A DNA stretch of 63,990 nt from a virus: positions 1-63,990 of the IMG/VR virus record IMGVR_UViG_3300010158_000067; one strand, given 5' to 3'. The notes under the pieces are model-generated. The model was not told the DNA's origin, did no database searches, and was given only the letters and a program-made list of their open reading frames with translations. The translations under genes were made by a program, and so were the position numbers. Positions within the stretch are counted from its first letter, which is position 1. Each line of letters opens with the position of its first letter. Below, in pieces: positions 1 to 63,990 of this stretch.

Positions 1-1680
1 AGCAGCAACAGTAACAACTGTATTATTATAATCATTTTCATCACCTACATAACTACCACCATAATACCATCTACCAGATGAATTATATTGACCGTTGTTA
101 GTAGTACCCCATGCATCAGCAGCAGTAACAACAGTATTATTATAATCATATTCAGTACCTACATAACTACCACCATAATACCATCTACCAGATGATTCAT
201 ATTGACCGTTGTTAGTAGTACCCCATGCATCAGCAACAGCAACAAAAACAGCATTATTATAATCATATTCATTAGCTACGGGTTGATGGTTATAATACCA
301 TACATCATAATACCCACTATCATAATAATGTCCGTTTCCAACACTGGAAATCCAACTATTAAGCATTTGTAAATGCATAGCATTGTCAACAGCATAATTA
401 TAACCAGATTGATCGCCTACATAACTACCGTTATAATACCATCTACCAGATGATTGATATTGACCGTTGTTAGTAGTACCCCATGCATCAGCAGCAGCAT
501 TTGGATCTCCATTTCCTCCACCTCCTCCTGATACAGTTGGAGCTGTTATTGCTGCAAAGTTCAATAACAATTCAGTACCTGAAACATTCGTTGGCAGAGA
601 CGTTGGAATAGTTATGGTAGATCCACTATATAAAGCAGTTCCTAACACATATCTAAATCCAGCAATTGAATTATTATATGCAGTTGAGAAAGAGCTTCCA
701 TTGATGATGAAATTAGTTTCATTAATAGTTGTAATAACGCCATTCGTTGCAACTAAATTTCCATTCAGATATGCAGTTATTGTCCCACTTGTTCTCTGAA
801 CCACAAAGTGGTTCCAAGCATCAAGCGTAACTGCGGTAGAAGTATCAAATCCATATGAATTAGTACTAATACGAATCGTGGACGAACCAACTTGAACAAA
901 TGCAAGTAAACCATCTGAAGCATATTGACCAAAAAGTACTTGCACTGCACTTGCGCCGCTGGCAGGTTTAATGAAAGCTTCCCAAGTGAAATCATTAGTG
1001 GATATTGCTGTAGTTGATGCGCTTAAATATGAAATTGCTGCATTAGAAGTAGCGGCTTTAATACCACCGCCTTCATCTGACTGAGTTACATTTCCATGTA
1101 ATGTTACTGCATGAGATGCAGAAGAAGAATCATCATACCAGTTAGAACTTGGAGGAGTATAAACTCCAGTAGTACCAACTACAGTTCCTCCATTATATGA
1201 TCCAGTTGCAAAATTAGCATTTCCACATACTGTTGCACCATTTGCATTACTTGCCGTATCTGCAAAAATAGCATTTCCACATACTGTTGCACAATTAATC
1301 GCAGATCCATAAAATGATCCAGACTGACTTACAATACCATTATTTACTGCAGATGCACAAAAAGATGCATTAGCTACAGATCCCGCATTAACTGCAGTAT
1401 CTACGAAAATTGCACATGTAGTTACAGAACTACAATTAATTGCATTTCCAGAAAAAACAGCAATCGAAGCAGTTCCACTATTTACCGCAGTTCCCGCAAA
1501 AACTGCATTACATGAAATTGTTCCCACATTGATTGCTGTATCGAAAAAATATCCAGAAGAAATTAATCCACAATTTTGTGCATCTCCACAAAAAGAAGAA
1601 GCTCCAACAATTACGTTGGCGTTTGCTGAATAGTTGATAGACCCACTATTAAATGTTACGTTACCACTTATTAAACTCAT
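1..1680 (-). CDS. Tail fibre/adhesin with LamG-like domain (partial, C-terminus off window)
   Basis: The frame is open from an ATG at 1680 to the first base, giving 560 visible residues without a stop, so the C-terminus lies beyond the window. Residues about 1-155 are short repeats rich in Asn, Cys, Ala and Gly (GNAVFAGTAVN-like units), as in beta-helical or beta-prism fibre shafts. Residues about 205-375 resemble a concanavalin A/LamG jelly-roll, with WEAFIKP, AWNHFVVQR and a C-terminal ELLLNF strand. After a Gly-rich linker there are three visible copies of a unit with WGTTNNGQY and GRWYYGGSYVG. It is the first of a minus-strand run of tail genes. I infer a surface-binding role in host or glycan attachment; the assignment is by composition and fold features only. 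Confidence 0.75.
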   Translation of the reverse strand, partial: MSLISGNVTFNSGSINYSANANVIVGASSFCGDAQNCGLISSGYFFDTAINVGTISCNAVFAGTAVNSGTASIAVFSGNAINCSSVTTCAIFVDTAVNAGSVANASFCASAVNNGIVSQSGSFYGSAINCATVCGNAIFADTASNANGATVCGNANFATGSYNGGTVVGTTGVYTPPSSNWYDDSSSASHAVTLHGNVTQSDEGGGIKAATSNAAISYLSASTTAISTNDFTWEAFIKPASGASAVQVLFGQYASDGLLAFVQVGSSTIRISTNSYGFDTSTAVTLDAWNHFVVQRTSGTITAYLNGNLVATNGVITTINETNFIINGSSFSTAYNNSIAGFRYVLGTALYSGSTITIPTSLPTNVSGTELLLNFAAITAPTVSGGGGGNGDPNAAADAWGTTNNGQYQSSGRWYYNGSYVGDQSGYNYAVDNAMHLQMLNSWISSVGNGHYYDSGYYDVWYYNHQPVANEYDYNNAVFVAVADAWGTTNNGQYESSGRWYYGGSYVGTEYDYNNTVVTAADAWGTTNNGQYNSSGRWYYGGSYVGDENDYNNTVVTVAA

Positions 1681-1721
1681 ATATTATATTATGTTAAATT
1701 AAAAAGAAAAAAATAAATTAC

Positions 1722-1756
1722 AAAAAAACTCCACCACCCGTTAGAATGGTGGAGTT
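1722..1756 (-). terminator. Intrinsic terminator after the 727-aa fibre gene
   Basis: A nine-base-pair inverted repeat AACTCCACC/GGTGGAGTT reads on the minus strand into a run of seven T. It lies just downstream of the fibre gene stop at 1776 and before the next gene's start at 1680. Confidence 0.7.
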
Positions 1757-1775
1757 AATTTATAGTTAATGAATA

Positions 1776-3959
1776 TTATACGAAATCGACTCCGAAGAAT
1801 TCGGCATTTCCATATATCTGTCCATTGAATACTGCTGCGCCCGTTGATACAAAACAAATTCCATCTGGACTTGTTATTGCAGTAGTATCTATTGAATTGG
1901 GTTGAACCCATAATCCACAATCCAAATTAACAACGGCGGGAACAGAACCTACCATTTGAACATTAGACGATCCACTTGGAAGTGAGGTGGCATGATCAGT
2001 AAATGTATTTTCAGTAAACCAGTTGCCACCAACATTAAACCAGTTAGAATCATCCAAGCCCTGCCAGTAAAGTCCAATACCATCGGGACCAGACATTCCA
2101 CTCATCTTAGTTGAAACCATTTCCAAACTAGAAGTCCAGTAAGTATTGCCTTTTACTTGGAGTGCGAACGCAGAAGCGCCAGCGCAAATTCTGACATCAT
2201 GATCAACATTACCTGTATGATATGTAGTTTTAACTAATTCATCTGGAAGTATAACACTACCATTTTCTCTTACAGCAGCACCTTCTAATCTAAATGAATC
2301 ACAATTTCTAGAAACAAAATCGGCATTTATTAATGCGATTGAATTATTATCTAATTCAACATCAATAATAGTAGTCCAGTTGTTATTTCCAGGGCAGACC
2401 TTTCCAGCTACTGAAGAATATTGAGCATCTCCATTTTCCGCGAACTTTCCAGGGCTTTGAACCAATGAATAATTATTTTTTGCTTTTCCATACTCTCCAA
2501 CAATCAAAGATCCACAGGAAACCGTGGTATTTGTATCACCTAATTTATAAGAATAACTTTTCGCCAAGTTGATTGTATTAGCTTCTTCGAATGGAGATAT
2601 GGCAGTCAAACAAGAATCAAGATCAGTAACATCTGTTATTGCATGACTATGTCCAGTAACTGATTTACCAGAAGCGATGTTATCAAATACAGAAGTTAAT
2701 ACGTAGCCATTTCTATTAGCTGTAAATGAACCAGAAGTAGCATAATCATCCTCAACTCCCGAAATAGTATTATTAAGTAATAAAACTACATCAGATACAG
2801 TTATACTGCTCCCACTAAAACAAACATCATTACTATAAATAGAAACAAGGCAAGCTCCATCGGCTGTGTGATTATTCACATTTAACAAAGCGCCCTCTTC
2901 AGCAGCAAGACGGCACCAATTACTTAATGTTTGATAAGCATTTACTCCAGAATTAATTAAGATATAGTTAAAATGATTTACAGTATCAAATGCAACGTCA
3001 CCAATTGTAGCGGTGCTCAATCCAGTTAAACTAGATGGAGTGCTAATGATAAATGTTTCAACCAAAGTTGGATCAGGAAGAACTGAAGAATCAATGAAAC
3101 CTGAAACTCCCACACACAATATACAAGAACCAGCGGTTCCGACATTATGTTGAGACTCAGAAGCAGTGCCAAATGTTGCTTGTAATGCATAGGGGGCAAA
3201 TAATGCGCCAGTTCCATTATTATCAGTATAATAACTCAAACAATCTGAAACGCATTGAGTAGTGGCATAAGATAATAACGTATTTGTTAATGAAGAACTA
3301 GTTTCGTAAGGTATGACATCATCATTGAAATCAGATTCTGTTACATAATTGGTAGTTAAGTAAGTGGAATCTGTATATCCAGTAGATAGAAATTGAACCG
3401 CTAATTCTACATTATTTCCATATCCAGCTACTGAATCCAAATCAACGCCAGAGATAAAAACTTGTCCAGTTTTTAAATTTACGCTATCAACACAATTATC
3501 TGGATTTAGCAAGGGAACCCAATTTGAAATATTATTAAACAAACCATCTCCCAATACAAATGTCATGTATGTATTAGTTGTTATAGCAACACTACCTTTT
3601 TTAGCAGCATTCAATAATACTAATTGTCCACTATTTGAAACAACAAATGCGCAAGATTTAATTGCATCTGGTAGGGTTGAAATGTTAATCAAATTATTTT
3701 GATTAACTAATGCTGCATTATACGCAGTATCATTAGCATTCAATGTTGAAGCAGTTCCAATATCTGAAGTTTCAACTAATAAATCAAGACATGATTGTAA
3801 TCCACTAATTGAAGAGATGTATGCACCGTCTTGCGTTATTAAAGTAACGCAGCTTCCAGCTACTGCTGGTTTAGGAAATGTAAATGAACCAGTGAAGGCT
3901 ACATATGAGCCAGCAAGATCCAAATTTCCACCCGCTGTATGATCTAAATTAAAAGCCAT
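1776..3959 (-). CDS. Tail-fibre-like structural protein, 727 aa
   Basis: The N-terminus (MAFNLDHTAGGNLDLAG) is nearly shared with the next gene (MAINFDHTSSANITLKG), so the two are paralogues. The middle carries repeated strand units, each with a motif of the IGDVAFDTVNHFNYIL type, and a GHSHAITDVTDLDSCL segment of the type common in phage fibre and collar proteins. The C-terminal ~200 residues (from about 520) look like a separate globular domain with TYWTSSLEM and DGIGLYWQGLDDSNWF. It is Ser/Asn/Thr-rich with scattered Cys and no signal peptide. I infer a virion surface component, perhaps a receptor-binding fibre. No family was recognised with certainty. Confidence 0.7.
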   Translation of the reverse strand: MAFNLDHTAGGNLDLAGSYVAFTGSFTFPKPAVAGSCVTLITQDGAYISSISGLQSCLDLLVETSDIGTASTLNANDTAYNAALVNQNNLINISTLPDAIKSCAFVVSNSGQLVLLNAAKKGSVAITTNTYMTFVLGDGLFNNISNWVPLLNPDNCVDSVNLKTGQVFISGVDLDSVAGYGNNVELAVQFLSTGYTDSTYLTTNYVTESDFNDDVIPYETSSSLTNTLLSYATTQCVSDCLSYYTDNNGTGALFAPYALQATFGTASESQHNVGTAGSCILCVGVSGFIDSSVLPDPTLVETFIISTPSSLTGLSTATIGDVAFDTVNHFNYILINSGVNAYQTLSNWCRLAAEEGALLNVNNHTADGACLVSIYSNDVCFSGSSITVSDVVLLLNNTISGVEDDYATSGSFTANRNGYVLTSVFDNIASGKSVTGHSHAITDVTDLDSCLTAISPFEEANTINLAKSYSYKLGDTNTTVSCGSLIVGEYGKAKNNYSLVQSPGKFAENGDAQYSSVAGKVCPGNNNWTTIIDVELDNNSIALINADFVSRNCDSFRLEGAAVRENGSVILPDELVKTTYHTGNVDHDVRICAGASAFALQVKGNTYWTSSLEMVSTKMSGMSGPDGIGLYWQGLDDSNWFNVGGNWFTENTFTDHATSLPSGSSNVQMVGSVPAVVNLDCGLWVQPNSIDTTAITSPDGICFVSTGAAVFNGQIYGNAEFFGVDFV

Positions 3960-3992
3960 AATTTTATTTTTTTAATAAACTTCTAATTTATA

Positions 3993-5900
3993 TTAGTCCC
4001 AGATGATTTTGGTTACGGTGGAGCTAGTTACCCATTGCATACTATTCGTAGAATCACCAGTTACAACTATTTGAATTTTTCCATCTGTGGTATTAGCTAC
4101 TGCATCGACAAAGTAAACTCCAGATGTATTTACATACGTATCAATTGCTACGTCACCTAGAACTTGAGTTGAACCAGCATTATTTTCTCTATTTGCAGAT
4201 CCATTAACTTTAAAAGCTGCATAACCAGCAGAAGTGCGGCCAACAACATAAGAACTAAATACAATGTTTGAATAATTCTGCATACATATTTCAGCGACTG
4301 CAGTTGCGGAATTACTATTAGTTACTTGTTTAGCTACCAATTTACTAACTTGAGCTTCTCCAGGATTAGATAATAATCCAGCACCTTGGGCGATTTCATA
4401 AGCCTGAACTGTTTTTGCAGCTTGGCCGAGAGCTACGGAATAGCTTCCACATGCTTGATTATAATGTGGATTAGCGGAACTTGCTAAAACTGCAGAATAT
4501 CCACCATCTCCAACGCAGAATACCGTAATAGAAGCTAAACATCCAGTCAATGATGTCACATCTGACATTACATGACCATGACCAACATTAGATTTAGAAT
4601 TGAAAACTCCAGTAGCAACTCCAGTTGTAACATAATCAAGCATTAAATTTGAAGCTTCAGAATCAGTTAGGTAATCATTCTGGATAGCAGTAATTCTGGA
4701 ATCTAATCCAGAAATTGCATAACTAATTGTTTCTGTATCATAAATGGTAGAAGAGTCAGCAACTTCAATATCTGAAGTGGTTAAAGTAATTACTCCATTA
4801 ATTGGAGATAAACCATTAATTCCAGTGATGCTTCCTACTGAAGCCGCGAATTGTGCCCAGTGTGCGATATTTGAATAATCAGATTCTTTAAGAATGTAGT
4901 TTCTATTTGAACCCGTAGCGATTGCAACGTCTCCTTTTTGAGCGGATGTCAAGGAAATTAAATCTCCAGAATTATTAACAATAAATGTATCAGTAATAGC
5001 TAAGTGAGGAATAACTTCATCTGGAATCTTTCCATCATTATTTAATTGAACTACATTACCAGCGGATAATCCAACATCTAAAGAAGCCGCTGAACCAGTA
5101 GAAGAATTAAGAACGTAATCTTCTAGGGTTGTAGTTATTTGGGTTGTGGTGGAATAATCAGCTAATGTAGTTGATAGAGCGCTTGTAGTCTCATAGTCAT
5201 TCAAGGTTGTTGTCAAATCTGTTGATAAAACATAATTAGACAAGCACTGATGCACAAATCCAGTGGTAGCATAATCAATTAAAACAGAAAGATTGGCTTT
5301 TACAGTTGCTAAATCTCCAATTGCATAATCTATCGTTTCTGAAGCATAACTTCCAGAGCTGATTGAGACATTAGATCCATCCAAAACAACATCTCCAACG
5401 TAACCATTAACGCATGTTACAGTTTGAAGTGGGAAAAGAATTTCTTTCCAATTTCCACTTGTGGCGTAAGCGTTTACTCCACTAGAACAAAGGATGTAAT
5501 TTTTATTTTCACTTGAAACAATGCCTATGTCACCAATGCTAGCAGCATCGTTCATAGTTAAGTCTGTGAAATTACTTACGCTAAATACGTCTCTAATAGC
5601 TACTGAAGAAATCAATTCGTTTGGAATTTTTCCATTTGAATCTAACTGGACAACTTGTCCAGCTGATGTACCATAATTTAAAGAAGCTGCACTACCAGTA
5701 GTTGATTTTTCTACTTTGTTTGATAGCGCGTTAGTTAATCCACTGATTTCTGCAATTGTAGCTTCTCCAGAAATCAACAGAGTTGGAGATCCTTGAGAAA
5801 TTATATTTGGAAATGTAAATACAAAGGTATCAGAAGGAGCGCCTTCTGGGCCTTTTAATGTGATGTTTGCTGAACTTGTGTGGTCGAAATTAATAGCCAT
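3993..5900 (-). CDS. Tail-fibre-like structural protein, 635 aa
   Basis: It is a paralogue of the 727-aa gene downstream, with the same N-terminal DHTS/T pattern. Internal repeats run FTDLTMNDAASIGDIGIVSSENKNYILCSSG and then LISLTSAQKGDVAIATGSNRNYIL. Each repeat is followed by a linker rich in DYATTG, and a GHGHVMSDVTSLTGCL segment follows near residue 440. The C-terminal ~180 residues, beginning CVGDGGYSAVLASSANPHYNQACGSYSVALGQAAKTVQAYE, read like a head-domain repeat of trimeric fibres. The start ATG at 5900 sits after an AT-rich leader with no Shine-Dalgarno. The role is inferred as fibre or baseplate decoration. Confidence 0.7.
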   Translation of the reverse strand: MAINFDHTSSANITLKGPEGAPSDTFVFTFPNIISQGSPTLLISGEATIAEISGLTNALSNKVEKSTTGSAASLNYGTSAGQVVQLDSNGKIPNELISSVAIRDVFSVSNFTDLTMNDAASIGDIGIVSSENKNYILCSSGVNAYATSGNWKEILFPLQTVTCVNGYVGDVVLDGSNVSISSGSYASETIDYAIGDLATVKANLSVLIDYATTGFVHQCLSNYVLSTDLTTTLNDYETTSALSTTLADYSTTTQITTTLEDYVLNSSTGSAASLDVGLSAGNVVQLNNDGKIPDEVIPHLAITDTFIVNNSGDLISLTSAQKGDVAIATGSNRNYILKESDYSNIAHWAQFAASVGSITGINGLSPINGVITLTTSDIEVADSSTIYDTETISYAISGLDSRITAIQNDYLTDSEASNLMLDYVTTGVATGVFNSKSNVGHGHVMSDVTSLTGCLASITVFCVGDGGYSAVLASSANPHYNQACGSYSVALGQAAKTVQAYEIAQGAGLLSNPGEAQVSKLVAKQVTNSNSATAVAEICMQNYSNIVFSSYVVGRTSAGYAAFKVNGSANRENNAGSTQVLGDVAIDTYVNTSGVYFVDAVANTTDGKIQIVVTGDSTNSMQWVTSSTVTKIIWD

Positions 5901-5930
5901 AAATTATATATGTACTATAATTTACACAAT

Positions 5931-6155
5931 CTATAAGTCATCTAAACCAGCATCAAGTATTTTATTGTTAATATTTTGTGGAAGTTCCCTAATTGCTCTC
6001 AAATCGTAACAAGAAGCGTCAAAACCAGATATATTTAAATAAGTTTTTGTTTGTTCAATTTCAATATTTGAACTTTGACTTAATGCATTATTTATTGAAG
6101 TTATTGTTACTTGACCGTTTCCACCATCAACTATGCCTCTTCTTATTAATCCCAT
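5931..6155 (-). CDS. Small tail-region protein, 74 aa
   Basis: The family is not recognised. It starts MGLIRRGIVDGGNGQVTIT and is predicted soluble and mixed alpha/beta. It lies between the fibre paralogue and the 154-aa gene, four bases after the latter's stop, so it is probably co-transcribed with the tail genes. A virion or fibre-assembly role is a guess from position. Confidence 0.6.
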   Translation of the reverse strand: MGLIRRGIVDGGNGQVTITSINNALSQSSNIEIEQTKTYLNISGFDASCYDLRAIRELPQNINNKILDAGLDDL

Positions 6156-6159
6156 ATAA

Positions 6160-6624
6160 TTAATATTTATAATATACGTTACTTAATAGACCTTGTCCAT
6201 TAATTCCAGCCCAAGGAATTAATCCATCTTTATCTTCAGTTATATTTACTAAAATTCCTTGAAACCCACCAACTGGAGAACTAAAAGTCTGATCTATAGA
6301 TGATTTAGCATAAATCGGATATGTTAAAATTGGAACTGCTGTGTGATAACTGCAAAATTGAAGAAATAAAGGCTCGTAATTAAAATCCGAATCAATTAAA
6401 AAACCTACTAATCTAGAAGCCCTATCGCTAACTTCTACAACTTGCCCAGTTAAATTTGGATTCCTATATCCAGAAGAAGTTCCAGCTCCAAAGTCATCTG
6501 GATTAAGAGGTCTCCAATTGCCAATTTCACTATCATATAAATAGTTAAAATTTGGAGAAGCTTTTCCATGCGAAACTATTGAATCAGGAACAACCGCAGA
6601 CGCTGGATACACTGGATTAGCCAT
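6160..6624 (-). CDS. Tail-region protein, 154 aa
   Basis: The family is not recognised. It is rich in Pro, Tyr and Asn, with YDSEIGNWRPLNPDDFGAG near residue 35, a pattern seen in small phage structural proteins. It shares the minus-strand tail operon, with four bases to the next start and two bases from the previous stop. A structural role is inferred from context. Confidence 0.6.
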   Translation of the reverse strand: MANPVYPASAVVPDSIVSHGKASPNFNYLYDSEIGNWRPLNPDDFGAGTSSGYRNPNLTGQVVEVSDRASRLVGFLIDSDFNYEPLFLQFCSYHTAVPILTYPIYAKSSIDQTFSSPVGGFQGILVNITEDKDGLIPWAGINGQGLLSNVYYKY

Positions 6625-6626
6625 AA

Positions 6627-6875
6627 TTAACTATATAAAATTACACCAGTAGTATTAGTTGCAAACATTTTAACGGTTGAAAATGAAAGTGGAATTGGAA
6701 ATGTAACGCTACTATCATTTGCCATGTGCACTATATGCGTATTATCAACAACCAATGAAGCGGCAGCATTACTTCCATTATACACTCCATGTATAAAACT
6801 AGCGCCAGTAATAGTAGTAGCGGCAGTTGTTCCTAATGTATATAATTTTCCAACTTTTAAATAGTTATTACTCAT
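6627..6875 (-). CDS. Small tail-region protein, 82 aa
   Basis: A Thr/Ala-rich beta-strand protein (GTTAATTITGASFIHGVYNG) without a signal peptide. It is the first gene of the minus-strand fibre operon. Its ATG is preceded at six bases by GTGTAAAAT, the same minus-10-like box found ahead of several plus-strand genes, so translation is probably leaderless. Function unknown; it may be a short virion surface protein. Confidence 0.6.
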   Translation of the reverse strand: MSNNYLKVGKLYTLGTTAATTITGASFIHGVYNGSNAAASLVVDNTHIVHMANDSSVTFPIPLSFSTVKMFATNTTGVILYS

Positions 6876-6928
6876 AATTTAATTTTACACCTTTCTAGAA
6901 AGGTACACTAAAACTATTATAATCTGAT
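6876..6928. promoter_or_regulatory. Divergent promoter region between fibre operon and glycan operon
   Basis: These 53 bases separate oppositely transcribed genes. Plus strand: TATAAT ends five bases before the ATG at 6929. Minus strand: GTGTAAAAT ends six bases before the ATG at 6875. Between them lies the palindrome ACCTTTCTAGAAAGGT, which could be an operator or a hairpin. I infer two leaderless promoters. Confidence 0.55.
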
Positions 6929-7402
6929 ATGAAATTTAGTCTATACAAGCCAAATTCTAAAGTAACTGGATGCGCGTTCCAATTTAAAATTGGACAAGGC
7001 AAAAATGATGAAAAAACATTATATGTAAGCGCTATTCAGCAGTCTTCATGGAATGAAAATACAAAAACTGGATCATTCTCAGACAATGCTAAAAATCCAG
7101 AAAAAACATTAAATATTAAGTTAAATGAAAATGAAATCGGAGGATTGCTATACGCAGTAAGACAATATACAGACTTTTCTGCTTTTCACACCTTTGATGA
7201 CAATAAGACTCAAATTTCATTCAAGCCATATACAAAAAACAACGATGCAAAGACAAAGGCATTTTCATTTACTATCTCAAGAAATGGAAATCAAAAATTT
7301 GGTATCGGTATAGAACTTGGGGAAGCTGAAGCGCTGTCTGAATTTTTAAAATTTACTTTAGTCCAAATCTATTCAAATAGATCTATTTCAAAAGCTGAAT
7401 AA
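6929..7402 (+). CDS. Hypothetical protein, possibly ssDNA-binding (PC4/whirly-like)
   Basis: 157 aa, starting MKFSLYKPNSKVTGCAFQF. Alternating strands rich in Lys, Phe and Thr are followed by one long C-terminal helix (GEAEALSEFLKFTLVQIY). The strand-then-helix pattern and basic surface resemble PC4-like single-strand DNA-binding proteins, but no diagnostic motif is present, so this is a weak inference. The stop overlaps the next start (TAATGA), suggesting coupling to the glycosyltransferase gene. Confidence 0.55.
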   Translation: MKFSLYKPNSKVTGCAFQFKIGQGKNDEKTLYVSAIQQSSWNENTKTGSFSDNAKNPEKTLNIKLNENEIGGLLYAVRQYTDFSAFHTFDDNKTQISFKPYTKNNDAKTKAFSFTISRNGNQKFGIGIELGEAEALSEFLKFTLVQIYSNRSISKAE

Positions 7403-9294
7403 TGAAAAAAATTCTATTCCACTCTAATTTCTCTAGAGCATTTACTGGTTTTGGTAAAAATGCTAAAAACATTCTTAGATATTTATTTTCCACTGGAAAA
7501 TATGAAATTATTGAAGCGGCAAATGGAATGGCTTTTGAAAATCCAGAAACAGCAAGACAACCTTGGAAGAGTTATGGCACAATGCCATCTCAACAAAAAG
7601 CAGATCAATTAAAAGCTCAAACTTCAGGTATTGAAAATTCATTTGGTTATGGATCTGGAATGATTGATGAAATTATTAATCTTGTAAAACCAGATATTTA
7701 TGTGGGTGCAGAAGATATCTGGGGATTCAATGGATACTGGGATAAACCTTGGTGGAATAAAATTAATTCAGTTATTTGGACGACGCTTGATAGCTTGCCA
7801 ATTCTTCCAGATGCCGTTAATGCGGCACCAAAAATTAAAAATTATTATGTATGGGCTTCATTTGCAGAAAAAGCAATGAAGCAAATGGGTTATAATAATG
7901 TTAAAACCCTCAGGGGTTCTGTAGATACATCTAAGTTCTTTAAATTTGATGATAATAAAAGAAATTTATTAAAACAACAATTTAATTTATCAGATTCTTT
8001 TGTAATTGGATTTGTATTTAGAAATCAACTTAGAAAATCGGTTCCAAATTTATTAGATGGATTTAATTTATTTAGAAACGCTAATCCAAAAGCTAATGCC
8101 AAACTATTGCTACATACGCATTGGTCTGAAGGATGGGATATTCCAAGACTACTAAAGGAAAAAAACATCTCAAATGATTTAATTCTAACCACATACTTCT
8201 GCGGGGCATGTTCTAGATATGAAGTCAAATCATTTAGCAAACAGGGAATCGGTTGTAAATTCTGTGGCACTGGCAATAGCCAAAACACTACAAATGTTTC
8301 CGCAGGAGTCTCAGAAGATCAATTAAATGAGGTTTATAATTTGATGGATGTATACTGCCATCCTTTTACTAGTGGTGGACAGGAAATTCCAATTCAAGAA
8401 GCTAAACTTACGGAATTAATAACTTTAGTAACAAATTATTCTTGTGGAGAAGATAACTGCACTCAAGAGAGTGGAGGTTTACCTTTAGAATGGTCTGAAT
8501 ATCGAGAACCTGGAACTCAGTTTATTAAAGCATCCACCTCGCCACAAAGTATTTGCGAAAAACTAACTGAAGTTTTCTTTACCCATCCAGATAAAAGAAA
8601 TAAAATTGGAAAAATGGCAAGAGAATGGGTAATAGATAATTTCTCTATAGAAGTCATAGGAAAAAAATTAGAAGAAATTTTTGATTCTTTCCCCGAAGCA
8701 TCTTTTGATTGGGAAACTGAAAAAGTTCCAGACGTAAACTACCCAATGCCACAAATAGATGGCAACGAAGACTTTATTATTGATTTGTATAAAAATATTC
8801 TAAAGGAAGATATAGACAAAAATAATACTACTTGTGTTGATTATGTAAATCACCTTAAGAATGGAGCGCAGAAGCAACAAATTTATCATCACATAATTCA
8901 ACAAGCTCAACAAAAATTAAATAAACCAAAAACAATTGAGTTTAAAGATCTTTTGGATAAAGATGACGAGGGAAATAGAATGGCAGTGGTAATTCCTCAA
9001 TCTGGTGGAGATGTTTTAATGGTAAACGCGCTTCTAGAAAATTTAAAAACTCTTTATCCAGAATATAATCTATATATTTTTACTGATCCAAAATTCTTTG
9101 ATTTAATTCGTGACAATCCAGCAATTCATAAAGTATTACCATATAGTCCAATATGCGATAATCTTTTAGCATTAGAAGGTCAAGGTTCTCATAAAGGATT
9201 TTTTGAATTAGCATTTCTACCAACAATTACTACTCAAAAAATGTTTGGCTATCAACATAACGGAAAAGATAAACTTCAATTTTCATTAAATTAA
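7402..9294 (+). CDS. Glycosyltransferase: GT4-like domain plus N-terminal half of a GT9-like domain
   Basis: Residues about 1-430 resemble a GT-B glycosyltransferase of the GT4 type: KKILFHSNFSRAFTGFGKNAKNI at the N-terminus, and a nucleotide-sugar region with DVYCHPFTSGGQEIPIQEA (the E-x7-E-like segment). Inserted before that segment, near residue 275, is a four-cysteine knuckle (CGAC...CKFC) that is unusual for the family and could bind zinc. From about residue 525 a second domain starts (GNRMAVVIPQSGGDVLMVNALLENL), like the N-terminal half of heptosyltransferase-type GT9 enzymes. It stops at LQFSLN, and its expected C-terminal half is the next gene. It probably acts on phage or host surface glycans. 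Confidence 0.75.
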   Translation: MKKILFHSNFSRAFTGFGKNAKNILRYLFSTGKYEIIEAANGMAFENPETARQPWKSYGTMPSQQKADQLKAQTSGIENSFGYGSGMIDEIINLVKPDIYVGAEDIWGFNGYWDKPWWNKINSVIWTTLDSLPILPDAVNAAPKIKNYYVWASFAEKAMKQMGYNNVKTLRGSVDTSKFFKFDDNKRNLLKQQFNLSDSFVIGFVFRNQLRKSVPNLLDGFNLFRNANPKANAKLLLHTHWSEGWDIPRLLKEKNISNDLILTTYFCGACSRYEVKSFSKQGIGCKFCGTGNSQNTTNVSAGVSEDQLNEVYNLMDVYCHPFTSGGQEIPIQEAKLTELITLVTNYSCGEDNCTQESGGLPLEWSEYREPGTQFIKASTSPQSICEKLTEVFFTHPDKRNKIGKMAREWVIDNFSIEVIGKKLEEIFDSFPEASFDWETEKVPDVNYPMPQIDGNEDFIIDLYKNILKEDIDKNNTTCVDYVNHLKNGAQKQQIYHHIIQQAQQKLNKPKTIEFKDLLDKDDEGNRMAVVIPQSGGDVLMVNALLENLKTLYPEYNLYIFTDPKFFDLIRDNPAIHKVLPYSPICDNLLALEGQGSHKGFFELAFLPTITTQKMFGYQHNGKDKLQFSLN

Positions 9295-9295
9295 T

Positions 9296-10444
9296 ATGGG
9301 ACATCTTATAGAAGAATACGCAAAGTCGCTAGGAGTTAAAATTGGAAAACCAACTTTAGTTGATCATTATTATCCAACTCTACATGATAAATATATAACA
9401 ATTCATACTGACGATAAAATTGATTCAAAAAATTATGAATACTTTTCTCAAGTAATAAATCTTTTGAAACCACTTCTATCACAAAATGGATATAAAATTT
9501 ATCAAATTGGTGGACCTCAAGATCCTAAATTAAATAATGTAGATGCTTCTTTTTTAAATTTAAACTATAAGCAATCATCTTATTTAATTAAGAATTCAAA
9601 ACTACATATCGGTATAGACAGTTTACCAATTCATATTGCCAGTACTTTTGATATCCCAATTGTTGCTTTATATTCTCATATTTATCCATCTAATGCATAT
9701 CCATATTGGAGCGCAAAGGAAAATGTATGTATTCTTGAGGCAGATAGAAAAGGAAACAAGCCATCTTTTGGATATCAAGAATCTCCAAAAACGATTAGAA
9801 CCATCAAGCCAGAAGATATTGCGACTTCTGTTTTAAATTTATTAAATATTAATAATGTCATTAATTTCAAGACTTTAGAAATAGGTAGCCATTATCACAT
9901 TCCAGTTGTGGAAGTGGTGCCTAATTTTAGAGCAAATCTTCAAGATCAAAAAGATAAAACTATTTATATAAGAGCTGATTTACACTTTGATGATCAAAAT
10001 ATTGCATTTTGGTGCTCAAATTATAAAGTAAAAATTATTTCAGATAGAATGCTTCCATTGGATCTATTGAATCATTTTTCCTCTAAGATAGATCATGTAT
10101 TTTTTAAATTAAAAAATATGGATATTCCACCTCAATATTTTGAGGAAGTTAAAAAAGCAAAAATTAATTTTACAATTTGTACTACCGATAAACAAAATCT
10201 GGGCATTATTAGAAATAACTTTTTCGATTTCAAAGTGGAGTATGACAATGTAAATGAAAGAGTTGAAGAATTTTCTAAAAAAGAATGTAAATTTTTAACA
10301 AATAAAGTTTTAATTTCAAATGGAAATATTTATGCAAGTGAAGCACATCTAAAGATTGATAAAAAACTTGACAGTATAAATGAAACAATATACAGTGATA
10401 ATGACTTCTGGAAAGACGTAGAACATTATTACCTTTATGAATAA
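9296..10444 (+). CDS. C-terminal half of a GT9-like glycosyltransferase, with extra C-terminal domain
   Basis: 382 aa. It begins MGHLIEEYAKSLGV, the helix expected directly after the last strand in the preceding gene. It continues with the GT9 C-terminal Rossmann half: YKIYQIGGPQD, then the LHIGIDSLPIHIASTFDIPIVALYS block that binds the nucleotide-sugar. Residues from about 205 on are a separate domain of unknown function. The junction is TAATATG, so the two halves are either coupled subunits or a gene broken by a one-base change. It overlaps the next gene by eight bases. Confidence 0.7.
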   Translation: MGHLIEEYAKSLGVKIGKPTLVDHYYPTLHDKYITIHTDDKIDSKNYEYFSQVINLLKPLLSQNGYKIYQIGGPQDPKLNNVDASFLNLNYKQSSYLIKNSKLHIGIDSLPIHIASTFDIPIVALYSHIYPSNAYPYWSAKENVCILEADRKGNKPSFGYQESPKTIRTIKPEDIATSVLNLLNINNVINFKTLEIGSHYHIPVVEVVPNFRANLQDQKDKTIYIRADLHFDDQNIAFWCSNYKVKIISDRMLPLDLLNHFSSKIDHVFFKLKNMDIPPQYFEEVKKAKINFTICTTDKQNLGIIRNNFFDFKVEYDNVNERVEEFSKKECKFLTNKVLISNGNIYASEAHLKIDKKLDSINETIYSDNDFWKDVEHYYLYE

Positions 10445-11147
10445 AACTAATTTTAAATACAATGAAGATGGAACAGTTAATTGGAGAGCAATGGTTAAAC
10501 CAGAATATCTTTATGCTAATAAAGACTGGTTTGAATTGCGTGGAAAGCCTATTCCCGATTCAGTAGAAGGATTGGCAGACAATCAGCTTTTAATTAAACT
10601 TGGAGGTCTTAAAGAGCTTGCAAAGCTTAGGGGATATAATCAAATATCTTATGATGTTGTTAAGTGTGAAAGAGACTATGTTGTTGTTAAGTGTAGGATT
10701 CATTGGAAGCCTTTTTGTGAATCTGCGGAAAAAGGCATGACTGAAGATTATTGCACTTTTGAAGATATGGCAAATGCCACTCTTGAAAATACAAATGACT
10801 TTTGCGCAAAATTCCTAGAAACAATTGCTACAAATCGCGCATTTGTTCGTTGCGTTCGCAACTACCTCGGAATTAATATTGTTGGCGATGATGAAATTGA
10901 CAAATCAAAAAATAAAGTAGCGGTATACGAAAACTCAGAAGCCAATATAGTCAATATTACTCCACAGGGTCTCTTAAAAAAGCAGGCTAAAGACAAGCTT
11001 GGATGTGAATCATTTGATGATTTTAAGACTTATCTACGTAAGCTGTGGCAAGAAGAAACATATAAAAATGAAGAAGCTAAGGCTTGGAATGATTTCACCA
11101 CAATTCCAGCGAAAGAATGCAGAAAATTATTATCATTTATTAAATAA
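10437..11147 (+). CDS. Putative single-strand annealing protein (Rad52/ERF-like)
   Basis: 236 aa. The central KFLETIATNRAFVRCVRNYLGI segment matches the TkArnRAirnalG-type signature of Rad52/Mgm101/ERF-like annealing proteins. Upstream are alternating strands (VVVKCRIHWKPF) as in that fold, and a basic C-terminal helix bundle follows. In phages such proteins pair complementary strands during recombination-dependent replication. The match is short and made by eye, so a different DNA-metabolism role is possible. Confidence 0.45.
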   Translation: MNKTNFKYNEDGTVNWRAMVKPEYLYANKDWFELRGKPIPDSVEGLADNQLLIKLGGLKELAKLRGYNQISYDVVKCERDYVVVKCRIHWKPFCESAEKGMTEDYCTFEDMANATLENTNDFCAKFLETIATNRAFVRCVRNYLGINIVGDDEIDKSKNKVAVYENSEANIVNITPQGLLKKQAKDKLGCESFDDFKTYLRKLWQEETYKNEEAKAWNDFTTIPAKECRKLLSFIK

Positions 11148-11618
11148 ATGCAAACATCTTTTATTAAAAAAATTGTTACTGTTAATGAGTGGGTGACAGT
11201 AATGAATGACATTGATATCCTCTTTAAAGAGGATAATCAAAAATATGGACATGCTTGTGGTTTAACTCATGATAAGGAATTAATTACAAAATGCATTTCC
11301 CATGAATCATTATTACTTTGGAATATGCATGTTTGGGCTCATTTTAATGGTGAAAAATGGGATGGAATTTTTATAGGATCAATTAGAAAATCTGAAAAAT
11401 TTAACAAAAAACTAATGGATGAATATCTTTGGCTTTCAAAGAATTCAGCAAAGGGCATGAGATTATTTAATATTGCAAAAAAATATGCAAAAGATCAAGG
11501 ATGCGAATTCATTTACATGAATGTAGTAGAAAATCATCCAAAATCAGATCATTTAAAAAATCTTTATAAAAAGTTGGGTTTTCAAAAAGATACCGAAAGT
11601 TACATAAAACAAATTTAA
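11148..11618 (+). CDS. GNAT-family acetyltransferase-like protein
   Basis: 156 aa, beginning the base after the previous stop. The C-terminal half has the GNAT pattern: a strand (WDGIFIGSIRKS), the acetyl-CoA helix region with LFNIAKKYAKDQGCEFIYMNV, and a closing ENHPKSDHLKNLYKKLGFQ, the usual N-x-A-x-x-L-Y-x-k-x-G-F block. The N-terminus is less typical. The substrate is unknown; it may be a protein or an amino sugar, given the glycan genes upstream. Its 3' end meets the convergent J-like gene, overlapping by four bases. Confidence 0.65.
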   Translation: MQTSFIKKIVTVNEWVTVMNDIDILFKEDNQKYGHACGLTHDKELITKCISHESLLLWNMHVWAHFNGEKWDGIFIGSIRKSEKFNKKLMDEYLWLSKNSAKGMRLFNIAKKYAKDQGCEFIYMNVVENHPKSDHLKNLYKKLGFQKDTESYIKQI

Positions 11619-14600
11619 TAATTTAATATATTAATTGATCTTTTTGTTATAGCTGAAAATTGATAGGATGAAGTTGTTCCAGCTGCAGCATTAGATTGAA
11701 TAGATATTGTATAAGTTCCTATTTCTGAATTTTCTGGTAAATACCAGATTTTCAGAAAGGAACTTATATTTTTGTTGTAATCAGTCGAATGATAAGCTTT
11801 TGTTATAAAATTATTAGTTTGCTTTGATGGAGTTTGAATATATATATCATAAGAATCAGCATTCACCACTGAATTCCATTTTATTTCTATTCCACGCAAA
11901 TTTGAAATATATCTCAAAGAAGATATAACTGGAGCGGCTAGTCTATCTTTTTCTAAAACTTGAGATGCTTGCGATTGAGCGGTTAAAAAATTAAATGTAT
12001 TTTGTAGATTATCTACTTCTGCATTATCCTCAATTTCTTTAAATTTGTCTAAATTATATTCAGAAGCAAGAACATTATATTCATTTATATAATTTTCTGA
12101 AATAGACATTATTTTATAAATTTTATCTTTTTTATTTAATAAGTTTAAAGAATAACTTGATCCAACTAATAATTTTGTTAAATCTATAGAAGTAGAAGAT
12201 TTATATCCATCAAATTGATTGCTACTATTTGGAGATTTTCCAGATTTTGATAGAATCAATTCTGTATATTCATTGTATACTTCATCATTATATTTATAAC
12301 TTCCAGTTGCGCCACTTAAAATATAAAATGTATCAATTGAAGGTCTATCGTTTTCAATAACATTATTATAAGTAATAACTGGATTTTTATAACTAGATAT
12401 TGAAAATTTTGATACACTATTTTTAATCACAACTCCAGTATGACAAGCATCATCCGATAAATTATTCCACAAACACACATTGCGAGGATCAAAATCAATA
12501 CTATTATAATAATTAGTATTAAATTCATCAACTCCACTATATCTCAAATATCTTCCAGTATCAAAATACTCAAAGAAATAATTTTTATAAGGTAATTGAT
12601 ATTTTAAACCTTCATTCTCTAAAACATCAAAAATTAATTTATCTTGATTTCCGATTAATCCAGTGGTGAATTGCCAATATCCATATTTAGAAGACTCATT
12701 ATTAATATTTGAGTTCTCAATATATGTTAAAAATCCAGTTTCTTTTTTTATTTCATATATAACTGATGCAGGATTTAAAGTTTCTATTTTATATCTAATA
12801 TCGGAAACTCCACTGAATGACTTGACTGGACTATAACTATCAAATGCATTCATTTTAAATTCAACATATGAATTCTCAATAGATCTACAATAAGCGCCAT
12901 CATAAGTAATATTATTTTCACTTACTATTCGTCCACTTTGTTTTATTTTAGTTGAACCTAAAATTGGAGATGATGTGCAAAAAATTAAATTTTCTGGTAT
13001 GAATTGAGAATTTGCATAATAATCATCATATTTTGGTTTTGCGACTGGAACATATAAAGAAATTTCCGAATCCATATAAATCAATGGATCTAATATTTTA
13101 TCAATCGTAACTGAAAAACAATACTGATTATTATTTACTATCTTTTTAACCTGTCCAAAATTCTTAATTGAATTCATTAATTCGTCATTAACCCTGATTA
13201 AATCTCCAGGTTTGTATAGCAACGCTCTATTATCTGTTACAAATGTTATATTTGTATTTTCTTTAGAAGTCTGATATAGGAAGTATTTTCCGAATCTTCT
13301 TGCTTGAGCCTTAGATGTAACACCAAATGCATTTATATTTTTCTTTAAAATTCCCCTCTGTCTTATGCCATCTGAATCTTCCACGTATTCAATTTTTGGT
13401 TTGTAATTATCTCTAGCATCAATATACGCGATATCAACAGCAGTAAATTCATCGTCCTTTTTATGATTCGTATAATTAAATAAACCATCTTTAACATCAG
13501 AGTTATTGAATTCACCTATAATTGGTTTAATCCTATCATCATCAAAAGTTATCAGTGAGTTCATATAATAAACATGACCCCTGAATACCGAAGCGACTTG
13601 ATTAAGCATGTCAAAAATATTAAATTTATCTGAAATTAAAGCATTGAATGAATGTCTTGGTTCAACCCCACCAAATCCATCAGAAACTCCATAATAGTAA
13701 CCACTATCATCAACACAATCACACCAACGAGATATTTTATATAACTCCCAAATGTCAATTTGTTCAGATTCGATATAGTTACCCAATCCGTATCTTTTAT
13801 TTATTAAAAGATCCATTAACACCCAAGCTGGATTATTGGACCAAGATAGTTTAAATGTACCGTCCCAATCTCCATCATAAATTTTATATTTACCTTTTCC
13901 CTCTAAATATCTAACATCTTCTTCATTTTCATTATTTGGAAAATAATTACTAGGAACTAAAACTTTTTTTAATTTACAATGAAAAGTTCTATTAGGAATT
14001 TGAGAAAATGCTCTTGAATCAATTTTAGTTCCAACTATTGAGGAAAATGGATATGAAAATTTCTGAGGAATTATTTCAGTAACTTTATTTAATAATATTT
14101 TTTTACTTATGAGGGGTGAGAGTGTCTCATGAGATCTTCTTGTTATTTTAACATATCTACGCATTGGATTTCCATATTGATCATTTTTTGGAGCTGGTAT
14201 TTGAATTGTAACACCAGCATCATTTGCATATGTATTTTGTGTACTATATGTCGTATTTGAAATTCCAAGATTTTCAAAAAAAGAAATTACTTCATTTTTG
14301 TTATTAAATTTAAAATTTGGTTGAATTTCATATGAAGAAAATCTCATATCCACTGGTAAAAAATTATTTTCAATAAAACCTTTTTCTACAGATTTTAATA
14401 TATCACCTTCATTTGGACAATCCACAGTTAAACTTTGTAGCGTAACACTTTTATTTAATTTATAATTAAATGTACTTACTGAACCATTTTTATATGCAAG
14501 AGTATAATAAGTCCAATATGATGTACCGAAAGTGCCATACTTGGAATAGCTAGAAGCTATTTGTAAATCAGAATAAGTATAACTAGTATTCCATTGTCCA

Positions 14601-17600
14601 CCCGATTCATATCCAGATGTTATTTTATATGGAAAAGTGAAAGTAATTGTGTCATATGTCATATGTACACCTCTTAATGCCCAATTGTATGACCACATTT
14701 GAGTTTCAGTTCCAGGATAATTTATTGGTAATTTATCTGAATAATATTGAATATTTTGGTAAAAAGTTGGACCATTTCGAGTGCTATTATTTACCGATAT
14801 TAGGGTGCTTAATGGTAAGTTTTTATTTAATTTAGTTTCATCTAGAAAATCATTTAATAAAAAAGAACTAATATCTTCATCTTGTAATTCTAAATAGCCA
14901 TTTTGAATTGTTGGCTTTTTAAAAATTATTGTTAATTTTTTAGTATCTATATTATATATAGTATAAAAATTTCCATTTATGCTAATGGGATCTTTAATGG
15001 TTGTAGAGCTTATATAATTTCTTTTGTCAATAGCTTTTAATTTTATTAAATCTGATTTTCTAATTTCAAAAGAATCTGTCGAATATGTTTTTTGATACAC
15101 ATATGCACCGTCATCTATTATGGGAAGATATTGTAATGTTTGCATATCCGCTTCTTGATCATAAGCCATACGCCACTCTCTAACTATCATATCTCCCAAA
15201 TAAGTTTCACGATCAATTTTTGTGTTAAGAACTAATTGAGAATCATATAAAGCTTGCTCAATATTTTCTGCTGTTAATATTAAATTTTCATTGTTAATAA
15301 TTTTAAGAGTCATTAATAATGAATTAATATATTCAACATTATTTTTCAATTGAGTCGTGTATGATTTATCAATAGATTCATTTAAAATTGTCCTTTTCTC
15401 AACCCAATCCGAAAGATCATATCCTATTAAAAAATTAAATATAGAGTCAAATATATCCGAATCATCTTTTATAATATCATTTTTTGAAAATCTAGCTATA
15501 AAACCACCAAATGATAAAAATAAATCAGAGGGAAATTTTTTCTTTAAAGCCATTATTAATATATAAGAACTACCAAGTAAAGAATTTGCATATTCATAAA
15601 TAATTAAATTTATATCTTGGCTTTCTGAAAAAATATTTTTAGCATCTCCATCGCTGCTATAGTTAATATATGAAACTCCGTCAATTTGATTTGATTTCCA
15701 TGCGGGATCTATACTTACTGTTTCATAAGAAGTATAATTATAATTATATATTTTTAATTGTAGGCATTGAAGTGCCTCAGTATAAATATATTTATATGTA
15801 TCAAAATAATATGCATTTTCAGAAGAAACGCTTTCAGAACAAGCATAAGAATCAACCACATATAAATTATCTGAAATTAATTTTTGAGAAGAAATTCCAT
15901 TTGGCGATCTTAAAAATGAAATTGATTTAGCTAAATCTAAAATTTTAAAATCTTGATTAAAGAAATCCGAAACTTGCTGAGTTGTTAATGAATTATTTAT
16001 TAATTGAGTGCGAATATCACAATAATTTTGTTGAATGGTTTTTGGATTATATATTGTTGAAGTAATTCCATTAATGTTACAATAAAATTTTTCAATAAAT
16101 TGCTGTTGAGAACCTATATTAGAATTACATCCCGTTATATAAGAAATTAAATATTCATTATTACATGTTATTGCGCATAAATTCATATCTCCAAGATACA
16201 TCTCTTTTTTATTTGATAAATAATATCCAGTAACTGAAGATGTTGGACCGCAACAGATCATCTCAAATAAATAAAGAGGCTGGTTTTCGTTGTAAATATT
16301 TCTATTTCTTGAGATGTATCCACCTCTATCCAAACTCATTTTGCAAGAATTTACAAATTCATAAGATTTTCTACCCAAATCTATTATGGCACTATCAGTT
16401 GCCATTCCAAAAATATTATATCTATAAGAGAAAAATTCACAATTTCCACGATATAATTCTCTTTCTTTGTGTTCATATCCCGTTTCAACATCGACAACTA
16501 TAATTGCTGGTAATTTTGTGCCCGCAGTTATATTCTGTTTAGCTGATGAAGCATTTGGTATAGCCTCTCCATCCACTTGATCTCCACTGTTGTTAGTATC
16601 TTTATTTACGTATGTAGTTTTTGAATTATCTGGAATTAAAGTAGAATTCTGTGAGACATTTGAGTACAAAGCATAATAAAAAATAATATCATATTTTTTG
16701 TCTTCAGTATTTATGGATGTATATTGATTTCGATATAAAAATATAGTATTTGAATTATATGCAGTTTTGTCTACATTAAATTTGTCCGCACTTGGAACAT
16801 TATTAATATTATATTTTTTAATATTATAGACAGAAGAGCTACCTATTAACTTTCCATTTTCAAATTTTATCAATATATTTTCTAAAGCTTTTGTTGTTGA
16901 ATAGTCTGAGATATAAGCTGTGGAAGAATCAATATTTTTAAAATTAGAAGATTGATTAGTTGTCAATAAAAATTCTTCAAGAAGTTGATCTAGTATATTT
17001 AATTTTAAATAAATCAAGGAAGAATTTGTAAAAAATGAAAGTTGGCTTCTTAAATAAGATCCATTAATACCAATCAAATACAAATTACCAATTATATTTT
17101 CATCATATGATGATGTTGTATTTCCATATTTTAATTTATTTAAGTTTAAATACGGATTAATAATATATTTAAAAATATTAGGATAATTAACTTCAGAAAT
17201 TAATGACGAAGCTTTCCAAGAAGATGATTGACTTTTATCTATAATAGAATTCCAATCAATATAATGATTAATAATGTGAGCTACTGTAGCTTTTTCAGCC
17301 AATTCTTTTGCGGAAGCTGTTCTGAATTTTACCGTTGCAATATAAAAATTATAATTATCAGCTTTTGTTGAATTTGTTAAATATGTTGATACGGCAGAAG
17401 ATGTGGCTGGAATGGTATATTGAACAATTAAAGTAGAAGTTATTTTTTCATTAGCCGCTAATCCAAAGCAATATAAAGGACTCTGATCTTCATTTAATAA
17501 TTTTAATTTTTTTTCTAATGAAGAAGTGGAATAACCTTTTATGTTAAAAGATTCATTCACAATGTATGAGTCATTTGGTATTTGATAATTTATTAAATTA

Positions 17601-19432
17601 TTATTTATATCAGCATTCCAAATCGCAGCATTTCTCGAATTAACTCCAATTAAAGATTCAATTTGTGATACATTTGAACCTAAGCCATCTGATGAAATAG
17701 TATTATAATATAATGTTTGAGGATTATTTTTATCAGTAACTCTTTTTAAATTACATATGAGTAAATCTTCATTTAAAATTTCAACAGTTCGAACTCCATC
17801 TAAAATGTATCCATTGTTGTAATCCGATCCATATACTAGAAAATAAATATTTCCCTCTATGTAACCCAATATATTATTAAATCCAATAACATCACCATAG
17901 CTATTTACGCCTTGAGGAGCCAATGTTGTTTGATTTAGTTTACTCTGCAAACCTAAGGTTTTTGAATTATTTGAAACCAAATCAACATGATTTGTGTCAT
18001 ATAACTGTTGGACATTTAAACTTACAAAAATCTCCTCAACATTTTCATTTTCAATATAGTGCGTAATAGATGCAGCCTCTTGTGAAACTCTGGATGAAGA
18101 AGTTTTATCAAATTGAGTATAATTTAATTTTGCATTACATATTAAATATGGAGCACCTTTGCAGTCATATTCAATCGGCCAAGATTGAACGAATCTAATA
18201 TCATCGCTAGTTTCATCTTCAATTAATGTTGTTACTACTGGAGGTGTATAAGAATTCGTAATTCCAAAACTTTTAATTCTTTGTATTCCTCCGTTAGCTA
18301 ATGAAGAAGTTGGATTGAAACAATTACATATTTTATAAGGACCAATTAATTCTTTTCCATATTCTGTATCTATTTCTACATTCGAAAAATATTTTAAAGG
18401 AGCTTGTATCTCAGATCCATTTTTAAATTCAGATTGAACTAAATTATAATTAAAAAGCGAGGAGTCATTTTGAAAAACATAAATATTATTAAAATATCTA
18501 TCCAAAACATCATCAATATTTTTTATTCCCGTTTCATCATTGTATATAGACCAGATATAAATATCTAAATCATAAACTTCGTATTTATAAAATTCATTAA
18601 AAGAAATTAAATTTTTCTTAAATGTTTTTTTACCAGCTGTTGTAGATGAGTTATTACCTATAAAGCTTCTTGGTAATTCAAAATAATTAAAAGAATTTAA
18701 TGTTTCACCGCCAATAGAAAAATAAATATAATTAGATAAATCCGTCATTCCTATTTTAAGTGGCGACGGAGAATCTGGACCACCCTCATTAATATCAAAT
18801 TTGTCTTTAGAAAGATTTATATTAAACTTTGAAATATTAATTTTTGTTAAAAATGGTCTTTCATTAATGATTGGAGATAAATCAAAAGCTTTTGAAATAA
18901 GAGGAATCGAATCAAATGAACCATTTAAAGATTTAACGAATTGAAATATGGAATCATCTGGATGATATGATGTTATAGATATTGAACTATTAAAATTAAT
19001 ATCATCAATTTCGGACGCCTTTACTATTGAACTTCTTGGAGAAGATGGCGTTAATTTAATGTCTTGAACATTATTTGTATATTTCCAATGTTTTTTTAAC
19101 GCTTCCTTTAGAAAAGAAATGGAAATGGATTGTCTTTTTTCGGAAGAAGTTTCCTTAATTGGCGTATCATTTAAAAAAATACCTTCAAAAATATTTTCAT
19201 CATATACTTTTTTGCCATTTTTATTTATTAGACCTTCAATTGGCCCATCTGATATCAAATCAATAATTTCAGCATAGGAAAAAGAATTTATTGTATTTAA
19301 ATTACTAAATTGAGGGGGCGCAAGAACAGCTGGATATTGACTTACATCGGGTGGTGGAGCAGATTGACCACCTTTACTTCCACCTCCAGCGCCGCAAATT
19401 GTCAATTTTTTCTTTAAAAATAAATTATTCAT
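11615..19432 (-). CDS. Tail tip protein J-like (central tail fibre), 2605 aa
   Basis: Residues about 15-65 (GGGSKGGQSAPPP, then SYAEIIDLISDGPIEGL) match the N-terminus of lambda gpJ. The central J signature (NPAWVLMDLLINKRYGLGN, about residue 1865, followed by FRGHVYYMNSLITFDDD and a GDLIRVND strand) is also clear. The C-terminal region ends in a fibronectin-like domain (LRGIEIKWNSVVNADSYDIYIQTP). Between the N-terminal block and the signature are roughly 1,700 residues of Tyr/Asn/Ser-rich sequence absent from lambda gpJ (1132 aa). It caps the tail and binds the receptor in lambda. It follows the gpI-like genes by one base, in the lambda order L-K-I-J. Confidence 0.9.
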   Translation of the reverse strand: MNNLFLKKKLTICGAGGGSKGGQSAPPPDVSQYPAVLAPPQFSNLNTINSFSYAEIIDLISDGPIEGLINKNGKKVYDENIFEGIFLNDTPIKETSSEKRQSISISFLKEALKKHWKYTNNVQDIKLTPSSPRSSIVKASEIDDINFNSSISITSYHPDDSIFQFVKSLNGSFDSIPLISKAFDLSPIINERPFLTKINISKFNINLSKDKFDINEGGPDSPSPLKIGMTDLSNYIYFSIGGETLNSFNYFELPRSFIGNNSSTTAGKKTFKKNLISFNEFYKYEVYDLDIYIWSIYNDETGIKNIDDVLDRYFNNIYVFQNDSSLFNYNLVQSEFKNGSEIQAPLKYFSNVEIDTEYGKELIGPYKICNCFNPTSSLANGGIQRIKSFGITNSYTPPVVTTLIEDETSDDIRFVQSWPIEYDCKGAPYLICNAKLNYTQFDKTSSSRVSQEAASITHYIENENVEEIFVSLNVQQLYDTNHVDLVSNNSKTLGLQSKLNQTTLAPQGVNSYGDVIGFNNILGYIEGNIYFLVYGSDYNNGYILDGVRTVEILNEDLLICNLKRVTDKNNPQTLYYNTISSDGLGSNVSQIESLIGVNSRNAAIWNADINNNLINYQIPNDSYIVNESFNIKGYSTSSLEKKLKLLNEDQSPLYCFGLAANEKITSTLIVQYTIPATSSAVSTYLTNSTKADNYNFYIATVKFRTASAKELAEKATVAHIINHYIDWNSIIDKSQSSSWKASSLISEVNYPNIFKYIINPYLNLNKLKYGNTTSSYDENIIGNLYLIGINGSYLRSQLSFFTNSSLIYLKLNILDQLLEEFLLTTNQSSNFKNIDSSTAYISDYSTTKALENILIKFENGKLIGSSSVYNIKKYNINNVPSADKFNVDKTAYNSNTIFLYRNQYTSINTEDKKYDIIFYYALYSNVSQNSTLIPDNSKTTYVNKDTNNSGDQVDGEAIPNASSAKQNITAGTKLPAIIVVDVETGYEHKERELYRGNCEFFSYRYNIFGMATDSAIIDLGRKSYEFVNSCKMSLDRGGYISRNRNIYNENQPLYLFEMICCGPTSSVTGYYLSNKKEMYLGDMNLCAITCNNEYLISYITGCNSNIGSQQQFIEKFYCNINGITSTIYNPKTIQQNYCDIRTQLINNSLTTQQVSDFFNQDFKILDLAKSISFLRSPNGISSQKLISDNLYVVDSYACSESVSSENAYYFDTYKYIYTEALQCLQLKIYNYNYTSYETVSIDPAWKSNQIDGVSYINYSSDGDAKNIFSESQDINLIIYEYANSLLGSSYILIMALKKKFPSDLFLSFGGFIARFSKNDIIKDDSDIFDSIFNFLIGYDLSDWVEKRTILNESIDKSYTTQLKNNVEYINSLLMTLKIINNENLILTAENIEQALYDSQLVLNTKIDRETYLGDMIVREWRMAYDQEADMQTLQYLPIIDDGAYVYQKTYSTDSFEIRKSDLIKLKAIDKRNYISSTTIKDPISINGNFYTIYNIDTKKLTIIFKKPTIQNGYLELQDEDISSFLLNDFLDETKLNKNLPLSTLISVNNSTRNGPTFYQNIQYYSDKLPINYPGTETQMWSYNWALRGVHMTYDTITFTFPYKITSGYESGGQWNTSYTYSDLQIASSYSKYGTFGTSYWTYYTLAYKNGSVSTFNYKLNKSVTLQSLTVDCPNEGDILKSVEKGFIENNFLPVDMRFSSYEIQPNFKFNNKNEVISFFENLGISNTTYSTQNTYANDAGVTIQIPAPKNDQYGNPMRRYVKITRRSHETLSPLISKKILLNKVTEIIPQKFSYPFSSIVGTKIDSRAFSQIPNRTFHCKLKKVLVPSNYFPNNENEEDVRYLEGKGKYKIYDGDWDGTFKLSWSNNPAWVLMDLLINKRYGLGNYIESEQIDIWELYKISRWCDCVDDSGYYYGVSDGFGGVEPRHSFNALISDKFNIFDMLNQVASVFRGHVYYMNSLITFDDDRIKPIIGEFNNSDVKDGLFNYTNHKKDDEFTAVDIAYIDARDNYKPKIEYVEDSDGIRQRGILKKNINAFGVTSKAQARRFGKYFLYQTSKENTNITFVTDNRALLYKPGDLIRVNDELMNSIKNFGQVKKIVNNNQYCFSVTIDKILDPLIYMDSEISLYVPVAKPKYDDYYANSQFIPENLIFCTSSPILGSTKIKQSGRIVSENNITYDGAYCRSIENSYVEFKMNAFDSYSPVKSFSGVSDIRYKIETLNPASVIYEIKKETGFLTYIENSNINNESSKYGYWQFTTGLIGNQDKLIFDVLENEGLKYQLPYKNYFFEYFDTGRYLRYSGVDEFNTNYYNSIDFDPRNVCLWNNLSDDACHTGVVIKNSVSKFSISSYKNPVITYNNVIENDRPSIDTFYILSGATGSYKYNDEVYNEYTELILSKSGKSPNSSNQFDGYKSSTSIDLTKLLVGSSYSLNLLNKKDKIYKIMSISENYINEYNVLASEYNLDKFKEIEDNAEVDNLQNTFNFLTAQSQASQVLEKDRLAAPVISSLRYISNLRGIEIKWNSVVNADSYDIYIQTPSKQTNNFITKAYHSTDYNKNISSFLKIWYLPENSEIGTYTISIQSNAAAGTTSSYQFSAITKRSINILNY

Positions 19433-19433
19433 A

Positions 19434-20099
19434 TTAGTCAGTCAAAAAATCTAAAAATACAGATGAATTTTGCGAATTTCTAAATTCATTATATGCAGTT
19501 ATATTAGTGGAATAATTTTTCACAGAAGCTGATAAAATTTGAGATGAAACCTTCATTTTTCCATATCCAATTGGTATTGGAGAACCTTGCTGTGTAGCAT
19601 TTACATTATTAGAAAAAATATAAGATCTACCTTTAGCCTCAACCATTGCAGTGGCTCCTCCTACAGATATTGCACCTTGTTGAGGTGGAGAAGCTTGTTT
19701 ATTAATTGCGTTCATTAAAAATGAAACGCCTAAAGATACAGCGGTAGAAATTATAGTATTTGCTAAAAAAGCAACAATTTGACCTGCAACTGTCAATCCA
19801 GCTGTAGTAGCTAATCCCAATCCAACTGCTATAGCGACACCCGAACCAATTATCATAGGAATAATATAGATATTTTTTATATTTTTTCTCTGCATTAATT
19901 TATTGGAGTCGTCAATTTGCTCAGAGTCGCAAATCATACAGTAATTTATATTTTTTTTATTTAATTTAAAGAGTTCATTGATAAAGCCAGAGCGATTTGC
20001 ATCAATAGCATTTAATGCAGACATGCCATTTGAAACATTAATTTTAAATAAAGATCCAAATTTTTTTCCAAGAATTCCTTTTATATGTATTGAGGTCAT
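19434..20099 (-). CDS. Tail tip assembly protein I-like, copy 2
   Basis: 221 aa. The N-terminal ~75 residues (IHIKGILGKKFGSLFKINV, ALNAIDANRSGFINEL) fit the ubiquitin-like fold of lambda gpI. A hydrophobic Gly/Ala segment at about 90-140 follows, then a C-terminal block (GRSYIFSNNVNATQQGSPIPIGYGKM and SVKNYSTN) that recurs in the upstream paralogue. It lies one base before the J-like gene. In lambda, gpI acts with gpK and gpJ during initiator assembly. Confidence 0.8.
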   Translation of the reverse strand: MTSIHIKGILGKKFGSLFKINVSNGMSALNAIDANRSGFINELFKLNKKNINYCMICDSEQIDDSNKLMQRKNIKNIYIIPMIIGSGVAIAVGLGLATTAGLTVAGQIVAFLANTIISTAVSLGVSFLMNAINKQASPPQQGAISVGGATAMVEAKGRSYIFSNNVNATQQGSPIPIGYGKMKVSSQILSASVKNYSTNITAYNEFRNSQNSSVFLDFLTD

Positions 20100-20116
20100 A
20101 CTTAATTTTAAATTAG

Positions 20117-20725
20117 TTAAATAAATTTTAAGCTCTCAGATTCTGAGTGTTCAAAACTATTTTCTTGAGCAAATGTTTCATTTGTTGAGTAGTTTTTAAC
20201 TGATACGTTCACAACTTTAGATCCTGCTAAAAATTTTCCATAACCTATATTTACTAGCGCTCCTTGAGATGCTAAATTACTTGGGTTTGAAAAAACATAA
20301 GATTTTCCAGATGACTGGTTAACAAATGTTGCTCCACCAGTAGATGTGGAAGTTTGCGGAAAATTTATCTTTTTTGGATTTTGTGCTGCACCAATAATTA
20401 ATGAAATTCCAGTTTGTCCAACATAAAAAGCAGATTGATATTGTTGAAAAATAATTAATACAATAGCCACAACAATTAAAATCACACCAATAACTGTCAT
20501 TAAACCCTTTCCAGAGCCATTTATAATAGGCAATATGTCAATTGAATTACCATTAATTTCCAAAGAATAAATATATCCATTTGACTGTAATTCAATAAGT
20601 TTTTTTCTAAAATTTGGCTTGATGGCATCAATAGCCTTGACTACATCACTCATCTTTCCTAAATGAAATTTAAATGATGTGCCAAATATTTTAGATAAAT
20701 AACCATGAATTTTAACTTCCGTCAT
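20117..20725 (-). CDS. Tail tip assembly protein I-like, copy 1
   Basis: 202 aa and clearly paralogous to the next gene. Both have a gpI-type N-terminus (VKIHGYLSKIFGTSFKFHL), a hydrophobic middle (MTVIGVILIVVAIVLIIFQQ) and a C-terminal GKSYVFSNPSNLASQGALVNIGYGKF/SVKNYSTNE block. Its ATG overlaps the stop of the gpK-like gene. Lambda has a single I gene, so the pair is a duplication that may have divided the role or forms a heteromer. Confidence 0.8.
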   Translation of the reverse strand: MTEVKIHGYLSKIFGTSFKFHLGKMSDVVKAIDAIKPNFRKKLIELQSNGYIYSLEINGNSIDILPIINGSGKGLMTVIGVILIVVAIVLIIFQQYQSAFYVGQTGISLIIGAAQNPKKINFPQTSTSTGGATFVNQSSGKSYVFSNPSNLASQGALVNIGYGKFLAGSKVVNVSVKNYSTNETFAQENSFEHSESESLKFI

Positions 20726-21162
20726 ATTAATTCCTTTAACCTTTGTATTATATTTACATCATAATCCTTGTATTCAGGTTCATAAATATAAAACTTTTCT
20801 GTATTAATGGAATAAATTAAAAACGGATAGCAACAATTTTCAGATGTTTTTTCATCAAATTCAGATGGTTTTTCATCTCCAGCTAAATGCGAATGAAAAA
20901 CACACAAACAAGAATATTTATTTATAAATGCCAAATAATCATATGGATCAATCATGAAATAAGTTTCTGGATCTTTTGATCTATTTTGCATCTGAGTATA
21001 TACAAATTTATTATTTTTATCCAAACCAATCATTGAACATAACTCAGCCATGAGGCTCGATTCAGATTCCTTGGCTAAAAAAGATATTAAATCTTTTAAA
21101 TTATTAAATATTACATCTTTATTGCTCATATTTAAATTTATCAGTTCCAGGAAATCCACCAA
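20722..21162 (-). CDS. Tail tip protein K-like, JAMM/MPN metalloprotease domain
   Basis: 146 aa. The segment VFHSHLAGDEKPSEFD holds a full JAMM motif: H-x-H, seven residues, Ser, two residues, Asp. This is the Zn2+ site of the Mov34/MPN domain in the N-terminal half of lambda gpK. The C-terminal NlpC/P60 domain of gpK is absent, so this is a shortened form. It overlaps the L-like gene upstream and the I-like gene downstream, preserving lambda order. It probably cleaves or matures a tail-tip component, or acts in entry. Confidence 0.85.
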   Translation of the reverse strand: MVDFLELINLNMSNKDVIFNNLKDLISFLAKESESSLMAELCSMIGLDKNNKFVYTQMQNRSKDPETYFMIDPYDYLAFINKYSCLCVFHSHLAGDEKPSEFDEKTSENCCYPFLIYSINTEKFYIYEPEYKDYDVNIIQRLKELI

Positions 21163-22165
21163 AAGGCATTACGCCATTAACGGTATCAGAATCATTATAT
21201 GCAATATAAGCATTACCTAAATAAGAAGGATTTTTAAATCTCTTTTTACAAGCATTAAGAGTCTTCGAGCACCCGTCCTTTTCCCAAAAATCTATTGACT
21301 TATTGGGAATAATAAATTTAGAAGATTTATGAGCTTGAATACAAACAAAAAAAGTTCTAGGTGGATCTTTGAAACCATTGAAATCTATATTTTCGACAAA
21401 TACAATGTCTCCAGCTTCATAATCCGTATCTAATTCCCATTTGAATTCTTTAATTGTATTAGAATAGGTTAAATTTTTAAAATTACCTGCTTCATTTTTT
21501 ATAAATTGACCGCTAGAAGCTTTTGATCTATTGGGAGAAACTTTAAAATTGTCATCATTTTCTTTACAAATTAAATCTCCCTGATAATTACATCCCATTC
21601 CCCTGTATTGCCAGTAACAATATCTTCCATAAATTGCTCTAGTTGCAGTTTCCAAACTTTGCAAGTCAAACGGAGTAATTAATTCAAATTGAACTATTTG
21701 TTTATTTTCTACTATTTTTTGAGATATTAAATATTTTTCTTTCGAGATGTAAGCCAATGGATCTGGTTGACCAAATGGATTTTCAAACTGGTCAAAATTT
21801 ATTGCATCTAGATGTTTTAAAAATAATTTTATTCTTACAAATTTACCATTTCGAAAATCAGAATAATCCCTTAATATGCTAGATATTATATAATCTGTAT
21901 TAGCTACAGTTACTTTTGGCCTAGGTAAACGTCCCATAATATTAGCTTCAAAACCTTCTACTTCTACAGCAGAGGCGTAGTATGGATTGCCATTCCAAAT
22001 AATATCTTTAGTTAAATTATTTGTGCCTGCATGAAATCTAAATGGCTGTTCAGTAACGCTAAAATATAATTCATATAATTCAATAATAGCGGAAGGCTCA
22101 AGATCAATTAAAGATCTTCCTATTTCATATCTAGCCTCCAAACCTAATTCATCTCTTGTTGCCAT
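21119..22165 (-). CDS. Minor tail protein L-like
   Basis: 348 aa. The N-terminal half (LYELYFSVTEQPFRFHAG, PKVTVANTDYIISSILRDY) and the middle block ENKQIVQFELITPFDLQSLE match lambda-type gpL. Cysteines at RYCYWQYRGMGC, LICKEND and CSKTLNACKKRF occupy the region that in gpL carries an iron-sulphur cluster. It is the first gene of the tail-tip operon, with TATAAT ending five bases upstream of the ATG. It joins the tail tube to the tip complex. Confidence 0.85.
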   Translation of the reverse strand: MATRDELGLEARYEIGRSLIDLEPSAIIELYELYFSVTEQPFRFHAGTNNLTKDIIWNGNPYYASAVEVEGFEANIMGRLPRPKVTVANTDYIISSILRDYSDFRNGKFVRIKLFLKHLDAINFDQFENPFGQPDPLAYISKEKYLISQKIVENKQIVQFELITPFDLQSLETATRAIYGRYCYWQYRGMGCNYQGDLICKENDDNFKVSPNRSKASSGQFIKNEAGNFKNLTYSNTIKEFKWELDTDYEAGDIVFVENIDFNGFKDPPRTFFVCIQAHKSSKFIIPNKSIDFWEKDGCSKTLNACKKRFKNPSYLGNAYIAYNDSDTVNGVMPFGGFPGTDKFKYEQ

Positions 22166-22230
22166 ATTTAATTATAAATCTAACCAATAAAAACTCTTGA
22201 CTTTCACTACAAAAGATTTACACTGTATAT
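22166..22230. promoter_or_regulatory. Divergent promoters for tail-tip operon and nuclease gene
   Basis: Plus strand: TTGACT (22197-22202), 16 bases, TACACT (22219-22224), then six bases to the ATG at 22231. Minus strand: TATAAT followed by five bases to the ATG at 22165. Both place the expected transcription start at or within the start codon. Confidence 0.6.
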
Positions 22231-22743
22231 ATGGGGTATCGAAATTCATTTGATTTTAGCGGACAAAATCAACTTTCTGGTGAAAAAGCAGAAGATCTTT
22301 TCGAGAAAATGGCTTTAAAAAGAAATTTAAAACTTCAAAAAGCTACATACAAACAACAATTATCTCATATTGATTTCATCTTAACTAATGAAAATAACAA
22401 TATCTATCTTTTGGATATCAAAGCCAGAAAGAAAATTTCTAGAACTTCAGAAGCATTTTCTGATGATTTAATATGGATTGAATTCAAAAATGTAGCTGGA
22501 AATCAAGGATGGCTTTATGGAGCTGCTGACTATATAGCCTTTGAAAGAGAAGATGATTTCGTCATTGTTCCAAGGAAAAATCTTGCATCATTATGCGAAA
22601 GATTAGTTTCCAATACTAAAGTTCAAAAATCAAAAGATTCTCTATATAATAGATATACTAGGAGAGATAGAAAAGACGAACTATCTTTAATTAAAATGGA
22701 AGATGTAATTAAAAATATTAAAGTTTCAATTTGGAAGAAATGA
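22231..22743 (+). CDS. PD-(D/E)XK nuclease-like protein
   Basis: 170 aa. The N-terminal GEKAEDLFEKMALKR helix, then SHIDFIL and YLLDIKARKK, form the E...D...DxK metal site of the PD-(D/E)XK nuclease fold. A GWLYGAADYIAFER strand pair follows, as in Holliday-junction-resolvase-like enzymes. It may process recombination intermediates or branch points before packaging. The next gene's ATG overlaps its stop (ATGA). Confidence 0.7.
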   Translation: MGYRNSFDFSGQNQLSGEKAEDLFEKMALKRNLKLQKATYKQQLSHIDFILTNENNNIYLLDIKARKKISRTSEAFSDDLIWIEFKNVAGNQGWLYGAADYIAFEREDDFVIVPRKNLASLCERLVSNTKVQKSKDSLYNRYTRRDRKDELSLIKMEDVIKNIKVSIWKK

Positions 22744-23012
22744 AAGCCACAATTAAAATCATAGGCGCAAATAAATATACTGACGGTCTTATTGATAGAG
22801 TATTAAGTAATGTTTCCATCGCAAGAAACAAAGAGGGCGCGATAGTATTCATTACTGAAGATTTAATAATTAAAGAATTCTTTATTGATAAAAATGCCTC
22901 CATTCATTTTACGGATCATGGATTTGTTGTCGAGGGATATGGCATTATAGGTTATAACGTAGGAAAACTTTCAATTTTAGTTCAATCTTATGAAACAAAT
23001 GCTATCTTATAA
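22740..23012 (+). CDS. Hypothetical protein, 90 aa
   Basis: The family is not recognised. The ATG at 22740 overlaps the nuclease stop codon. It is beta-rich with a KNASIHFTDHGFVVEGYGIIGYNVGKLSI segment and no membrane span. It overlaps the GMP-reductase-like gene by 23 bases, so the three genes are probably translated together. Confidence 0.6.
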   Translation: MKATIKIIGANKYTDGLIDRVLSNVSIARNKEGAIVFITEDLIIKEFFIDKNASIHFTDHGFVVEGYGIIGYNVGKLSILVQSYETNAIL

Positions 23013-23952
23013 GGATGTAGTTTTACTACCTCGATATTCAGAAATAGAATCTAGAAGTGATATTAATACTGAAATAGATTTTTTGGGATTTAAATTTAAA
23101 TGCCCAGTAGTGCCAGCAAACATGGCTTGCTGTATTGACTTTAAAAGCGCAGAGACCTTAGCTACTCAAGGATATTTTTATATCTTGCACAGGTTTTATG
23201 ATTATTATACTCAAATTATTCCTTGGTTAGCTAGAAGTCAGGGATCATTTCCACTCAGCATAAGCATGGGAGTCAAAAACACTGATGCTGATTTTTTAAA
23301 TCATTTATCGCAATCAGCATTTAAAATTGATTTCGTTACTATTGATGTAGCTCATGGACATCATATTTTAGTAAAGAAGATTTGTGAATATTTCCACTCT
23401 TTAGAATGGAAGCATAAACCAAAATTAGTTGTTGGAAACTTTGGTTCGGTTGAGGGTTGCAAGGATGCCATAAAGTGGGGCGCGGACGCAGTTAAAGTGG
23501 GTTTAAGCATGGGTGCAGCCTGCACCACATACAATACAACTGGAGTAGGCACTCCCATGTATTCAGTAGTAAAAGAAATATGTGATGCGATTCCAGATAT
23601 CATAGTAATTGCAGATGGTCAAATTCGAGAAACTGGAGATGTATGTAAAGCATTACATGCAGGAGCATCAATGGTAATGGTTGGAGGTATGTTTGCGGCT
23701 TGCGTGGATAGTCCAGCAGAATTTAATTTTTATAAAACAAAAAAATTATTCTATGGATCAGCTTCTGAAAAGAATAAGGGTCATAGCGGATATGTAGAAG
23801 GCAAAGAGTGTTATATTGATTGTAATAATTTGTCTACATTAGAATTTTTAAATAAAATTGAGCAAGGTATAAGATCTAGTATGTCTTATGCTGGTGTAAA
23901 TAATCCATATTCGATCTCTAAAATGGAGATCGCTCAAAGATATGGAAATTAA
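22990..23952 (+). CDS. GMP reductase / IMP dehydrogenase family enzyme
   Basis: 320 aa, close to GuaC length. The N-terminal SYKDVVLLPRYSE is the standard start of the family TIM barrel. Next come FVTIDVAHGHH, then KVGLSMGAACTTY with the catalytic-loop Cys, TGVGTPMYSVV, and the phosphate-binding VIADGQIRETGDVCKALHAGASMVMVGG. There is no CBS domain, so GMP reductase (GMP to IMP) is likelier than IMP dehydrogenase. It would shift host purine pools towards adenine, useful to an AT-rich phage. Starts at 22990 or 22999 are both possible. It overlaps the lysin gene. Confidence 0.85.
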   Translation: MKQMLSYKDVVLLPRYSEIESRSDINTEIDFLGFKFKCPVVPANMACCIDFKSAETLATQGYFYILHRFYDYYTQIIPWLARSQGSFPLSISMGVKNTDADFLNHLSQSAFKIDFVTIDVAHGHHILVKKICEYFHSLEWKHKPKLVVGNFGSVEGCKDAIKWGADAVKVGLSMGAACTTYNTTGVGTPMYSVVKEICDAIPDIIVIADGQIRETGDVCKALHAGASMVMVGGMFAACVDSPAEFNFYKTKKLFYGSASEKNKGHSGYVEGKECYIDCNNLSTLEFLNKIEQGIRSSMSYAGVNNPYSISKMEIAQRYGN

Positions 23953-24607
23953 AACTAAAATTCAAAAAATAGTAAATGTATTTGAAAGTGGCACACCAGA
24001 CGGTGATTATGGTTGTATATCATTATATGAAGACGGTCCAAATGGTATTAAACAAATTACATATGGAAAAAGCCAAACTACAGAATGGGGAAATTTACCA
24101 GATCTTCTTCGCACATATATTAAAAATACTGGAAAACTTTCACTTAATTTTGTCGAATATGTCGCAGGGAGCCTTGGAAGGGTTTCTCTTGTTAATGACA
24201 AGATTTTTATTTCCTTATTGAAGGAAGCATCAAAAGACCCAATAATGAGATCTAGTCAAGATGAATTTTTTGACAAGCATTACTGGGAACCAGCAAAAGC
24301 TTGGTTTGATAAAAATGGTTTCAAATCAAATTTGAGTATGTTAGTTATTTATGATTCTTTCATTCATTCTGGTTCTATTCTTAAATTTTTAAGAGATAAA
24401 TTTACAGAAAAAGTTCCTGTAAATGGTGGCAATGAAGAAGATTGGATTCTTGCTTATTGTAAAGCTAGATATAACTGGTTAAATAATCATTCAAATCCAA
24501 TTTTGCGAAAAACCATTTACAGAGTAGATAATTTTTTAACAGCTATTAAAGAAAATAACTGGGATCTTTCTGAAACTTTCGTAGCAAATGGCACTAAAAT
24601 CTCTTGA
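23942..24607 (+). CDS. GH46 chitosanase-like endolysin
   Basis: 221 aa. The N-terminal IQKIVNVFESGTPDGDYGCISLYEDGPNGIKQITYG holds the Glu and downstream Asp expected for the inverting pair of GH46 enzymes. The helical body with FFDKHYWEPAKAW and LVIYDSFIHSG matches the family, and the length is usual. Phage versions are thought to act on cell-wall polysaccharide. There is no signal peptide or membrane anchor, so release would need a holin; a candidate lies at 33.8 kb. Confidence 0.75.
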   Translation: MEIKTKIQKIVNVFESGTPDGDYGCISLYEDGPNGIKQITYGKSQTTEWGNLPDLLRTYIKNTGKLSLNFVEYVAGSLGRVSLVNDKIFISLLKEASKDPIMRSSQDEFFDKHYWEPAKAWFDKNGFKSNLSMLVIYDSFIHSGSILKFLRDKFTEKVPVNGGNEEDWILAYCKARYNWLNNHSNPILRKTIYRVDNFLTAIKENNWDLSETFVANGTKIS

Positions 24608-24642
24608 CTTTGAATAAAGATCAGTTATTATCTACATACACC

Positions 24643-24912
24643 ATGCAAAACACAGAAATTCCTACAATCTCTCAAGCAATCAAAAAAGCCAATTCCGCAC
24701 AAGTGGATTGCCTATGGGCAATTTTGAAGTATAAGGAAATCGGGATCTTGAGGAAAGTTAAATGCATGTCTGAAGTTTTGAGGTTTGACCTTGATAAGGC
24801 TTGCAGCGAACTACCAGTAAATGAAAATGGATTTATTGTTGACTATAAGACTCGTCACTTGATCCACGATATTCTTTTGGAGAAATCACGAAATGTCGCA
24901 CCAAGAACCTAA
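24643..24912 (+). CDS. Hypothetical protein, 89 aa
   Basis: The family is not recognised. It is an all-helical, Lys/Ala-rich protein. The ATG at 24643 is preferred over in-frame codons at 24604 because TTGACT...TTATCT lies directly upstream and would give a leaderless message. It overlaps the next gene by 20 bases. Confidence 0.6.
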   Translation: MQNTEIPTISQAIKKANSAQVDCLWAILKYKEIGILRKVKCMSEVLRFDLDKACSELPVNENGFIVDYKTRHLIHDILLEKSRNVAPRT

Positions 24913-25135
24913 TTTTAAAGAGTTGATAACTTCCACTATTAAAAGTGAAATAGTAGCGTATGAAATTGTTGATGGCAGCAATGAATACATTACTTCATAT
25001 AGTGCTGCTTTGAAGAAAAATACAAACGGAAGGCTAGATGGCTTAAAGCTAGCTAAAGATGCTGTAAAATTCAAGCAGGACTATAAGATTCTGGAAGTGT
25101 ATGATAATGGGTATAGAAAGTATTTAGAGATTTAA
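24893..25135 (+). CDS. Hypothetical protein, 80 aa
   Basis: The family is not recognised. A short soluble protein ending in VYDNGYRKYLEI. It is the last gene of the nuclease-lysin block and ends five bases before the tRNA at 25141. Confidence 0.55.
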   Translation: MSHQEPNFKELITSTIKSEIVAYEIVDGSNEYITSYSAALKKNTNGRLDGLKLAKDAVKFKQDYKILEVYDNGYRKYLEI

Positions 25136-25140
25136 AGTAT

Positions 25141-25231
25141 AGCAGGGTAGAGAAGTCTGGTCGATCTCGCGACGCTCATAACGTCGAGGCTACTTAAACG
25201 CGCTAAAGTGGTTCAAATCCCGCCCCTGCAA
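25141..25231 (+). tRNA. tRNA with CAT anticodon (Met or Ile2), unusual T arm
   Basis: Acceptor GCAGGG pairs with CCCTGC. The D stem is GAGA/TCTC, and the anticodon stem CGACG/CGTCG encloses CTCATAA, giving CAT. The variable region is long (about 21 bases), and the T arm gives only four pairs with an eight-base loop. CCA is not encoded. The first base faces A-A rather than a pair, recalling the open end of initiator tRNAs. It may be functional, decayed, or a CAT tRNA modified to read ATA. An endonuclease gene runs through its 3' end on the other strand. Confidence 0.6.
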
Positions 25232-26021
25232 CTTTTTTAATTTCTTCAAAAGCTTCAGTTGGATTATAAAACCTATCTTCAAAAATAAGAACCTTCCATC
25301 CAACTGAAGTTAATACATCAATTTTAATTTTATCTCTATTTTGAACTTGCGGTAACGAATGATTTCTTAAAGAAAGCTGTTTATAATGCCAAGGTCCATT
25401 CCAAAGAATGGCAATATTATAATCATCAATAATAATATCTGCATCCCAGCCATCTTTAATAATTTCATTATGTCTTACTGATTTAAAGTAATTTTTACAG
25501 AGTTGAAATAAATTTATTTCATCTTTGGATCTTCTAGTTATTTTTGAAGCTGAATTCCTGCCTCCTAGGCTAGAACCTTGCTTCTTTCTTATTGAAGAGC
25601 AGTCTTTTGAGCAACATAAATTTTTGTAAGTTTTAAATTCTTTACCGCAGTTTTTGCAAAAAGCAGTTTTTTCAGTTTTTTTGGGTGTAAAAATTTTACA
25701 TTCATCACACTTGGCAAGTTTTGAATTCGCGTTCTTTCCAATTTTAATATTTTTATTACATATATTGCAAAAGCAATCTTTTGTTAAGCCTTTTTGATAA
25801 AAACTTCTTGATTGCAAGCGTTGTGTATTATTATATTTGCCAGCACATGATTTGCCACAAAATTTTCTCTCTATTCTTGAGGCGGGAGCCAAATAAGGCA
25901 TTTCGTTTTGACAAAAAAGACATTTATCTGGATTTAGTTTGTATAGCTCTTGACTTTGTTCAAATTTTTGTTTATGAAATTTGCCAGCGCCTAAATTCCA
26001 TCTTTCTGTTCTTGATTTCAT
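25203..26021 (-). CDS. Free-standing homing-type endonuclease with zinc fingers and Vsr-like domain
   Basis: 272 aa. Residues 30-150 hold four or five CxxC pairs (CLFC, CNIC, CDEC, CKNC, CCSKDC) that should form zinc knuckles. The C-terminal part (DGWDADIIIDDYNIAILWNGPWHY, then VGWKVLIFED) has the look of a Vsr/EDxHD-type PD-(D/E)XK nuclease. The last eight residues (AGAGFEPL) are translated from the 3' end of the tRNA on the opposite strand. The gene thus abuts a tRNA, as insertion by a mobile endonuclease would leave it. It could drive spread of the adjacent RNA cluster. Confidence 0.75.
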   Translation of the reverse strand: MKSRTERWNLGAGKFHKQKFEQSQELYKLNPDKCLFCQNEMPYLAPASRIERKFCGKSCAGKYNNTQRLQSRSFYQKGLTKDCFCNICNKNIKIGKNANSKLAKCDECKIFTPKKTEKTAFCKNCGKEFKTYKNLCCSKDCSSIRKKQGSSLGGRNSASKITRRSKDEINLFQLCKNYFKSVRHNEIIKDGWDADIIIDDYNIAILWNGPWHYKQLSLRNHSLPQVQNRDKIKIDVLTSVGWKVLIFEDRFYNPTEAFEEIKKVAGAGFEPL

Positions 26022-26054
26022 AATATAAAATACATTTGCGGATAAGGTTTGTGA

Positions 26055-26370
26055 ACTAAATGTTTTTAGCTAAAACCACTTTCTCAGTAACCACAAACCC
26101 ACTGGTAGTAGGTTTTGCTGTAATTGGAATGTAGCAGCATAGAAATCCTGCTGAGAAAGCGACACATGCCATTCTGTGAATACGGAGTGCTTGGTCTGGG
26201 ATGTCTCAGACGACTGAGTTGTGTGACTAATCGGAGAGACGATTATTTGAGTTCCCCCAATTGGGGTGCGACACCTGCCAGTGGCTCCATGCCGCTGAGA
26301 TCTGATTTGGCATAGCACCTGCTGCTTACGCTAGTTGGGTCAGTGGTGTGACACTGGGAGAGACTAGAGT
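26055..26370 (+). ncRNA. Unassigned structured RNA candidate
   Basis: No long ORF fits here, yet the stretch is GC-richer than its flanks and dense in inverted repeats. CTTTCTCAG (26079) pairs with CTGAGAAAG (26151) around two inner hairpins, giving a three-way junction. Further stems are GTCTG/CAGAC, CTCAG/CTGAG, AATCG/CGATT, CCCCAATTGGGG, and CAGTG/CACTG near 26341. It lies directly before the tmRNA and among tRNAs, the setting of large phage RNAs such as GOLLD and ROOL, but it is shorter and I could not match either. Strand is assumed from the tmRNA; RNase P, 6S and SRP signatures were not found. Confidence 0.45.
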
Positions 26371-26386
26371 TCTTTTAAATTTAAAT

Positions 26387-26812
26387 GGGGGTGAAAGGAT
26401 TCGACTATATCGAAGTTCTTAACTAACATGCAATGGATAGGATTGACCATTAAAAAACAATTCAAAAAATCAAACGCCGAAGATAATACTGACGCATTGT
26501 TGGCAGAAGCTAGCTACATCATCAATAACTTTGATGAATTCCTCGTTGAGGAAGAAGTAGAAGCTGCTGTTTAACAAAACAGAAGCGGACTCCGTTAAAA
26601 CTTCTGTAAAACGCAACGGGTAGGGTAAGATCGTGAAACCCTGAGAAAAAAATCGAGAGTGACTGGTAGACTCCGCGCCAGTAGGTAGACTCTAAAAGTA
26701 GGTGATGTACCACGACAACCTTTAGTCATCAAATGTCGAACGCATCTAAGCATGTAAGTAGTTAGTTACGTATTAGATATAGGACTCGGCTTCGATGCCG
26801 ACACCTCCACCA
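26387..26812 (+). ncRNA. ssrA: tmRNA (SsrA RNA) with long proteolysis tag
   Basis: The 5' end GGGGGTGAAAGGATTCGAC and the 3' end CACCTCCACCA pair over seven positions, and a T-arm-like TCGGC-TTCGAT-GCCGA closes the tRNA-like domain; CCA is encoded. The 426-nt length fits the family. The tag frame starts at GCC (26476) after a CAAAC context and stops at TAA (26572-26574), giving 32 residues that begin AEDNTDALLAEA and end EVEAAV. Bacterial tags are usually about 10 residues ending LAA. It rescues stalled ribosomes; here it may serve the phage or bias degradation. It is followed after three bases by tRNA-Tyr. Confidence 0.9.
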
Positions 26813-26815
26813 TTT

Positions 26816-26901
26816 GGGAGAGTATACCGTTAAGGAGACGGTCTAGACTGTAAATCTAGCATACTTGTATTCGGTGGGATCGTTACCCACATCTCCCACC
26901 A
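26816..26901 (+). tRNA. tRNA-Tyr (GTA)
   Basis: Acceptor GGGAGA/TCTCCC with CCA encoded. The D stem is CCGT/ACGG, the anticodon stem CTAGA/TCTAG with loop CTGTAAA, the variable arm is long, and the T stem is GTGGG/CCCAC. The 7-66 pair is mismatched. It lies three bases after the tmRNA and was probably transcribed with it. Confidence 0.9.
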
Positions 26902-26902
26902 T

Positions 26903-26924
26903 TTTTCCTGTGTAAAATATTCTT
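26903..26924 (+). promoter_or_regulatory. Leaderless-type minus-10 box before the DUF1501 gene
   Basis: TGTGTAAAAT ends six bases before the ATG at 26925. The same box precedes genes at 28569, 34067 and 35190, each time directly after a terminator or RNA gene. It looks like an extended minus-10 element with no conserved minus-35. Confidence 0.5.
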
Positions 26925-28289
26925 ATGAAAGACTGTGGAAATCATCCAAACTCCTTTTCAACAAAGAGAGAGTTTTTAAATAATTTTGGTTGGGGGCTTG
27001 GAGGATTATCTCTAGCTTCAATTCTTGGAGTGAATCCAATAACTGCTGAAGCGGTTTCTCCACTCGCGGCAAAGCCATCTCACTTTCCAGTTAAGGCAAA
27101 AGCAGTAATTCAATTATTTGCTTCTGGTGCTCCATCTCAAGTAGATACTTTTGATTATAAACCAGAACTACAAAAGAGAGATGGAATGAAAGGTGATTAT
27201 GGTAATTTACTTGCTTCTCCTTTTAATTTTCCACAGTTTGGAAAGTCTGGTCTGCACATATCAGAAGTCTGGTCAAAATTAGGTCAGCACGCTGATAGCA
27301 TGGCTATTATCAATTCCATGCAAACTGATGTTCCAGATCATGGAATTGCAGCAAAGATGTTTAATACTGGATCGACTCAATTACCAAAACCAAGTTTAGG
27401 TAGTTGGCTTGCGTATGGATTGGGAACAACCAATCAAAATATGCCAGCGTTCATTACATTGAATGGCGCTCCAGAATGGAGACAGTGCGCGTTTCTTCCA
27501 GGCATGTTTCAAGGTTGTAACGTACAATATAAAACTGGAATGAAACCAGATGAAATTTTATCAAATTTAAGAAGTCAATTTTCTACTCTCGAAAGACAAA
27601 GAAGACAAATTGATTTTTCAAATATGCTAAATCATGAGCATATGAATAAATTGCAAAAAGATATTCAACTCGAATCTCGAATTGAATCTTTTGAAACTGC
27701 ATTCAAAATGCAAACCGAAGCCACGGACGCTTTTGATCTTTCTAAAGAACCAGAGAATGTTAAAGATTTATATGGTCGCAACGAAGAAGGAAATAAGATG
27801 ATGGTTGCTCGTCGTCTAGTCGAGCGTGGAGTTCGTTTCGTTCAAGTGCAAGTTGGTGGATACGATCATCATTCCGATATCAAAACGGCAATGACGAACA
27901 CTGCAATGCGATATGACCAAGCTTTTGCTGGACTTTTAACTGATTTAAAACAAAGAGGGTTGCTTGATTCTGTTTTAGTTATTTGGGGTGGAGAATTCGG
28001 AAGGACTGTTACTGCTGGAGGGGGCGCAGGAGCCCCTGGACGCGATCACAACGGCAAAGCATTTTCCGTATGGATGGCGGGCGGCAACGTCAAGGGAGGT
28101 CAACGCTATGGTGAAACTGATGAAACAGGCGGCAAATCAATTAAGGATATTGTTCATATACATGATCTTCATGCTACCATTCTTAACCTTATGGGCTTTG
28201 ATCACACTAAGTTGACATATAACTACAATGGTCGCGAATTTAGATTGACAGATAATTTCGGCAATGTTATAAAAGAGTTAGTTGCTTAG
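26925..28289 (+). CDS. DUF1501 family protein (sulfatase-like), auxiliary gene
   Basis: 454 aa, normal for the family. The N-terminus (KREFLNNFGWGLGGLSLASILG) looks like a degraded Tat-type signal with a single hydrophobic stretch. The body opens with KAKAVIQLFASGAPSQVDTFD, the DUF1501 hallmark, and carries SGLHISEVWSKLGQHADSMAIINSMQTD, VLVIWGGEFGRT, and GRDHNGKAFSVWMAGGNVKGG near the end. DUF1501 proteins belong to the alkaline-phosphatase/sulfatase superfamily and are abundant in Planctomycetes and Verrucomicrobia, usually paired with a DUF1800 or DUF1549 gene; none is seen here. It is flanked by tRNA genes, consistent with capture from a host. Confidence 0.85.
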   Translation: MKDCGNHPNSFSTKREFLNNFGWGLGGLSLASILGVNPITAEAVSPLAAKPSHFPVKAKAVIQLFASGAPSQVDTFDYKPELQKRDGMKGDYGNLLASPFNFPQFGKSGLHISEVWSKLGQHADSMAIINSMQTDVPDHGIAAKMFNTGSTQLPKPSLGSWLAYGLGTTNQNMPAFITLNGAPEWRQCAFLPGMFQGCNVQYKTGMKPDEILSNLRSQFSTLERQRRQIDFSNMLNHEHMNKLQKDIQLESRIESFETAFKMQTEATDAFDLSKEPENVKDLYGRNEEGNKMMVARRLVERGVRFVQVQVGGYDHHSDIKTAMTNTAMRYDQAFAGLLTDLKQRGLLDSVLVIWGGEFGRTVTAGGGAGAPGRDHNGKAFSVWMAGGNVKGGQRYGETDETGGKSIKDIVHIHDLHATILNLMGFDHTKLTYNYNGREFRLTDNFGNVIKELVA

Positions 28290-28338
28290 ATTTTGTTGAA
28301 TAGATCAAGTGAAGCTTTATTATATATTAACTTTTAAT

Positions 28339-28413
28339 ACCTACTGACGCGCAAGGTGTGCGGTCGCTCTGTTAAAGCGTATGAGCTTGGTTCAATTCCA
28401 AGAGTAGGTGCCA
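28339..28413 (+). tRNA. tRNA-Asn (GTT)
   Basis: Acceptor ACCTACT/AGTAGGT with CCA encoded, D stem CGCA/TGCG, anticodon loop CTGTTAA, T arm CTTGG-TTCAATT-CCAAG. A TATATT box lies upstream at about 28323-28328. Confidence 0.9.
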
Positions 28414-28418
28414 CTTTC

Positions 28419-28495
28419 GCCTTCATAGCTCAATTGGCTAGAGCAGGGCTTTTGTAAAGCTCAGGTTTCCAGTTCGACCCTAGATGAAGGCTCCA
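28419..28495 (+). tRNA. tRNA-Thr (TGT)
   Basis: Acceptor GCCTTCA/TGAAGGC, D arm GCTC/GAGC, anticodon stem GGGCT/AGCTC around TTTGTAA; CCA is encoded. The T stem has one mismatch. It starts six bases after tRNA-Asn and probably shares its transcript. Confidence 0.9.
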
Positions 28496-28527
28496 GCTTT
28501 TTATCGTTAGCACATAAAAACAAGTTA

Positions 28528-28552
28528 CCCTTCTTGCGAAAAAGGGATTTTT
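28528..28552 (+). terminator. Intrinsic terminator after tRNA-Asn/Thr
   Basis: Hairpin CCCTT/AAGGG with a loop of nine bases, followed by ATTTTT. The run leads straight into the TGTGTAAATA box of the next gene. Confidence 0.55.
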
Positions 28553-28568
28553 GTGTAAATATATTGTT

Positions 28569-28760
28569 ATGTCTTTAGATAAAGCGATCCTACATGGTAA
28601 GGAAAAAAGAAAAGAATATCAGGGGAGAACGTCAAAAAGATTTGATCGCAGTTGCCGTAATCATGGTAACTGTGGTTACTGTGAGAATAATCGTTTATTT
28701 TCTTTACGGAGATTAAGATTTAAATCAGAACAAGAAATCAAAGAATGGCAGAAAGAATAA
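28569..28760 (+). CDS. Small zinc-binding phage protein, 63 aa
   Basis: It begins MSLDKAILHGKEKRKEYQG and holds CRNHGNCGYC, a four-ligand cluster typical of small zinc proteins found in many phages with no assigned role. The ATG at 28569 follows the TGTGTAAATA box by seven bases. It overlaps the deaminase gene by 16 bases. Confidence 0.7.
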   Translation: MSLDKAILHGKEKRKEYQGRTSKRFDRSCRNHGNCGYCENNRLFSLRRLRFKSEQEIKEWQKE

Positions 28761-29161
28761 ATAAATATAGTTGGTGGCTTTTACTTGCTGAATTAGCTTC
28801 AGCTAGAAGCGAAGATCCTTGGTGTAAAGTTGGTGCCATTGGAATCCGCGAAGATGGTTCGATTGCTGGCGTTTCCTACAACGGAGCGCCCCCAAAAGTA
28901 GAAATAGATTGGAGTGATCGAGATGAACGTAGAAAGTACGTTGTTCACGCTGAAACCAATTTATTAAGATATATAAAACCAAATGAATGCCCGATTGTCG
29001 CGACAACAATTTCGCCTTGTTATGATTGTTTAAAAAATCTAGCAAGTTATGGCGTGAAAGAAATTTACTTTCAAAATTATTACGACAAATGTGATAAAAA
29101 AGAGTTGCAAAAGATAGCTGAACTCTTTAACATTGACTTGTATCAATGCAGCCAACAGTAA
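28745..29161 (+). CDS. Deoxycytidylate deaminase-like enzyme
   Basis: 138 aa. The zinc site of the cytidine/dCMP deaminase family is complete: HAETNLL (His and proton-shuttle Glu) and TISPCYDCLKNL (PCxxC). The N-terminal SARSEDPWCKVGAIGI and DGSIAGVSYNGAP strands also fit. It supplies dUMP for thymidylate synthesis, complementing the ThyX gene at 33.1 kb. Confidence 0.88.
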   Translation: MAERINKYSWWLLLAELASARSEDPWCKVGAIGIREDGSIAGVSYNGAPPKVEIDWSDRDERRKYVVHAETNLLRYIKPNECPIVATTISPCYDCLKNLASYGVKEIYFQNYYDKCDKKELQKIAELFNIDLYQCSQQ

Positions 29162-29215
29162 AACTACAAATCTTACAATTTTATTAATACAGGGTTATTT
29201 ATTACTTAAAAGAAA

Positions 29216-29416
29216 ATGAAATACTTACTATTCGCGGGGATGGAATACTACGCAAGAGGTGGAGTTCTCGATTATCAAAAGTCTTCAGATTCTATTGAAG
29301 AACTTGTTTCATATTTTTACGACAATGAAGACCAAAATCATTGGGATTGGTATCAAATTACTGATTCTAATTTAGATATTGTTAGGTTGACGGAAAAGCA
29401 AGCGCATTCTTATTAA
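29216..29416 (+). CDS. Hypothetical protein, 66 aa
   Basis: The family is not recognised. It is acidic, with SSDSIEELVSYFYDNEDQNHWDWYQITD, a pattern seen in small phage proteins of unknown role. An AT-rich leader with TTATTTATTACTT precedes it. Its 3' end overlaps the convergent 71-aa gene by four bases. Confidence 0.55.
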   Translation: MKYLLFAGMEYYARGGVLDYQKSSDSIEELVSYFYDNEDQNHWDWYQITDSNLDIVRLTEKQAHSY

Positions 29417-29628
29417 ACAAGACCAATTGCTCCAGCATTACCAATATCAGACCATTTAACTTCTTCAGAAGCTGTTGACTTTTTCTTCTTTCTTTCGCTA
29501 TACTGTCTATAGCAAACGGCAGCTCTTTGTTTTTGATCTTTAAAATCTTTATTCATTGCGGGATCGCCCATACAATCTTGCATAAATGAATCTTGTTCTT
29601 GATTTTTCTCGGGAGTTGGTAAAGGCAT
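29413..29628 (-). CDS. Small protein with prohead-protein-like N-terminus, 71 aa
   Basis: It begins MPLPTPEKNQEQDSFMQDCM and continues DPAMNKDFKDQKQRAAVCYRQY. This resembles the MPLP...F...CM...F.D..QR.AVCy block found at the start of some phage head or portal-region proteins. Here it stands alone on the minus strand inside a plus-strand block. Role unknown. Confidence 0.55.
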   Translation of the reverse strand: MPLPTPEKNQEQDSFMQDCMGDPAMNKDFKDQKQRAAVCYRQYSERKKKKSTASEEVKWSDIGNAGAIGLV

Positions 29629-29643
29629 ATATAATATAATACA

Positions 29644-30573
29644 ATGAAAACTTTAATTATAGACTCTCACAAAGGTAATTTAAATAATAAGAATCTACAT
29701 CTTATTAACGCGCATCAAATCGCCGCAAAGCTAAATGCAGATCTTATCTGTTCTTACCAAGGAGTAAATGATGAAATTAAATCTGACTACGATGCTATTA
29801 TCTTTAACCATGCATCTGCTTATTCTTTTGTTGATTATGCATGGTTAGAAGCTAGTCCAAATGCTAAACTTTTTTATATTACTAATGAATATAATTTAGG
29901 CGAGCCGCGCATCCTCTGGATGGCAGCAAAGCGAGCAAATAGAAAATATACAGTTATTGCGAATCATCCAGCAGCAGCAAGCAAAGTAGTAACAAAGTAT
30001 ACTACTGATTGGTTAATTACTAATTTAAATTCTCTTGTTTATCAGCATGAAAATAAATGCACTCTACAAGATAAAACAAAAGACTTGATTTATTATGGCT
30101 CATTCAGAAGCGATAGATGCAAATACTTTAGTAAATATTTTACTGACGATCTTACTGTTTCTTCCCATCCAAAAAATGTGGAAAAATTTAAAGCAAGGGG
30201 AATAAATGCAAATTTTATTCCTCGCATAGATTGGGCTAAAGATGGCCTAAAAGATTATCATTGCTCTCTTTACATTGAAGATGAAACAACGCATACTCAT
30301 TATAACTATCTCGCAAATAGATTTTATGAAGCTCTAAATTATAATGTAGTACCAATTTTTTCTGAAGAATGTATTGGCACGATTGAAAAATCGGGCTATC
30401 CAGTTACTACTGATTTAATTTTTTCAAATACCCATGAAATGAAAGAGGTGGTTGAAATGGTTAAGAAATCTTCAATAATAATGGTACAATATTTAGTGCA
30501 TTATTGTATGAGGGATAATGAAGAAAAACAGAAAACATTGGATTATATTAAAAAAATAATCAATGAAACCTAA
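29644..30573 (+). CDS. Putative GT-B glycosyltransferase, 309 aa
   Basis: The N-terminal half has a Rossmann-like alternation (MKTLIIDSHKGNL, YDAIIFNHASAYSFVD). The C-terminal HYNYLANRFYEALNYNVVPIFSE block recalls the acceptor-side motif of fucosyltransferase-like and other GT-B enzymes. No catalytic residues could be fixed. Phage enzymes of this type decorate DNA or surface glycans. Its 3' end overlaps the next gene by 11 bases. Confidence 0.55.
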   Translation: MKTLIIDSHKGNLNNKNLHLINAHQIAAKLNADLICSYQGVNDEIKSDYDAIIFNHASAYSFVDYAWLEASPNAKLFYITNEYNLGEPRILWMAAKRANRKYTVIANHPAAASKVVTKYTTDWLITNLNSLVYQHENKCTLQDKTKDLIYYGSFRSDRCKYFSKYFTDDLTVSSHPKNVEKFKARGINANFIPRIDWAKDGLKDYHCSLYIEDETTHTHYNYLANRFYEALNYNVVPIFSEECIGTIEKSGYPVTTDLIFSNTHEMKEVVEMVKKSSIIMVQYLVHYCMRDNEEKQKTLDYIKKIINET

Positions 30574-30748
30574 TGTAGCATTAAATAAAGAAGAAATTAA
30601 ATTAATTTTTGAAGCGTTAGATCATTTATATTTTGAAACTGATCGAGCCATGCAATATAGTCACGTAGATCATCTTCCAAAATTAAAAGAACACTTTTTA
30701 GATAAGAAGAAAAAAATAAAAGAACTACTTAAAATAATTAAAGACTGA
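30563..30748 (+). CDS. Hypothetical protein, 61 aa
   Basis: The family is not recognised. It is helical and basic (LKEHFLDKKKKIKELLKIIKD at the C-terminus), possibly a small coiled-coil. Coupled to the glycosyltransferase gene by overlap. Confidence 0.55.
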   Translation: MKPNVALNKEEIKLIFEALDHLYFETDRAMQYSHVDHLPKLKEHFLDKKKKIKELLKIIKD

Positions 30749-30761
30749 ACTTATTTTAAAT

Positions 30762-30965
30762 ATGATAAATTATAAAGAAGCAAGAATGACGAGTAAGATG
30801 GTTGATTTTATTGGTGAAACTGAAGATGGTAAATCATTTACAATTACCGATAATTGGAACGATTGGGATGATTGGACAGTAGATGAAATTGTATGGGATG
30901 CGGAAGCTGGAACAGAAGAGCAAGAGGAACAAATCAAAGAGGAATTCATGTCCGAAATGAATTAA
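30762..30965 (+). CDS. Hypothetical acidic protein, 67 aa
   Basis: The family is not recognised. The C-terminal half is strongly acidic (EEQEEQIKEEFMSEMN) and the middle holds NWNDWDDWTVDEIVWD. Such small acidic phage proteins sometimes inhibit host factors, but that is speculation here. Confidence 0.55.
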   Translation: MINYKEARMTSKMVDFIGETEDGKSFTITDNWNDWDDWTVDEIVWDAEAGTEEQEEQIKEEFMSEMN

Positions 30966-31047
30966 ATAGAAAGGTTTAGATTTTATATGTATTACACAAA
31001 TAATGTATCAAACATCAAAATAGAAAGGCAGGGTTAGTCCAATCGGT

Positions 31048-31671
31048 ATGTTCGATAGCATTTTAGTAGCAAAATCTTTGATTGATGAATTAATCAAGGA
31101 TACGGATATAGTTTTAGAATCTAGTAATGAGTTTTATGATTTTCAAACTAAAGATTTAGATAATTCTTTAACAACTTTCTTCATTGATGAGAGTGGTAGT
31201 TTTTACTGGAATAAATTAAACCAAGAATATATTCCTCCGCCAGAAACAGATAAAAAGAAAAAAGGATTTAATTTTGGTGAATGGCGAGAAATTTCGCCGC
31301 CCGAAAAAATAGAAGACACCAGAACTACTTATATTGAATTCTATGACCTTCAAACCACGGAGGAAGAAAGAATATTTATTACTTTTATTGCTCATGTAAA
31401 ATGCGGCAAATTAGCTGAACCAATTTCAATAAAGGAAATTGAAAGAACCAATTTACGCGAAGAAGCAATTAAAACAAAAAAGTATAAAGAACAATGGGAT
31501 AATGTTAGAGGCACCTGGCAATGGAAAACTTCCAACCTCATACGAAATTCAAGATCGAAAGTTAGTAAAATTTTCTATCCATTCTTTAGATTTCTTGATA
31601 ATATCGAAAACAAGTTAAGAAAAACTTCTAAACAAAAATTTTTAGATGAAAAAGACATTGGTAATTGGTGA
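31048..31671 (+). CDS. Hypothetical phage protein, 207 aa
   Basis: It starts MFDSILVAKSLIDELIKDT, then FYDFQTKDLDNSLTTFFIDESG, then an EYIPPP strand. This resembles hypothetical proteins common in phage early regions, with no known activity. The C-terminus is basic (LRKTSKQKFLDEKD). It overlaps the phosphatase gene by 26 bases. Confidence 0.6.
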   Translation: MFDSILVAKSLIDELIKDTDIVLESSNEFYDFQTKDLDNSLTTFFIDESGSFYWNKLNQEYIPPPETDKKKKGFNFGEWREISPPEKIEDTRTTYIEFYDLQTTEEERIFITFIAHVKCGKLAEPISIKEIERTNLREEAIKTKKYKEQWDNVRGTWQWKTSNLIRNSRSKVSKIFYPFFRFLDNIENKLRKTSKQKFLDEKDIGNW

Positions 31672-32371
31672 TGTTCATCTACGGTATAATATCGTAGAAA
31701 AAATCTTAAATAAGTGGGATGGACCAATTATTCAAGTTGGAGATTGGTTTGATAATTTTGATGAAAACAAAAGTCAGACAATCGAAACAGCTCTTCTTTA
31801 TAAGAAATTTGTTCATCGCCCAGATACGATCACTTTAATGGGTAATCATGATATTCAATATAGAATTCATGACAAAAATGGACTTTATTGTTCTGGTTAC
31901 GAGCCTTGGAAATATGATGTAATTAATGATATCGTAGAAGAGAAAGATTGGTGTAAAGTGAAATACTTTTATCATGAACAAAATTACTGGTTTTCTCACG
32001 CTGGGATTAGCAATTATTGGTTTGGGCATCCTGTATTTGGAACGACAGCCGAAATCATCGAAGGCAAAATAGCTCAAGCTGAAAAAGCTTTGGAGGCTAG
32101 AGTATATTCTGAAGTTGCATGTTTGTATGCGGCAGATTATTATAGAGGAGGAAACTTTGCAAAAGGTGGAATCCTTTGGAATGATTGGCGTAATATCGAA
32201 AAGCACGAAGGAATTACCGAAATTGTAGGGCATACTCCAAGTTCTAAAATCCAAATTAGAAAAAGAAAAAATAGCTGTAGTATTAATGTTGATTGTTTTT
32301 TAAATCAATTATTAATTATTCACGAAGATGGAAATTTAGAAAAAGTTAATACCAAAAAATTTATTCAATGA
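31646..32371 (+). CDS. Calcineurin-like metallophosphoesterase
   Basis: 241 aa with the family's metal motifs in order: GDVHLRYN near residue 8, QVGDWFDNFD, LMGNHD (GNHD box), then GHTPSS near the C-terminus. This suits a protein phosphatase or nucleotide phosphoesterase as in lambda. Its stop overlaps the cupin gene start. Confidence 0.85.
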   Translation: MKKTLVIGDVHLRYNIVEKILNKWDGPIIQVGDWFDNFDENKSQTIETALLYKKFVHRPDTITLMGNHDIQYRIHDKNGLYCSGYEPWKYDVINDIVEEKDWCKVKYFYHEQNYWFSHAGISNYWFGHPVFGTTAEIIEGKIAQAEKALEARVYSEVACLYAADYYRGGNFAKGGILWNDWRNIEKHEGITEIVGHTPSSKIQIRKRKNSCSINVDCFLNQLLIIHEDGNLEKVNTKKFIQ

Positions 32372-32724
32372 TAACAAACAATCACAAATTCGTCCCCAAG
32401 GGATGGGGATACGAACTATGGATCGCTAATTCCGAAAAGTATTGCGGTAAACTTTTGCATATTGTAAAAGGAAAACAACTATCATGGCATTATCACAAAT
32501 TAAAAGATGAGGTTATGTATGTTCAGTCTGGATCTATCTGCATCATTTTTGGTCATGATAAAGATATTAATAATGCTGATGATAGGGTATTGTGGGCTGG
32601 AGATAGTTTTCATATTCCTGTAGGTTTAATCCATAGGATTGTCGCTTTGGAAACATCTGAAGTATTTGAATTTTCCACTCAACATTTTGATGAAGACTCT
32701 TATCGAATTGAAAAGGGAGATTAA
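32368..32724 (+). CDS. Cupin-domain protein
   Basis: 118 aa single-domain cupin. WHYHKLKDEVMYVQSG gives the H-x-H...E metal box, and FHIPVGLIHRI the second box. The N-terminus (KFVPKGWGYELWI) resembles the cupin half of mannose-6-phosphate isomerases. A sugar-phosphate role is plausible beside the other glycan genes, but the partner enzyme is missing. Confidence 0.75.
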   Translation: MITNNHKFVPKGWGYELWIANSEKYCGKLLHIVKGKQLSWHYHKLKDEVMYVQSGSICIIFGHDKDINNADDRVLWAGDSFHIPVGLIHRIVALETSEVFEFSTQHFDEDSYRIEKGD

Positions 32725-32726
32725 TT

Positions 32727-33002
32727 ATGTTAATGACACTTATCACTAGTTTAGTTAAAGCTTTATCTGCATATTTAGAACTTAAAAATAAATCATTTTA
32801 TTATGACATCCTCGAAAAATCCAGAACCCGTCAATCACAACTCAGCAAAGAAATCGAAAAACTTAGGGCTGAAGGCACTAATGATTCTAACGATATTGCT
32901 GACGCAATCCTCCTGCAACTCATTGCCGAACAAAAGTACTGCAAACATCTATCAGCCACTTATTCTCCGACTGAAAGCAAAGCAGCAGATTCAAACAAGT
33001 GA
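32727..33002 (+). CDS. Candidate inner-membrane spanin (Rz-like), 91 aa
   Basis: A weak N-terminal hydrophobic stretch (LMTLITSLVKALSAYL) is followed by a helical region with heptad-like spacing (EKSRTRQSQLSKEIEKLRAEG). The reading frame overlaps, shifted, the lipoprotein-like ORF starting at 32803, the arrangement of Rz/Rz1. The hydrophobic segment is shorter than in known Rz, so the call is tentative. Confidence 0.45.
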   Translation: MLMTLITSLVKALSAYLELKNKSFYYDILEKSRTRQSQLSKEIEKLRAEGTNDSNDIADAILLQLIAEQKYCKHLSATYSPTESKAADSNK

Positions 33003-33087
33003 TGGATCATACACTCCAGAAACTGATGAAGTCTGGCATAGCGATGCTAGATTTCGCAAACTAGAGCGTCAAATTACAATGCAGTAA
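32803..33087 (+). CDS. Candidate outer-membrane spanin (Rz1-like lipoprotein), embedded frame
   Basis: 94 aa. A Lys-rich n-region, the hydrophobic ALMILTILLTQSS and then Cys form a lipobox-type signal (LTQSSC). The ORF lies largely within the preceding gene in another frame, then extends past it to abut ThyX. The mature part is longer than usual Rz1 and not notably Pro-rich. Lysis context: holin candidate 0.7 kb downstream. Confidence 0.5.
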   Translation: MTSSKNPEPVNHNSAKKSKNLGLKALMILTILLTQSSCNSLPNKSTANIYQPLILRLKAKQQIQTSDGSYTPETDEVWHSDARFRKLERQITMQ

Positions 33088-33797
33088 TGAAAGTAGATTT
33101 TATTACTAAAATGGGTAGCGACCTTACAGTCGCTAATGCAGCAAGAGTTTCATTTGATAAAACATCTGAATGGGATATTACTGGTTATCACGAAGGGGAG
33201 TATGACGAAGAATCAAGAACTTCGTATAAACATCCAATTCTCGCTTTAAAAGAAAAAGACGTTAAACTAATTAATTTTCTTGCTCGCGAGAATCATTGGA
33301 CTCCATTTGGTCATTGCTCTCTTCAGTTTAGGATTAAAGCCCCAATTTTTGTCGCTCGCCAGTTGGCGAAGCATCAAGTTGGACTCACCTGGAATGAAGT
33401 TTCTCGCCGCTATGTAGATAGTGAGCCAGAGTTTTACTTTCCAGAAAAGTGGAGAAAAAAGAATCCAGACAAGAAGCAGGGCAGTTACGAAGATGAATTT
33501 GTTGATTTTACTTTCGCAGAAGAATGCCAACCAAAAGCGGTTGTAAACATGTGCAGGGAATTGTACCACGCTATGATTGATATGAACATATGCGCCGAAC
33601 AAGCAAGAATGATTCTTCCACAAAATATGTATACAGAATGGTATTGGTCAGGAACCCTATTCGCTTTCGCTAGAGTGTGCAGACTTCGCACCAAGAAAGA
33701 TACACAAAAAGAAACAAGAGACATCGCAGATCAAATCTACAATCTTACAGAAAAGCATTTTCCAGTTTCATGGAAAGCACTTATGTGTAAAGATTAG
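33087..33797 (+). CDS. thyX: Flavin-dependent thymidylate synthase
   Basis: 236 aa. The ThyX motif region is RQLAKHQVGLTWNEVSRRYV, a variant of RHRxxSxNExSxRY: the central NExSxRY is intact while the first HR is QL. The flanking FLARENHWTPFGH and the C-terminal AEQARMILPQNMYTEWYW, with the substrate-binding Arg and Gln, match. It makes dTMP from dUMP and uses FAD and methylene-THF. Works with the dCMP deaminase at 28.7 kb. Confidence 0.9.
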   Translation: MKVDFITKMGSDLTVANAARVSFDKTSEWDITGYHEGEYDEESRTSYKHPILALKEKDVKLINFLARENHWTPFGHCSLQFRIKAPIFVARQLAKHQVGLTWNEVSRRYVDSEPEFYFPEKWRKKNPDKKQGSYEDEFVDFTFAEECQPKAVVNMCRELYHAMIDMNICAEQARMILPQNMYTEWYWSGTLFAFARVCRLRTKKDTQKETRDIADQIYNLTEKHFPVSWKALMCKD

Positions 33798-33798
33798 T

Positions 33799-33999
33799 AT
33801 GATACAAGCAATCACATGGGTATCCACCCACGCAGACCAAATAATTGGAGCATTGACATCTATTGTAGCTGGAGCTTCAGCATTAGCCGCTTTAACTCCT
33901 ACTCCTAAAGATGATTCATTTATAGGAAAATTATATAAAGTTATTGATTTTCTAGCCTTGAATGTTGGCAAAGCCAAAGATAAAGGCGATAAGAAGTAA
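33799..33999 (+). CDS. Small holin-like membrane protein, 66 aa
   Basis: One membrane span (QIIGALTSIVAGASALAALTP) is followed by PKDD and the amphipathic KLYKVIDFLALNVGKAKDKG tail. That layout recurs in small phage holins or holin-associated proteins. It starts one base after the thyX stop and is followed by a strong terminator. Confidence 0.65.
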   Translation: MIQAITWVSTHADQIIGALTSIVAGASALAALTPTPKDDSFIGKLYKVIDFLALNVGKAKDKGDKK

Positions 34000-34020
34000 T
34001 TAATAATAAAGCACTTATAA

Positions 34021-34050
34021 AAACCCGATTCGAAAGAATCGGGTTTTTTA
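34021..34050 (+). terminator. Intrinsic terminator after the holin candidate
   Basis: AAACCCGATTC-GAAA-GAATCGGGTTTTTT: an 11-bp stem, GAAA loop and six or more T. The TGTGTAAAAA box before the next gene begins a few bases further on. Confidence 0.85.
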
Positions 34051-34066
34051 TTGTGTAAAAATAAGT

Positions 34067-34258
34067 ATGGATCAAATCCAATCATCGTCAGAATTAAATC
34101 AAATTCTACATTCCTTAATAGCAGTAATCTTAAAATTCTTCTCTGAAAAAAATGAAATTCAAAAAAGGAGTAGCAACAACATTAGTAGAAAAAGTGTGGG
34201 ACGACCAAAAACAAATGCACTTAGTAAAAAAACAGTTCCAAACAAAAAACAAATATGA
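34067..34258 (+). CDS. Hypothetical protein with AT-hook-like tail, 63 aa
   Basis: It is supported by the TGTGTAAAAA box five bases before its ATG. The N-terminal half is helical and hydrophobic (LNQILHSLIAVILKFF). The tail is basic with SVGRPKTN, an AT-hook-like core. Its last 107 bases are shared, in another frame, with the kinase-like gene, so it may partly be a leader ORF for that gene. Confidence 0.4.
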   Translation: MDQIQSSSELNQILHSLIAVILKFFSEKNEIQKRSSNNISRKSVGRPKTNALSKKTVPNKKQI

Positions 34259-34595
34259 AAGGGAAAGAGATTTTTATATTAATTTTGGGAATATATTGTC
34301 TTATATTCCACGTTTGGTTCGGTGGCAAGATGTAGAAAAAACTATTTGGGTGGAATATTGTGGAATTTCTTTAAATTTAAAATATTCCCCTAAAGAAAGA
34401 TATAAATTTAAATCAAGAATTCGTTTCATATGTGATGATTTAAAATTGCGTAATCTTTATCATAATGATATTAGGTGGAAAAACATTGTAGAAAATGATG
34501 CTGGGCGATTATTTTTGATTGACTTTGAGGTTATCTCAAGTGAGAATAAAGAAAGAGATCCAGAGTGGATTCTCAGAGATAAACCCAAAAAATAA
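34152..34595 (+). CDS. Kinase-like protein (RIO/LPS-kinase type core)
   Basis: 147 aa. LRNLYHNDIRWKNIV followed by FLIDFE reproduces the protein-kinase catalytic loop (H-x-D-x4-N) and the metal-binding DFE/DFG site. Most of the N-lobe is missing or reduced: only a Lys-rich start with KFKKGVATTLVEKVW is present. It may be a minimal kinase for sugars or proteins, or a scaffold that binds nucleotide without activity. Confidence 0.6.
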   Translation: MKFKKGVATTLVEKVWDDQKQMHLVKKQFQTKNKYERERDFYINFGNILSYIPRLVRWQDVEKTIWVEYCGISLNLKYSPKERYKFKSRIRFICDDLKLRNLYHNDIRWKNIVENDAGRLFLIDFEVISSENKERDPEWILRDKPKK

Positions 34596-34596
34596 A

Positions 34597-34998
34597 ATGA
34601 AAAAAGTACCAACTGTTTATGAATTGCGGCGACAAGGCTATAAAGTACGAGTGACTCACATTCGAAAATTTCATCGTTTTCATCCAAGAACTGGAAAGAA
34701 AACTCAGTTTTCTGCACCTTTCCAAAGTTCAAAGACAAGAAAGCAAGAGAAAGATCTGCATCCAGATGCAGTGAAAGATCCCAATGAAGAATTTTTTCTT
34801 TCTGGTAAAGGTGGAGAAACAATCGTAGAAATTGCAGACTCTCAACACAAAGAGTTGGGCAGAGGAGTTGCCGTATGTTCAGATGATGATTTGTATGTAA
34901 AGAATTATGGAGTTAAAAAGGCAATCGCAATTGCACTTAGAAACATAGAATCAAATAAAGATCCCTATTTCCACATAAGACAATTTTTTAATAAATGA
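34597..34998 (+). CDS. Hypothetical phage protein, 133 aa
   Basis: Start taken at 34597 (MKKVPTVYELRRQGYKVRV), where the message resembles a family of small phage proteins with PTVYELRR.GYKVRV at the N-terminus. The C-terminal half (VAVCSDDDLYVKNYGVKKAIAIAL) is alpha/beta. Longer in-frame starts at 34519 seem spurious. Role unknown. Confidence 0.55.
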   Translation: MKKVPTVYELRRQGYKVRVTHIRKFHRFHPRTGKKTQFSAPFQSSKTRKQEKDLHPDAVKDPNEEFFLSGKGGETIVEIADSQHKELGRGVAVCSDDDLYVKNYGVKKAIAIALRNIESNKDPYFHIRQFFNK

Positions 34999-35165
34999 TT
35001 TTCTGGAAAATAGTTTGTTTACTGTTATATTATCTTGGAGATATTGCATTTAAGTTCGATGATGGAAAATGTTATCAATTTTTAATGTTAAAATCTGCGG
35101 AGATAAGCGATAAATATAACTTAGGAATCTGGAAAGAAGTCACGAAACCCCTTAATAAAGATTAA
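34995..35165 (+). CDS. Hypothetical protein with N-terminal hydrophobic segment, 56 aa
   Basis: The ATG overlaps the previous stop (ATGA). It starts MIFWKIVCLLLYYLG, a likely signal anchor, and ends EVTKPLNKD inside the following terminator. Too short to classify. Confidence 0.5.
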   Translation: MIFWKIVCLLLYYLGDIAFKFDDGKCYQFLMLKSAEISDKYNLGIWKEVTKPLNKD

Positions 35166-35175
35166 GGGGTTTTTC
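35145..35175 (+). terminator. Intrinsic terminator before the peptidase gene
   Basis: AAACCCCTTAAT-AAAG-ATTAAGGGGTTTTT, a 12-bp stem with a T run. A GTGTAAATA box follows within the next 12 bases. Confidence 0.85.
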
Positions 35176-35189
35176 GTGTAAATATTATT

Positions 35190-36236
35190 ATGAATCTAAA
35201 TCACATGAATCTTGGATGCATAAAAGATAAGCCAGATGAAAGAGATTTTCGGTTCGTTAAGGCAGTACATTGGACTGAAATAGGTCCAATAGATTTGAGG
35301 CCACTTTGTCCTCCAATTAGATCACAAGGTCCAATAGGTGCCTGCACGGCCTTTGGATGTACGGAATTATTTGATTTTGTAAGAAGAAAAAATAATTTAG
35401 TAAATTGGACTCCTTCTCCACTGTTTACTTATTATGCAACGAGAAAATTTTCTAATTTACAAGATCAAGATAGCGGAGCTAGCATAAGAGAAGCATTAAA
35501 ATCTACAGTTAGAGATGGAGTTGCTATGGAGAGATATTGGCCATACGATACATCTAAATTTAAAGAAAATCCTCCAGAAGACGTTTGGATTAATGCCGAA
35601 AAACATCAAACTCTTGAATATCTAAAAATAGATGATTTTGATAAAAGTGCATTCTTGGGCTGTTTGAACGACGGTTATCCTTTTGTTTTTGGCATACTAT
35701 TATATAATTCTTTTAATTCATTTCAGACGGTACTTTCTGGACAAGTTCCAATTCCAGATAAAGAAAATGAAAAATGCATTGGCGGACATTGCATGATGGC
35801 AGTTGGCTATAAAAAAATAGATGAAGGTGGAGCTGGAAAAGAATTTATCATAGTTCAAAATTCATGGGGCCCAAATTGGGCAGATCATGGATATTGCTAT
35901 ATTCCTATGGAGTATATGATGTCCAATGATGCTTTTGATTTTTGGACTATTAGATTAACAGAAGAGTGCGCGGAAGATACTGTAGATCCAGAACCTACCC
36001 CTGAGCCTCCTAAACCCGCTCCAGAACCTCCGAAGCCAGAACCCACACCTGAGCCACCCAAACCAGAACCCGAGCCTCCAGTACCCACTCCCGAACCTCC
36101 CGAACCCCCCAAACCAGAGATTGTTCCAGAACCGTCCATCACAGATGAACAAGAGAAGAAATCAATTTGGAAAAAACCGTTTGTTTATTTTTTAATTGTT
36201 TTTATTTTTACTACCTTGGCTTTCTTTTTTGCTTAA
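35190..36236 (+). CDS. C1A papain-like cysteine peptidase with Pro-rich stalk and C-terminal anchor
   Basis: 348 aa. The catalytic Cys is in QGPIGACTAFGC (Gln of the oxyanion hole plus Cys), the His in CIGGHCMMAVGYKK and the Asn in IIVQNSWGPNWADHGYCYIP, all in family order. No propeptide is visible. Residues about 265-320 are repeats of PEPPKPEP type, and residues about 325-348 are a single membrane span with short tail (FVYFLIVFIFTTLAFFFA). The enzyme would sit on a membrane at the end of a stalk. It could act in lysis, entry or defence. It has its own promoter and a terminator on each side. Confidence 0.8.
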   Translation: MNLNHMNLGCIKDKPDERDFRFVKAVHWTEIGPIDLRPLCPPIRSQGPIGACTAFGCTELFDFVRRKNNLVNWTPSPLFTYYATRKFSNLQDQDSGASIREALKSTVRDGVAMERYWPYDTSKFKENPPEDVWINAEKHQTLEYLKIDDFDKSAFLGCLNDGYPFVFGILLYNSFNSFQTVLSGQVPIPDKENEKCIGGHCMMAVGYKKIDEGGAGKEFIIVQNSWGPNWADHGYCYIPMEYMMSNDAFDFWTIRLTEECAEDTVDPEPTPEPPKPAPEPPKPEPTPEPPKPEPEPPVPTPEPPEPPKPEIVPEPSITDEQEKKSIWKKPFVYFLIVFIFTTLAFFFA

Positions 36237-36251
36237 ACTCTTAAACAGTAA

Positions 36252-36285
36252 AACAAACCCCTTGACGAAAGTTGAGGGGTTTGTT
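36252..36285 (+). terminator. Intrinsic terminator after the peptidase
   Basis: AACAAACCCCTTGAC / TTGAGGGGTTTGTT hairpin with a seven-base loop, just after the peptidase stop at 36236. Confidence 0.75.
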
Positions 36286-36299
36286 AATTTATAGAGGTC

Positions 36300-36818
36300 A
36301 TGAATATATTTTGCTTAGATCAAAATCCTGCGACTGCCGCTGAATTTAATTGCGATCAGCATTGCAATAAAATTGTACTAGAATGCGCACAAATGATGGC
36401 TAATTGTTTTTCTTTAGACACACTTCAACATGCTCCTCCTAATTCTTTGGGCCAACCTCGCAAGCATTCTTATTTCAACCATCCTGTATCTAAATGGATG
36501 CGGGAGACGCTGGGTAATTTGTTTTGGAGTCTCGATCATGCTTTTGCCCTTGAATCTGAGCGTCTATATCGAGGATACAATCCTCACTTTTCTATGCGCT
36601 TTATTCGGTGGGTAGCAGATAATTTTGATAAATCTATTGTGCCAGATGGCAATCAATCAGAATTTGCAGTAGCTATTGCTCCAACAATGAATTGCCGACA
36701 GCATCCATTATTTAATACTTTAGATGCTATCGGCAAATATCGTTTATACTATATGCATGACAAGCCTTTCGTTACTTGGACTCGTCGCCAACAACCAGAA
36801 TGGTTTAATCAAATGTAA
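36300..36818 (+). CDS. Conserved phage protein of the CDQH/CDKH family, 172 aa
   Basis: It begins MNIFCLDQNPATAAEFNCDQHCNKIVLECAQMM, a close variant of a block at the start of widely distributed phage proteins of unknown function. WFNQM closes the protein. The His, Cys and Asp pattern suggests metal binding, possibly a nuclease-like role, but that is inference. It overlaps the convergent ferritin-like gene by 14 bases. Confidence 0.65.
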   Translation: MNIFCLDQNPATAAEFNCDQHCNKIVLECAQMMANCFSLDTLQHAPPNSLGQPRKHSYFNHPVSKWMRETLGNLFWSLDHAFALESERLYRGYNPHFSMRFIRWVADNFDKSIVPDGNQSEFAVAIAPTMNCRQHPLFNTLDAIGKYRLYYMHDKPFVTWTRRQQPEWFNQM

Positions 36819-37206
36819 GTAAATACTTTAGTTGATTTAAAGTTCCCAACATCTCATCTCTTATATTTAGTAAATCACTCTTATCATTCAAATCAGCATC
36901 GTTGTTAAAAGATTTTAAATATGCTATCCATTGATCTATTTTCTCTTGAAGACCAACCGATTCAATGTCTCCTTCAGATGGAAGACTTTCTGTTTGAAGA
37001 TTTTCTAACTCAAAAAGAAATGATCCAGATGCAGACTTTACACGACCAAAAGTCCCTTGATATACTTCGACAAACTCATCAATTGACTCCTCAAGCTCTT
37101 CATAAGCCATATCCAGAGCCTTATGTTCAGAAAAACTTTTAGTTTGCCAGTGATAAATCTTAATTTGATTAAGGATTGTAAGTAGAGGAGAGACTATAGA
37201 AAGCAT
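36805..37206 (-). CDS. Ferritin-like/Dps-type protein (DUF5856-like)
   Basis: 133 aa, all-helical. NQIKIYHWQTKSFSEHKALDMAYEEL is the Dps-like HWxxx...FxxH...Y ligand helix, followed by ESIDEFVEVYQG. Phage proteins of this type are listed as DUF5856, sometimes suspected to bind metal. The only minus-strand gene in this part, so probably independently controlled. Confidence 0.6.
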   Translation of the reverse strand: MLSIVSPLLTILNQIKIYHWQTKSFSEHKALDMAYEELEESIDEFVEVYQGTFGRVKSASGSFLFELENLQTESLPSEGDIESVGLQEKIDQWIAYLKSFNNDADLNDKSDLLNIRDEMLGTLNQLKYLLTFD

Positions 37207-37239
37207 ACTATATGATTACACAAATCAGTAAAATTTCAA

Positions 37240-37270
37240 TTGACATCGCGAATGTTATTGCTATTATAAT
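37240..37270 (+). promoter_or_regulatory. Sigma70-type promoter before the 93-aa gene
   Basis: TTGACA at 37240 and TATAAT at 37265-37270 with 19 bases between (an alternative TATTAT gives 16). The ATG at 37274 follows after three bases, so the message is expected to be leaderless or to start inside the codon. Confidence 0.55.
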
Positions 37271-37273
37271 TAC

Positions 37274-37555
37274 ATGATAAATTCTACTTTTATAGAAGTT
37301 TCTGCGGATAAATTTCATGAATTTATCATTGAAAATCTTCCCAAGCATCATACTTCTGAATCATTAATTAATGAATTATCTTTTCAAAAATTTCACGCAA
37401 TAAATTCTTTCAAAAAAGATTTTATTAATGAAATATTAAATAATTATTATGGCATTCACTATGTAGGAACTACGGCGAATGCAACTTTAACTTACAAGTT
37501 ATCAGTAACTGATAAAAAACTTTGTACATTTTTTCTTTTAAGATATGGAAACTGA
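37274..37555 (+). CDS. Hypothetical protein, 93 aa
   Basis: The family is not recognised. An alpha/beta protein with a FHEFIIENLPKHHTSESLINEL helix. It overlaps the cytidylyltransferase gene by 11 bases. Confidence 0.55.
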   Translation: MINSTFIEVSADKFHEFIIENLPKHHTSESLINELSFQKFHAINSFKKDFINEILNNYYGIHYVGTTANATLTYKLSVTDKKLCTFFLLRYGN

Positions 37556-37997
37556 AAATATTAACACAACAATAGTTATTGTTTCTGGTGGATTTGATCC
37601 AATTCATTCTGGACATATTCATTATTTAAATGAAGCAGTAAAATTAGGAGATTATTTAGCTGTTGGAGTTAATAGCGATGATTGGTTAATCAAGAAAAAG
37701 GGCAAAGCATTTCTTTCATGGTTTGAAAGGGCAACTATTATTAAAAATTTAAAAGCCGTTAATCATGTATTTAATTTTGATGATTCCGATGGAACTGCAA
37801 AAGATCTAATTAAAACTATTAGACAGCATAATCCAACTTCAAAAATAATTTTTGCAAATGGAGGCGACAGAACAAAAGAAAATATTCCTGAAATGGATAT
37901 TGTAGATGACAATATTGAATTTGTTTTTGGAGTTGGTGGAGAAAATAAACAAAATTCAAGCTCTTGGATATTGAAATCATGGGACCAGAAGAATTAA
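37545..37997 (+). CDS. Nucleotidyltransferase of the cytidylyltransferase fold (RfaE/TagD-like)
   Basis: 150 aa. VSGGFDPIHSGHIHYLNEA holds the HxGH catalytic motif, and YLAVGVNSDDWLIKKKGKAFLSWFERA the second conserved segment. The length fits single-domain glycerol-phosphate or ADP/CDP-sugar cytidylyltransferases. Substrate unknown; may make an activated sugar for the glycosyltransferases of the window. Confidence 0.85.
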   Translation: METENINTTIVIVSGGFDPIHSGHIHYLNEAVKLGDYLAVGVNSDDWLIKKKGKAFLSWFERATIIKNLKAVNHVFNFDDSDGTAKDLIKTIRQHNPTSKIIFANGGDRTKENIPEMDIVDDNIEFVFGVGGENKQNSSSWILKSWDQKN

Positions 37998-38419
37998 CTC
38001 CAGAACAAAAATTTAAGGGGGCTTTAATTTTTAAATATTTAAAAACTGGTAAGATTCCCAAGAGAAAAGGTTTATTTAGAACCCTGTTCTTTTTAGCTGG
38101 CGAGCAAAAAAACTTTAAAGGTATAATAATGACCTCTTCAAGCGTCACATTAAAAAGACCGACGATTGATAGAACAATTCAAATTAAAATTCATTGCAAC
38201 ACGGATCTAAAAAATATTGAAAATGTCTTCAATACATATATACCAAATTATGAATTTAAAATTGAACCATTTAATGCGCATATAAAATATATTACCGTTT
38301 ATTATTGCTCAAAAAATATCAATTGGGCAATGATTGACGAAGAGCTGAGAGCCAATTACAAACAAAACATAAAAGAAGTAGACGGTTTACCAAAAATTAT
38401 TAATTATGAAACGAAATAA
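37979..38419 (+). CDS. Hypothetical protein, 146 aa
   Basis: Start placed at the ATG at 37979 (MGPEELTPEQKFKG); the TTG at 37964 is in frame but unnecessary. Family not recognised: an N-terminal helical part, then alternating strands (VTLKRPTIDRTIQIKIH, YITVYYCSK). Overlaps both neighbours. Confidence 0.55.
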   Translation: MGPEELTPEQKFKGALIFKYLKTGKIPKRKGLFRTLFFLAGEQKNFKGIIMTSSSVTLKRPTIDRTIQIKIHCNTDLKNIENVFNTYIPNYEFKIEPFNAHIKYITVYYCSKNINWAMIDEELRANYKQNIKEVDGLPKIINYETK

Positions 38420-38681
38420 AATAGAAACAGTTGACAAGTCAATGTATTACAATGCATTTAATGAATGGCTTAATTCATCCAATGAATTCATTGATTTGAA
38501 AAATGAAAAATATATGGACGAAAAATGGCTATCTTTCGCAAATGAATTAGGTATTACCTTGGGGGGTAGTCAAGAAAACGATCAAATTATAGTTTCTGTA
38601 GAAGATTCGGTGTGCTGGAAAGAAGCTAAAAAATATTATTCTATAATCTCATATAGAGTATCTGAGGAAGCAATGGTATGA
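38406..38681 (+). CDS. Hypothetical protein, 91 aa
   Basis: The family is not recognised. A soluble protein with ITLGGSQENDQIIVSVEDSVCWKEAKKYY, resembling a small binding domain. Overlaps its neighbours by 14 and 4 bases. Confidence 0.55.
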   Translation: MKRNKIETVDKSMYYNAFNEWLNSSNEFIDLKNEKYMDEKWLSFANELGITLGGSQENDQIIVSVEDSVCWKEAKKYYSIISYRVSEEAMV

Positions 38682-38857
38682 CTTATAAGTTTCAAAGAAA
38701 TATCCCTTCATTTATACCAGTCATAATTTTTGTTTTTGTTACTTGGGTCATTTTTGCCATTGGTTTTGTATGCGGAAAATTTTGCGAAAATGCAAAATTT
38801 AAAAAACAAAAAGAAAGACAAATCTTCATAGAAAAACAAGTAGATAAAATCGCATGA
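38678..38857 (+). CDS. Small single-span membrane protein, 59 aa
   Basis: The ATG at 38678 overlaps the previous stop and the TGA overlaps the next ATG. One membrane span (FIPVIIFVFVTWVIFAIGFVCG) with a Lys-rich tail. Role unknown; another membrane protein of similar size and shape lies at 42506. Confidence 0.6.
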   Translation: MTYKFQRNIPSFIPVIIFVFVTWVIFAIGFVCGKFCENAKFKKQKERQIFIEKQVDKIA

Positions 38858-39279
38858 TTAAATATATATTACCTTTATTGTTTTTAACAATTAATTGCTT
38901 GGCTATCACTAAGGATGAAAATCCTTTTGCCTTAAAAATAAATCAAGAAACTTTTTTAACTGATAAATCTGGAGTATTTATTCCTAGTTCAATTCTTAAA
39001 TTAGTTCCAGGCAATGCTGTTAAAATTTATTTAATTGATGGCACTGAATTAAATGGATTGATTAAATCAACCGAAGTAATTAATTCTGAAATTGTTAAAG
39101 TTTTTGGAGAAATTACAAATAAAAATAATACTGGATTTGGATTTGTCCTCACTAAAGACGCTATTTTTGCTGGAGCGTTAGTTTTTAGAGATAAAAATAT
39201 CACTTATAAGATTAATTATAGTGAATCTGCAAAAGGTTTCATCTTGGTCGCTGATAAGTCTGAAAAAATAGGATCTTGA
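38854..39279 (+). CDS. Secreted protein, 141 aa
   Basis: An N-terminal signal peptide (MIKYILPLLFLTINCLA) is followed by a beta-rich mature part with GDAVKIYLIDGTELNGLI-like and FAGALVFRDKNITYKINYSESAKGFILV strands, resembling the propeptide-like segments of secreted bacterial proteins. No catalytic motif. It may be exported to the host periplasm. The next gene has its own promoter. Confidence 0.6.
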   Translation: MIKYILPLLFLTINCLAITKDENPFALKINQETFLTDKSGVFIPSSILKLVPGNAVKIYLIDGTELNGLIKSTEVINSEIVKVFGEITNKNNTGFGFVLTKDAIFAGALVFRDKNITYKINYSESAKGFILVADKSEKIGS

Positions 39280-39304
39280 CATTCAATAGGTTTCAATTTA
39301 ACAT
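39276..39304 (+). promoter_or_regulatory. Sigma70-type promoter before the sigma-like gene
   Basis: TTGACA (39276-39281), 17 bases, TAACAT (39299-39304), then six bases to the ATG at 39311. Consensus minus-35 and spacing; leaderless. Confidence 0.7.
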
Positions 39305-39310
39305 TGAGCC

Positions 39311-39826
39311 ATGCAAACACAAATAACGAAAGAAGAATTTGAAACTATATACAAAGAGTATACGCCAAGATTAAAGGGTTTTGCTCAGAAGTTTTTATTC
39401 AGAGATTGTTTGGTTGAGGAATGCGTTCAGGAGGTTTTTAGAAAATTACTAAAACAAGATTTTAGTAAAATTGATAACTCAATTGAGTCAAATCATTTGC
39501 AAAAATGGCTATTCACCGTATGTAGAAATACATCTTTTAAGTTGAAAAACAAAGAGAATAGATATGTAGAAGAAAATCACTGCGATACAATTTCAGAAGA
39601 AGCGAATCCATTTGAAATTCTCGATAATAAAGAATGTGGTAAACAAATGCTTAAAGCACTTAAAACATTAAGTAAGCAGCAGCAAAAGGTAATTAAATTA
39701 AGATATTATTCTGATCTTGATTACGCACAGATCGCAAAAAAAATGAAAACAACTTCTGGAAATGTTGGCTTTCATTTGAGCACTGGCTTAAAAAATCTAA
39801 GAAAAAAGCTATTGAAATCAATTTGA
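39311..39826 (+). CDS. ECF-like RNA polymerase sigma factor
   Basis: 171 aa. Region 2 at residues about 8-60 (FETIYKEYTPRLKGFAQKFL and the VEECVQEVFRKLLK helix), and region 4 in the C-terminal third (LSKQQQKVIKLRYYSDLDYAQIAKKM, ending NVGFHLSTGLKNLRKKL) with a helix-turn-helix. No anti-sigma gene is adjacent. It could redirect host RNA polymerase to phage promoters; the TGTGTAAATA boxes are candidates for its target, but that is untested. Confidence 0.8.
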   Translation: MQTQITKEEFETIYKEYTPRLKGFAQKFLFRDCLVEECVQEVFRKLLKQDFSKIDNSIESNHLQKWLFTVCRNTSFKLKNKENRYVEENHCDTISEEANPFEILDNKECGKQMLKALKTLSKQQQKVIKLRYYSDLDYAQIAKKMKTTSGNVGFHLSTGLKNLRKKLLKSI

Positions 39827-39851
39827 CAACCGATAAGTAATAAGATACTTT
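39823..39851 (+). promoter_or_regulatory. Sigma70-type promoter before the MoxR gene
   Basis: TTGACA (39823-39828), 17 bases, TACTTT (39846-39851), then eight bases to the ATG at 39860. It overlaps the end of the sigma-like gene. Confidence 0.65.
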
Positions 39852-39859
39852 AATACAAC

Positions 39860-40951
39860 ATGAAAGCTGAAACTACTCCTCTAATTAATAACATTGCCCT
39901 TTCTCCAACGGAAATCAAAGAAGCTATCTATGACTGCTTTGAGGTTCGTCAGCCAGTAATGATCTGGGGACCACCAGGGGTTGGCAAGTCCGACATTATT
40001 CATGAGATTGGTGCTGAAACTAATCGTAGAGTAATTGATATTAGACTTGCACTTTGGGAACCTACCGATATTCGCGGTATTCCTTATTTTGATCACGAAA
40101 CGAAGCAAATGCATTGGGCACCTCCATCGGAATTGCCTAAGCTGATTAATGATAATTCCATCATCTTCTTGGATGAATTTCCAAGTGCAGTTCCGACAGT
40201 GCAAGCTGGAGCTTATCAATTAATTTTAAATCGGAAAATTGGTGAGTACCAACTTCCCGAAGCGGTTGATATGGTAGCTGCTGGTAATAGAGAAAATGAT
40301 CGAGGCATTTCTTACAAAATGCCCGCTCCACTGGCAAATCGTTTTACTCACATTGAACTGAAACCAAATTTTAATTGTTGGTTGAATTGGGCAATCAAGA
40401 ACGAAATTGATAATTCAATTATTTCTTACCTATCTTGGTCTAAGAAAGATCTTTATGATTTTAACCCAAAGTCATCTTCAAAAGCTTTTGCAACTCCTCG
40501 TAGTTGGACTTTTGCAAATAAATTCATTACAAAAGGAAAGCGCTCAAAGAATTCAGAAAGCTTATTGACGGCATTGCTCGCAGGAACTGTTGGAGAAGGT
40601 CTAGCGATCTCTTACATGACCTTCCGCAAAACTTCTATCAAGCTTCCTAAAGCAGAAGACATTCTTTCGGGTAAGCTCAAGAAGTTTAAATACAATAAAG
40701 ATATTTCACTACTATACGCAATTGTAACAAACTGTTGCGTTGAATTGAAGAGTCAAATTGGTGATGAAAATTGGGTTCAAAGCGTAGATAATTTCTATCG
40801 TTTTATGCTTGAAAATTTCCCACAAGAAGTTATTGTGATGGGAGTGAGAACTTCAATTAGGAATTATCAGTTGCCAATCAATCCAGAAAAACTTTCAACT
40901 TACAAAGACTTCGTTGAAAAGGTAGAAAAATTCATCTTCATTCAAGAATAA
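39860..40951 (+). CDS. MoxR-family AAA+ ATPase
   Basis: 363 aa. Walker A is GPPGVGKSDII near residue 40, and Walker B is IIFLDEFPSA near residue 100, followed by sensor-1 region VAAGNREND and a C-terminal lid domain. MoxR proteins are chaperone-like ATPases that load metal or cofactor or act on VWA partners. The partner gene follows by two bases. Confidence 0.88.
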   Translation: MKAETTPLINNIALSPTEIKEAIYDCFEVRQPVMIWGPPGVGKSDIIHEIGAETNRRVIDIRLALWEPTDIRGIPYFDHETKQMHWAPPSELPKLINDNSIIFLDEFPSAVPTVQAGAYQLILNRKIGEYQLPEAVDMVAAGNRENDRGISYKMPAPLANRFTHIELKPNFNCWLNWAIKNEIDNSIISYLSWSKKDLYDFNPKSSSKAFATPRSWTFANKFITKGKRSKNSESLLTALLAGTVGEGLAISYMTFRKTSIKLPKAEDILSGKLKKFKYNKDISLLYAIVTNCCVELKSQIGDENWVQSVDNFYRFMLENFPQEVIVMGVRTSIRNYQLPINPEKLSTYKDFVEKVEKFIFIQE

Positions 40952-40953
40952 AA

Positions 40954-42141
40954 ATGAGCCTTTTCAATAAAGCGGAAGATTTAACCATTGAAGAGAGATT
41001 AATTGCCGCGAAGGTGCAGATGCTTATGCGTCTGCCCTTTTTCGGTAGTTTAGCCTCTGGTTTAAATGTGAAGGTTGTGGATTGGAGATTTGACAAAGAG
41101 ACTCCAATGACCGCCGCAACAGATGGAGTTAATTTCTTTTATAATCCAGAGGGTATTAAAGATCGCACGATTCCAGAATTAGTTTGGCTTTATGCTCATG
41201 AAGTTAGTCACGTATGTTGGCAACATTTCATGCGTATGGGAGATCGTAATAAAACACTTTGGAATATTGCGACTGACTATGCGATTAATGGAATTTTAAG
41301 AATTAATAAAATTGGCAAACCACTTGAAAAACATCTAGACGATAAAAAGTTTGATGGAATGGCTGCAGAACAAATTTATGATATTCTTTATAAAGAAGCT
41401 CCAAAGCTTGATTTGGATGCGTTATCTAAAATGCTTGCAGATAAGCATTTAGAGATGGATAGAAATGAAGACGGTTCACCCAAAACCGAAGAACAGATCA
41501 GAGATCTAACGAATAAGATCAAAGAAGATATTGTTAAAGCTACGCAATCAATGGAAGCGGGTAGTATTCCTGCTGGCTTTGATAGACTCATTGAAAGCAT
41601 TGTTAGTCCACAACTTCCTTGGCAAGAAATTTTGCGAGATCGTATTAAATCTAAAATTAAAACAGATTTTACTTTCATGCAACCAAATAGAAGGAGTGGA
41701 AACATGGGAGGCATTATATTTCCAAGCATGACTGTGGAAGATCAAATAGATATTTGTATTGCTATGGATATGTCTGGATCTATTAGTGATGATATTGCTT
41801 CAGAATTTATGTCAGAAATAAATGGTATAATTTCTGAATTTAGATCTTGGAATATTAAAATATGGAGTTTTGACACTAAAGTTTATAATCAAAAAGAATA
41901 CTCTTCAGATGAAAATGCCGACATAATGTCATACCAACCAAAGGGTGGAGGGGGAACTGATTTTGAATGTAATTGGTCTTACATGAAAACCGCTTCCATT
42001 GAACCAAAACTTTTTATCATGTTTACTGATCTTTATCCTTACGATGGATGGGGTGATCCAGATTATTGTGACACATTGTTTATTGGTTACGGAGGATGTA
42101 GAGCAGTTGCCCCTTTTGGAGAAACAATTCATATTAAATAA
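40954..42141 (+). CDS. VWA-domain metallopeptidase-like partner of MoxR (DUF2201-like)
   Basis: 395 aa. Residues about 75-110 hold LYAHEVSHVCWQHFMR, an HExxH-type zinc motif. The C-terminal third is a von Willebrand A domain with the MIDAS DMSGSISDD and later FTDLYPYDGWGDP. The order metallopeptidase-VWA matches the DUF2201 class found beside MoxR. The pair may remodel or cleave a target complex; the target is unknown. Confidence 0.85.
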   Translation: MSLFNKAEDLTIEERLIAAKVQMLMRLPFFGSLASGLNVKVVDWRFDKETPMTAATDGVNFFYNPEGIKDRTIPELVWLYAHEVSHVCWQHFMRMGDRNKTLWNIATDYAINGILRINKIGKPLEKHLDDKKFDGMAAEQIYDILYKEAPKLDLDALSKMLADKHLEMDRNEDGSPKTEEQIRDLTNKIKEDIVKATQSMEAGSIPAGFDRLIESIVSPQLPWQEILRDRIKSKIKTDFTFMQPNRRSGNMGGIIFPSMTVEDQIDICIAMDMSGSISDDIASEFMSEINGIISEFRSWNIKIWSFDTKVYNQKEYSSDENADIMSYQPKGGGGTDFECNWSYMKTASIEPKLFIMFTDLYPYDGWGDPDYCDTLFIGYGGCRAVAPFGETIHIK

Positions 42142-42525
42142 ATGAGCACGTATTACAAAAAAGTAGGAAGACGCTATGAGCCAGTTAGCGATTCAGAAGC
42201 CTATAGTGGCCTTTCTAATGGGTGTTGGTTAGTTAAGGTTGGAGATGGCTGCACTTCAATTAGACAGTCCGTAGAACCCAATATGGCGGGATTACAATTC
42301 GCTACATTGATGATGTCAGATAAAATTTCTAAATATTTAATGGACGTTGCTACAGCCATACCCAAATCCAGAGAATATACAAAAAATCAAAAAAAGATCT
42401 TAAAACAGTTGCAAGAGCTACCAGAAAAAGATAAGTTAATGTATTGGGAATACGACTCCATTCAAGGAATGGCAGACAATATCTTAAAGCTAATTTTAGA
42501 TGATTATGATAAGAGCACTAAATAA
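42142..42525 (+). CDS. Hypothetical protein, 127 aa
   Basis: The family is not recognised. It begins MSTYYKKVGRRYEPV and has a helical C-terminus (KNQKKILKQLQELPEKDKLMYWEYDSI). It starts directly after the VWA gene stop, so it may be the third component of the MoxR unit. Confidence 0.6.
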   Translation: MSTYYKKVGRRYEPVSDSEAYSGLSNGCWLVKVGDGCTSIRQSVEPNMAGLQFATLMMSDKISKYLMDVATAIPKSREYTKNQKKILKQLQELPEKDKLMYWEYDSIQGMADNILKLILDDYDKSTK

Positions 42526-42670
42526 TTTTTTAAATTCATTTGAGAATTTTTGTTGGAGGCTTTTGATTGCGACTATATTTTTAATAGCAATTCCTTTTGT
42601 TGCAATCGGTTTTGTATTTGGATTTTTTAGCCTGCAAGTAACAAAAGAAGAAACAAAAAATAATGAATAA
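42506..42670 (+). CDS. Small single-span membrane protein, 54 aa
   Basis: The ATG at 42506 overlaps the previous gene. Span WRLLIATIFLIAIPFVAIGFVFGFF, then a short charged tail (TKEETKNNE). Similar in size and layout to the 59-aa membrane protein at 38678. Confidence 0.6.
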   Translation: MIRALNNFLNSFENFCWRLLIATIFLIAIPFVAIGFVFGFFSLQVTKEETKNNE

Positions 42671-42848
42671 TACCGAAAATCTAGATATTGACCTGAGCAA
42701 ATTTCCCAAAGATGTATTGATTAGATTTATAATTTTCACTCACGAAAATAACTTGACATGCAATGAAGCTTTTGTTAAATTGTTGACGGATTATCTAACC
42801 AAATTAGATAACGAAAACGAAAATCAAATCCAATTACCACTTGAATGA
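42663..42848 (+). CDS. Hypothetical protein, 61 aa
   Basis: The family is not recognised. Acidic, helical: DIDLSKFPKDVLIRFIIFTHENNL. ATG overlaps the membrane gene end, and the stop overlaps the next ATG. Confidence 0.55.
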   Translation: MNNTENLDIDLSKFPKDVLIRFIIFTHENNLTCNEAFVKLLTDYLTKLDNENENQIQLPLE

Positions 42849-43123
42849 AAAAAATCCTATTTATCTTAGCTCCACTTATTTTTATTAGTATGAAGTTTAA
42901 TCAAAGCGAAGCGGTCAAGCCCGCAAAGGAAGAATTAATTCTTAAAGAAGCTATTCATACTCCAGTTCAATGCACGGCATCATTAAGCAATAATTTAATT
43001 ATTGTAGAGGGTGCGCCTTATGTTCACTGTGATACTTGTGGATACGGAGTCTTTTCGGGAGAAGAGGGGTATGAAAAGTGCACTTATTGTGGAGTCAAAA
43101 AGCATTATAATTCCAGAAAATGA
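42845..43123 (+). CDS. Secreted zinc-ribbon protein, 92 aa
   Basis: A signal peptide (MKKILFILAPLIFISMKFNQSEA) followed by a mature part carrying CDTC and CTYC, a four-Cys zinc ribbon. The C-terminus overlaps the next gene. An exported zinc-binding protein is unusual for a phage; role unknown. Confidence 0.6.
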   Translation: MKKILFILAPLIFISMKFNQSEAVKPAKEELILKEAIHTPVQCTASLSNNLIIVEGAPYVHCDTCGYGVFSGEEGYEKCTYCGVKKHYNSRK

Positions 43124-43364
43124 AGTGACATATAAAATACCATCTTCAAAGTTTTGGAGTAAAATAAATGATGTATATAATCAAGGACTTGATTGGCATC
43201 TTTCAGATCAAAAAATACAAGTTTTAACTAAAAAAAAACTTGGTTTAAAATATCTTGACACAGTATATGATGGTGATATAAGTTCCCCATATTCATCTGA
43301 ATTTTTATTTGAAATCGTAGACCCAGATAAACTACTGTGGGCAAAATTAAAATATGGAATATAA
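43071..43364 (+). CDS. KYG-motif family protein 1, 97 aa
   Basis: Start at the ATG at 43071 (MKSALIVESKS). Ends FLFEIVDPDKLLWAKLKYGI, the signature of a small family with seven members in this window. GLKYLDTVYDGDISSPY upstream of it is shared in spirit by the others (GL-x-Y or GL-x-x-I, then F-x-I). Overlaps the secreted gene by 53 bases and the next member by 11. Function unknown. Confidence 0.65.
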   Translation: MKSALIVESKSIIIPENEVTYKIPSSKFWSKINDVYNQGLDWHLSDQKIQVLTKKKLGLKYLDTVYDGDISSPYSSEFLFEIVDPDKLLWAKLKYGI

Positions 43365-43590
43365 AGAAACACATTTTGGTGTTACAGTAGATCACGATTT
43401 AACTCCAGAAGAAATTGATTCAGTTCATAGATTCTGGAGGAGCATTCGTGAAGAAGAAGAATTTTTAAAATGGTCTTGGAATCATTTTAAAGACTCCATT
43501 GGTTTGGATCACGAATTGAAAAGACAGCCAAAATGGAAAATAGCAAATAAAGAAAAATGGCTTTGGGCTAAATTAAAGCATGGATTTTGA
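43354..43590 (+). CDS. KYG-motif family protein 2, 78 aa
   Basis: It ends KWKIANKEKWLWAKLKHGF, the family signature with His in place of Tyr. The N-terminal half is acidic, with RFWRSIREEEEFLKWSWNHF. Overlaps both neighbours by 11 bases, so the members appear translationally coupled. Confidence 0.65.
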   Translation: MEYKETHFGVTVDHDLTPEEIDSVHRFWRSIREEEEFLKWSWNHFKDSIGLDHELKRQPKWKIANKEKWLWAKLKHGF

Positions 43591-43780
43591 AAAAATTAAT
43601 ATTTATTCATTATTTTATGATAATCTTTACTTCAAGCTCGCGCAAGAATTAGATATTTCTTTTGAAAAGCTTCATTATAAATTTGGTTTAGCTTTCATAA
43701 AAACATTGGGAGAGATATATATATTTGAAGTTAGAGATAAAGGCAAATACTTAATGGCAAAATTAACTTACGATATTTAA
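43580..43780 (+). CDS. KYG-motif family protein 3, 66 aa
   Basis: The shortest plus-strand member. It ends EIYIFEVRDKGKYLMAKLTYDI; the last bases are TTAATATG with the next gene. Predicted soluble alpha/beta. Confidence 0.65.
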   Translation: MDFEKINIYSLFYDNLYFKLAQELDISFEKLHYKFGLAFIKTLGEIYIFEVRDKGKYLMAKLTYDI

Positions 43781-43781
43781 T

Positions 43782-44141
43782 ATGGGATTAGATTCATTTA
43801 TAAAAGTTGTTGATCTAAAAGATGTAATTGATGATTTTACTTTCATTAAGGGCTCTAAAGAAGTTGAATTTAAATACTGGAGAAAGCACAAGCCTCTGCA
43901 CGATTGGATGCGTAGGCTTTTTGTTAAAAAGGGTGGAGATCCATTAATAAATCAATTTAATTGCGAACATGTTAGAGTTATGATTGAGGATTTAAAATTC
44001 TTAAAAAATGACATGGATTGGCATGATGAGTATGGTGACAGTTACGATCATGAATATAATGATTTTAAATTCATAGAAGAGGCGATTGGTTTTCTTGAAA
44101 GAAATAAAGATAAGGCTTTCTATTTTTATAGTTGGTACTAA
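43782..44141 (+). CDS. MGLDS-type phage protein, 119 aa
   Basis: It begins MGLDSFIKVVDL and carries EFKYWRKHKPLHDWMRRLF, a block typical of a common phage hypothetical family (MGLDM type). The C-terminal FKFIEEAIGFLERNKDKAFYFYSWY fits. Function not known. Confidence 0.6.
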   Translation: MGLDSFIKVVDLKDVIDDFTFIKGSKEVEFKYWRKHKPLHDWMRRLFVKKGGDPLINQFNCEHVRVMIEDLKFLKNDMDWHDEYGDSYDHEYNDFKFIEEAIGFLERNKDKAFYFYSWY

Positions 44142-44154
44142 TTTTTGAGAAATC

Positions 44155-44182
44155 TCTTGATTTGGAAAATTTTCTAGATATA
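44155..44182 (+). promoter_or_regulatory. Sigma70-type promoter before the 71-aa gene
   Basis: TTGATT near 44157, 16 bases, TATATT near 44179, then about ten bases to the ATG at 44196. The minus-35 differs from consensus at one position. Confidence 0.45.
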
Positions 44183-44195
44183 TTTGATCTCACAT

Positions 44196-44411
44196 ATGAG
44201 CTTAATATCAATCAAAACTCTCTGCACGAACTGTCAAGATCCTTTGGAATGTCAGTGGCCCGAACGCATGAATTGGGGTGGAGAAAACGTCTCAGCTATT
44301 GAATACATGGCTAATGCCATTAATTCCGACGATGTACAAATTCTTTGCAATCAATGCCTCGACGAACTTCCAGATATTGATATGGAAAATATGGAAGTAG
44401 AATATATTTAA
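44196..44411 (+). CDS. Small zinc-binding protein, 71 aa
   Basis: Start at the ATG at 44196 (MSLISIKTLCTNCQDP). CTNC and CNQC are two CxxC pairs 34 residues apart that would bind zinc. Acidic C-terminus. Role unknown. Confidence 0.6.
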   Translation: MSLISIKTLCTNCQDPLECQWPERMNWGGENVSAIEYMANAINSDDVQILCNQCLDELPDIDMENMEVEYI

Positions 44412-44412
44412 T

Positions 44413-44724
44413 ATGAAACAATACGTCAGATTAACAAAAATTAAGGCTTCCGAAAATCCTGAATACGAAACTCCACAATGGAACGCTTACAAACATGGAG
44501 TCGTAAATAAGGGCACTTCAATTCCCGTTGACTATTGGGTAGAAGGCTATCTTATTAGACCAATTAAAGTAGGCGAATACGCAGCAATTGATAGAAGAAT
44601 CAGAAATGGCAAAGAAGTTTTTGGTTTTATGACTACTTCGCAGATTCTTGAGATTAACGGAGACATTTTTCAAACTTTAAATTCAATATATAAAATTGAA
44701 TATATAAAGGATGAAAATAAATAA
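44413..44724 (+). CDS. Hypothetical phage protein, 103 aa
   Basis: A beta-rich, SH3-like protein with DYWVEGYLIRPIKVGEYAAIDRRIRNG and TSQILEI...LNSIYKIEYI, similar in outline to small regulatory proteins of phages. Overlaps the cupin gene by 14 bases. Confidence 0.55.
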   Translation: MKQYVRLTKIKASENPEYETPQWNAYKHGVVNKGTSIPVDYWVEGYLIRPIKVGEYAAIDRRIRNGKEVFGFMTTSQILEINGDIFQTLNSIYKIEYIKDENK

Positions 44725-45199
44725 TTTTAAACAGGATGCTCCATTAAACATAGCAAAACCTACGAGAAGTGAAAATTCAGATTCAATTAAAGACGTTGAG
44801 ATTTTTAATTTAAATGGAAATTCTGATGATAGAGGCTGTTTAGTGGAGCTGCTATCAAATAGATATCAGCAGAATGAACCCGTAGTTCATGTATATAAAG
44901 TCGTAGCTGAAAGTAAAAGCTATAGAGGTTTCGTCTATCATAAATGGCAAAAAGATAGACTCGCATTTACCGAAGGAGATTTTTTAATTTTATTAAAAGA
45001 TTTAAGGGAATCTTCTCCGACATTTGAGAATGAAATGATAATAAATGCGGGAGAAAATAATAAAATTCTATTAACCATACCTGAGTTCATAGCTCATTCA
45101 GTTGAAAACTTAGGGGAAAAAGCTTCATTCATAAATATGCCGACAAATATTTACAACCCTGAAAATCCAGATAAATTCAGATACACTAAAAATGATTAA
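44711..45199 (+). CDS. RmlC-like cupin (dTDP-sugar epimerase family)
   Basis: 162 aa. DDRGCLVEL and SYRGFVYHKWQKDRLAFTEGDFLILLKDLR follow the RmlC/FdtA pattern with the active-site His in RGFVYHKWQ and a Lys. Length slightly below RmlC (about 180). Could epimerise or isomerise a nucleotide sugar for the GT2 enzyme next door, which overlaps by eight bases. Confidence 0.7.
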   Translation: MKINNFKQDAPLNIAKPTRSENSDSIKDVEIFNLNGNSDDRGCLVELLSNRYQQNEPVVHVYKVVAESKSYRGFVYHKWQKDRLAFTEGDFLILLKDLRESSPTFENEMIINAGENNKILLTIPEFIAHSVENLGEKASFINMPTNIYNPENPDKFRYTKND

Positions 45200-46115
45200 A
45201 GACTTAATAAGCGTAATAATCCCAACTTACAATTGGAGTTCTGTTCTTAAGTTAGCTATAAAAACTGCATTATGGCAAACGTATAAAAATATTGAAGTTA
45301 TAGTTGTTGGTGATTGTTGCACGGACGATTCGGAAGAAGTGGTAAAATCATTTAATGATTCTAGATTAAAATGGATAAATCTTGATAAAAATCACGGATC
45401 TCAAGCTATTCCAAATAATTATGGAATAAAAATGGCCCAAGGTGAATTCATTGCTCACTTGGGTCATGATGATGTGTGGCATCCAAAACATTTGGAATAT
45501 TTAATTAATTCTATTTCAAATGCTAAATTTGCATATTCATTATCAATAGCCATAGGTCCAGAAAATGAAGAATCAGTTTTTAAAAATTTAAAAATCATTA
45601 GTGGTTTCAATGTCTTTGATAATAAAGACAATGAAATATTATTTGTTCCACCATCTTCATGGATGTATAGAGCTTCAGTAATTGAAAAGGTTGGATATTG
45701 GTTGGATCACAACGATACAATATTACCTCCTGATTCATATTTTTTAACTAAAATTCAAGAGCATTTTCCAAATGAAACCGCTTGTTCCAAAAAACTAACT
45801 ATTGCAAAATTTCCATCTGCCTGGAGGAGGAATTCTTACATTGTAAAACCAACTCATGATCAAGAAAAAGTATTAGAATTAATAGAAAAAAATTCGCACT
45901 ATTTAGATTTTTATATGGCTAAATATTTAGAGCAAAACTCTAAACTTGCGAAATTCACTCCCTTCATGGATCTTTATGCCGATAAAAGCTATGAAGTGCT
46001 CTCATTATTCTTTAAAGAAAACGTACCTCAAAGCCAAGTAATAAAAGAAAATGAAAAAGAAAAAGGAATAACGGTTAAAAAATCTAGAATTTATAGAGGT
46101 TTAGAAAAACCATAA
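45192..46115 (+). CDS. GT2-family glycosyltransferase
   Basis: 307 aa. ISVIIPTYNW at the N-terminus, EVIVVGDCCTDDSEEVV (the donor-binding loop), LGHDDVWHPKHLEYLI with a DD/DxD-like metal site, and a WMYRASVIEKVGYW acceptor region. A type-A glycosyltransferase, likely adding sugar to lipid, protein or polysaccharide. No transmembrane helix. Confidence 0.85.
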   Translation: MIKDLISVIIPTYNWSSVLKLAIKTALWQTYKNIEVIVVGDCCTDDSEEVVKSFNDSRLKWINLDKNHGSQAIPNNYGIKMAQGEFIAHLGHDDVWHPKHLEYLINSISNAKFAYSLSIAIGPENEESVFKNLKIISGFNVFDNKDNEILFVPPSSWMYRASVIEKVGYWLDHNDTILPPDSYFLTKIQEHFPNETACSKKLTIAKFPSAWRRNSYIVKPTHDQEKVLELIEKNSHYLDFYMAKYLEQNSKLAKFTPFMDLYADKSYEVLSLFFKENVPQSQVIKENEKEKGITVKKSRIYRGLEKP

Positions 46116-46140
46116 ACTCTTGAGAAATCAAAAAACCATC

Positions 46141-46169
46141 TTGACACGGGTGATTTTTTGCTGTAGATT
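46141..46169 (+). promoter_or_regulatory. Sigma70-type promoter, near-consensus
   Basis: TTGACA (46141-46146), 17 bases, TAGATT (46164-46169), then six bases to the ATG at 46176. Leaderless arrangement. Confidence 0.7.
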
Positions 46170-46175
46170 ATTCCC

Positions 46176-46412
46176 ATGAGCCCATCCATACTTGTTAAAG
46201 ATTGCGATACCGAACAGTTCATCAAGGTATTTGTGAAATCTAGCGACCTTACCGACTTTCTAGCTTCAGAAAAAGCAAATGGCGTAGATATACAATCCAA
46301 GTATTTAGTCTATGGTTTTACAGTTGAGCAGACTTTCTTCGCTAACGAAGCTATTAAAGTCGCCAATCAGTTTGGTTATCTCCCTAGTTTTGATGAATAT
46401 GAAGCTGAATAA
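46176..46412 (+). CDS. Hypothetical protein, 78 aa
   Basis: The family is not recognised. MSPSILVKDCDTEQFIKVF at the N-terminus; predicted alpha/beta. First gene of a run of small coupled genes; joined to the next by TAATATG. Confidence 0.55.
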   Translation: MSPSILVKDCDTEQFIKVFVKSSDLTDFLASEKANGVDIQSKYLVYGFTVEQTFFANEAIKVANQFGYLPSFDEYEAE

Positions 46413-46413
46413 T

Positions 46414-46581
46414 ATGGAAAAGTTTAAATTAGATATTAAGATAGAATCTTGCGAAGCCGAAGGTGTTTACATGCTTTATTCGCAAGTAATGAAATGCTGC
46501 TACCCAGTAAAGAAAGAGCATATCTTTTCTGAAGTCGAAGACTTAATCAAGGAATACATTGACATCCAATCTAATTATTAA
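46414..46581 (+). CDS. Hypothetical protein, 55 aa
   Basis: Start at 46414 (MEKFKLDIKIESCEAEG); the longer frame upstream overlaps the previous gene and has no promoter. Has a YSQVMKCCYPVKKEHI segment. Joined by TAATATG on both sides. Confidence 0.55.
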   Translation: MEKFKLDIKIESCEAEGVYMLYSQVMKCCYPVKKEHIFSEVEDLIKEYIDIQSNY

Positions 46582-46582
46582 T

Positions 46583-46798
46583 ATGAAAAAATGGCCACAA
46601 GTTGGTGCCAAAATAACTTACAAAGGCATTCATGCTTTTTGGTTTAATGACATCATTAATAACGCTCGCGAGAACCTTGAGATCGACAAGGAATACACGA
46701 TAAGGACAATAAATGTTCTTTCTAGTTGGTGTAGCATTACATTGGAAGAAACTGGCAATATTGTTTACTCACTTAATTTCTTTGATTATGAAGCATAA
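46583..46798 (+). CDS. Hypothetical protein, 71 aa
   Basis: Start at 46583 (MKKWPQVGAKITYKG), an SH3-like beta-rich opening. Family not recognised. Its stop overlaps the next gene by 11 bases. Confidence 0.55.
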   Translation: MKKWPQVGAKITYKGIHAFWFNDIINNARENLEIDKEYTIRTINVLSSWCSITLEETGNIVYSLNFFDYEA

Positions 46799-46997
46799 AA
46801 TTGTTGTTCAAGATTACTATCAAGAGTGCGGGGATAAATGCTGCGTAGAATACGGGCATCTATGGTTTGTTAATGGCAACCATATTCATAGTAGTCCATG
46901 TAGAGATAGCGGATGGTTAGCTGTATTAAATTTCTTAGAAATAGAAGCAGAGTTGACCGCTCAAAATGAAAACGGAGAAGAAGTCTGGTCGCTTTAA
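46788..46997 (+). CDS. Cys/His-rich small protein, 69 aa
   Basis: Start at 46788 (MKHKIVVQDYYQECGDKCCVEYGHLWF). Possible zinc site (CGDKCC...HLW...HIHSSPC). Function unknown. Confidence 0.55.
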   Translation: MKHKIVVQDYYQECGDKCCVEYGHLWFVNGNHIHSSPCRDSGWLAVLNFLEIEAELTAQNENGEEVWSL

Positions 46998-47000
46998 TTT

Positions 47001-47462
47001 ATGAGAATCTTGCTTCATGAAACAAGAGATCTTGAAAAACATTTTAGAATTAAATTTCGTAAGCCCGAATGTAGAATACATCCTAGCGGATTAATTTCTG
47101 TTACTGTAGATTGGCATATGCAGGAAGATTGCGAAAATGCTTCAAGATTTAAATATGTAGATTTTGCTCATAATAGTTTCGGTGGTGATTTTATAGTAAA
47201 TAAAAAAAGATATATAAATGCCCGCACCGTTGCTTTTGAATTTCGAGATCTAAAAGATTTTAATTTCTCTTTGTTCAATATGTCGCCTTGGTTTCAGATC
47301 TCATTTGGCGCGGAGAACGAAGAGGAAGATTGGTCGCCAGATTATTCATATGAATATTTATTCTTTGAAGCGACAAAATACGGATTGATTGCTTGGTTTG
47401 GAAAAGAAGGATGGGATAATTGGCATGACTCAACAAGAATAGTTAATGGACAATTAAAATAA
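47001..47462 (+). CDS. Hypothetical protein, 153 aa
   Basis: The family is not recognised. Alternating strands throughout (VTVDWHMQEDCENASRFKYVDF), with an acidic YEEEDWSPDYSYEYLFFEA-like part. Linked to its neighbours by short spacings. Confidence 0.55.
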   Translation: MRILLHETRDLEKHFRIKFRKPECRIHPSGLISVTVDWHMQEDCENASRFKYVDFAHNSFGGDFIVNKKRYINARTVAFEFRDLKDFNFSLFNMSPWFQISFGAENEEEDWSPDYSYEYLFFEATKYGLIAWFGKEGWDNWHDSTRIVNGQLK

Positions 47463-47463
47463 T

Positions 47464-47670
47464 ATGGAAAAAGAATACTTCATTCGTCGTCTAACAGAAA
47501 ACGGTAAACTAAAAACACCCTTGTATCAATCAAGCGAGCCAGTAGCTAGCTGGAGAACATTCAAATCAGAATCAGAAGCTCTTGAATTTGCTAAAGAATA
47601 TGATTTGGATAATTTCGTAATCTTAACAAAATACGTACAATCAAAAGAAATTACAGAGAGGTTTGATTAA
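47464..47670 (+). CDS. Hypothetical protein, 68 aa
   Basis: The family is not recognised. YFIRRLTENGKLKTPLYQSSEPVASW; predicted small alpha/beta. Starts after TAATATG. Confidence 0.55.
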   Translation: MEKEYFIRRLTENGKLKTPLYQSSEPVASWRTFKSESEALEFAKEYDLDNFVILTKYVQSKEITERFD

Positions 47671-47671
47671 A

Positions 47672-47896
47672 ATGGCTCACAATGATTTTATACCTAGCGA
47701 CGACTATCCAGAAGAAATTAATCACGAATATATAGATGAAATTGTATGCCCTTATTGCGGCTATGAGTTTACGGATAGTTGGGAATTCAATGATACTCAA
47801 GATGAACAACATGTAGAGTGTTGTGAATGTGGAAAAGAGTTTTTGCTTTACATGCATGTAACTGTAGACTACACCACTTACAAGAAAAAGAAATAA
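47672..47896 (+). CDS. Zinc-ribbon protein, 74 aa
   Basis: Start at the ATG at 47672 (MAHNDFIPSDDYPEE), within the previous stop. CPYCGYEF and CCECGKEF form two CxxC knuckles, the layout of a small zinc ribbon. Role unknown. Confidence 0.6.
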   Translation: MAHNDFIPSDDYPEEINHEYIDEIVCPYCGYEFTDSWEFNDTQDEQHVECCECGKEFLLYMHVTVDYTTYKKKK

Positions 47897-47897
47897 T

Positions 47898-48095
47898 ATG
47901 CCAAAAAAAGAATTTAATTATGTAATTGGTCATTATTGGGAGGACAATGGAAGTATTGCAGCTTATATGATGTTTAATAATGAAGTTTTTTACGGAACTA
48001 TGAATCAAGCCAAGAAGGATTTAAAATATGTTAAAAGACAAGATCCAGATCAAGAATGGAAGATTTTTGTTGTAAAGGAGTTGGAAAAGGAATAG
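47898..48095 (+). CDS. Hypothetical protein, 65 aa
   Basis: The family is not recognised. MPKKEFNYVIGHYWEDNG with a basic helical tail. TAATATG junction with the previous gene. Confidence 0.55.
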   Translation: MPKKEFNYVIGHYWEDNGSIAAYMMFNNEVFYGTMNQAKKDLKYVKRQDPDQEWKIFVVKELEKE

Positions 48096-48104
48096 AGTAT
48101 CACT

Positions 48105-48443
48105 ATGAGACTTGGAAACATTATTGAAGAATTGAAAAAACACGATCCCGAAACAAAAATTCGTTTAGGGTTTTGCGAACCGCATAGCTATCGTGGAATT
48201 TATAGCGAATTAGCTTTTGAGCCTTGTAAAAATACTACAGTTGGTGATATGTTAAAATGCTGTAAAGAGGCTAAAAAAAGAACTTTTGAGGGTTATAAAG
48301 GAGGAGAGTTTACTTATAACAATGATACCGAATGTCATTTGGCTTGGTATGGTGGTTCTGGGGAAACGCTTGGTCGTTATTTATTAATGTTCATGTTGGG
48401 AGAAACTGAATGGAAATGGGTCGCACACGATTTTAATAAATAA
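48105..48443 (+). CDS. Conserved phage protein, 112 aa
   Basis: MRLGNIIEELKKHDPETKIRLGFCEPHSYRGIYSELAFEP resembles a common phage hypothetical family of the type (L..LDPD..V..G...PHSYRG.Y..LAFEP) with the TVGDML and GYKGGEF blocks following. No function is assigned in that family. Confidence 0.65.
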   Translation: MRLGNIIEELKKHDPETKIRLGFCEPHSYRGIYSELAFEPCKNTTVGDMLKCCKEAKKRTFEGYKGGEFTYNNDTECHLAWYGGSGETLGRYLLMFMLGETEWKWVAHDFNK

Positions 48444-48451
48444 ATATAAAT

Positions 48452-48630
48452 TACATAGAGAAAGAGATGGCGAACTTTGGATAGGTTTACCAAATAATGG
48501 TGGAGATATTGGAGATATTGGAAATTTGCTTGAGATTGTGCTTGTATTGAACGAACAACTAGATGAGATAGAGGGGTTGAAACGAGAGATTATTTTATTG
48601 AAATGTGAGATAGGAGAAGATATTTTATGA
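48452..48630 (+). pseudogene. Open frame without a clear start; possible decayed gene
   Basis: An open frame coding KLHRERDGELWIGLPNN, then DIGDIGNLLEIVLVLNEQLDEIEGLKREIILLKCEIGEDIL, a helical coiled-coil type tail, ends in TGA at 48630. No ATG lies in frame before the tail; only ATA or GTG. It may use an odd start, be fused by frameshift to the preceding gene, or be decayed. The next gene's ATG overlaps its stop. Confidence 0.35.
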
Positions 48631-48794
48631 ACATTAAAAATCTAATTATAGATCTTATAGTAGGAACTGTTGTTTTTTGTCTTGGCGCTTATGGAGAACA
48701 TAAACATAACGAAAGACTTGCAATCAAAGCTGGAGTAGCTTATTATGCTGTAGATAAGGATGGTTCACCTCAGTTTAAATTTATTACTGAATAA
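48627..48794 (+). CDS. Small membrane protein, 55 aa
   Basis: One span (IIDLIVGTVVFCLGAYG) then a charged tail. Overlaps the preceding frame by ATGA. Role unknown. Confidence 0.5.
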   Translation: MNIKNLIIDLIVGTVVFCLGAYGEHKHNERLAIKAGVAYYAVDKDGSPQFKFITE

Positions 48795-48823
48795 TATGAA
48801 TACGAAATCAACAAAATATATAT

Positions 48824-48922
48824 ATGACATATAGAGAATTAAAAGAAAAACTAAAAGAAAAACTAAAAGGAAAACATCACGAATTATTGGTTGACTTCGT
48901 GGATGAACTTATGAGAAGATGA
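48824..48922 (+). CDS. Mini-ORF, 32 aa, with Lys-rich repeat
   Basis: MTYRELKEKLKEKLKGKHHE holds a KEKL repeat from a 12-bp direct repeat. Small, basic and helical. Its reality as a protein is uncertain. Confidence 0.35.
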   Translation: MTYRELKEKLKEKLKGKHHELLVDFVDELMRR

Positions 48923-48970
48923 GCCATGCAAGATAACGATTCGGATTCTTTTATTATAGTAGGAAAAATT

Positions 48971-49186
48971 ATGAGTGATATTAAGTCATGTCCATTCTGT
49001 GGAGGTAATGATCTAACTGTTCAACGCAGCTCTGAAGACAGAGAAGGTATTCCTGCTAATATTATTTGCCAAGACTGTGGATGTGCGGGGCCTTGGGATT
49101 ATCTCAGAACAGAAGTCCTAGAAAATGCCTTGAACGAAGATAGAATTCCTGTTAGATTGATCAATCTTTGGAACGAAAGGAAGTAA
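48971..49186 (+). CDS. Lar-like zinc-ribbon protein, 71 aa
   Basis: MSDIKSCPFCGGNDL and IICQDCGCAGPWDY form the CPFCGG...CxxCG zinc ribbon of restriction-alleviation (Lar) type proteins, with WNERK at the C-terminus. Lar counters host type I restriction in Rac prophage; here that is inference. An in-frame ATG at 48926 would add 15 residues. Confidence 0.65.
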   Translation: MSDIKSCPFCGGNDLTVQRSSEDREGIPANIICQDCGCAGPWDYLRTEVLENALNEDRIPVRLINLWNERK

Positions 49187-49187
49187 T

Positions 49188-49271
49188 ATGACTGACGAAC
49201 AAATTAACGCGGCAATTGCAGAAGCGTGTGGATGGAAGGAAGTCGAACCTTGGTTAAATGGAGCATCGTAG
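49188..49271 (+). CDS. Mini-ORF, 27 aa
   Basis: It begins TDEQINAAIAEACGWKEVEPW, similar to the first residues of small phage ABA-sandwich-like proteins, but truncated by a stop at 49269. It may be a remnant. Starts after TAATATG. Confidence 0.3.
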   Translation: MTDEQINAAIAEACGWKEVEPWLNGAS

Positions 49272-49302
49272 AAAAGCAAATTACATATTCGCAAGTTAAA
49301 AT

Positions 49303-49425
49303 ATGAACGGAAAAGGATCTAAGCCTCGACCAATTAAAAACATTAAAAATTACATATCAAATTGGGAGCAAATAAATTGGAAGAAGGCGAAATCAAATTC
49401 ACCTTCTACGAACTCAAAGCCATGA
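49303..49425 (+). CDS. MNGKGSKPRP-type small protein, 40 aa
   Basis: MNGKGSKPRPIKNIKNYISN followed by WEQINWKKAKSN matches a common type of small phage protein. Its last 64 bases overlap, in another frame, the next KYG-family member. Confidence 0.55.
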   Translation: MNGKGSKPRPIKNIKNYISNWEQINWKKAKSNSPSTNSKP

Positions 49426-49601
49426 TGGTTAAAATGGGTTACTACGATAAAATGAGTGACCCAATTTCATTGTATGACTGGCCTGAAATAGGTTTGGAGC
49501 GCATATTAATTAATAATAATAAATTGAATTATGGATGGCTTTTTAAAATCATAAGCAAAGAGAAGTTTGTTCATGCTGTAATCAAATACGATCTTTTATG
49601 A
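49362..49601 (+). CDS. KYG-motif family protein 4, 79 aa
   Basis: It ends FKIISKEKFVHAVIKYDLL. Its middle aligns with the next member (DWPEIGLERI vs NWQDIGLKYI), so the start must lie upstream of the internal ATG at 49422; TTG at 49362 or 49377 fits. Overlaps the next member by four bases (ATGA). Confidence 0.55.
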   Translation: MGANKLEEGEIKFTFYELKAMMVKMGYYDKMSDPISLYDWPEIGLERILINNNKLNYGWLFKIISKEKFVHAVIKYDLL

Positions 49602-49849
49602 AAAAGAATCAAAAGCAACGCATATGGATGTCTTATGCAAAACTCTCAGAGCTTTTAAAAAGCATGAATGCAGTTGGTGATCCAAATGACACTGGTGTTA
49701 GTAAATTAGCCAATTGGCAGGATATAGGCTTGAAATACATTAGAAAGCCAACAATTAACAAATTCTATTTTGAGATATTGAATAAGGATAAGTTTTTGTT
49801 CGCGACTTTTAAATATTCTTTTAATTTAGATGGAATACATTTTAATTGA
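49598..49849 (+). CDS. KYG-motif family protein 5, 83 aa
   Basis: MKKNQKQRIWMSYAKLSELLKSM, then NWQDIGLKYIRKPTINKFYFEILNKDKFLFATFKYSF. Compared with member 1, the core is followed by eight extra residues. It overlaps the next gene by 20 bases. Confidence 0.6.
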   Translation: MKKNQKQRIWMSYAKLSELLKSMNAVGDPNDTGVSKLANWQDIGLKYIRKPTINKFYFEILNKDKFLFATFKYSFNLDGIHFN

Positions 49850-50111
49850 TAAGTATTTAATGTGGCAGCTTGAGGAAAAGTTTTATACTGATTCGTCTTC
49901 TTATCTAGGTCTGGAGATTGATGAAGCGCTAGAAGACATAGAGAGTGGATGTGGTCTTGAGTATCATGGCATAAGGGAATACGAGATAAATAAGAAATTA
50001 AATCTCGAAGACTACTATTTGTACAAGATAATAGATAAGGAAAGGTTTATTTTCGCGGTTATGAAATATAATCTTGATTATTTGTTTGTAGATCCTAAGC
50101 TACAGTCGTGA
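49830..50111 (+). CDS. KYG-motif family protein 6, 93 aa
   Basis: The longest of the second cluster. Ends YLYKIIDKERFIFAVMKYNL and then 12 more residues. The N-terminal half is acidic with EIDEALEDIESG. Overlaps both neighbours. Confidence 0.6.
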   Translation: MEYILIDKYLMWQLEEKFYTDSSSYLGLEIDEALEDIESGCGLEYHGIREYEINKKLNLEDYYLYKIIDKERFIFAVMKYNLDYLFVDPKLQS

Positions 50112-50326
50112 ATGTTTTAATTAGTAAACATAAAATACTATCCGCTATAAACTCTCATGCTGACGAGTTTGGTGAGGTGCATTTGCTATGGAAATCCTTT
50201 GGTCTTGATTACGTGCGCACAGAACACAAAGAGCATATAGCATTTGGAGTGATAGATAAAGATTTATTGATTTGGTCGATGATTAAATATGGCTTTCAAA
50301 TTGAACCATATAGTAATTCGCAATGA
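50108..50326 (+). CDS. KYG-motif family protein 7, 72 aa
   Basis: LLWKSFGLDYVRTEHKEH then FGVIDKDLLIWSMIKYGF, closest in layout to member 1 despite 7 kb between them. Last gene of the AT-rich plus-strand block. Confidence 0.6.
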   Translation: MNVLISKHKILSAINSHADEFGEVHLLWKSFGLDYVRTEHKEHIAFGVIDKDLLIWSMIKYGFQIEPYSNSQ

Positions 50327-50327
50327 A

Positions 50328-50415
50328 CAATGCCTCATAAAAGCCATTTGTACGCATTGTGAGGCGATTGTAGACCCTTATCTAGCGCTTTAGCCACTCT
50401 ACACCAATTGCATTA
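50328..50415 (-). other. tRNA-like remnant (weak)
   Basis: Six terminal pairs (TAATGC/GCATTG) enclose GTAGAGTGGCTAAAGCGCTAGA, like a D arm and anticodon arm of a Leu or Ser tRNA, in an 88-base span. The T arm has no GTTC core, and ACAATGC/GCATTGT inverted repeats compete for the same bases. Could be a decayed tRNA or chance. Confidence 0.25.
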
Positions 50416-51337
50416 CTAAGTGCCTTGCAACAGAGTAATTCGTTTCCGCCGCTATACGCTAAAACACATAAATCAATAATAAGATTCATTAGAATGAATA
50501 TAAGTTATAATAAAGTTAATAATAAGAGAGAATGGAAGGATAAGATATGGTATAATAAACAATAGAATGTGAAATAAGATTCACGAATTAAACTTCATGT
50601 ATTAGATTTTAATGTTTTAGATGAATTAAAAGTGATTGAAAAACAACAGCCCTCCCTATCTTTCTTTTCGTTCATTTACACTGTAAAATGCCCTGTGGAA
50701 CATTGTTCCACAAGCAAGTCCCGTGCCACAAAATAACCCAAAATATCCCAAAAAATTACTAGACACGGGCCAAATAAGCGTATATACTGGGACAAACTGT
50801 GGCTTGATATAGAACTAAATCGGCGCGAACCAAAAAGTTATTGCATGACGGCCAAATAAAGGCAACAAAAAAAACCCTGTTCGTTAGGGGTAGTTTTAAA
50901 CGCCCGTTTGTTTCGGGCTAATTCATTTTTGACTTTTAATATACTTTTCTTTTGATTCTTTTCTGAGAGCAATCATGCCGCCACTCATAGAGCGAGTCTT
51001 GATCAGAACGTAGTTAAAGAAATATATTGAGAACCAGTTTGACATTTAGTTTTGCGATCCTGAAACGCTTACAAGGCTACTTTAAAACTAGACGCTAACT
51101 GCATCTAATATATTATACACGCAAGAAAAAGAAATTCCAAAAAATTCCAAAAAATTACTAGCCGCGAACCAAATAAGCACTCCGAAAAGGGTGGGGTGGA
51201 TTTCGTCATGCTTCGCGGCCTTTCGTTTGCATTCGCACGATTTCATTTGTTTTCGTTAGATTAGATAAGATCTGGTTATATTTCGAGGAATCAAAAGTTA
51301 ACGTAAATGAAGCAAATAAAGAGTGAGGTGGTGTGTG

Positions 51338-51353
51338 CCAGGGGCACCCCTGG
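51338..51353. repeat. CCAGGGG palindrome 1
   Basis: CCAGGGG-CA-CCCCTGG, perfect seven-base arms. It stands 18 bases before a plus-strand terminator and upstream of the AT-hook gene promoter. Confidence 0.85.
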
Positions 51354-51371
51354 ATCTAGCCGCATAGCAAG

Positions 51372-51402
51372 TCCCATGCCAAGAGGCATGGGATATTTTT
51401 TT
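51372..51402 (+). terminator. Intrinsic terminator upstream of AT-hook gene
   Basis: TCCCATGCC-AAGA-GGCATGGGA then ATATTTTTTT. Nine-bp stem. It would insulate the AT-hook gene from read-through. Confidence 0.75.
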
Positions 51403-51453
51403 GTTAAAAAGACGTTGACCACCGCATTTGTATCTGCTTTAATTATCACCGTT

Positions 51454-51744
51454 ATGGAAAACATCACTACATCCTCCACCATCACTGAAACCGCAACCAT
51501 CAAGCGTGGACGCGGGCGTCCCGCTGGCAGCAACAGCTTTGAAAATGTGCAGATCAAGCATCTGCTCAATTTCCTTTCTGAAGACGCGAGCATTCCCGTG
51601 TCCAAGATCTGGATGCGCGACACACTCGGTTGCATCATCGAAGCTCGCCCATTGCAGGTTATCAAGAACGATGACAGTGCAGATCATCATGAACTCGGAG
51701 AGAATGAAAAGGTTGAATACGCCTTTGAAACTTTCGAGGAATAG
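51454..51744 (+). CDS. AT-hook DNA-binding protein, 96 aa
   Basis: Start at the ATG at 51454, nine bases after a TAATTA-like box with TTGACC 18 bases before it. Residues 15-25 are IKRGRGRPAGSN, a full AT-hook core (GRGRP) that binds the minor groove of AT-rich DNA. The rest is helical with a WMRDTLGCIIEARPL segment. It could be a nucleoid-like or regulatory protein. First gene of the GC-richer part. Confidence 0.75.
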   Translation: MENITTSSTITETATIKRGRGRPAGSNSFENVQIKHLLNFLSEDASIPVSKIWMRDTLGCIIEARPLQVIKNDDSADHHELGENEKVEYAFETFEE

Positions 51745-51747
51745 TAT

Positions 51748-51776
51748 TTGACTCTGGTTTTTAATTGCTGTATATT
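51748..51776 (+). promoter_or_regulatory. Sigma70-type promoter before the RuvB-like gene
   Basis: TTGACT (51748-51753), 17 bases, TATATT (51771-51776), then eight bases to ATG at 51785. Leaderless. Confidence 0.65.
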
Positions 51777-51784
51777 TATTGCTT

Positions 51785-52717
51785 ATGTTTGACAACCTCA
51801 TTGGACAACCCGAAATTAAAAGGCAATTAGAATTCTATTCTAATGCTTACCAGAAAACTTCAGTCGTACCCTTCCTGCTCCTCAACGGTGCTAAGGGTTT
51901 GGGTAAGACTGAGTTTCTGAAACAGTTCAGCAAGTCGCTGACTAATGTGGACGGCAAGCCGCGTCCCATGCTCGAACTCAACAGCTCTACAATCAAGAAC
52001 AATCAAATGTTCTTCGAGCAGATCTTCATGCCGATTGTGCAGGGTAACGAAGTAACTCTTTTCTTTGATGAGTGTCACGCACTCCCCAAGGATCTGGTGA
52101 TGGCTTTCCTGTCTATCACCAACACTGAGCGCACGCCTTTTAAGGAATTTAATTGGCGCGAGTATACTTTCCAGTTTGACTTCACAAAGATTTCTATGAT
52201 CTTTGCGACGACTGAGCTGGACAAGATGTTCCCTCCTCTCAAGGATCGTTTGACTGTGCTTGACTTCAAGCCATACAAAACAAATGAGTTGAGCGAAATC
52301 ATCAAGGGTCGCTTGAAGGATGTTGACTTCGAGGATGGTGTACTCGAAGACATCGCGAGCACCACTCGCGGCAATGCGCGTTCAGCAGTCAAGCGTGCGA
52401 AGGAGATCGAGATCTATTGCGAGACCAACAACTCGGCCACCTTCTTCAAGGAGGAGTGGACTAACCTTCGCCAGATACTTGGCATCAAACCTCTGGGTTT
52501 GTCAAACACTGAAATTCAAGTGCTCGATATTCTCAAGGAGCGCGGTCCATCTACCCTGCAGACTATCGCAGCAGTCACAGGTATGTCACGCACTGCGATC
52601 CAGCGTGACGCTGAGTTGTATCTGCTGCAACGCGGCCTGATGAAGATCAACGGCACTCGCGAAATTACCAAAGCTGGCATGGAAGTACTGTCTGAAGTAA
52701 CAGCGAAAGGTTTTTAA
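51785..52717 (+). CDS. RuvB-like AAA+ ATPase
   Basis: 310 aa. MFDNLIGQPEIKRQLEFY at the N-terminus, Walker A LNGAKGLGKTEFL, Walker B VTLFFDECHALP, sensor-1 SMIFATTELDKM, and a C-terminal winged helix (ERGPSTLQTIAAVTGMSRTAIQRDAELYLLQRGLM). Shape and order are those of RuvB, the Holliday-junction motor, without RuvA or RuvC nearby; the PD-(D/E)XK nuclease at 22.2 kb may serve as the resolvase. Its ATG (51785) is preferred to the TTG six bases earlier. Confidence 0.85.
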   Translation: MFDNLIGQPEIKRQLEFYSNAYQKTSVVPFLLLNGAKGLGKTEFLKQFSKSLTNVDGKPRPMLELNSSTIKNNQMFFEQIFMPIVQGNEVTLFFDECHALPKDLVMAFLSITNTERTPFKEFNWREYTFQFDFTKISMIFATTELDKMFPPLKDRLTVLDFKPYKTNELSEIIKGRLKDVDFEDGVLEDIASTTRGNARSAVKRAKEIEIYCETNNSATFFKEEWTNLRQILGIKPLGLSNTEIQVLDILKERGPSTLQTIAAVTGMSRTAIQRDAELYLLQRGLMKINGTREITKAGMEVLSEVTAKGF

Positions 52718-52768
52718 GAATGTGGGTTGGTGGTAAAGCCTCACTAATGTGAGGTCTGTGAAAACAGG

Positions 52769-52803
52769 AACCCTTGGCTCCGTGAGCCAAGGGTTTTTTA
52801 TTA
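52769..52803 (+). terminator. Intrinsic terminator after the RuvB-like gene
   Basis: AACCCTTGGCTC-CGT-GAGCCAAGGGTT followed by TTTT. Twelve-bp stem; also symmetric enough to work from the other side. Confidence 0.8.
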
Positions 52804-52852
52804 TTTAAAAATAAACAAAAAGTTAACCAAATAAGGCTAAATAAAGAATATG

Positions 52853-52868
52853 CCAGGGGTGCCCCTGG
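52853..52868. repeat. CCAGGGG palindrome 2
   Basis: CCAGGGG-TG-CCCCTGG, perfect. It lies between the RuvB-like terminator and the TCCCCCAACCC hairpin at 52882-52907, in the convergent gap. Confidence 0.85.
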
Positions 52869-52881
52869 CCCAAGCACGAAA

Positions 52882-52907
52882 TCCCCCAACCCTTTCGGGT
52901 TGGGGGA
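52882..52907 (-). terminator. Hairpin of the CCCAACCC-type after the SprT-like gene
   Basis: TCCCCCAACCC-TTTC-GGGTTGGGGGA, an 11-bp stem. Variants of this stem (CCCCACAACCC/GGGTTGTGGGG) recur between the palindromes and genes further right. No T run, so its terminating strength is uncertain. Confidence 0.6.
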
Positions 52908-52923
52908 CTTATTGGGCGGGGAA

Positions 52924-52986
52924 TTATTTTAATTTGTTTCTAACTAGACACGCGGAGAATACAAGGATCGCAATGATTAGATTCAT
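52924..52986 (-). CDS. Tiny hydrophobic peptide, 20 aa
   Basis: MNLIIAILVFSACLVRNKLK, a single hydrophobic segment with a basic tail. Its ATG overlaps the stop of the SprT-like gene (ATGA). One of six such mini-peptides in the right-hand region. Confidence 0.4.
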   Translation of the reverse strand: MNLIIAILVFSACLVRNKLK

Positions 52987-53534
52987 TTGATTCGAGACCA
53001 TACACCAGTTTCGAGGTTGACAACTTCGAGGTCTTCATGTACGGGGCGTAGAAGCTGACCGTGATGCCACTTGAAGGCTTGCTCTCTTGAAGTTGATGTT
53101 GGCACACCATTAAAATACTTAAAAATTCTGCCTGTGGTGGAGTTCCTGATGATGTGGGTCGCACCTCTTGGGATCATGGCAAACAAGTTGCCATCGTAGC
53201 ATCTTTCGGGTGGTCTGCCCAGCTTCATCATCCACCCTCTCCAGCAGGGAGAATGAGAAAGAACTTTCTTCTCTTCGTACTCCAGAGCGTGCGCCCATTC
53301 GTGGATGATGGTATCAGAGATCTTGTCAATGAAATTCGGAATCCGAATGTTCAGCGCAACGATTCGATTAGAAAGCTCTATGTATTTAGAACCTTTCTTA
53401 ATCACGCACCTACCCATAGCATTTGTCAAGCGGTGATTCCAACGGAATGTCCAGCCTTTTAGCTGCGGATACTTCGCTATGATTTCGTGACTGAGTGAAG
53501 CGTACCTTTCAATAACTTGAGCAATGGTGGTCAT
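52983..53534 (-). CDS. SprT-like metallopeptidase
   Basis: 183 aa. SDTIIHEWAHALEYEE carries HExxH-type HEWAH, and HSPCWRGWMMKLG supplies the SprT HxxxW pattern downstream. Mammalian SprT/Spartan-like proteases clear DNA-protein crosslinks; phage versions are poorly characterised. The start at 53534 follows two short genes on the same strand. Confidence 0.75.
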   Translation of the reverse strand: MTTIAQVIERYASLSHEIIAKYPQLKGWTFRWNHRLTNAMGRCVIKKGSKYIELSNRIVALNIRIPNFIDKISDTIIHEWAHALEYEEKKVLSHSPCWRGWMMKLGRPPERCYDGNLFAMIPRGATHIIRNSTTGRIFKYFNGVPTSTSREQAFKWHHGQLLRPVHEDLEVVNLETGVWSRIK

Positions 53535-53539
53535 ATGTT

Positions 53540-53728
53540 TTAGTCTTCGTCTCTAAACATAACCTCATCTTCGATCCAGTCAATCATATTCAGCAGACCA
53601 TCCATACATTCGCGGCCTTCATCTGTCCATTCAATGCACTTGTCATCCAGAAGGTGATACAAGAATTGTTTTTGTTTGGATAGAAGTTCGGGGCAAACAG
53701 TGATTGCGACATCATGTATTATTTTCAT
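53540..53728 (-). CDS. Hypothetical acidic protein, 62 aa
   Basis: The family is not recognised. Acidic, helical, with KCIEWTDEGRECMDGLLNMIDWIEDE. Lies five bases upstream of the SprT-like gene and probably shares its message. Confidence 0.6.
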   Translation of the reverse strand: MKIIHDVAITVCPELLSKQKQFLYHLLDDKCIEWTDEGRECMDGLLNMIDWIEDEVMFRDED

Positions 53729-53729
53729 A

Positions 53730-53930
53730 TTAGCAAACTATATTGTGCGCATCATTGTAGCAAGCCGTACCCTCTTCGTCAATCTCAAAAGACTCATCTA
53801 GGTAATGTTCGTTACCCTCATTATTCACGGACGCTTCCAATGCAAGTTCCTTTGCTGCTTCCAACGATTCGGCTTGAACATTGATGGTTCCGTATGTGGT
53901 GTATTGATAAGCAATTTTATATGTTTTCAT
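53730..53930 (-). CDS. KTYKIAY-type phage protein, 66 aa
   Basis: MKTYKIAYQYTTYGTINVQAESLEAAKELALEA matches the common small phage family with K.Y.V.Y.....V.VEA and EA..A. An in-frame start at 53936 adds two residues. Acidic C-terminus. Confidence 0.65.
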   Translation of the reverse strand: MKTYKIAYQYTTYGTINVQAESLEAAKELALEASVNNEGNEHYLDESFEIDEEGTACYNDAHNIVC

Positions 53931-53946
53931 AATCAATTAAAAGAAG

Positions 53947-54018
53947 TGGTTCTAGCTGGATTCGAACCAGCAATAATTCTTTAGAAGAGAACTGTGATAT
54001 CCCTTTCACCATAGAACC
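53947..54018 (-). tRNA. tRNA-Arg (TCT)
   Basis: Acceptor GGTTCTA/TAGAACC, D stem GTGA/TCAC, anticodon loop CTTCTAA, T arm GCTGG-TTCGAAT-CCAGC. CCA not encoded. It would supply AGA codons, common in the AT-rich genes. Confidence 0.9.
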
Positions 54019-54108
54019 ATTGTTCGCTTATGACAATATCAGATCCTATAGGACAGTCAACCAGAAACTTGAAAAGTTTCTGGAGTGGTGCGTAATAATA
54101 GAGCTTGA

Positions 54109-54124
54109 CCAGGGGCACCCCTGG
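54109..54124. repeat. CCAGGGG palindrome 3
   Basis: CCAGGGG-CA-CCCCTGG, perfect, preceded on the plus strand by GCTTGA. Between tRNA-Arg and the terminator for the lysine tRNA side. Confidence 0.85.
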
Positions 54125-54134
54125 TTGTAGGCAA

Positions 54135-54166
54135 CAAAAAACCTCTGTCCCACAGGGACAGAGGTT
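54135..54166 (-). terminator. Intrinsic terminator on the minus strand
   Basis: CCTCTGTCCC-TGT-GGGACAGAGG followed by TTTTTTG on the minus strand. Ends the transcript coming from tRNA-Lys. The stretch 54167-54256 between it and tRNA-Lys has a GCTC/GAGC hairpin but no identified gene. Confidence 0.75.
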
Positions 54167-54256
54167 CCTCTACTCGGCTCACATTCCTTTCGAGCTACCA
54201 GACATAGGCAGTTTGCCAGCACCTCTCGCTTTTTATCTGAGCGAGATTAAAAAAAA

Positions 54257-54331
54257 TGGTGGATAGGGAGGGACTCGAACCTTCAACCAACGCCTTAAAA
54301 GGGCGCTGCTCTACCATTGAGCTACCTATCC
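54257..54331 (-). tRNA. tRNA-Lys (TTT)
   Basis: Acceptor GGATAGG/CCTATCC with CCA encoded, D arm GCTC/GAGC, anticodon loop CTTTTAA, T loop TTCGAGT. Serves AAA codons, frequent in the phage. Confidence 0.92.
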
Positions 54332-54397
54332 TTTTGCCAGAGCCTCACCCCGCACAAGCGGGGGAGGATGGATGACAACAAACCACCAACACCGAAA

Positions 54398-54688
54398 TCA
54401 TCTTGCGGACTCGAAGCAGTGCCCAGAGTGGGCATCTAGGTAGCGCCGCAAAGAACCAATGTTTGTCCATTGCACCTGCCTCTGCGCTCTTGCTTTGAGC
54501 CAAGCCTCATCCCCAAGTGGGTAGTAATCGCGAGAATGAAAATCTATTTCTTGAAACGCATCTTCAAACTTCTGAAGCGCTTTCAACGCTTCAAAGTATT
54601 GATGACCCAACTTAGAACCATCATTCCCATTCATGTGAATGAGGGGAAGTATCATTTCAAGATTTTGTTCTGCAATGTATGTTTTCAT
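54398..54688 (-). CDS. Conserved phage protein, 96 aa (LPLIHMNG type)
   Basis: ILPLIHMNGNDGSKLGHQYFEALKALQKFEDAFQEI resembles small phage proteins with LPLIHLNGTS, continued by RDYYPLGDEAWLKARAQRQ. Function unknown. Five tandem copies of AAAAACAT abut its start codon; the promoter would be on the far side of that tract. Confidence 0.65.
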   Translation of the reverse strand: MKTYIAEQNLEMILPLIHMNGNDGSKLGHQYFEALKALQKFEDAFQEIDFHSRDYYPLGDEAWLKARAQRQVQWTNIGSLRRYLDAHSGHCFESAR

Positions 54689-54726
54689 GTTTTTATGTTT
54701 TTATGTTTTTATGTTTTTATGTTTTT
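54688..54726 (-). repeat. Tandem octamer repeat (AAAAACAT)5 before a start codon
   Basis: On the minus strand AAAAACAT is repeated five times and runs into ATGAAAACAT. Such tracts are prone to slippage and can alter promoter spacing or start codon choice; copy-number change is the prediction. Confidence 0.7.
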
Positions 54727-54791
54727 AACTAATTGAAATTGGTAGCTAGGGCGGGACTCGAACCCGCACGCTCTAAAGAGCATCAGATTTT

Positions 54792-55524
54792 CTTACTACT
54801 ATAGCTTTCGCTATCCTTGCGTTGTAGTCTGGACTATATCATCACCTTTGTCAAGAGGTGTCTCGTCTTTAGTCTCTGAACCTTCTCCATTTAAGGAGCT
54901 TGGCTGCTGATTGACCAATTCACTCAATTTTTTAACTTTCGCATTCGTCATTTCTAACCATGCTGTAGTTTGAGAGACTCTAAGGTTATCCCAGCAGTTT
55001 ACGAGATTCTCATTCTGGGATTTCTCCCAGATGACTCGCTGACCTCGCAAAAATTTATGTAATTTTCCATGAGCTTGCCTAGTTATCAACATTAAGTTAT
55101 CTAAATCATTATTAAGTGGATTTTCATCTATATGATGAATAACTTCATTATAAGATAATTTTCTACCTAATAGCTTTTCAGCTAAAACTCTATGTTTATT
55201 TCTAGATGTTTTCGAATCAAAAGAATATTTATTTTTTTCAAAACCTGTTTTGAAACTTTCTTTGTAGCATGAAGGGCAAAGAATTTGTTGCTTTCTCCAC
55301 GCCTTAAAAGAAGATTTGCAGGCTTCGCATTCCGCTGGAAGAAATCGTCTACCTAATTTTTCATAACGATCTTTAGATTTTTTCTTAGCTAAAGAAAGAT
55401 GACAAGTTTTGCAAACTCTTCTTCCTATTTCTCTTGGGCCGCTACATGAAATACATATTAGTTTATCCATGTCTTATATTACACTGAAAGACACAGATAT
55501 TCTATTTTATTTTTGCGAAAAGGC
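54792..55524 (-). other. Group I intron in tRNA-Leu(TAA), 733 nt
   Basis: On the minus strand the conserved core is in order: AATCAGCAGCCAAGCTCC (54895-54912, P/Q), GGTTCAGAGACTAAA (54868-54882, R), a CACCT/AGGTG hairpin (P8) and GATGATATAGTCC (54830-54842, S). R GACTA pairs with S TAGTC (P7). The intron ends in G before the exon AAAA. The IGS/P1 pairing with the 5' exon is not clear by eye. It encodes an HNH protein, unlike most intron members at this site. Confidence 0.88.
54811..55470 (-). CDS. HNH homing endonuclease inside the intron
   Basis: 219 aa. Four CxxC-type pairs in the first 80 residues (CISC, CKTC, CEAC, CPSC) precede the HNH core LSYNEVIHHIDENPLNNDLDNLMLITRQAH. The last ~33 residues, beginning NQQPSSLNGEG, are encoded by the catalytic core (Q, R, P8, S), so protein and ribozyme share bases. 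It would spread the intron to intronless tRNA-Leu genes. Confidence 0.88.
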   Translation of the reverse strand: MDKLICISCSGPREIGRRVCKTCHLSLAKKKSKDRYEKLGRRFLPAECEACKSSFKAWRKQQILCPSCYKESFKTGFEKNKYSFDSKTSRNKHRVLAEKLLGRKLSYNEVIHHIDENPLNNDLDNLMLITRQAHGKLHKFLRGQRVIWEKSQNENLVNCWDNLRVSQTTAWLEMTNAKVKKLSELVNQQPSSLNGEGSETKDETPLDKGDDIVQTTTQG

Positions 55525-55621
55525 AAGTCTGATGTGTCTGCCATTTCACCACCTAGCCATTGTTGTTAAAGAACTCTGAGTGATACTAACAGACATTCAC
55601 TCTATGTCAACCGAAAAAGTG

Positions 55622-55697
55622 GTGCGCCAAGTTGGGATTGAACCAACGACCAAGGAATTATGAGTTCCCTGCTCTGACCACTGAGCTATTGGCGCGG
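55622..55697 (-). tRNA. tRNA-Met (CAT)
   Basis: Acceptor GCGCCAA/TTGGCGC with CCA encoded; D arm GCTC/GAGC, anticodon stem GGGAA/TTCCT, anticodon loop CTCATAA, T arm GTTGG/CCAAC. The stop of the upstream 101-aa gene overlaps its first 12 bases. A more regular CAT tRNA than that at 25141. Confidence 0.92.
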
Positions 55698-55991
55698 GAA
55701 AGTTAGAATGTTATCTGGATTCTCCTCATCTACAGAATACCCTAACTCAGTTAGGGCTTTGAGGCAAGCATTTTCATACCATCCTTCGAAGAAATTAAAT
55801 ACCAAAGAATTATCGCTCGAATCAATCAACGAAAACTCTCTGATTTCATCTCCGTCCGTAAGAATAGGAGTTCCATCAGAATAAGTCAAATAGAATCCCA
55901 AATGATTGAGAGCTTGCTCGAAAGCTTCACGCGGATTCAGATCCACCAGTTCGGTGGTGTTTTCCGTTTCGTTTGTGATCGTGTAGGTCAT
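55686..55991 (-). CDS. Hypothetical protein, 101 aa
   Basis: The family is not recognised. Acidic: MTYTITNETENTTELVDLNP and DGDEIREFSLIDSSDNSLVFNFFEGW. The gene starts at 55991; the last codons overlap the tRNA-Met. Confidence 0.55.
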   Translation of the reverse strand: MTYTITNETENTTELVDLNPREAFEQALNHLGFYLTYSDGTPILTDGDEIREFSLIDSSDNSLVFNFFEGWYENACLKALTELGYSVDEENPDNILTFPRQ

Positions 55992-56094
55992 GGGTTCAAT
56001 CTAACACAGAATAAGGAGGACACAACACAAATCTTCACATTTTGTGAAGATTTATAAAGATTAATTAAATAGCTCGTAATAAGGGACTTAGCGG

Positions 56095-56110
56095 CCAGGG
56101 GTGCCCCTGG
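56095..56110. repeat. CCAGGGG palindrome 4
   Basis: CCAGGGG-TG-CCCCTGG, perfect, in the gap between the 101-aa gene and the DUF932 gene, next to the terminator at 56113. Confidence 0.85.
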
Positions 56111-56112
56111 GG

Positions 56113-56150
56113 CAAAAAAAATGCAGGCCGCGCATGGCGCAGCCTGCATT
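56113..56150 (-). terminator. Intrinsic terminator after the DUF932 gene
   Basis: AATGCAGGC.../GCCTGCATT on the minus strand, followed by TTTTTTT. It lies 44 bases after the gene's stop and precedes palindrome 4. Confidence 0.8.
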
Positions 56151-56193
56151 GGGGGGAGAAGCGGCGGGCCGTAACCCGCCGCCCCCATGGGAC

Positions 56194-56961
56194 TTACTCA
56201 GCTCCCACAAGTTCCGAAACGTCAACGGCTTCCACCTCAATGACAGAGGCATGGCCCGCCCGCGTATCAAAGAGACTTTGCATAACCATCGTCCGCGCAG
56301 GGAGTTTCGTCAGGTCTGAACCTTTGAGGTTCTCGGTGACGGAGTTGTACAGGTTCCACAAGGTGGGGCTGTTGAACTCTGGGTGACGCGGAGCTTTGAA
56401 CTCCTGAGTGACGGCGAACACATCGCGAGCAGGAAGTGCCTTGCTCTCAGCAAGTTGCACAGCGAGGGCGCACGCATCATTGAATCCGATCTCGGTCTGT
56501 TGGTAGCGGCTGATCCGCGTTTCCATGTCCGTCCAGTGCGAGAGCAAACGCCCGATAGCTTCAGACAACACACGAGGAATGTCGCGGAGAATGTTTGTCG
56601 TGTGACGGCGAGCGAGCTTGATGTCTGACGAGAAACAGAGATTCTCGCAAACGATCATGCGGTTCCCTACACAAATGGAAGCGGCGAACGTGCGATCATG
56701 CGAGTTGCGCAATCCCAGAACCAGCTTGCGCTCATCCGAATTGATATCGGGGCCAGTGATCTGGAACCCGCCGAAGTAGCGCTGACCGAAACGGCCCAGA
56801 GCGTGCTTCTCTTCGCTGACGGCGTAGCCCGCACGATCCAACGCTTCGAGCGTCTGATCGACCAGAAAGGAATGTGCGATTGGGGTGAAAGACTCAGTCG
56901 CATCAGGCGTGCGGACGGTTGCGAGTTCTTCACGAGTGACGAGGTTTTTTGCAATGATCAT
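56194..56961 (-). CDS. DUF932 family protein
   Basis: 255 aa. Start at the ATG at 56961 (MIIAKNLVTREELATVRTPDATESFTPI), preferred to the longer in-frame ORF. VDQTLEALDRAGYAVSEEKHALG and the GGFQITGPDINSDERKLVLGLRNSHDRTFAASICVG segment give the DUF932 shape, found on phages and plasmids and of unknown role. Coding is notably GC-rich. A TTGAAA-N16-TATTGT promoter would lead a leader of about 50 bases. Confidence 0.75.
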   Translation of the reverse strand: MIIAKNLVTREELATVRTPDATESFTPIAHSFLVDQTLEALDRAGYAVSEEKHALGRFGQRYFGGFQITGPDINSDERKLVLGLRNSHDRTFAASICVGNRMIVCENLCFSSDIKLARRHTTNILRDIPRVLSEAIGRLLSHWTDMETRISRYQQTEIGFNDACALAVQLAESKALPARDVFAVTQEFKAPRHPEFNSPTLWNLYNSVTENLKGSDLTKLPARTMVMQSLFDTRAGHASVIEVEAVDVSELVGAE

Positions 56962-57123
56962 TTGATTTGGATGGTTGATGGTTTGAACTAACGAGAACAA
57001 CAATACCACATGCAAAGCGGGTTTCAACACTTTCTTTTGATTTCGTTCATCTTTTTCAATACAAGAACCATGCCAAGCGAAAAATTATTTTTCGCTTGCG
57101 TAATAACGCTTGACAGCCACAGG

Positions 57124-57139
57124 CCAGGGGTGCCCCTGG
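57124..57139. repeat. CCAGGGG palindrome 5
   Basis: CCAGGGG-TG-CCCCTGG, perfect, preceded by CGCTTGACAGCC on the plus strand, a TTGACA sequence that recurs at this side of several copies. Confidence 0.85.
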
Positions 57140-57150
57140 GGTTAAACGGG

Positions 57151-57174
57151 AAAACCCCGCTTTCGCGGGGTTTT
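57151..57174 (-). terminator. Intrinsic terminator after the 19-aa peptide and Gp88-like gene
   Basis: AAAACCCCGC-GAAA-GCGGGGTTTT on the minus strand; ten-bp stem with a T run. Confidence 0.85.
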
Positions 57175-57177
57175 GTC

Positions 57178-57237
57178 CTATCTATCTCTGGAGTAGAGCA
57201 TTGCGCACACCACTAACACGCTGATTAGCAGCATCAT
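57178..57237 (-). CDS. Tiny hydrophobic peptide, 19 aa
   Basis: MMLLISVLVVCAMLYSRDR; membrane-spanning with basic end. Its start overlaps the Gp88-like stop (ATGATG), so it would be made by reinitiation. Confidence 0.4.
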   Translation of the reverse strand: MMLLISVLVVCAMLYSRDR

Positions 57238-57935
57238 ACATGAATCACAAACCCAGATTGATCTTGGCGGGCTGGACCTTTTGCACGAAGGCCAACAATC
57301 ACACCTTTGTCATCGAGGAAGCGGAGGTCGTGCTTGTCTCCGTCAACAACTTTCTTTCCTTTATATTCTGAGGGAAGGTCGAAACCTTTCTTTGTGGAGA
57401 ATACGGCGGCAACATTATGCCCAGCGTTCAACGCCAATGCACAGTGAACATGATTGAGTGCAGTCTCACTTCGTGAGAAGGTCAAGTTATAATTGGGAAT
57501 CCCGTGAGATAAACGGGAAAAGCTTTTTGTGTAGTCATAGAATTGTACGCTGGGGAATTGCTGAAATACCGTTTTGCCATTATGTTTGATGCGTTCCCAT
57601 TTCACATCTGAAGTAAGATTGAGTCGAAACACGGGAAGCAGGCTTTTCTTTGCACAGTATTTGATTGCCTTTTCGATTTCAGAAAACAGGTTTTCCATGA
57701 AAGCTGGAATGTTCGCGAAGAATTCTTTTGTTTTCTTTATTCTTGCTTCCTTCACCATGTCTTGCTGGCCGCGTCCAGCAAAATCCAAGCAAGACGCTTT
57801 GCAACCTTCGCTTGCATCGGCGCAAACGTCGAAGCCGCTCAGGTCGCTATGCGCGAAGTGTATGCCATAGGTCATATAACCCATTGCAAGGGATTTCAGT
57901 GTTTTATCGTTCGAGGTGGTCAAGATTGTCTGCAT
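57234..57935 (-). CDS. Gp88-like phage protein, 233 aa
   Basis: Start at 57935 (MQTILTTSNDKTLKSLAMGYMTY), after a TATTCT box and nine bases; the longer frame from 58052 is not needed. CADASEGCKASCLDFAGRG gives C-x6-C-x3-C, and the body (VFRLNLTSDVKWERI, YDYTKSFSRLSHGIPNYNLTFSRSE) fits Gp88-type proteins, which are of unknown role. The Cys triplet may bind metal or an iron-sulphur cluster. Confidence 0.55.
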   Translation of the reverse strand: MQTILTTSNDKTLKSLAMGYMTYGIHFAHSDLSGFDVCADASEGCKASCLDFAGRGQQDMVKEARIKKTKEFFANIPAFMENLFSEIEKAIKYCAKKSLLPVFRLNLTSDVKWERIKHNGKTVFQQFPSVQFYDYTKSFSRLSHGIPNYNLTFSRSETALNHVHCALALNAGHNVAAVFSTKKGFDLPSEYKGKKVVDGDKHDLRFLDDKGVIVGLRAKGPARQDQSGFVIHV

Positions 57936-57943
57936 GTGAAAGA

Positions 57944-57971
57944 GAATAGCAAAACAACAGAGAAGCGCAAC
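57944..57971 (-). promoter_or_regulatory. Sigma70-type promoter for the Gp88-like gene
   Basis: On the minus strand TTGCGC, 16 bases, TATTCT, then nine bases to the ATG at 57935. Same layout (TTGCxx/TTGTTT-N16-TAxxxT) as the other right-hand genes. Confidence 0.6.
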
Positions 57972-57994
57972 ATAAAAAGGAATAAAAAAACAAA

Positions 57995-58014
57995 CATTAC
58001 GCACTTTGTGCGTA
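57995..58014 (-). terminator. Inverted repeat with T run: ATTACGCA/TGCGTAAT
   Basis: On the minus strand ATTACGCA-CAAAG-TGCGTAAT then GTTTGTTTTTTT. Copies or variants occur at 58584, 59195 and 59733, always between a palindrome and the next promoter. Confidence 0.65.
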
Positions 58015-58030
58015 ATAGGCATAATGGCGG

Positions 58031-58046
58031 CCAGGGGTGCCCCTGG
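58031..58046. repeat. CCAGGGG palindrome 6
   Basis: CCAGGGG-TG-CCCCTGG, perfect, followed after six bases by a CCACAACCC/GGGCTGTGG hairpin (about 58050-58073). Confidence 0.85.
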
Positions 58047-58080
58047 CACCACAACCCTTTCGGGCTGTGGGGTTTAGGGT

Positions 58081-58266
58081 TTAGAACCTTTCGTTTTGAT
58101 CTGCGCAGTGGTTGCAGATCACATAAGACCTACGAATAAAAACCCTTTCTTCGCACTGCTTGCAGGTTTTCCATTCACTGTCTTTCTGCATCTGATGGTA
58201 GAACTCAATGTCCTCCTGATCGTTGATTTCGTAGTGACCGAAGTTGTCGTCGTAGAATGATGCCAT
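58081..58266 (-). CDS. Zinc-ribbon protein, 61 aa
   Basis: An acidic N-terminal half, then KTCKQCEERVFIRRSYVICNHCADQ with two CxxC pairs. A small zinc-binding protein; role unknown. AT-rich leader with AATTAAAAATAAATAAAT before its ATG. Confidence 0.65.
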   Translation of the reverse strand: MASFYDDNFGHYEINDQEDIEFYHQMQKDSEWKTCKQCEERVFIRRSYVICNHCADQNERF

Positions 58267-58282
58267 ATTTATTTATTTTTAA

Positions 58283-58528
58283 TTACCAAACTGTTGATTC
58301 AATTTCCTGCGCGTGTTCAGTGCGGATCTTAGCAATAAACGCGAAATGCTCAAGAGCTTTTTCGGTTGTTACGATTCCCTCTTTCGAGAGTTCATGATAA
58401 ATTTCCTTTCGAGTCCAACACTCGACAATCTCAGACCAACCATAAGAGAGATTATATGATGCATTTGCATGGATCTGCACAGCGTCAACAAGGTTCAATA
58501 GCAAGCGGGTTTCGTCAAGTGGATTCAT
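58283..58528 (-). CDS. Hypothetical protein, 81 aa
   Basis: Start at 58528 (MNPLDETRLLLNLVDAV), eight bases after a TTTAAT box with TTGCTT 17 bases before it. Helical; SEIVECWTRKEIYHEL. The longer ORF runs through the palindrome and is rejected. Confidence 0.55.
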   Translation of the reverse strand: MNPLDETRLLLNLVDAVQIHANASYNLSYGWSEIVECWTRKEIYHELSKEGIVTTEKALEHFAFIAKIRTEHAQEIESTVW

Positions 58529-58583
58529 TGGACTTTTATTAAAGCATGAGAGTAGCAAGAAAGCAAATAAAAAAAGACAAATA

Positions 58584-58603
58584 TTACGCATCTTATGCGT
58601 AAT
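58584..58603 (-). terminator. Second TTACGCA-type inverted repeat
   Basis: ATTACGCA-TCTTA-TGCGTAAT in plus-strand reading, with a T run on the minus strand. Variant of the 57995 copy with a changed loop. Confidence 0.6.
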
Positions 58604-58616
58604 AGACATGATGCGG

Positions 58617-58632
58617 CCAGGGGTGGCCCTGG
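58617..58632. repeat. CCAGGGG palindrome 7
   Basis: CCAGGGG-TG-GCCCTGG: the right arm differs at one base (G for C), leaving the left arm intact. Confidence 0.85.
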
Positions 58633-58640
58633 CCATTACG

Positions 58641-58665
58641 CCCCACAACCCTTTCGGGTTGTGGG
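58641..58665 (-). terminator. CCCCACAACCC hairpin after the DUF2693-like gene
   Basis: CCCCACAACCC-TTTC-GGGTTGTGGGG, 11-bp stem without a T run, between the gene stop at 58681 and palindrome 7. Confidence 0.6.
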
Positions 58666-58680
58666 GGTTAGGCTTACTCT

Positions 58681-58959
58681 CTACAATCCCACGCTTGTCA
58701 CTTGACAGTTCTTTGCTTTCACTTCCCTGATATTCTCAAGATACAAAGTGCGATAGCCAGCGTTTGTTCTGTCGCCATTCTTGCTGACGGCATAGAGCGT
58801 GACGGTCCCCTTGGGCGCATAATTCGTGCCACCCTTGAGATTCTTCTTGACTCCCGTGCGCACAACGTACCTGCTAACATCACCCAGCTTGTTCCTGTAA
58901 AGAACAGAAAAGAACTTGCCTTTGGTCGATTCGATGATTTGTTGTTTTGTGGTGTTCAT
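58681..58959 (-). CDS. DUF2693-like protein, 92 aa
   Basis: Start at 58959 (MNTTKQQIIESTKGKFFSVLYRNKLGDVSRYVVRTGV), after the stop of the 57-aa gene by TAATATG. The body is an SH3-like barrel with VTLYAVSKNGDRTNAGYRTLYLENI. Found in other phages without a known function. Confidence 0.6.
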   Translation of the reverse strand: MNTTKQQIIESTKGKFFSVLYRNKLGDVSRYVVRTGVKKNLKGGTNYAPKGTVTLYAVSKNGDRTNAGYRTLYLENIREVKAKNCQVTSVGL

Positions 58960-58960
58960 A

Positions 58961-59134
58961 TTATTCTGCTTTGATGTCTCTGAAATTGATTTCCCAGTCT
59001 GGCACAAACAAGAAAGTTTGTCCAGTTGGTCTTTCGTATACTGCCATGCAGCCGTTATCTTTTGCGATAATCGCGATATCATATTTTTCAAGTAGAGCTT
59101 TGAACTCCGTGAGGAACTGCTGTTTCGTATCCAT
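58961..59134 (-). CDS. Hypothetical protein, 57 aa
   Basis: MDTKQQFLTEFKALLEKYDIAIIAKDNGC; a small alpha/beta protein. First gene of a two-gene unit with the DUF2693-like gene, and leaderless: its ATG follows TATGAT by six bases. Confidence 0.6.
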   Translation of the reverse strand: MDTKQQFLTEFKALLEKYDIAIIAKDNGCMAVYERPTGQTFLFVPDWEINFRDIKAE

Positions 59135-59140
59135 GTGAGA

Positions 59141-59168
59141 ATCATAGCAAAACGAAGGAGCGATGCAA
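59141..59168 (-). promoter_or_regulatory. Sigma70-type promoter for the 57-aa gene
   Basis: On the minus strand TTGCAT, 16 bases, TATGAT, then six bases to the ATG at 59134. Confidence 0.65.
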
Positions 59169-59194
59169 TAAAAAAGAATAAAAAAACAAACATT

Positions 59195-59214
59195 ACGCAC
59201 TTTGTGCGTAATAG
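59195..59214 (-). terminator. Third TTACGCA-type inverted repeat
   Basis: Identical stem and loop (ATTACGCA-CTTTG-TGCGTAAT in plus reading) to that at 57995, with a T run on the minus strand. Confidence 0.6.
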
Positions 59215-59226
59215 GCATAATGCGGG

Positions 59227-59242
59227 CCAGGGGCGGCCCTGG
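59227..59242. repeat. CCAGGGG palindrome 8
   Basis: CCAGGGG-CG-GCCCTGG, right arm changed at one base. Followed directly by CCCCACAACCC/GGGCTGTGGGG. Confidence 0.85.
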
Positions 59243-59268
59243 CCCCACAACCCTTTCGGGCTGTGGGG
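59243..59268 (-). terminator. CCCCACAACCC hairpin
   Basis: CCCCACAACCC-TTTC-GGGCTGTGGGG, with one changed pair compared with the 58641 copy. Downstream of the 83-aa gene. Confidence 0.6.
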
Positions 59269-59284
59269 GTTGCCTATTTGCACT

Positions 59285-59536
59285 CTACAGGACTACACCC
59301 TTAGGTACAAACAACCTCCCTGAGTAAAGATGCTCTTCAGCGTCTTCATCCCAGTTGAAAAGCTCGTACGAGCCACTTGGGTGCGGCTGCGTCACATAAT
59401 TATCTGAAAGCATCAAATCTTCCAGCCGATTGCTGAAAACAGGAACCATGCCATGCTCGAAGTAAGCATAGATGTTTTCACTGAAGAGGCAATCATTCCA
59501 CTCGATCATTATCGTTTCGTTTTTGGTTTTGGTCAT
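59285..59536 (-). CDS. Hypothetical acidic protein, 83 aa
   Basis: The family is not recognised. MTKTKNETIMIEWNDCLFSENIYAYFEHG, with an acidic FNWDEDAEEHLY near the end. Downstream of the 39-aa membrane peptide, probably co-transcribed with it. Confidence 0.55.
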   Translation of the reverse strand: MTKTKNETIMIEWNDCLFSENIYAYFEHGMVPVFSNRLEDLMLSDNYVTQPHPSGSYELFNWDEDAEEHLYSGRLFVPKGVVL

Positions 59537-59562
59537 ATAAGCAAGTTAGCTGATGTTCGCGG

Positions 59563-59682
59563 TTAGTCAATCATTTTAATGATTATTTCTTGGATTAGCG
59601 TAGCTAATCCAACGATGCCCAGCGATAAGAAGCCAGCGCATAGGAAGCTGAGGATGAGTTCGAAGCCAGTAAGCAATGCCAT
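59563..59682 (-). CDS. Small membrane peptide, 39 aa
   Basis: MALLTGFELILSFLCAGFLS then GIVGLATLIQEIIIKMID: two hydrophobic stretches with little charge. Strong support from its promoter: TTGATT-N16-TATAGT, six bases, ATG. Confidence 0.55.
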   Translation of the reverse strand: MALLTGFELILSFLCAGFLSLGIVGLATLIQEIIIKMID

Positions 59683-59688
59683 ATTTGA

Positions 59689-59716
59689 ACTATACACCCA
59701 ACAGAGCAAGAATCAA
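59689..59716 (-). promoter_or_regulatory. Sigma70-type promoter for the 39-aa peptide
   Basis: On the minus strand TTGATT, 16 bases, TATAGT, then six bases to the ATG at 59682. Confidence 0.65.
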
Positions 59717-59732
59717 TTAAAAAGACAAATAT

Positions 59733-59752
59733 TACGCACTTTGTGCGTAATA
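59733..59752 (-). terminator. Fourth TTACGCA-type inverted repeat
   Basis: Stem and loop as at 57995; T run on the minus strand from AAAAAGACAAAT. Confidence 0.6.
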
Positions 59753-59764
59753 GCCATGATGCGG

Positions 59765-59780
59765 CCAGGGGCACCCCTGG
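59765..59780. repeat. CCAGGGG palindrome 9
   Basis: CCAGGGG-CA-CCCCTGG, perfect. Separated by 9 bases from a CCCCACAACCC hairpin. Confidence 0.85.
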
Positions 59781-59789
59781 GGGGTTCGC

Positions 59790-59815
59790 CCCACAACCCT
59801 TTCGGGTTGTGGGAC
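59790..59815 (-). terminator. CCCCACAACCC hairpin
   Basis: CCCCACAACCC-TTTC-GGGTTGTGGGA; last pair changed. Downstream of the 70-aa gene. Confidence 0.6.
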
Positions 59816-59827
59816 TTAGCTTTGTCT

Positions 59828-60040
59828 TTACTTTGTTTGCTTGATGCCTGCCTCGATGAGCATCTCATCGAACTGACTGAGCACCTTGATCTTCGATCCC
59901 TTCAGGGCGAATTCCTTCTTGATCTGGGCGTATGCGGAGCACCCCTTGATGGGATAGATGCCTTTGGTTTCGAGCTTCAGAGCGCTCGCCAGCATCAGGA
60001 GGCGATAAGCGGAGATTGCTTCTGGTGTGTTGAATGTCAT
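59828..60040 (-). CDS. Hypothetical protein, 70 aa
   Basis: Start at 60040 (MTFNTPEAISAYRLLMLASALKLETKG), after TAATATG from the 86-aa gene. Helical: it recurs in phages as a small conserved protein (AISAYRLL..ASALKLE.KG). Function unknown. Confidence 0.6.
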   Translation of the reverse strand: MTFNTPEAISAYRLLMLASALKLETKGIYPIKGCSAYAQIKKEFALKGSKIKVLSQFDEMLIEAGIKQTK

Positions 60041-60041
60041 A

Positions 60042-60302
60042 TTAGAGCTTGTGAATGTTGATGCCGTTTGCGTTGCAATAGTCAAGAGCTTTTGCAATGT
60101 CTTCTGCCGTTTCCAAGAAGTAGGTCGTGTGACCTTCCTGAAGCGGGTGTTCGATGTTCAATGTCAAGCGGGCTTCGCCGTCTGGCAGCTTGAACGATGC
60201 TGCACTAATTACCTTGCGGTAACTGGTGTCAACAGTCACCTTGCTGTTGATCGGATTGCGGACGTAGGTGGTGCTGAAGCTGGGATGTAGTGTCAATTTC
60301 AT
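60042..60302 (-). CDS. Hypothetical protein, 86 aa
   Basis: Beta-rich MKLTLHPSFSTTYVRNPINSKV, then a helix with TTYFLETAEDIAKALDYCN. First gene of a two-gene unit; ATG nine bases after TATCTT with TTGCAT 16 bases before that. Confidence 0.6.
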   Translation of the reverse strand: MKLTLHPSFSTTYVRNPINSKVTVDTSYRKVISAASFKLPDGEARLTLNIEHPLQEGHTTYFLETAEDIAKALDYCNANGINIHKL

Positions 60303-60416
60303 TGCTTAGGTAAGATACCACATCTGCTCTGGTATGCAATGGCAAAAAGCATTTTTAATCAAAATAAATTACCACACACAAACCCTTGAGCAACAAGGGT
60401 TTACGCAGACGCAGTT

Positions 60417-60432
60417 CCAGGGGTGCCCCTGG
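60417..60432. repeat. CCAGGGG palindrome 10
   Basis: CCAGGGG-TG-CCCCTGG, perfect. Followed by the terminator at 60445. Confidence 0.85.
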
Positions 60433-60444
60433 CCATGTGGGCAA

Positions 60445-60475
60445 CAAAAAACCCCGCCGCGAGGCGGGGTTTTTG
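60445..60475 (-). terminator. Intrinsic terminator after the 86-aa gene at 60490
   Basis: AAAAACCCCGCC-TCGC-GGCGGGGTTTTTT on the minus strand: 12-bp stem and long T run. Confidence 0.85.
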
Positions 60476-60489
60476 CTTGACTTGGTCAA

Positions 60490-60750
60490 CTAGACGCTTG
60501 CCACACTGTGATCGAGTTTGTGTAGTTCAGGTGACGGGTCGAGATACCAAGTCTTCGATCTACCCTTTGAGTCAAGCTCATTGAGCGAGAAAAATGCATT
60601 GCTCGCACTACCAATCGTGCTGGGAAAAAACTTTAGGGTTGCACCCTTCGACAGCTTCCTGCTGATATTTGCAACAGAAATGTGGAAATTTTTGTAGATC
60701 ACGCTGTTCGTGGTGGTGTGGGCGACTTTGACTGTTGGTGTGTTCTTCAT
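60490..60750 (-). CDS. Hypothetical protein, 86 aa
   Basis: Start at 60750 (MKNTPTVKVAHTTTNSVIYKNF). Beta-rich with SKGRSKTWYLDPSPELHKL. Its promoter TTGCGC-N16-TATTCT lies nine bases upstream. Function unknown; the longer ORF is a run through the intergenic repeats. Confidence 0.55.
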   Translation of the reverse strand: MKNTPTVKVAHTTTNSVIYKNFHISVANISRKLSKGATLKFFPSTIGSASNAFFSLNELDSKGRSKTWYLDPSPELHKLDHSVASV

Positions 60751-60846
60751 ACGCGAGTAAGAATAGCATGTGGCTAGGTGAGCGCAACAAAAAAAGCACA
60801 AAAAAGCAAACATTCACAAACCCTTATGTAATAAGGGTTTGCGCAG

Positions 60847-60862
60847 CCAGGGGCAGCCCTGG
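60847..60862. repeat. CCAGGGG palindrome 11
   Basis: CCAGGGG-CA-GCCCTGG, one change in the right arm. The preceding inverted repeat is AACCCTTATGTAATAAGGGTT rather than TTACGCA. Confidence 0.85.
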
Positions 60863-60888
60863 CCCCACAACCCTCTCGGGCTGTGGGG
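60863..60888 (-). terminator. CCCCACAACCC hairpin
   Basis: CCCCACAACCC-TCTC-GGGCTGTGGGG, loop changed from TTTC; downstream of the 67-aa gene. Confidence 0.6.
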
Positions 60889-60902
60889 GTTAGGGGGAGG
60901 GA

Positions 60903-61106
60903 TTACTCCTCTTCGCCCCCGAAGAGTGACTCCCACTCTTCAGCGGTGATTCCTGTTTTCAGGAACTCCCGCTCGTCAGCGGAGAGGTTGGGGAAGGCGT
61001 TCTGGATCAGCTCCCCACTTGCCCAAGCGTCAAGCTGGGCTTCGGTGACGGGTAGGTTGAGCGTACGGGTGATGCCAGAAACCATTGAGGTGCGTGTGAT
61101 GTTCAT
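60903..61106 (-). CDS. Hypothetical acidic protein, 67 aa
   Basis: Start at 61106 (MNITRTSMVSGITRTLNLPVTEAQLDAWASGELIQ), joined to the membrane peptide gene by TAATATG. The acidic tail is ESLFGGEEE. Helical; resembles small regulators by outline only. Confidence 0.6.
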   Translation of the reverse strand: MNITRTSMVSGITRTLNLPVTEAQLDAWASGELIQNAFPNLSADEREFLKTGITAEEWESLFGGEEE

Positions 61107-61107
61107 A

Positions 61108-61233
61108 TTAGTCGATGATTTTAACGGTGATGTAAGCAACTGTGGAGAGGATAAGGGTCAGAGGGGCGAATGTAAAGAAAATCTTAAAAAAGACTTCCGC
61201 AACAACCAGCATTTCGTAATTGGCATTAACCAT
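61108..61233 (-). CDS. Small membrane peptide, 41 aa
   Basis: MVNANYEMLVVAEVFFKIFF then FAPLTLILSTVAYITVKIID. Two hydrophobic stretches; first gene of a two-gene unit. Confidence 0.5.
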   Translation of the reverse strand: MVNANYEMLVVAEVFFKIFFTFAPLTLILSTVAYITVKIID

Positions 61234-61340
61234 GTCCAAACTCTACAGCATGGGGATAAAAAAACAATTAAAATTGAAAACAAAAACCATGCCAAACGCA
61301 AATCTTTTTGCGTTTGGACGTAATAGTGCTTGACACGCGG

Positions 61341-61356
61341 CCAGGGGCAGCCCTGG
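61341..61356. repeat. CCAGGGG palindrome 12
   Basis: CCAGGGG-CA-GCCCTGG. Preceded by GTGCTTGACACG, another TTGACA-like sequence. Confidence 0.85.
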
Positions 61357-61382
61357 CCCCACAACCCTTTCGGGCTGTGGGG
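61357..61382 (-). terminator. CCCCACAACCC hairpin
   Basis: CCCCACAACCC-TTTC-GGGCTGTGGGG, after the 83-aa gene at 61395. Confidence 0.6.
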
Positions 61383-61394
61383 TTTACCCTTACC

Positions 61395-61646
61395 TTACTT
61401 AGCTAGGTCGAAGAAAGGCCCGCTGAACGTGATGCGGTCAGACTCGAAGTCCATTTTGCGAAACTCGTCCGCTTCGAAGTTTTCTACTTGCCGATCCGCG
61501 TCTTGGATTTCGAGTGCGCGATCTTGAAGTATCCATTCGATATGGGCGCTAAGTTCTTGGAGCGCAGCCACTTGCGCGTCCGTGAGCGCGAGCGAGGCTG
61601 TGTCCTTGATTGTTTCAGTGAGGGCGAGGATGGAGGATGTAACCAT
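61395..61646 (-). CDS. Hypothetical helical protein, 83 aa
   Basis: Start at 61646 (MVTSSILALTETIKDTASLALTDAQVAALQEL). Helical and acidic throughout with few aromatics (WILQDRALEIQDADRQVENFEADEF), coiled-coil-like. Promoter TTGCAA-N17-TATATT lies six bases from the ATG. Confidence 0.6.
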   Translation of the reverse strand: MVTSSILALTETIKDTASLALTDAQVAALQELSAHIEWILQDRALEIQDADRQVENFEADEFRKMDFESDRITFSGPFFDLAK

Positions 61647-61730
61647 GCTGGGAATATAAGGTATATAGCCCTGAGTTGCAATAAAAAAAGAAAAAATTTC
61701 CACCTTATCATGTAATAGGGGTAGGCGCGG

Positions 61731-61746
61731 CCAGGGGCGGCCCTGG
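61731..61746. repeat. CCAGGGG palindrome 13
   Basis: CCAGGGG-CG-GCCCTGG. Immediately followed by a CCCCACAACCC/GGGCTGTGGGG hairpin (61747-61772). Confidence 0.85.
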
Positions 61747-61772
61747 CCCCACAACCCTTTCGGGCTGTGGGG
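61747..61772 (-). terminator. CCCCACAACCC hairpin
   Basis: CCCCACAACCC-TTTC-GGGCTGTGGGG; the same stem as at 61357, following the Cys-rich 86-aa gene. Confidence 0.6.
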
Positions 61773-61784
61773 TTTATGCGAGTG

Positions 61785-62045
61785 CTACTCGTAGTCTTCA
61801 TCCGTGCCCCAGCCCGCGCTCGCGAGCCACTCCGCGTCCGCGCCGTCATCGGACGGCTCGCCATCGCCCGTGTGCCCGTCATTGCAGGCATCGCAACCGC
61901 GTTCGCAGCCATCGCAGCGCTCGCGCTCGCGCTCGTCAAGCGCGAGTTCTTCACGCATAGCCTCGACGGCCATCGCGATCTGCGCGAGGCAGTCGCCGTT
62001 CATGTGGTTTTCGCGGATGAGGGAGATCAGGTCGTTCGTGGTCAT
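61785..62045 (-). CDS. Cys- and acid-rich protein, 86 aa
   Basis: Start at 62045 (MTTNDLISLIRENHMNGDCLAQIAMAVEAM). CDGCERGCDACNDG forms a compact Cys cluster, followed by a strongly acidic GDGEPSDDGADAEW tail. Very GC-rich. Could bind metal; role unknown. Confidence 0.6.
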   Translation of the reverse strand: MTTNDLISLIRENHMNGDCLAQIAMAVEAMREELALDERERERCDGCERGCDACNDGHTGDGEPSDDGADAEWLASAGWGTDEDYE

Positions 62046-62051
62046 GGGGCA

Positions 62052-62078
62052 ATTATAGCAAAAAACTGTGATTTGCAA
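62052..62078 (-). promoter_or_regulatory. Sigma70-type promoter with perfect TATAAT
   Basis: On the minus strand TTGCAA, 15 bases, TATAAT, then six bases to the ATG at 62045. Confidence 0.7.
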
Positions 62079-62141
62079 TACGCTATTTCCGTGCCAATTA
62101 AAAACATTTTTATATAGGCACTTAATAGAGCTTGACTCGGG

Positions 62142-62157
62142 CCAGGGGCGGCCCTGG
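62142..62157. repeat. CCAGGGG palindrome 14
   Basis: CCAGGGG-CG-GCCCTGG, preceded by GCTTGACTCGG. The T-run terminator at 62194 lies on its far side. Confidence 0.85.
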
Positions 62158-62193
62158 GCGTTTGTCAAGTATTTTTTCTTGTTTATTCTGCAC

Positions 62194-62220
62194 AAAAAAG
62201 CCCCGCCTTTCGGCGGGGCT
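62194..62220 (-). terminator. Intrinsic terminator after the 90-aa gene
   Basis: AGCCCCGCC-GAAA-GGCGGGGCT followed by TTTTTG on the minus strand. Confidence 0.85.
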
Positions 62221-62241
62221 AAGTGTCTGCGCGGGGCGCAC

Positions 62242-62514
62242 TTACACCAGATGCGCGATCTGGTGGTCGAGCGCGTCCGATTCTGCCGCGAGCTTGGCCT
62301 CGACAAGGCGCTCGTACTCAAGCGCTTGCGATCTGGACTCAGCGCGTTCGTCCAGAAGCCAGCGGGCCTCATGGACAGCCGCAAGCGCGAAGTCCGTGAG
62401 CCCGTGGAGAAGTTCGACATCGCCCTCGCTCAGGCGAGCGGGGTTGAGGTCGCGCACATATGCGCGCATGGCGGTGAGGGTTGCGGTGAGGGTGGAGGAG
62501 CGGTTCGTATCCAT
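62242..62514 (-). CDS. Hypothetical helical protein, 90 aa
   Basis: MDTNRSSTLTATLTAMRAYV and a helical body (LHGLTDFALAAVHEARWLLDERAESRSQALEYERLVEAKLAAE). Charged coiled-coil-like. GC-rich. Leaderless by its promoter. Confidence 0.6.
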   Translation of the reverse strand: MDTNRSSTLTATLTAMRAYVRDLNPARLSEGDVELLHGLTDFALAAVHEARWLLDERAESRSQALEYERLVEAKLAAESDALDHQIAHLV

Positions 62515-62520
62515 GCGCTA

Positions 62521-62548
62521 ATTGTAGCAAAGAATTGCTGTTTTGCAA
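62521..62548 (-). promoter_or_regulatory. Sigma70-type promoter for the 90-aa gene
   Basis: On the minus strand TTGCAA, 16 bases, TACAAT, then six bases to the ATG at 62514. Confidence 0.65.
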
Positions 62549-62622
62549 TACGCTATTTGCGCGCCAAGTGAAAATGTATTTTCAAAGATTAACTGTTTCA
62601 TGCGTAATAGGCATGGTTTGGG

Positions 62623-62638
62623 CCAGGGGCCCACCTGG
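62623..62638. repeat. CCAGGGG palindrome 15
   Basis: CCAGG-GGCCCA-CCTGG: only five pairs remain; the left CCAGGGG is intact. Confidence 0.75.
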
Positions 62639-62695
62639 AATAAACCTAAAAGTTTCAAAGATTAACCGTAATAGGCTTAATAGTAGCACTATTGA

Positions 62696-62711
62696 CCAGG
62701 GGCGGGCCTGG
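62696..62711. repeat. CCAGGGG palindrome 16
   Basis: CCAGG-GGCGGG-CCTGG: five pairs, left arm intact, preceded by ATTGA. 57 bases from copy 15 with no gene between. Confidence 0.75.
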
Positions 62712-62743
62712 ATTTTGTCAAGCTTTTTTTTCACTTTTTTTCA

Positions 62744-62774
62744 CAAAAAAGCGAGGCACCTAAGCACCTCGCTT
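62744..62774 (-). terminator. Intrinsic terminator after the 37-aa peptide
   Basis: GCGAGG.../CCTCGC stem followed by TTTTTTG on the minus strand. Confidence 0.7.
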
Positions 62775-62788
62775 TGTGCTACTTGCGC

Positions 62789-62902
62789 CTACTTGACAAG
62801 CCTAGTTGTAACCCACACAGCGCTAACCATTAGCACTGTGATTGGTACGAAGTTAAGGGCGATTTGAGTGAGGCCTTGGGCGATAGTGATAAGGTCTTGC
62901 AT
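62789..62902 (-). CDS. Small membrane peptide, 37 aa
   Basis: MQDLITIAQGLTQIALNFVP then ITVLMVSAVWVTTRLVK, a hydrophobic helix with basic tail. Its terminator follows the stop closely. Confidence 0.5.
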   Translation of the reverse strand: MQDLITIAQGLTQIALNFVPITVLMVSAVWVTTRLVK

Positions 62903-62929
62903 ATTAGGTAGTTAGGTAAGGGAGTTGGG

Positions 62930-62950
62930 GCGGGCACCTAAGTGCCCGCC
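62930..62950 (-). terminator. Hairpin GGCGGGCACCT/AGTGCCCGCC
   Basis: GGCGGGCAC-CTAA-GTGCCCGCC perfect stem without a T run, just after the 54-aa gene. It may be a terminator or a processing site. Confidence 0.5.
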
Positions 62951-62960
62951 GTTGTGTGTG

Positions 62961-63125
62961 TTAGATCTTTTCTTTGATGTCGCCAACCCATACAGAGTGG
63001 CCGCTTGTTAGTGTTATGTAAATGCTTCCAATGTAGGCAATTACGCCTTCGAAGCCGATAGCTTCGAACTCGAAGCGAGCCTTGAGCTTGACCTTGTCAC
63101 CGATAGAGAGGGAGAGCGTTTCCAT
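62961..63125 (-). CDS. KOW/SH3-like small protein, 54 aa
   Basis: METLSLSIGDKVKLKARFEF with a GD-x-V opening, then GVIAYIGSIYITLTSGHSVWVGD. A beta-barrel typical of small nucleic-acid-binding domains. ATG seven bases after TATAAT. Confidence 0.55.
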   Translation of the reverse strand: METLSLSIGDKVKLKARFEFEAIGFEGVIAYIGSIYITLTSGHSVWVGDIKEKI

Positions 63126-63132
63126 GTGTGCG

Positions 63133-63160
63133 ATTATAGAGAATGAGTGCAGAGAAACAA
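63133..63160 (-). promoter_or_regulatory. Sigma70-type promoter with perfect TATAAT
   Basis: On the minus strand TTGTTT, 16 bases, TATAAT, then seven bases to the ATG at 63125. Confidence 0.7.
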
Positions 63161-63170
63161 GCGTTTTTTT

Positions 63171-63224
63171 ATCTTTTGATTAGTGCTGCACCTAGCACCA
63201 TGAGACATAGTAAGATGTTCATTT
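63171..63224 (-). CDS. Tiny hydrophobic peptide, 17 aa
   Basis: MNILLCLMVLGAALIKR. Hydrophobic with a basic end. It lies just upstream of the 54-aa gene's promoter and downstream of a perfect hairpin at 63239-63258. Confidence 0.35.
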
Positions 63225-63238
63225 TAAGGAAGTTAGGG

Positions 63239-63258
63239 AGAGGCTCGCAAGAGCCTCT
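63239..63258 (-). terminator. Hairpin AGAGGCTC/GAGCCTCT
   Basis: AGAGGCTC-GCAA-GAGCCTCT, eight-bp stem, after the 81-aa gene. No T run. Confidence 0.5.
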
Positions 63259-63275
63259 CTCTCAGCTACTTAAGA

Positions 63276-63521
63276 CTACTTGGTTTCCTTTTCCAGAGCT
63301 TCAGCCAACGCGCATAACACGTTGTCTGAGAACGATTTACCTCCTCGCTTAGAAGCAAGAGTGAGGAACTTGGCGAGGTCATTGAGCGCTTCAGGTTTAC
63401 CTCTGTGCAGATCGGCAATTGTCAATCTCATTTCCTCTTGAAGGCAATTGTCTTTTGCCCACTGCGCGAAGTTGGTGGAGTTGAACATGTTCTCTAATGC
63501 GTTTGCGAAGATCGTCTGCAT
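63276..63521 (-). CDS. Hypothetical protein, 81 aa
   Basis: Helical, with FAQWAKDNCLQEEMRLTIADLHRGKPEALNDLAKFLTLASKRGGKSFSDNV. Family not recognised. Promoter TTGTTT-N16-TATTCT, then six bases to ATG. Confidence 0.6.
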   Translation of the reverse strand: MQTIFANALENMFNSTNFAQWAKDNCLQEEMRLTIADLHRGKPEALNDLAKFLTLASKRGGKSFSDNVLCALAEALEKETK

Positions 63522-63527
63522 GAGTAA

Positions 63528-63555
63528 AGAATAGTTTATTTGATTTGAGAAACAA
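63528..63555 (-). promoter_or_regulatory. Sigma70-type promoter for the 81-aa gene
   Basis: On the minus strand TTGTTT, 16 bases, TATTCT, then six bases to the ATG at 63521. Confidence 0.6.
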
Positions 63556-63570
63556 GCTTTTTTTTCTGCT

Positions 63571-63810
63571 TTACAGCATTTCCTCCGTTTCGGTTACTGT
63601 GCGGGTGATCTTGAACACGCCCACCTTTTCTGTTGGCACATCGAAGATTTCATGCATCGTGTGCTTGTAAGCGTAATGCCTGAAACGATTTGGAGTGCGA
63701 GTCTTTTCGAGCACCAAACCAGCGGGAATGATAAGGTCGCCGCCGTAGTGCTCGCCCGCGTTGTGGGCTTCGGTCAGTCTGTGCTCGTAGCGTGTCGTTG
63801 TCGTTGTCAT
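63571..63810 (-). CDS. Hypothetical protein, 79 aa
   Basis: Start at 63810 (MTTTTTRYEHRLTEAHNAGEHYGGDLIIPAGL), six bases after TATCTT with TTGCAC 16 bases before. Beta-rich C-terminal half. Longer ORFs run into repeats. Family not recognised. Confidence 0.55.
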   Translation of the reverse strand: MTTTTTRYEHRLTEAHNAGEHYGGDLIIPAGLVLEKTRTPNRFRHYAYKHTMHEIFDVPTEKVGVFKITRTVTETEEML

Positions 63811-63963
63811 GAGAGGAAGATACCACATTGAGAGCGTAGTGCAACATCTTTTTTGTGTTTTTATTGTTTTTTTTTGAGCGCTTGTGCGCATGGCGTGTCA
63901 ACAACAATTTCCATGCCAAACCAAAAAGTTTTTTGATGCGTATACGCTATGCGCATAGTGCAT

Positions 63964-63990
63964 CCCCCCCCCCCCCCCCCCCCGGGGGGG
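63964..63990. other. C20G7 homopolymer at the window end
   Basis: Twenty C followed by seven G with no genic context. It follows a CATGCCAAACC-type repeat and lies where another palindrome would be expected. Probably a contig-end or library artefact; a true terminal structure is less likely. Confidence 0.7.

Follow-up and report, generated by a model that had tools for sequence, protein, structure and literature searches.

Can the catalytic core of an intron in a phage tRNA gene also be read as protein and, if so, where would such an arrangement come from? These questions are raised by a locus in IMG/VR record IMGVR_UViG_3300010158_000067, a 63,990-base virus fragment (the whole stretch analysed here, referred to as the window), in which the tail proteins PF05100 and PF13550 mark a phage context. 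The first-pass annotation had named a tRNA-Leu(TAA) gene at this place; with introns allowed, ARAGORN likewise calls a tRNA-Leu (taa), with a 733-nt intron, at c[54740,55558], a gene that a plain tRNA scan of the window without introns misses. Very probably, the phage tRNA-Leu(UAA) gene at this locus is split by a mobile group I intron, with an HNH gene that is read through the intron core. Its features are the following:

55525..55558, minus strand: tRNA-Leu(UAA) 5' exon, up to and including U34 (ARAGORN with introns)
54792..55524, minus strand: group I intron, 733 nt, terminal G at 54792 (RF00028 and ARAGORN)
54740..54791, minus strand: tRNA-Leu(UAA) 3' exon, beginning at A35, CCA encoded (ARAGORN with introns)
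54811..55470, minus strand: putative HNH homing-endonuclease ORF, 219 aa, zinc-ribbon-like N-terminus, HNH_3 at residues 92-135
54811..55037, minus strand: overlap of residues 145-219 and the stop codon with the ribozyme, from the guide sequence to P9
55033..55037, minus strand: internal guide sequence GAGUC, pairing with exon GACUU, U34.G at the splice site
55014..55031, minus strand: P2 hairpin with GAAA loop, 7 of 7 pairs changed on both sides among relatives
55001..55006, minus strand: P3 5' strand (helix comparison)
54904..54997, minus strand: P4, P5, P5a and P5b, with the P and Q elements (helix comparison)
54958..54960, minus strand: TGG codon (W171) in the P5b internal loop, TAA, TAG or TGA in most related phage protein-gene introns
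54881..54903, minus strand: P6 and P6a (helix comparison)
54870..54874, minus strand: P7 5' strand, R element (helix comparison)
54861..54866, minus strand: P3 3' strand (helix comparison)
54843..54860, minus strand: P8 (helix comparison)
54832..54836, minus strand: P7 3' strand, S element, translated ..DIVQTT (helix comparison)
54795..54828, minus strand: P9 with an inner GAAA hairpin (helix comparison)

The 5' exon ends ...TCAGACTT and the 3' exon begins AAAATCTGA..., so that the insertion lies after anticodon position 34, where it had first been placed, and joining restores a 7-nt anticodon loop, CTTAAAA. Once the intron is removed the cloverleaf is standard, and the acceptor stem closes with G1.U72. 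Genes for tRNAs flank the locus on both sides, with tRNA-Arg, tRNA-Lys and tRNA-Met as same-strand neighbours, and a short tandem repeat of tttttatg (54690-54728) adjoins the array. Elsewhere in the window, a phage tmRNA gene (26387-26812, plus strand; RF00023, 84.9 bits) has an unusually long predicted tag of 32 residues. A full-length DUF1501 protein (436 bits; 26925-28289, plus strand), the product of a bacterial-type gene, is encoded between this tmRNA and tRNA-Asn/tRNA-Thr.

Is the arrangement peculiar to one phage? Relatives were sought in IMG/VR with a pattern of the S element plus 3' exon, with a 20-base S-P9 pattern and by protein searches, and tRNA calls on their loci were made intron-aware. 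Eight more viral contigs (L012, L021, L022, L024, L101, L148, L149 and L150) have the tRNA-Leu(UAA) site, the core and an HNH protein with 39-49% identity to that of the window; in L022 and L149 ARAGORN misnames the tRNA, the exons of which read tRNA-Leu(UAA). The alignments indicate that the combination of tRNA-Leu site, core and HNH frame read through the core is conserved in nine phages. Two relics (L011 and L126) have decayed nuclease genes, L126 retaining a zinc-ribbon remnant, and two short tRNA-Leu(UAA) introns of the same core (L019 and L008) have no ORF; together with the window and its eight HNH-bearing relatives these make up a set of 13 introns. In the relic L126:2112-2675 (-), the intron apparently lies one base earlier than in the others, after U33. 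Shorter ORF-less tRNA-Leu introns with another core type were found in L006, L010, L014 and L018, their carriers including LR756501, a 735-kb uncultured phage. The intron of this huge phage is not detected by Rfam at E 0.01, though its exons and 3' part match; thus, Rfam alone undercounts such introns.

The intron itself was identified by a match to RF00028 at 55066-54816 (-), which at 60.5 bits (E 7e-13 over the window) exceeds the gathering score of 50 bits, and by its last base, a G. Helices P2 to P9 were written down for the 13 introns that share the window core, and the pairs were then counted. Pairing is kept in 97.2% of 818 cells, and 41 of the 63 pairs show double-sided changes; P2 and P3, which lie inside codons, vary freely yet remain paired. 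The covariation score is 0.539, as against 0.180 in shuffles (reached in 0 of 500) and at most 0.091 with the partners slid, the last control being favourable by construction since the helices were derived from the same 13 sequences that were scored. The shuffles and the count of double changes are therefore stronger evidence for the structure than the slid control. With its core helices so supported, the group I identity given in the first-pass annotation holds, and self-splicing is predicted. P7.1 and P7.2 were not found, and only a few unpaired nucleotides lie between the P7 5' strand and the P3 3' strand; the core is therefore not of subgroup IA.

The annotation had tied this identity to a P1/P10 pairing, of which the first part is present. 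P1 has five pairs in eight of the 12 introns tabulated and U34.G in all 12, and a GC at 55039-55038 is able to pair with intron nucleotides 1-2. A GAGG upstream of 55037 was also weighed as the guide sequence and was dropped for GAGTC, a conserved sequence that gives five pairs. By contrast, a conserved P10, sought by eye as a complement of AAAAUC beside the guide sequence, was not seen in the tabulated introns. P10 is not required by every group I intron. Its apparent absence is not decisive here, because Anabaena tRNA-Leu relies for its splicing on anticodon-stem exon pairing, as the title of Zaug 1993 (ref. B103 in PMC3984707) states.

What does the intron encode? The 219-aa ORF matches HNH_3 (PF13392) at residues 92-135 with E 2e-11. 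Residues H112, H113, N121, N125, H134 and H138 are invariant in nine of nine HNH proteins, and the zinc-ribbon cysteines are conserved along with them. The ORF is best described as a putative HNH homing endonuclease, for which cleavage and homing are predicted. Its start ATG is located in the P1 loop, and no clear Shine-Dalgarno sequence was seen before it in the window. The guide sequence lies downstream of the HNH motif; thus, the nuclease gene occupies the P1 loop and then runs through the core. Its last 75 codons cover the guide sequence, P2, P3, P4, P5-P5a-P5b, P6, P7, P8 and the 5' part of P9. The claim that an HNH ORF shares the intron core was therefore right in kind and too modest in extent: the proposal had been some 33 residues across Q, R, P8 and S, and the overlap in fact takes in nearly the whole core.

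In the structural model, the overlap begins just where the nuclease domain proper appears to end. The best solved fold match, a weak one (Z 4.8), is I-HmuI (1u3e) over model residues 78-144, which places the predicted end of the domain at about residue 144, and residue 145 is the first of the overlap. AlphaFold2 predicts helices at 131-152, 157-175 and 182-186, those of the tail with pLDDT of about 70-90, and disorder at 189-219. A Foldseek search of the PDB with the HNH model gave no significant match, a PDB sequence search with a nine-row profile did not find an HNH homing-endonuclease match, and a protein search with the HNH protein in phage records gave none.

Is the part of the frame that lies on the ribozyme selected as protein, or does it merely happen to be open? 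For comparison, 16 phage protein-gene introns of the same core family, found by DNA similarity in RNA polymerase, capsid, polymerase and helicase genes, were used. The frame is open from P4 to P5' in nine of nine HNH-bearing introns and in four of four relic or ORF-less ones, as against three of the 16 protein-gene introns (Fisher p 1e-4, relatedness ignored). In the other 13 it is closed, mostly by TAA, TAG or TGA in the P5b internal loop, at the codon that is TGG (Trp) in all nine HNH-bearing introns. Over residues 145-186 the nine introns have no stops, where 28 +- 12 are expected from column shuffling. These comparisons suggest that the core has been kept or made stop-free in the HNH frame. 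In other phage tRNA introns the same-frame stretch is open in four of seven.

That the frame is open does not by itself prove coding, because three phage or prophage introns of the same core (L157, L159 and L169) are open through the core without an HNH gene upstream. Among sequences that match the overlap only, L157, L159, L163 and others proved to be cores of other introns in the same frame and were set aside as HNH relatives. Protein-level selection in the overlap had seemed to be indicated by a higher frame-0 synonymous fraction and BLOSUM score; this was abandoned after the column-shuffling control, in which amino-acid conservation was not above shuffles (p 0.30 for the synonymous fraction and 0.27 for BLOSUM). 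Selection is thus visible, at the level of aligned sequence, for an open frame and not for residue identity. The first-pass view that these residues are constrained by the ribozyme fits in so far as their conservation is no better than shuffling; stop avoidance alone is significant.

Since residue conservation does not exceed the shuffled expectation, the tail may be passive: after inserting into the P1 loop, an HNH gene would have lost its stop codon and come to be read on into the ribozyme, the added residues having no function. The odds that this is so are, in our judgement, evenly balanced. The ends of the ORFs are in keeping with it, as they vary from the equivalent of residue 186 to 219, and so is the I-HmuI-like domain, which ends at residue 144. 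The first-pass annotation had pointed to the C-termini of HNH homologues without the overlap as a comparison; in these, the stretch after the motif is 32 residues long in the median and in many cases only 9-21, and a freestanding zinc-ribbon HNH protein (L234) ends about 20 residues past it. Against a passive tail, every one of the nine frames continues without a stop for at least about 42 codons past the domain end, beyond the position at which related introns usually have a stop, and helices are predicted up to residue 186. Stop avoidance could be accommodated if early truncation beside the domain, or ribosomes halted on the core, were harmful.

Alternatively, residues 145-186 may form a functional helical extension, for DNA binding or folding, in which case ribozyme P2-P5 would be under two codes. 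This is a reading to be taken seriously, if one that is somewhat doubtful. The stretch is predicted to be helical, with the confidence given above, and is stop-free in nine of nine; residues 189-219, by contrast, are predicted to be disordered and have a variable end. In five of the nine ORFs the stop follows an EIG motif directly or after about 8 codons at most, and natural ORF ends cluster just past residue 186. However, there is no amino-acid signal beyond that of the RNA, and the AlphaFold2 confidence may stem from RNA-driven conservation in the alignment.

Might the element instead have decayed, with a tRNA or nuclease that no longer works in the window phage? The relics L011 and L126 show that decay occurs in the family and the G1.U72 end of the acceptor stem could be a sign of it; the helices, zinc-ribbon cysteines, HNH motif and frame of the window are nevertheless all intact, and decay is improbable.

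A mobile intron carrying its nuclease gene through its own core thus remains the preferred reading, and it predicts the following course of events. In the precursor RNA the intron would fold P1-P9 and splice itself out after U34 to yield tRNA-Leu(UAA). The same RNA, before or without splicing, would be translated from the P1-loop ATG into the zinc-ribbon HNH endonuclease. With the last 75 codons of the nuclease on the ribozyme, a given molecule should not be able to fold and be translated at the same time. The nuclease would then cut the anticodon region of intronless tRNA-Leu(UAA) genes in co-infecting phages, and repair would copy the intron in.

Where does the core come from? A tree was built from 65 cores over 222 columns, with deep branches that are weakly supported and a bootstrap that had not settled. 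In it, window-type introns group with introns of phage protein genes and with further introns of phage tRNA genes, and cyanobacterial tRNA-Leu, tRNA-Arg and tRNA-fMet introns fall apart from them. The AU test rejects both a single clade of all tRNA-Leu(UAA) introns (p 3.5e-7) and a clade of the window group with cyanobacterial tRNA-Leu introns (p 2.6e-4, or about 0.0003). The core lineages being separate, the same anticodon site has probably been occupied twice, by two distinct lineages, a result of interest for the long-standing question of where tRNA-Leu introns originated. That the phage acquired a host-derived, cyanobacterial-type (IC3) tRNA-Leu intron and later gained an HNH gene is highly unlikely, since the identical insertion site and splice-site U.G are outweighed by a core that groups with phage protein-gene introns, by both AU tests and by a P5 with the long P5a-P5b arm common to phage introns.

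The first-pass annotation had also suggested that a phage could move this intron into host tRNA genes, an idea that has so far found no support. Searches of 194 genomes from the cyanobacterial phylum, 296 from the Bacteroides phylum and 299 from the Bacillus phylum gave no joined match of HNH and tail, nor did a scan of 84,980 genomes that was limited by its pattern, and the core lies outside the lineage of cyanobacterial tRNA-Leu introns. The best-looking bacterial relative, a cyanobacterial MAG (L133), proved to have standalone HNH genes with no intron in view.

Among phage tRNA genes, those for Leu(UAA), Leu(UAG), Thr, Ser, Arg and Asn were found to hold introns. In the tRNA-Leu(UAG) genes these introns are about 800 nt long, and their P1 loop carries, on the opposite strand, a conserved ORF of about 180 aa (ORF coordinates: L112:1594-2130(+), L118:883-1428(-), L119:3182-3718(+) and L124:2314-2850(-); the L124 tRNA is miscalled by ARAGORN). 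These ORFs have 49-57% identity to that of L112 and look LAGLIDADG-like by eye only; they matched no Pfam family, and a Foldseek search of the PDB with the opposite-strand ORF gave no significant match. A phage tRNA-Thr(UGU) intron, L012:10973-11718, encodes a PDDEXK_5 protein (E 2.5e-15), the C-terminus of which also crosses the S element (..DDIVQTTTA), and an HNH tRNA-Leu intron lies on the same contig. Further group I introns occur in phage tRNA-Ser, tRNA-Asn and tRNA-Arg genes (L106, L107, L108, L121, L122, L129 and L130, as called by ARAGORN, some labels being doubtful); two of these that were checked have HNH_3 ORFs, and the L121 ORF ends ..GEDIVQTTTI on the S element.

According to PMC3984707 (2014), phage introns known at the time were all in protein genes despite the many tRNA genes of phages, and a reason for this was offered. 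The nuclease-bearing introns in several phage tRNA genes contradict that pattern as a rule. No report of phage tRNA introns with nucleases was found in the literature searched, most subscription journals lying outside it. The arrangement in which a group I intron of a phage tRNA-Leu gene has its HNH gene extending through nearly all of the catalytic core is well supported by sequence, and appears to be both real and new. A bolder proposal, which we regard as tentative and rather unlikely to hold in full, is that mobile group I introns truly inhabit phage tRNA genes, to an extent that is little recognised, and that in one lineage P2-P5 has been cleared of stops into a true dual code for a working helical nuclease tail. 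With nine natural variants that keep both RNA structure and an open frame over the catalytic core, the limits of reading a ribozyme as protein become testable.

How does the locus compare with known systems? Cyanobacterial tRNA-Leu(UAA) introns share with it the gene, the insertion after U34, a short P1 with U34.G, the terminal G and the 3' exon AAAAUC. Those sampled differ in being 212-312 nt long and of another core lineage, and none of 16 has a nuclease-sized ORF, which bears out the earlier statement that introns at this site mostly lack one. Phage group I introns in RNA polymerase, major capsid, DNA polymerase and helicase genes have 71-82% DNA identity over pieces of the core and the same P5a-P5b arm, whereas their nuclease lies elsewhere and their P5b frame mostly has stops. 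The tRNA-fMet intron of Synechocystis with I-Ssp6803I (PDDEXK), of which L215 is a likely relative, is also an anticodon-loop tRNA intron with a homing nuclease; it differs in nuclease family, tRNA and in having a cellular host. With I-HmuI of phage SPO1 and other intron-encoded HNH homing endonucleases the window protein has the HNH fold in common, and it is set apart from them by an N-terminal double zinc ribbon and a ribozyme-encoded C-terminus. Finally, ORFs that overlap a group I core are a known category (PMC3984707, Fig. 2b), and overlap of group I elements with nuclease genes in phages is mentioned in PMC11878797 (2025). Such ORFs likewise share core sequence; in the window, by comparison, the overlap extends over nearly the whole core, lies in a phage tRNA gene and has a frame that is conserved in nine phages.
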